A program made the translations under genes and the position numbers. 7,646 nt of DNA, from NCBI GenBank assembly GCA_019136395.1, contig JAGVUH010000475.1, forward strand, positions 1 through 7,646, given 5' to 3'. Below the pieces are notes generated by a model. The model made no database searches, was not told the DNA's origin, and saw only the letters and a program-made list of their open reading frames with translations. Position 1 is the stretch's first letter; every line of letters begins with the position of its first letter. This document shows positions 1 to 7,646 of this stretch, piece after piece. The stretch is from Gammaproteobacteria bacterium (lineage in GTDB: Bacteria; Pseudomonadota; Gammaproteobacteria; Chromatiales; Chromatiaceae).

Positions 1-267
1 ATTACCACCTAAGCCAGCATTTCCACCATTACCGCCACCCGTGGCGATGATCAAGGCTTCGTCATCCAGATCCGTGGGTCTTTGGGGTATGACGAGATTA
101 ACCACCTGGGCGGTGTTCTCCACAACCTTAACCATGACCCCCGCGGGAACTTTTATCCCTTCCTGCTTCAGGGTTTCAGCCGGTTCAGCCAGAAGGCGCT
201 GCTTAAAGTGTTCATCGGCCCAGCACTTGGCGATGATCTGCTGAAAATGTTTGGCTTGCTCGAACAT
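1..267 (-). CDS. NHLP-leader (proteusin-type) RiPP precursor peptide, 3' end outside window
   Basis: The frame opens at ATG 267-265 and stays open for 89 codons to the window edge, so no stop is seen. An AGGAG Shine-Dalgarno lies at 278-274, six bases before the ATG. Residues 1-76 resemble the nitrile hydratase alpha-subunit-like leader (NHLP, TIGR03793 style): an N-terminal helix with AKCWADEHFKQRLLAEP (13-29), then LKQEGIKVPAG, the strand VMVKVVENTAQVVNLVIP and the acidic LDDEALIIATGGG (67-79). The last ends in a Gly-Gly site where C39-type peptidase transporters usually cut. What follows is the core start, G-N-G-G-N-A-G-L-G-G-N, with no Cys, Ser or Thr so far. In known proteusins such leaders guide radical SAM, YcaO or lanthionine enzymes, and polytheonamide-type cores are also rich in Gly and Asn. 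The modification type cannot be told here. Base composition is less GC-rich than the frd genes (32 of the first 60 bases are G or C). A nitrile hydratase subunit is unlikely, because the catalytic Cys region is absent and the protein turns Gly-rich. Confidence 0.85.
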   Translation of the reverse strand, partial: MFEQAKHFQQIIAKCWADEHFKQRLLAEPAETLKQEGIKVPAGVMVKVVENTAQVVNLVIPQRPTDLDDEALIIATGGGNGGNAGLGGN

Positions 268-572
268 TGCTTTCTCCTAGGTGATGACGCGCCTGCGTGG
301 TTGGGGCAATGCGAAGAAGGCGCCATCATACGCATGGCCAAGATTCCAACCGCGGTAAATTATGGCTTCCCACCCGCTGAACGTCTATTGAACCTTGGTA
401 TTACCTGATCCGTAAGGGTTAGCTCCTGTCACTACCAGCGTCGGTCTGGTCAAAGCCTCTGCTTTGTTGACTTTCAGGAGGGTGCCGCTCGTTCAAGTCG
501 CCGGCAGGGTCTTATCGCCCATGCTAACATCCAAGCCATTGTCTTGATTGTCGAGCCCCGCCGCTTGCAGCC
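268..572. other. Intergenic region between the RiPP precursor and the AAA-ATPase remnant
   Basis: I see no convincing gene here on either strand. The left part carries the precursor's Shine-Dalgarno and candidate promoter. A small hairpin, CAAAGC-CTCT-GCTTTG, lies at 451-466 without a following T-run, so it is not a typical terminator. No clear ribosome binding site precedes the ATG at 573. Confidence 0.5.
359..387 (-). promoter_or_regulatory. Candidate sigma70-type promoter of the RiPP precursor gene
   Basis: Read on the minus strand, TAGACG (387-382) and CATAAT (364-359) are 17 bases apart. They match the -35 and -10 consensus at 4/6 and 5/6. Transcription would start near 352, giving a leader of about 85 nt before the precursor ATG. 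This is the best pair I found upstream of the gene, but matches of this quality also occur by chance. Confidence 0.3.
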
Positions 573-1293
573 ATGAACCGCCGTTCCCTGCCCATCGGTA
601 TCCAGACCTTTCGCAAGATCCGCGAGGGGGATTGCTACTATGTCGACAAGACCGGTTTCGCCCTGCGTCTGATCGCGGAGGGCACGCATTACTTCCTCTC
701 TCGCCCGCGACGCTTCGGCAAGTCGCTGTTTCTGGATACGCTGGCGGAACTGTTCAGTGGCAATCAGGCGCTGTTCAAGGGGCTGGAGGCCGAAAGTCGC
801 TGGGACTGGTCGCGGCGTTTCCCGGTGATCCGGCTGAGCTTTGCCGAGGGCGTGCTGCGCAATCGGGCGGAACTCGACGAGAAGATCGCGGAGGTGCTAG
901 CCGAAAACGAGGCACGACTTGAGGTCACCAGCCCCTACCGCAGCCGCTCCGGTCGCCTCCACGGGCTCATCGGCGGGGCCCATGCCCGTCATGGTGAGCG
1001 GGTGGTGGTGCTCGTGGACGAGTATGACAAACCGATCCTGGACAATATCAGCGATCCCGAGACGGCCCGGGCGATGCGCGATGGCCTGCGCGATCTCTAT
1101 TTGGTCATCAAGGGCCAGGATGCGCATATTCGTTTTGCCTTCCTCACCGGGGTCAGCAAGTTCAGCAAGGTCAGCCTGTTCTTGGGGCTGAACAACTTGT
1201 TTGATCTAACCCATTCACCTCATCGGGGTCGAATTCAGCCGCCAGCAGCGCAAGCTGGTGGGCTTCGAGGAGGAGACGCTGGCGGGGGAGTAA
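573..1293 (+). pseudogene. AAA-ATPase-like / PD-(D/E)XK (DUF1703) protein, internally deleted remnant
   Basis: Residues 1-213 read as the N-terminal ATPase domain of the AAA-ATPase-like family (PF09820). The LPIGIQTFRKIREGDCYYVDKT start, the P-loop-like RPRRFGKS (44-51), the Walker-B-like VVVLVDEYDKP (144-154) and the TGVSKFSKVSLF motif (192-203) are all present. Agreement stops after NNLFDLT, near 1211. From 1213 a different frame (+1) reads IHLIGVEFSRQQRKLVGFEE and ends in TAA at 1291-1293. I recognise this as the usual extreme C-terminus of the same family, just after the PD-(D/E)XK nuclease domain. Family members are about 500-550 residues, so roughly 270-300 codons, including the nuclease core, appear to be missing, and the two ends are out of frame. 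The original frame stays open to 2225, but beyond 1211 it only crosses a repeat and the antisense strand of frdB. The family is often multi-copy; its function is not established and is sometimes suggested to be defence-related. Confidence 0.85.
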
Positions 1294-1403
1294 CCGTTCG
1301 GACCCCCTCTCCCCAACCCTCCCCCGCTAGGGGGGGGAGCGAGCGAATCAACGGCTTGTGCTACCTATGCCAGACCAGGCAGCCGGGGGGGTGTGAACAT
1401 TTT
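1292..1403 (+). repeat. GC-rich dispersed hairpin repeat, copy 1
   Basis: Positions 1292-1325 match 5851-5884 with three mismatches and no gaps. The shared core is CTCTCCCCAACCCTCCCCC, followed by a run of G that folds back on it: CTCCCCC at 1319-1325 pairs with GGGGGAG at 1333-1339. A weaker tail is also shared: TTGTGCYACC, then about 30 bases, then GGGGTRTGAACA. The element begins on the stop codon of the AAA-ATPase remnant and lies downstream of frdB, where the hairpin could also help end frd transcription. There is no T-run after the stem. Confidence 0.75.
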
Positions 1404-1421
1404 TGCTGGGGATTAGTCTCG

Positions 1422-2162
1422 TCACAGGCAGCGCGTCGGGCCGGTCAGGCCTTGGCGCACCATGGCCCGGCGCAGGAAGGCGATCTGGGTCTGGAGGGAC
1501 AGGCCCTTGGGGCAGACGTCATGGCAGCCGAGGAGGCTCATGCAGCCGAAGACCCCGGCGTCGTCGCCGATGACCCGGTAATAGTCCGGTTCCGCGCGTC
1601 GGTCCCGGGGGTCGAGGCGGAAGCGGGCGATCTTATTGAGGCCCACGGCGCCGACGAAGTCCTCGCGCATTTGGGCCGTGCCACAGGCGGCGATGCAGCA
1701 GCCGCATTCGATGCATCGATCCAGTTCGTAGATCTCATCCGCCAGGTCCGGGTCCATCGGCGCCTCGACGGCGTCCAGGTCCGGCTCCCCCTGGAGGTGG
1801 ACCCAGGTCTCCAGGCGCTCGCTCATGGCCCGCATCCATTTGCCGGTGTTCACCGACAGGTCGCCAATCAGCTCGAACACCGGCAGAGGCAGCAGGGTGA
1901 TCTCGGGCGGCAGGCTGGCGGTGAGGGTGCGACAGGCCAGGCCCGGCAGGCCGTTGATGACCATGGCGCAACTGCCGCAGACCCCGGCCCGGCAGACGAA
2001 GTCGAAGGCCAGGCTGGGGTCCTGCTCCTCGCGGATGCGGTTGAGGGCGATGAAGAGGGTCATGCCCGGGGCCTCCTCCAGGGAGTAATCCTGGAGGCGG
2101 GGGACGCTGTTCGGGTTGCCTGGGGTGTGGCGGAAGATGTGAAAGGTCAGGGCACGGCTCAT
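1422..2162 (-). CDS. frdB: Fumarate reductase / succinate dehydrogenase iron-sulfur subunit
   Basis: This 246-residue subunit carries electrons between the cytochrome b membrane anchor and the flavoprotein through three iron-sulfur clusters. The [2Fe-2S] ligands are C57, C62, C65 and C77 (CRAGVCGSC, then a later Cys), the same positions as I recall for Wolinella succinogenes FrdB. The C-terminal ferredoxin-like domain has CIECGCC (150-156), then C160, C207, C213 and C217. By family rules C150, C153, C156 and C217 hold the [4Fe-4S] cluster, and C160, C207 and C213 hold the [3Fe-4S] cluster. The start ATG overlaps the stop of frdA as ATGA, which suggests translational coupling; no strong Shine-Dalgarno is visible. 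It is the last gene of the frdCAB unit. The length is normal and no ligand is missing. Sequence alone cannot fix whether the complex runs mainly as fumarate reductase or as succinate dehydrogenase. Confidence 0.95.
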
Positions 2163-4186
2163 GGGGCACTCTCGGGCGGGGAAGCAGACCTTAGCACGGA
2201 ACTGCGGGCGTTGGGGCCCTGGTAACGGGCGGGGAGCAGGTGGTGGAAGGGCATGAGCCTATCCTGAAGGGTTTGAGCCTCATTGTCCTGGGCGATGGAC
2301 GTCTCCCCCTCACCCCCAGCGCCGCGCAGGGCATCCACCTCCGCCTGGCGGTGGGCGGTGTCGGGATGGTCGAGGATGTCACGGGCGCCGTAACCGCGGA
2401 AGCCCGGTGGCAGTTCCATGGCCCTGACGTCCAGGGGCTCATGGTCCAGGACCGGCAGGTCGCTGCCCTCGGGCCAGTGCAGCAGGGTGCGCTTGAGCCA
2501 GTCGCGGTCGTTGCGGCCCGGGTAATCCTCCCGATAGTGAGCGCCGCGGCTTTCGGTGCGGGCCAGGGCCCCCAGGGCGGCGCCCAGGGCGACCTTTAGC
2601 ATCCGTGGCAGGCGGTAGGCCAGGACCAGCTCCGGATTGGCGCCGGGGTGGGGGTTGCGTACCCCCAGCCGCCGGGCGCGGACCAGCAGCTCCCGCAGCT
2701 CCGTCACCGCCGCCTCCAGGTCCGGCCCCTTGCGGAACAGGCCGACCCGGTCGGTCATCACCCGCTCCATGGCCTGGCGGATGGCGACGGCGTCCTCCTG
2801 ACCCGGCCCCGCCAGCAGGCGCTCCAGGTGGGCCTGTTCGCGGCGCAGGAAGTCCCGCGCCAGCCCGGTGGAGATCTGGATCTGGCCAGCGGGGGAGTCG
2901 CAGAAGTCGGCGACGTACTCGCCCACCAGCATCCCCGCCACCACCGTCTCCGCCACCGAGTTGCCCCCCAGACGGTTGAAACCGTGCAGGTCCCAGCAGG
3001 CAACCTCCCCGCAGGCGAACAGGCCCCGAAGCCAGGGGCTCTGACCCCGATGGTCGGTGCGGATGCCACCCATGGAATAATGCTGGGTGGGGCGGACGGG
3101 AATCAAATCCACCGCCGGGTCGATGCCCAGGAAGTACTGGCAAATCTCCTTGACCTCGCGCAGGTTCTTCTCGATGTGGGCGCGGCCGAGGACGCTAATG
3201 TCCAGCCACAGGTGGTCGCCGAAGGGCCCCTTGACCCCCTTGCCCTTGCGCATATGCTCGGCCATGCGCCGGGAGACCACGTCCCGGGAGGCCAGTTCCT
3301 TCTTCTCCGGCTCGTAGTCGGGCATGAAGCGGTGGCCGTCCACGTCCCGCAGCAGGCCGCCGTCGCCGCGGCAGCCCTCGGTGACCAGGATGCCGGCGGG
3401 GACGATGGCGGTGGGGTGAAACTGCACCGCCTCCAGGTTGGCCAGCCGCGCCACCCCGGTCTCCAGGGCGATCGCCTGGCCGATGCCCTCGTTGATGATG
3501 GCGTTGGTGGAGACCCCCCAGATGCGGCCGAAGCCGCCGGTAGCCATGACCATGGCTCGCGCCAGATAGGCGCGCAAATCCCCGGTCACCAGGTCCCGCA
3601 CCACCGCCCCCTGGCAGCGGTCGCCGTCGTGGATCAGGGCCAGGGCCTCCTGGCGCTCGTGGACCGGGATGGCGGCGGCGATGGCCTGGTCGCTCACGGC
3701 GAAGAGCATGGCGTGGCCGGTGCCATCGGAGGTGTAGCAGGTGCGCCACTTCTTGGTGCCGCCGAAGTCACGGGCGGCGATGAGGCCATGGGCCCGGGAC
3801 GGGACCTGGAAGCTCACCGCCTCGCCGTTGATGAAGGCCTGGCGCTCACCCTGGCGCTCCCGGCTCCAGGGCACCCCCCAGGCCGCCAGTTCCCGCACCG
3901 CCTTGGGGGCCATGTGTGTGAAGAGGCGCGCCACCACCTGGTCGCAGCCCCAGTCGCTGCCGCGCACCGTGTCCTGGAAGTGGACCTCCTCGTTGTCGCC
4001 GAGACTCTTGACCCCATTGGCCAGGCTGGCCTGCATACCCCCCTGGGCCGCCACCGAGTGGGAACGCTTCGGCGGGACCAGGGACAGGATCAGGGTGTCC
4101 AGGCCCCGGCGCTTGACCCCCACCGCGGTGCGCAGGCCGGCGAGACCCCCGCCGATGACCAGGACGTCGGTGTAGAGGATCTTCAT
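2159..4186 (-). CDS. frdA: Fumarate reductase / succinate dehydrogenase flavoprotein subunit
   Basis: This 675-residue catalytic subunit interconverts fumarate and succinate on the cytoplasmic face of the membrane. It has the FAD-binding GGGLAGLR near the N-terminus and the covalent flavin site [11 protein letters not shown] with His43. Active-site residues are His257 in QFHPT, Arg301 in [11 protein letters not shown], His369 in [11 protein letters not shown] and Arg405 in [10 protein letters not shown]. These match Wolinella succinogenes FrdA as I recall it, almost residue for residue, with one extra residue before Arg405. The C-terminal helical domain contains the conserved [14 protein letters not shown]. 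No signal peptide or Tat motif is present, so it is not the periplasmic methylmenaquinol:fumarate reductase type. GGAGG at 4198-4194 lies seven bases before the ATG. The start overlaps the frdC stop and the stop overlaps the frdB start, both as ATGA. All key residues are intact. Confidence 0.96.
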
Positions 4187-5028
4187 GGCCGGGCCTCCGC
4201 CGGGGAAGGTTTGCCAGTTGGGGACGGGCCTGTCTGCGGGGCCATCACATCCGTGGTTGGCTGGGCTGGAATGTCATCAGCGGCCCCGGGCGCGGCCCAT
4301 TCCGGGGTGTAGCGCTCCCCGACCCGGTCGGCATGCTGAACGCCGATCCAGATGTAGGCCCCCAGTGCCAGGAGGCCGACGCCAATGAAGAGGCCGGTCA
4401 AGATCCACTTGCCACGCTTCATGCGTTGTCGGGACCGGGCCGGGTCCTTGCCCATGAACCAGCCCCATTTGAGGGCCAGGCGATAGAGGCCGATACCGCC
4501 ATGCAACTCCACGGCGACGAGCAGCAGCAGATAGAGGGGCCAGAAATGGCCGCTCCAGACGCGGTCAGCGGAGGCATAGGGGCCGATCATCTCCGGGTGC
4601 GCCATCATCTGGTAGAGATGGGCGGGGGCGAGGAAGAAGAGGGCGAAGCCGGTGATCACCTGTAACAGCCACAGCCGGGTGTCGCTATGGGGAAAGCGGT
4701 GGGCATGGCGCCAGAAGGTCCGGTACTGATGCCAGTCGGCGGGAAACTTGCGCAGGGCCAGGACGGCGTGCAGCACCACCAGCGCCAGGATGGCCGCGAC
4801 GATCAGGGACACCAGGAGCGGGAAGGGCCGGCCCAAGATGAAATAGCCCTCGAAAAAGCGGGCAACCGTCCAGAAGGCGTCCTTGCCCAGCAGGATGCTG
4901 GAGACGAAGAGCATGTGCAGCCACATGAACAGGGCCAAAATCAGGCCGGAGGCGCTCTGGATGGCGTCGAGGCGGGCGGGGCAAAAGGAGAGCGACAGGG
5001 GAGCGGCGGATTTCATCGGGCGCGGCAA
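4183..5028 (-). CDS. frdC: Fumarate reductase / succinate dehydrogenase di-haem cytochrome b subunit
   Basis: This is the membrane anchor that oxidises or reduces the quinone, with about five transmembrane helices. Numbering from the ATG at 5016, the four expected haem-ligand histidines are present: H34 (WLHMLFV), H83 ([12 protein letters not shown]), H133 (PAHLYQMM) and H172 ([11 protein letters not shown]). The two glutamates that matter in Wolinella FrdC, equivalent to E66 and E180, are E56 (FFEGYFI) and E170. This marks a type B, single-anchor, two-haem enzyme. I chose TTG 5028 because AGGA at 5040-5037 sits eight bases upstream. ATG 5016 is a close alternative, 12 bases further in. The in-frame ATG at 5082 is unlikely because it lies inside the FNR-type box and upstream of the predicted transcription start. 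The C-terminal tail is rich in Pro and Ala and looks disordered. The stop overlaps frdA as ATGA. Confidence 0.93.
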
Positions 5029-5038
5029 CTTTAGTGTC

Positions 5039-5242
5039 CTAGAACATGCTGAAATTCTTATATTTAAGGGCCGCGTTGACATTGATTTCCGTCAATGGAA
5101 TCGCGTGGTCGAAAATGATCCGCCCGGTCATGCGGGCTTGTCGGCACCCGCCGGACCCCCCGTGGAAAAAGATGAGTGTCGCGCCGATCAAGATGAATCC
5201 CGCGGCAAATGCCGAGCGGTAAGCCGCATGCAATGCCTGCAA
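5039..5242 (-). CDS. Doubtful small ORF with one hydrophobic segment, or a gene-tail remnant
   Basis: A 67-codon frame starts at TTG 5242, with GGAG at 5254-5251 eight bases upstream. It has one hydrophobic stretch, AFAAGFILIGATLIFF (12-27), then a Gly-rich turn. The frame is also open for about 28 codons upstream of the TTG, with no ATG or GTG there. This would fit the degraded tail of a longer membrane protein such as a transporter. Its 3' part contains the FNR-type box and -10 region of frdC, which argues against a conserved protein. I recognise no family, and the rest of 5096-5353 shows no other gene. Confidence 0.2.
   Translation of the reverse strand: MQALHAAYRSAFAAGFILIGATLIFFHGGSGGCRQARMTGRIIFDHAIPLTEINVNAALKYKNFSMF
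5057..5095 (-). promoter_or_regulatory. FNR/Anr-type operator and -10 box of the frdCAB operon
   Basis: The plus-strand bases 5082-5095 read TTGATTTCCGTCAA, which matches the FNR consensus TTGAT-N4-ATCAA at nine of ten defined positions. The surrounding palindrome is CATTGA-N6-TCAATG (5080-5097). On the minus strand TATAAG (5062-5057) and the overlapping TAAGAA (5060-5055) can serve as -10. Transcription would start near 5048-5050, placing the operator about 38-41 bases upstream, close to the class II activating position of FNR (-41.5). Activation without oxygen is the expected logic for a fumarate reductase operon. Confidence 0.7.
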
Positions 5243-5353
5243 TTGATCGACTCCGACGCTGGATTCATCCAGCAGCGTTTCGCTGAAATTTCCAGTTCCT
5301 GCGATGTATAGGCAGGGGCAGAGTGGGAGCTAGCTCTCCGTGCCGGACGTGGC

Positions 5354-5758
5354 CTACTCGATCCAGTCGATGAGGTGATGAGTCAAGGGTCCGGCCTGAT
5401 CCGGGGGAATCACCCGCCCGGCGACGGAATGACCGGCGCGGTGGACGGAGTCGGGGTCGCCGCTGAGCAGGGGATGCCAGTTGGGCAAGGGTTCGCCCTG
5501 ACGCAGCAGGCGGTAGGCGCAGGTAGCGGGGAGCCAGCGCGGGTAGGCGATGGTCGCCGGAGTGAGCTCAATGCAATCATGCACCAGGCGGGAGCGATGG
5601 GCGTAGTTACGACAGGTCCCGGTGTCCGGGTCGAGGAGTTTGCAGGCCACGTTGGTGTAGAAGATCCGACCCGTCTCCTCCTCCTCCCACTGTTCAGGGC
5701 TCATGTCGTTCAGCGGGGTGGTTTCCCAGAAGCGGGGGGAGGAAGGGACAAGGCTCAC
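5354..5758 (-). CDS. YcgN/UPF0260 family protein with internal deletion of its CxxCxxCC cluster
   Basis: The protein matches E. coli YcgN (UPF0260, YkgJ-like putative Zn/Fe-binding family) along most of its length: FWETTPLNDMSPEQWE, FYTNVACKLLD, CRNYAHRSRLVHDCIELT, WLPATCAYRLL, LPNWHPLLSGDPDSVH, and a C-terminal DWIE. In the family, QWE is followed by about 15 residues of the type SLCDGCGxCCLHKLED before ETG. Here QWE runs straight into EEETG, so the four clustered cysteines are gone while the frame is kept. Cysteines in VACK, TCRNY, HDCIEL and TCAY remain. I chose GTG 5758 because family members begin a few residues before FW and because a good -10 box overlaps the earlier TTG at 5797. No strong Shine-Dalgarno is seen. 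If the deletion is real, the metal site is probably lost and this may be a pseudogene. The family's role is not well established. Confidence 0.8.
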   Translation of the reverse strand: MSLVPSSPRFWETTPLNDMSPEQWEEEETGRIFYTNVACKLLDPDTGTCRNYAHRSRLVHDCIELTPATIAYPRWLPATCAYRLLRQGEPLPNWHPLLSGDPDSVHRAGHSVAGRVIPPDQAGPLTHHLIDWIE

Positions 5759-5786
5759 GGCTAACGGAGAAATCTCGCTGGTGTTG

Positions 5787-5807
5787 CGGGTAGACAAAGT
5801 ATACCCG
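5787..5807 (-). promoter_or_regulatory. Imperfect palindrome over the candidate -10 box of the ycgN-like gene
   Basis: The arms CGGGTAGAC (5787-5795) and GTATACCCG (5799-5807) flank AAA and are complementary at eight of nine positions. On the minus strand the palindrome contains TATACT (5803-5798), a good -10 match. CGGACA lies 16 bases further upstream as a weak -35. A protein bound to the palindrome would block this promoter, so it may be an operator. No regulator gene is in the window and I cannot name the family. Confidence 0.4.
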
Positions 5808-5850
5808 ACGCCCTGGGGTTGTCCGCCTCATCGAGGAGGAGACTCACCGT

Positions 5851-5962
5851 ACCCGTTCAGCCCCCCTCTCCCCAACCCTCCCCCACCAGGGGGGAGGGAG
5901 TAGGAAAGTCAGCCCCTTGTGCCACCAAAACCCTCATCGTGCGCGAGGGGTATGAACAATTA
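5851..5962 (+). repeat. GC-rich dispersed hairpin repeat, copy 2
   Basis: This is the same element, in the same orientation, as the one at 1292-1403. The hairpin is stronger here: CCCTCCCCC at 5876-5884 pairs perfectly with GGGGGAGGG at 5890-5898 around the loop ACCAG. The tail TTGTGCCACC and GGGGTATGAACA are also recognisable. It lies between the promoter regions of the ycgN-like gene and the GTPase gene. C-rich elements of this kind are common in intergenic DNA of GC-rich proteobacteria and often give spurious Pro/Ser-rich reading frames. Confidence 0.75.
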
Positions 5963-6027
5963 CGACTCACCAAGCCTTGTTTTGTCCTGTCTCAATCATG
6001 TCTTATTTATCATTGCCCCCTTTCCGG

Positions 6028-6069
6028 GTTCTAGGTTCTGTGTTCTGGGCTCTGGGATGTGGGTTTGGG
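6028..6069 (+). repeat. Degenerate 7-bp tandem repeat, about six units
   Basis: The motif GTTCT recurs at 6028, 6035 and 6042, with GCTCT at 6049, an exact seven-base period. Two further units at 6056 and 6063 keep the G-rich ends but drift from the consensus GTTCTGG. The array is purely intergenic and GT-rich on the plus strand. It resembles the short heptamer repeats seen in some bacterial intergenic regions; I infer no function. Confidence 0.6.
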
Positions 6070-6111
6070 TTCGGGATCCCGAGTTGGTCCACATCCTGTC
6101 CGAACCCGCCG

Positions 6112-6149
6112 GGTAGCCAGGCCGTGACGGGCCTGGCTACCTGTATAAT
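6112..6149 (+). promoter_or_regulatory. Perfect 12-bp inverted repeat followed by TATAAT, probable GTPase gene promoter
   Basis: GGTAGCCAGGCC (6112-6123) and GGCCTGGCTACC (6130-6141) are perfect complements around GTGACG. Two bases later comes a consensus -10, TATAAT (6144-6149), which puts transcription start near 6156, about 36 bases before the GTG start of the GTPase gene. The right arm occupies the -35 to -15 zone. The -35 itself is poor: GTGACG matches 4/6 but is only 14 bases away. The layout suggests a repressor or activator site. A terminator is less likely, as neither strand has a T-run after the stem. Confidence 0.5.
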
Positions 6150-6191
6150 GCCGGTCCTCTTCCCGATCCGACCGTTCCTCAGACAACACCC

Positions 6192-7646
6192 GTGAGTTCG
6201 CCGCCGAGCGCTTCCCGACTGATCCGCATCGCCCTCGGCCTGGGGATCGCGCTGCTGACGCTGTTGATTCTCTGGGTCTTGCTGTCCCTGACCGATCAGA
6301 TTCTGTCGGTGTGGCAGGGCCTGGTAAGCTTGCCTGACTGGGTCTTCTGGTTCTACGGCCTGGCCCTCCTGGGCATCCTGATGGCGGGGGGCTATGCCCT
6401 GTGGCGGTTGCTTCGCCCCCGCCGCGCCGGCCCCACCACCCGCGAGGCAACGCTGGATCGCGAGACCCTCGAACGACGCCTGGAGGAAGACGCCGCCGCC
6501 GGCATCGATATCGCTGCCGTCCGCCGTGAGCTGGCCCTGTTGCAGCAGCGCAAGGCGGCGGGGCGTATCCATGTCAGCTTCTTTGGCGAGATCAGCAGTG
6601 GCAAGTCCAGTCTGATCAAGGCCTTGCTGCCGGAAGCGGTGCTGGAGACCAGCGCCGTCGGCGGTACGACCCGCGAGATCGCCGCCTATGCCTGGCACAG
6701 CCCCAGTGGCGACGAGCTGATCCTCACCGACATGCCCGGCACCAACGAGGTCGGTCAGGGGCTCGACGATATGGCCCGGGCCGAGGCCCTGCGCTCCCAC
6801 CTGGTGGTCTATGTCTGCGACGGGGACCTGAGCCGCACCCAATACCAGGAACTCCAGGCCCTGCGGGAACTCGGCAAGCCCCTGATCGTCGCCCTCAACA
6901 AGACCGACCGCTACCGGCGCGAGGAACTGGACTTGCTGCGGGACCGCCTCGCCGAGCGGCTGGCGGAGGAGGTCAGCCGGGAAACTGGCCCTGGCCGGGG
7001 CCGGCGGCGGCGCGGTGCCCAGCGCGGGGTGGACCTGGTGGCCGTCCAGGCGGGGGGTCGCCGGGAGGTCCTGGTGGTCGGTCCGGACGGCACGGAACGG
7101 ACCGAGGTTCGTGACCTGTCGCCCCGGGTGGATGAACTGCGCGAGGCCCTGCAACGGCATCTGGACGAGGACCCGGCGGTTCTGGAAAAGCTGTGCGACA
7201 CCAGCGTCTTTGTCCTGGTGGCGAGGCGTCTGGACGAAGCGGAGCGGGCCTACCGGACTCAGCGCGCTCAGGAACTGACCGTTTCCTATTCCCGCAAGGC
7301 CATGATCGGCGCCATGGCGGCGGTGGCGCCGGGCTCGGATCTCATCATCCAGGGCTATCTGGGCATCGCCCTGGTCAAGGAGCTATCGGCCCTCTACCAG
7401 GTCCCCGTGCGGGAGATGGACACCGACCTGCTGCTGGAACTGGCGCGCAAGCGGGTCGCCCGCCATGCCACCATCATCCTGGCGGTGGCCGGCAACGCCC
7501 TGAAGGCCTTCCCCGGCGTGGGCACCCTGGTTGGCGGTCTGGCCCAGGCGGTGGCCTATGGCATGATCTTCGAGGCCCTGGGCAAGGCGGTGGCCCAGTC
7601 CCTGGAATCCCGGGGGGCCCTGCGGCCCGCCCAAGCGGCGCAAGTC
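6192..7646 (+). CDS. Membrane-anchored Era-like GTPase with C-terminal DUF697 domain, 3' end outside window
   Basis: The frame runs from GTG 6192 for 485 codons to the window edge without a stop. The N-terminus has two hydrophobic segments (about 10-33 and 50-74), then an Arg-rich, helical linker. The GTPase domain follows: G1 GEISSGKSS (132-140), a switch-I threonine in VGGTTRE, G3 DMPG (180-183) and G4 NKTD (236-239). VAVQAGG is a likely degenerate G5. Before it lies an unusual basic insertion, GPGRGRRRR, after the G4 helix. From about residue 364 the sequence reads as DUF697 (SRKAMIGAMAAVAPGSDLI, then AFPGVGTLVGG), a family found on the C-terminal side of bacterial Era/YcjX-like GTPases. 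The role is not established; a membrane-linked or stress-related switch is a guess. No Shine-Dalgarno precedes the GTG, so the exact start is uncertain, but the hydrophobic N-terminus begins right after it. Confidence 0.85.
   Translation, partial: MSSPPSASRLIRIALGLGIALLTLLILWVLLSLTDQILSVWQGLVSLPDWVFWFYGLALLGILMAGGYALWRLLRPRRAGPTTREATLDRETLERRLEEDAAAGIDIAAVRRELALLQQRKAAGRIHVSFFGEISSGKSSLIKALLPEAVLETSAVGGTTREIAAYAWHSPSGDELILTDMPGTNEVGQGLDDMARAEALRSHLVVYVCDGDLSRTQYQELQALRELGKPLIVALNKTDRYRREELDLLRDRLAERLAEEVSRETGPGRGRRRRGAQRGVDLVAVQAGGRREVLVVGPDGTERTEVRDLSPRVDELREALQRHLDEDPAVLEKLCDTSVFVLVARRLDEAERAYRTQRAQELTVSYSRKAMIGAMAAVAPGSDLIIQGYLGIALVKELSALYQVPVREMDTDLLLELARKRVARHATIILAVAGNALKAFPGVGTLVGGLAQAVAYGMIFEALGKAVAQSLESRGALRPAQAAQV

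Follow-up and report, generated by a model that had tools for sequence, protein, structure and literature searches.

An NHLP-type precursor with a glycine- and asparagine-rich core in a Candidatus Thiosymbion-like bacterium, and the methyltransferase and exporter genes that accompany it in a relative

The window, by which we mean the whole 7,646-nucleotide stretch of DNA analysed here, begins with the 5′ part of a gene for an NHLP-type RiPP precursor (1..267, minus strand; 89 codons visible) that is cut by the window edge. A Shine-Dalgarno-like AGGAG lies 6 bases 5′ of its ATG (274..278, minus strand), as an earlier note on this DNA had claimed. Residues 1-78 (34..267, minus strand) make up an NHLP leader ending in Gly77-Gly78, and residues 79-89 (1..33, minus strand), GNGGNAGLGGN, open a Gly/Asn-rich core. 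Positions 1422-5082 of the minus strand carry an ordinary quinol:fumarate reductase/succinate dehydrogenase set of three genes (iron-sulfur, flavoprotein and membrane cytochrome). A plus-strand frame at 573-2225 encodes a complete PF09820 AAA-ATPase-like domain (residues 7-203), then runs antisense over the iron-sulfur gene, and looks like a gene remnant. Further to the right lie a short protein that matches CxxCxxCC (PF03692) barely above the cut-off (5354-5797, minus strand) and a GTPase gene with an MMR_HSR1 match and a weak DUF697 match, which the right edge of the window cuts (6192-7646, plus strand).

Is the frame at the left edge a genuine precursor gene? It is open from 267 to 1 over 89 amino acids and continues past the edge. 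The leader matches TIGR03793 over residues 5-78 with 89.8 bits (E 7.6e-26; curated cut-off 50.9) and the nitrile hydratase alpha family PF02979 over residues 8-60 with 39.5 bits, and the copy in the relative described below scores 91.1 bits against TIGR03793 (same cut-off). Glycine occupies positions 77, 78 and 79, in agreement with the proposed Gly-Gly boundary, and a variable core follows. The gene is seen through to its end in the 125-residue database protein P0001, which agrees with the window precursor at all but one of the residues visible there (88 of 89; the sole difference is E28D) and may stem from the same sample; two more close relatives have 133 (P0002) and 128 residues (P0003). 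An early stop just beyond the window edge, one of the outcomes that the earlier note had named as fatal, is thus ruled out in the relatives, and none of them continues into a nitrile hydratase subunit. Comparison of the first 77 codons between the window and the relative's copy gives 14 synonymous and 11 non-synonymous changes (dN 0.070, dS 0.405), that is, a dN/dS of about 0.17. These observations confirm that the minus-strand frame 267..1 is a genuine NHLP-type RiPP precursor. The idea that it could be overlooked beside longer frames on the opposite strand holds for the visible part, since a frame of 108 residues (82..408) exceeds the 89 residues seen, and fails for the whole gene, which at 125 residues is the longer of the two.

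The three complete cores share an unusual composition. Past residue 78, P0001 has 47 residues with 26 Gly and 11 Asn, P0002 has 55 with 29 Gly and 11 Asn, and P0003 has 50 with 29 Gly and 10 Asn. Each core contains one Trp and one or two Ser/Thr, and residue counts give zero Cys, Lys, Arg, Asp, Glu and His in all three, so that the Cys-free, Gly/Asn-rich start that the earlier note had read in the window extends through the entire core. The non-Gly residues show a period of three: pairs at lag 3 number 14, 19 and 15 in P0001, P0002 and P0003 against shuffled means of 8.2, 11.0 and 7.7 (P = 0.0006 for P0001; 0 of 5000 shuffles for each of the others), although, the three proteins being related to one another, these results are not three independent tests. 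Lag 6 is likewise raised, and no other lag from 1 to 8 is. The stretch GGNAGGN(G/A)GLNW(S/F/L)GGNGG is common to the three cores, whose remaining repeats and lengths vary and whose reading frame is retained throughout. AlphaFold models helices in the leader and leaves the core unstructured (pLDDT 35-41); a polyglycine II-like helix with three residues per turn is therefore something we infer from the triplets only. An alternating D/L beta-helix was rejected, as the period is three and not two.

How rare is such a core? A profile search with ten sequences found 1629 NHLP proteins among 7987 scored candidates, and we examined 122 proteins, namely the 120 listed out of the 1629 together with earlier matches. 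After 16 of the 122 with fewer than 10 residues past position 78 were left out, a tail of at least half Gly was present in 3 of the 106 remaining relatives, a set drawn from the matches listed; these three are P0001-P0003. Matches of about 190 residues were dropped as candidates for Gly-rich relatives: most of the 26 that we read (within P0013-P0053, 156-233 amino acids) carry two leader copies in tandem ahead of one core, and the tail counted in such proteins takes in the second leader. In the family to which the Thiosymbion genome belongs, an NHLP leader above the cut-off is present in 15 of 194 genomes (26 of 194 at E 1e-3). Reading 19 loci there, with multi-precursor genomes read at one or two places, we found a leader frame in 18 (none at L028) and a Gly-rich tail in the Thiosymbion frame only. 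Viral contigs scanned with P0001 yielded no relative. Plasmids searched by tblastn with the precursor matched the leader part only, in some cases within nitrile hydratase genes, and no match reached 80% query coverage; near a leader match on a Thiodictyon plasmid, the annotation shows an ATP-binding cassette gene but no methyltransferase. Among the papers listed in literature searches, no title announced a Gly/Asn-rich proteusin core, which is no proof of absence in print.

The sole relative of the window locus in the genome collection is a 33-kb contig (L001) of a Candidatus Thiosymbion metagenome-assembled genome, and the source bacterium of the window is close to Candidatus Thiosymbion, near the worm-associated sulfur symbionts. 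The gene order of the window is repeated in this contig up to base 4896 in blocks of 84-92% identity, the reductase set (1422-5082 in the window) being 89-92% identical in aligned blocks. The common order comprises the cytochrome, flavoprotein and iron-sulfur genes of the quinol:fumarate reductase, the remnant of the AAA-ATPase gene, of which some 180 bp match the relative's contig at 4329-4510, and the precursor. Beyond the point at which the window ends, the contig of the relative encodes a class I methyltransferase of 424 residues (5521-6795) and, facing it, the NHLM exporter trio: NHLM ABC2, NHLM ABC1 with its C39 peptidase domain, and NHLM HlyD, all three above the curated cut-offs (TIGR03794/03796/03797). 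The methyltransferase gene is thus placed between the precursor and the exporters. It begins 473 bases past the precursor, and a short dispersed repeat lies between them (5327-5414), copies of which, 82-88% identical, occur in the window at 1279-1362 and 5848-5898. A promoter and terminator scan of the contig stayed at chance level. In the genus, the precursor and an above-cut-off NHLM ABC2 co-occur in the same one of four genomes; one of the other three genomes is only 2.6 Mb, so the absences are weak. The prediction that the pathway lies to the left of the window is borne out in the relative, where the gene order matches and both a methyltransferase and an ABC exporter with a C39 peptidase stand on that side, and we infer that the genome of the window has the same neighbours.

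The base composition of this region is uneven. Third-position GC in the relative is 0.31 in the precursor core (55 codons), 0.69 in the leader and 0.64 in the methyltransferase gene, whereas the genes for the exporter and the fumarate reductase reach 0.82-0.92; the core and the methyltransferase gene, within positions 4646-6795 of its contig, are thus both below these. That precursor and methyltransferase deviate alike from their neighbours is compatible with joint acquisition, or with recent growth of the repeats, and proves neither.

What kind of enzyme does the gene between precursor and exporters encode? The predicted structure has the Rv2067c/PKMT fold. Sequence identity to Rv2067c is 38%, and the closest solved relatives are protein lysine methyltransferases. 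The family is large, with 3464 matches among 7998 scored candidates; within the class the enzyme is uncommon as judged from the matches listed, with at most four candidates scored per genome. We compared the relative's protein with 37 of 120 listed matches (38 sequences in all) and, in another set, with 34 chosen database proteins. An hhalign comparison of the C-terminus with PqqD gave a probability of 95% and an E value of 4e-8 (for this one comparison) over 55 columns, while the controls gave 0.25% for the C-terminus against MarR, 0.57% and 0.16% for the catalytic domain against PqqD and MarR, respectively, and 21.6% for PqqD against MarR. The profiles comprised 19 of 25 PqqD loci, 13 of 20 MarR loci and 36 of the 38 methyltransferase rows. 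The Pfam families listed for the 38 relatives, 25 out of 27, included no PqqD model. Read from the full-length model as an order of elements, without strand pairing, the C-terminus (residues about 330-424) has a short helix (331-334), four strands (336-339, 344-347, 357-361 and 364-368), three helices (370-377, 385-392 and 399-415) and a last strand (419-422). From the sequence match, this PqqD-like stretch could bind the leader. The Rv2067c structure, 8HKR, stands in the list of structures by which RRE hits are judged in the available text of PMC12710340.

On a plasmid of Pseudanabaena (L056, 8016-9224), a more distant relative of the methyltransferase, of 402 residues and 30% identical over 311 columns, adjoins cpcA and cpcB; it is possibly CpcM, the Asn methyltransferase of phycocyanin. 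This neighbourhood, the only one opened for a methyltransferase relative, contains no annotated NHLP. We considered a CpcM-type Asn methyltransferase as the identity of our enzyme, but Rv2067c is the closer (38% versus 30%); the cpcA/cpcB neighbour remains no more than a hint of Asn methylation.

The earlier note had also left room for radical SAM epimerisation, methylation or crosslinking and had suggested a set of maturation enzymes to look for. Of these modifications, methylation is still a candidate. In the relative, the methyltransferase and the C39-peptidase ABC exporter turned up, and the others did not: the 21 radical SAM matches of its draft genome all lie elsewhere than on the precursor's contig, and neither YcaO nor LANC_like/LanC has a match in that draft. 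In ten more frames of the contig, scanned at E 1e-6, we found domains of transport, signalling, channel, sulfatase and PIN type or none at all, and no maturase; besides the methyltransferase, the frames examined near the locus contain no tailoring enzyme. The Cys-free core and the missing enzymes together speak against azolines, lanthionines and radical SAM modifications encoded in the cluster, none of which is supported for this precursor. The contig accordingly lacks the radical SAM epimerase found in clusters of polytheonamide-kind proteusins, although enzymes acting in trans are possible. Similarly, the YcaO enzyme and Cys-rich core of TOMM (azoline) NHLP systems have no counterpart in the draft genome and in a core with 0 Cys, and the same is true of the LanM/LanC-type enzyme and core Cys of lanthipeptide NHLP systems.

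We propose that the precursor is probably processed into a leader-guided secreted ribosomal peptide with a methylated core, cleaved by the C39 peptidase and exported by the NHLM system. The nitrile hydratase-like leader would hand the chain to partner proteins; the PKMT/Rv2067c-type methyltransferase, guided by the leader, would methylate the core, most plausibly at Asn side-chain nitrogens; the C39 peptidase of NHLM ABC1 would cleave past Gly-Gly; and the product, a charge-free peptide of about 47-55 residues made of Gly-Gly-X triplets in which X is mostly Asn, would leave the cell with the help of NHLM ABC2 and the HlyD-type protein. Asn is the presumed target because the core has no Lys and 10-11 Asn, and because there is a precedent: in polytheonamide, according to the accessible part of PMC11285071, eight Asn are methylated by PoyE, which stabilises the helix. 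Lys methylation of the core was rejected, there being no Lys to modify. Several points count against our proposal: the link to the methyltransferase comes from one locus, 473 bases and a dispersed repeat separate the two genes, the enzyme family is large and not known for RiPP links, the core has no predicted fold, and the Pfam families listed include no PqqD model. Since the best solved relatives methylate lysines of proteins and the core is without Lys, the enzyme may act on the leader or elsewhere.

There is a lesser but real possibility, in which a Gly/Asn-rich structural or bacteriocin-like peptide borrows the NHLP leader and the NHLM exporter and leaves the cell unmodified, the methyltransferase having its substrate elsewhere. 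The want of a second tailoring enzyme nearby, cores with so few Ser/Thr and neither Cys nor Lys, and an enzyme family with so many members, the nearest solved ones acting on protein lysines, all speak for it, whereas the position of an otherwise uncommon gene between precursor and exporters and its PqqD-like C-terminus favour methylation of the core. We regard as very improbable a true polytheonamide-type proteusin whose epimerisation or crosslinking would depend on radical SAM genes in other parts of the genome. The relative does have 21 radical SAM matches outside the contig, and the Asn-rich core does recall the methylated Asn of polytheonamide as presented in the part of PMC11285071 consulted, but the contig has no radical SAM match, its ten further frames scanned show no maturase, and Gly being achiral, epimerisation would affect few core residues. 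Even less credible is a core without a product, low-complexity sequence that arose by chance or is in decay and that trails an old leader: repeats that differ among P0001-P0003, the low third-position GC of the core against that of the fumarate reductase and NHLM genes, and the adjoining ATPase-gene remnant are what decay might leave, but dN/dS in the leader is about 0.17, the frame is kept in three variable cores and their common motif is conserved.

Leader and exporter are of a known kind, as in other NHLP/proteusin precursors (TIGR03793), which have the NHase-alpha-like leader and the Gly-Gly site and whose NHLM trio adjoins the precursor in the relative's locus too. The type of core and its pairing with a PKMT-type enzyme are new, as seen in one full locus and three precursor sequences. 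In the available text of Haft et al. 2010 (PMC2887384), many NHLP cores are rich in Cys, Ser and Thr and lie next to TOMM or LanM enzymes; ours, in contrast, runs as a long series of Gly-Gly-X triplets and has no Cys. With polytheonamide and aeronamide, as far as the consulted part of PMC11285071 goes, the locus shares a proteusin precursor, an Asn-rich core and a SAM methyltransferase gene, but the relative's contig has no radical SAM match and the enzyme is of the PKMT/Rv2067c type. Unlike Rv2067c (PDB 8HKR) and rickettsial PKMT1/2, this enzyme has its gene between those of an NHLP precursor and of NHLM exporters, and the core that is its putative substrate has no Lys. PE_PGRS proteins and spider silk are also rich in Gly-Gly-X triplets; here some 50 residues stand behind a RiPP leader. 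In GrrA/OscA-type RiPPs, too, the core is a Gly-rich repeat that contains Asn and an aromatic residue; no such family was among the NCBIfam matches listed for the window and relative precursors, and the contig is without a radical SAM match.

Finally, genome miners who look for the Cys, Ser and Thr in which NHLP cores often abound (PMC2887384, in the text available) could overlook a core of Gly and Asn. Should the methyltransferase act on this core, a family with solved protein lysine methyltransferases would gain a RiPP branch, and its PqqD-like end a purpose. At its most speculative, and we hold this to be rather unlikely in full, a PKMT/Rv2067c-type enzyme, steered by a PqqD-like domain of its own, would methylate Asn side chains of a charge-free (Gly-Gly-X)n core and so define a new RiPP subclass, whose product, a hydrogen-bonded, polyglycine II-like helix of three residues per turn, would be exported for use at the surface of an animal symbiont or against competitors. 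The Candidatus Thiosymbion lineage consists of animal symbionts, and within it a small gene set, comprising a precursor, one enzyme and three exporter genes, may provide a secreted repeat peptide.
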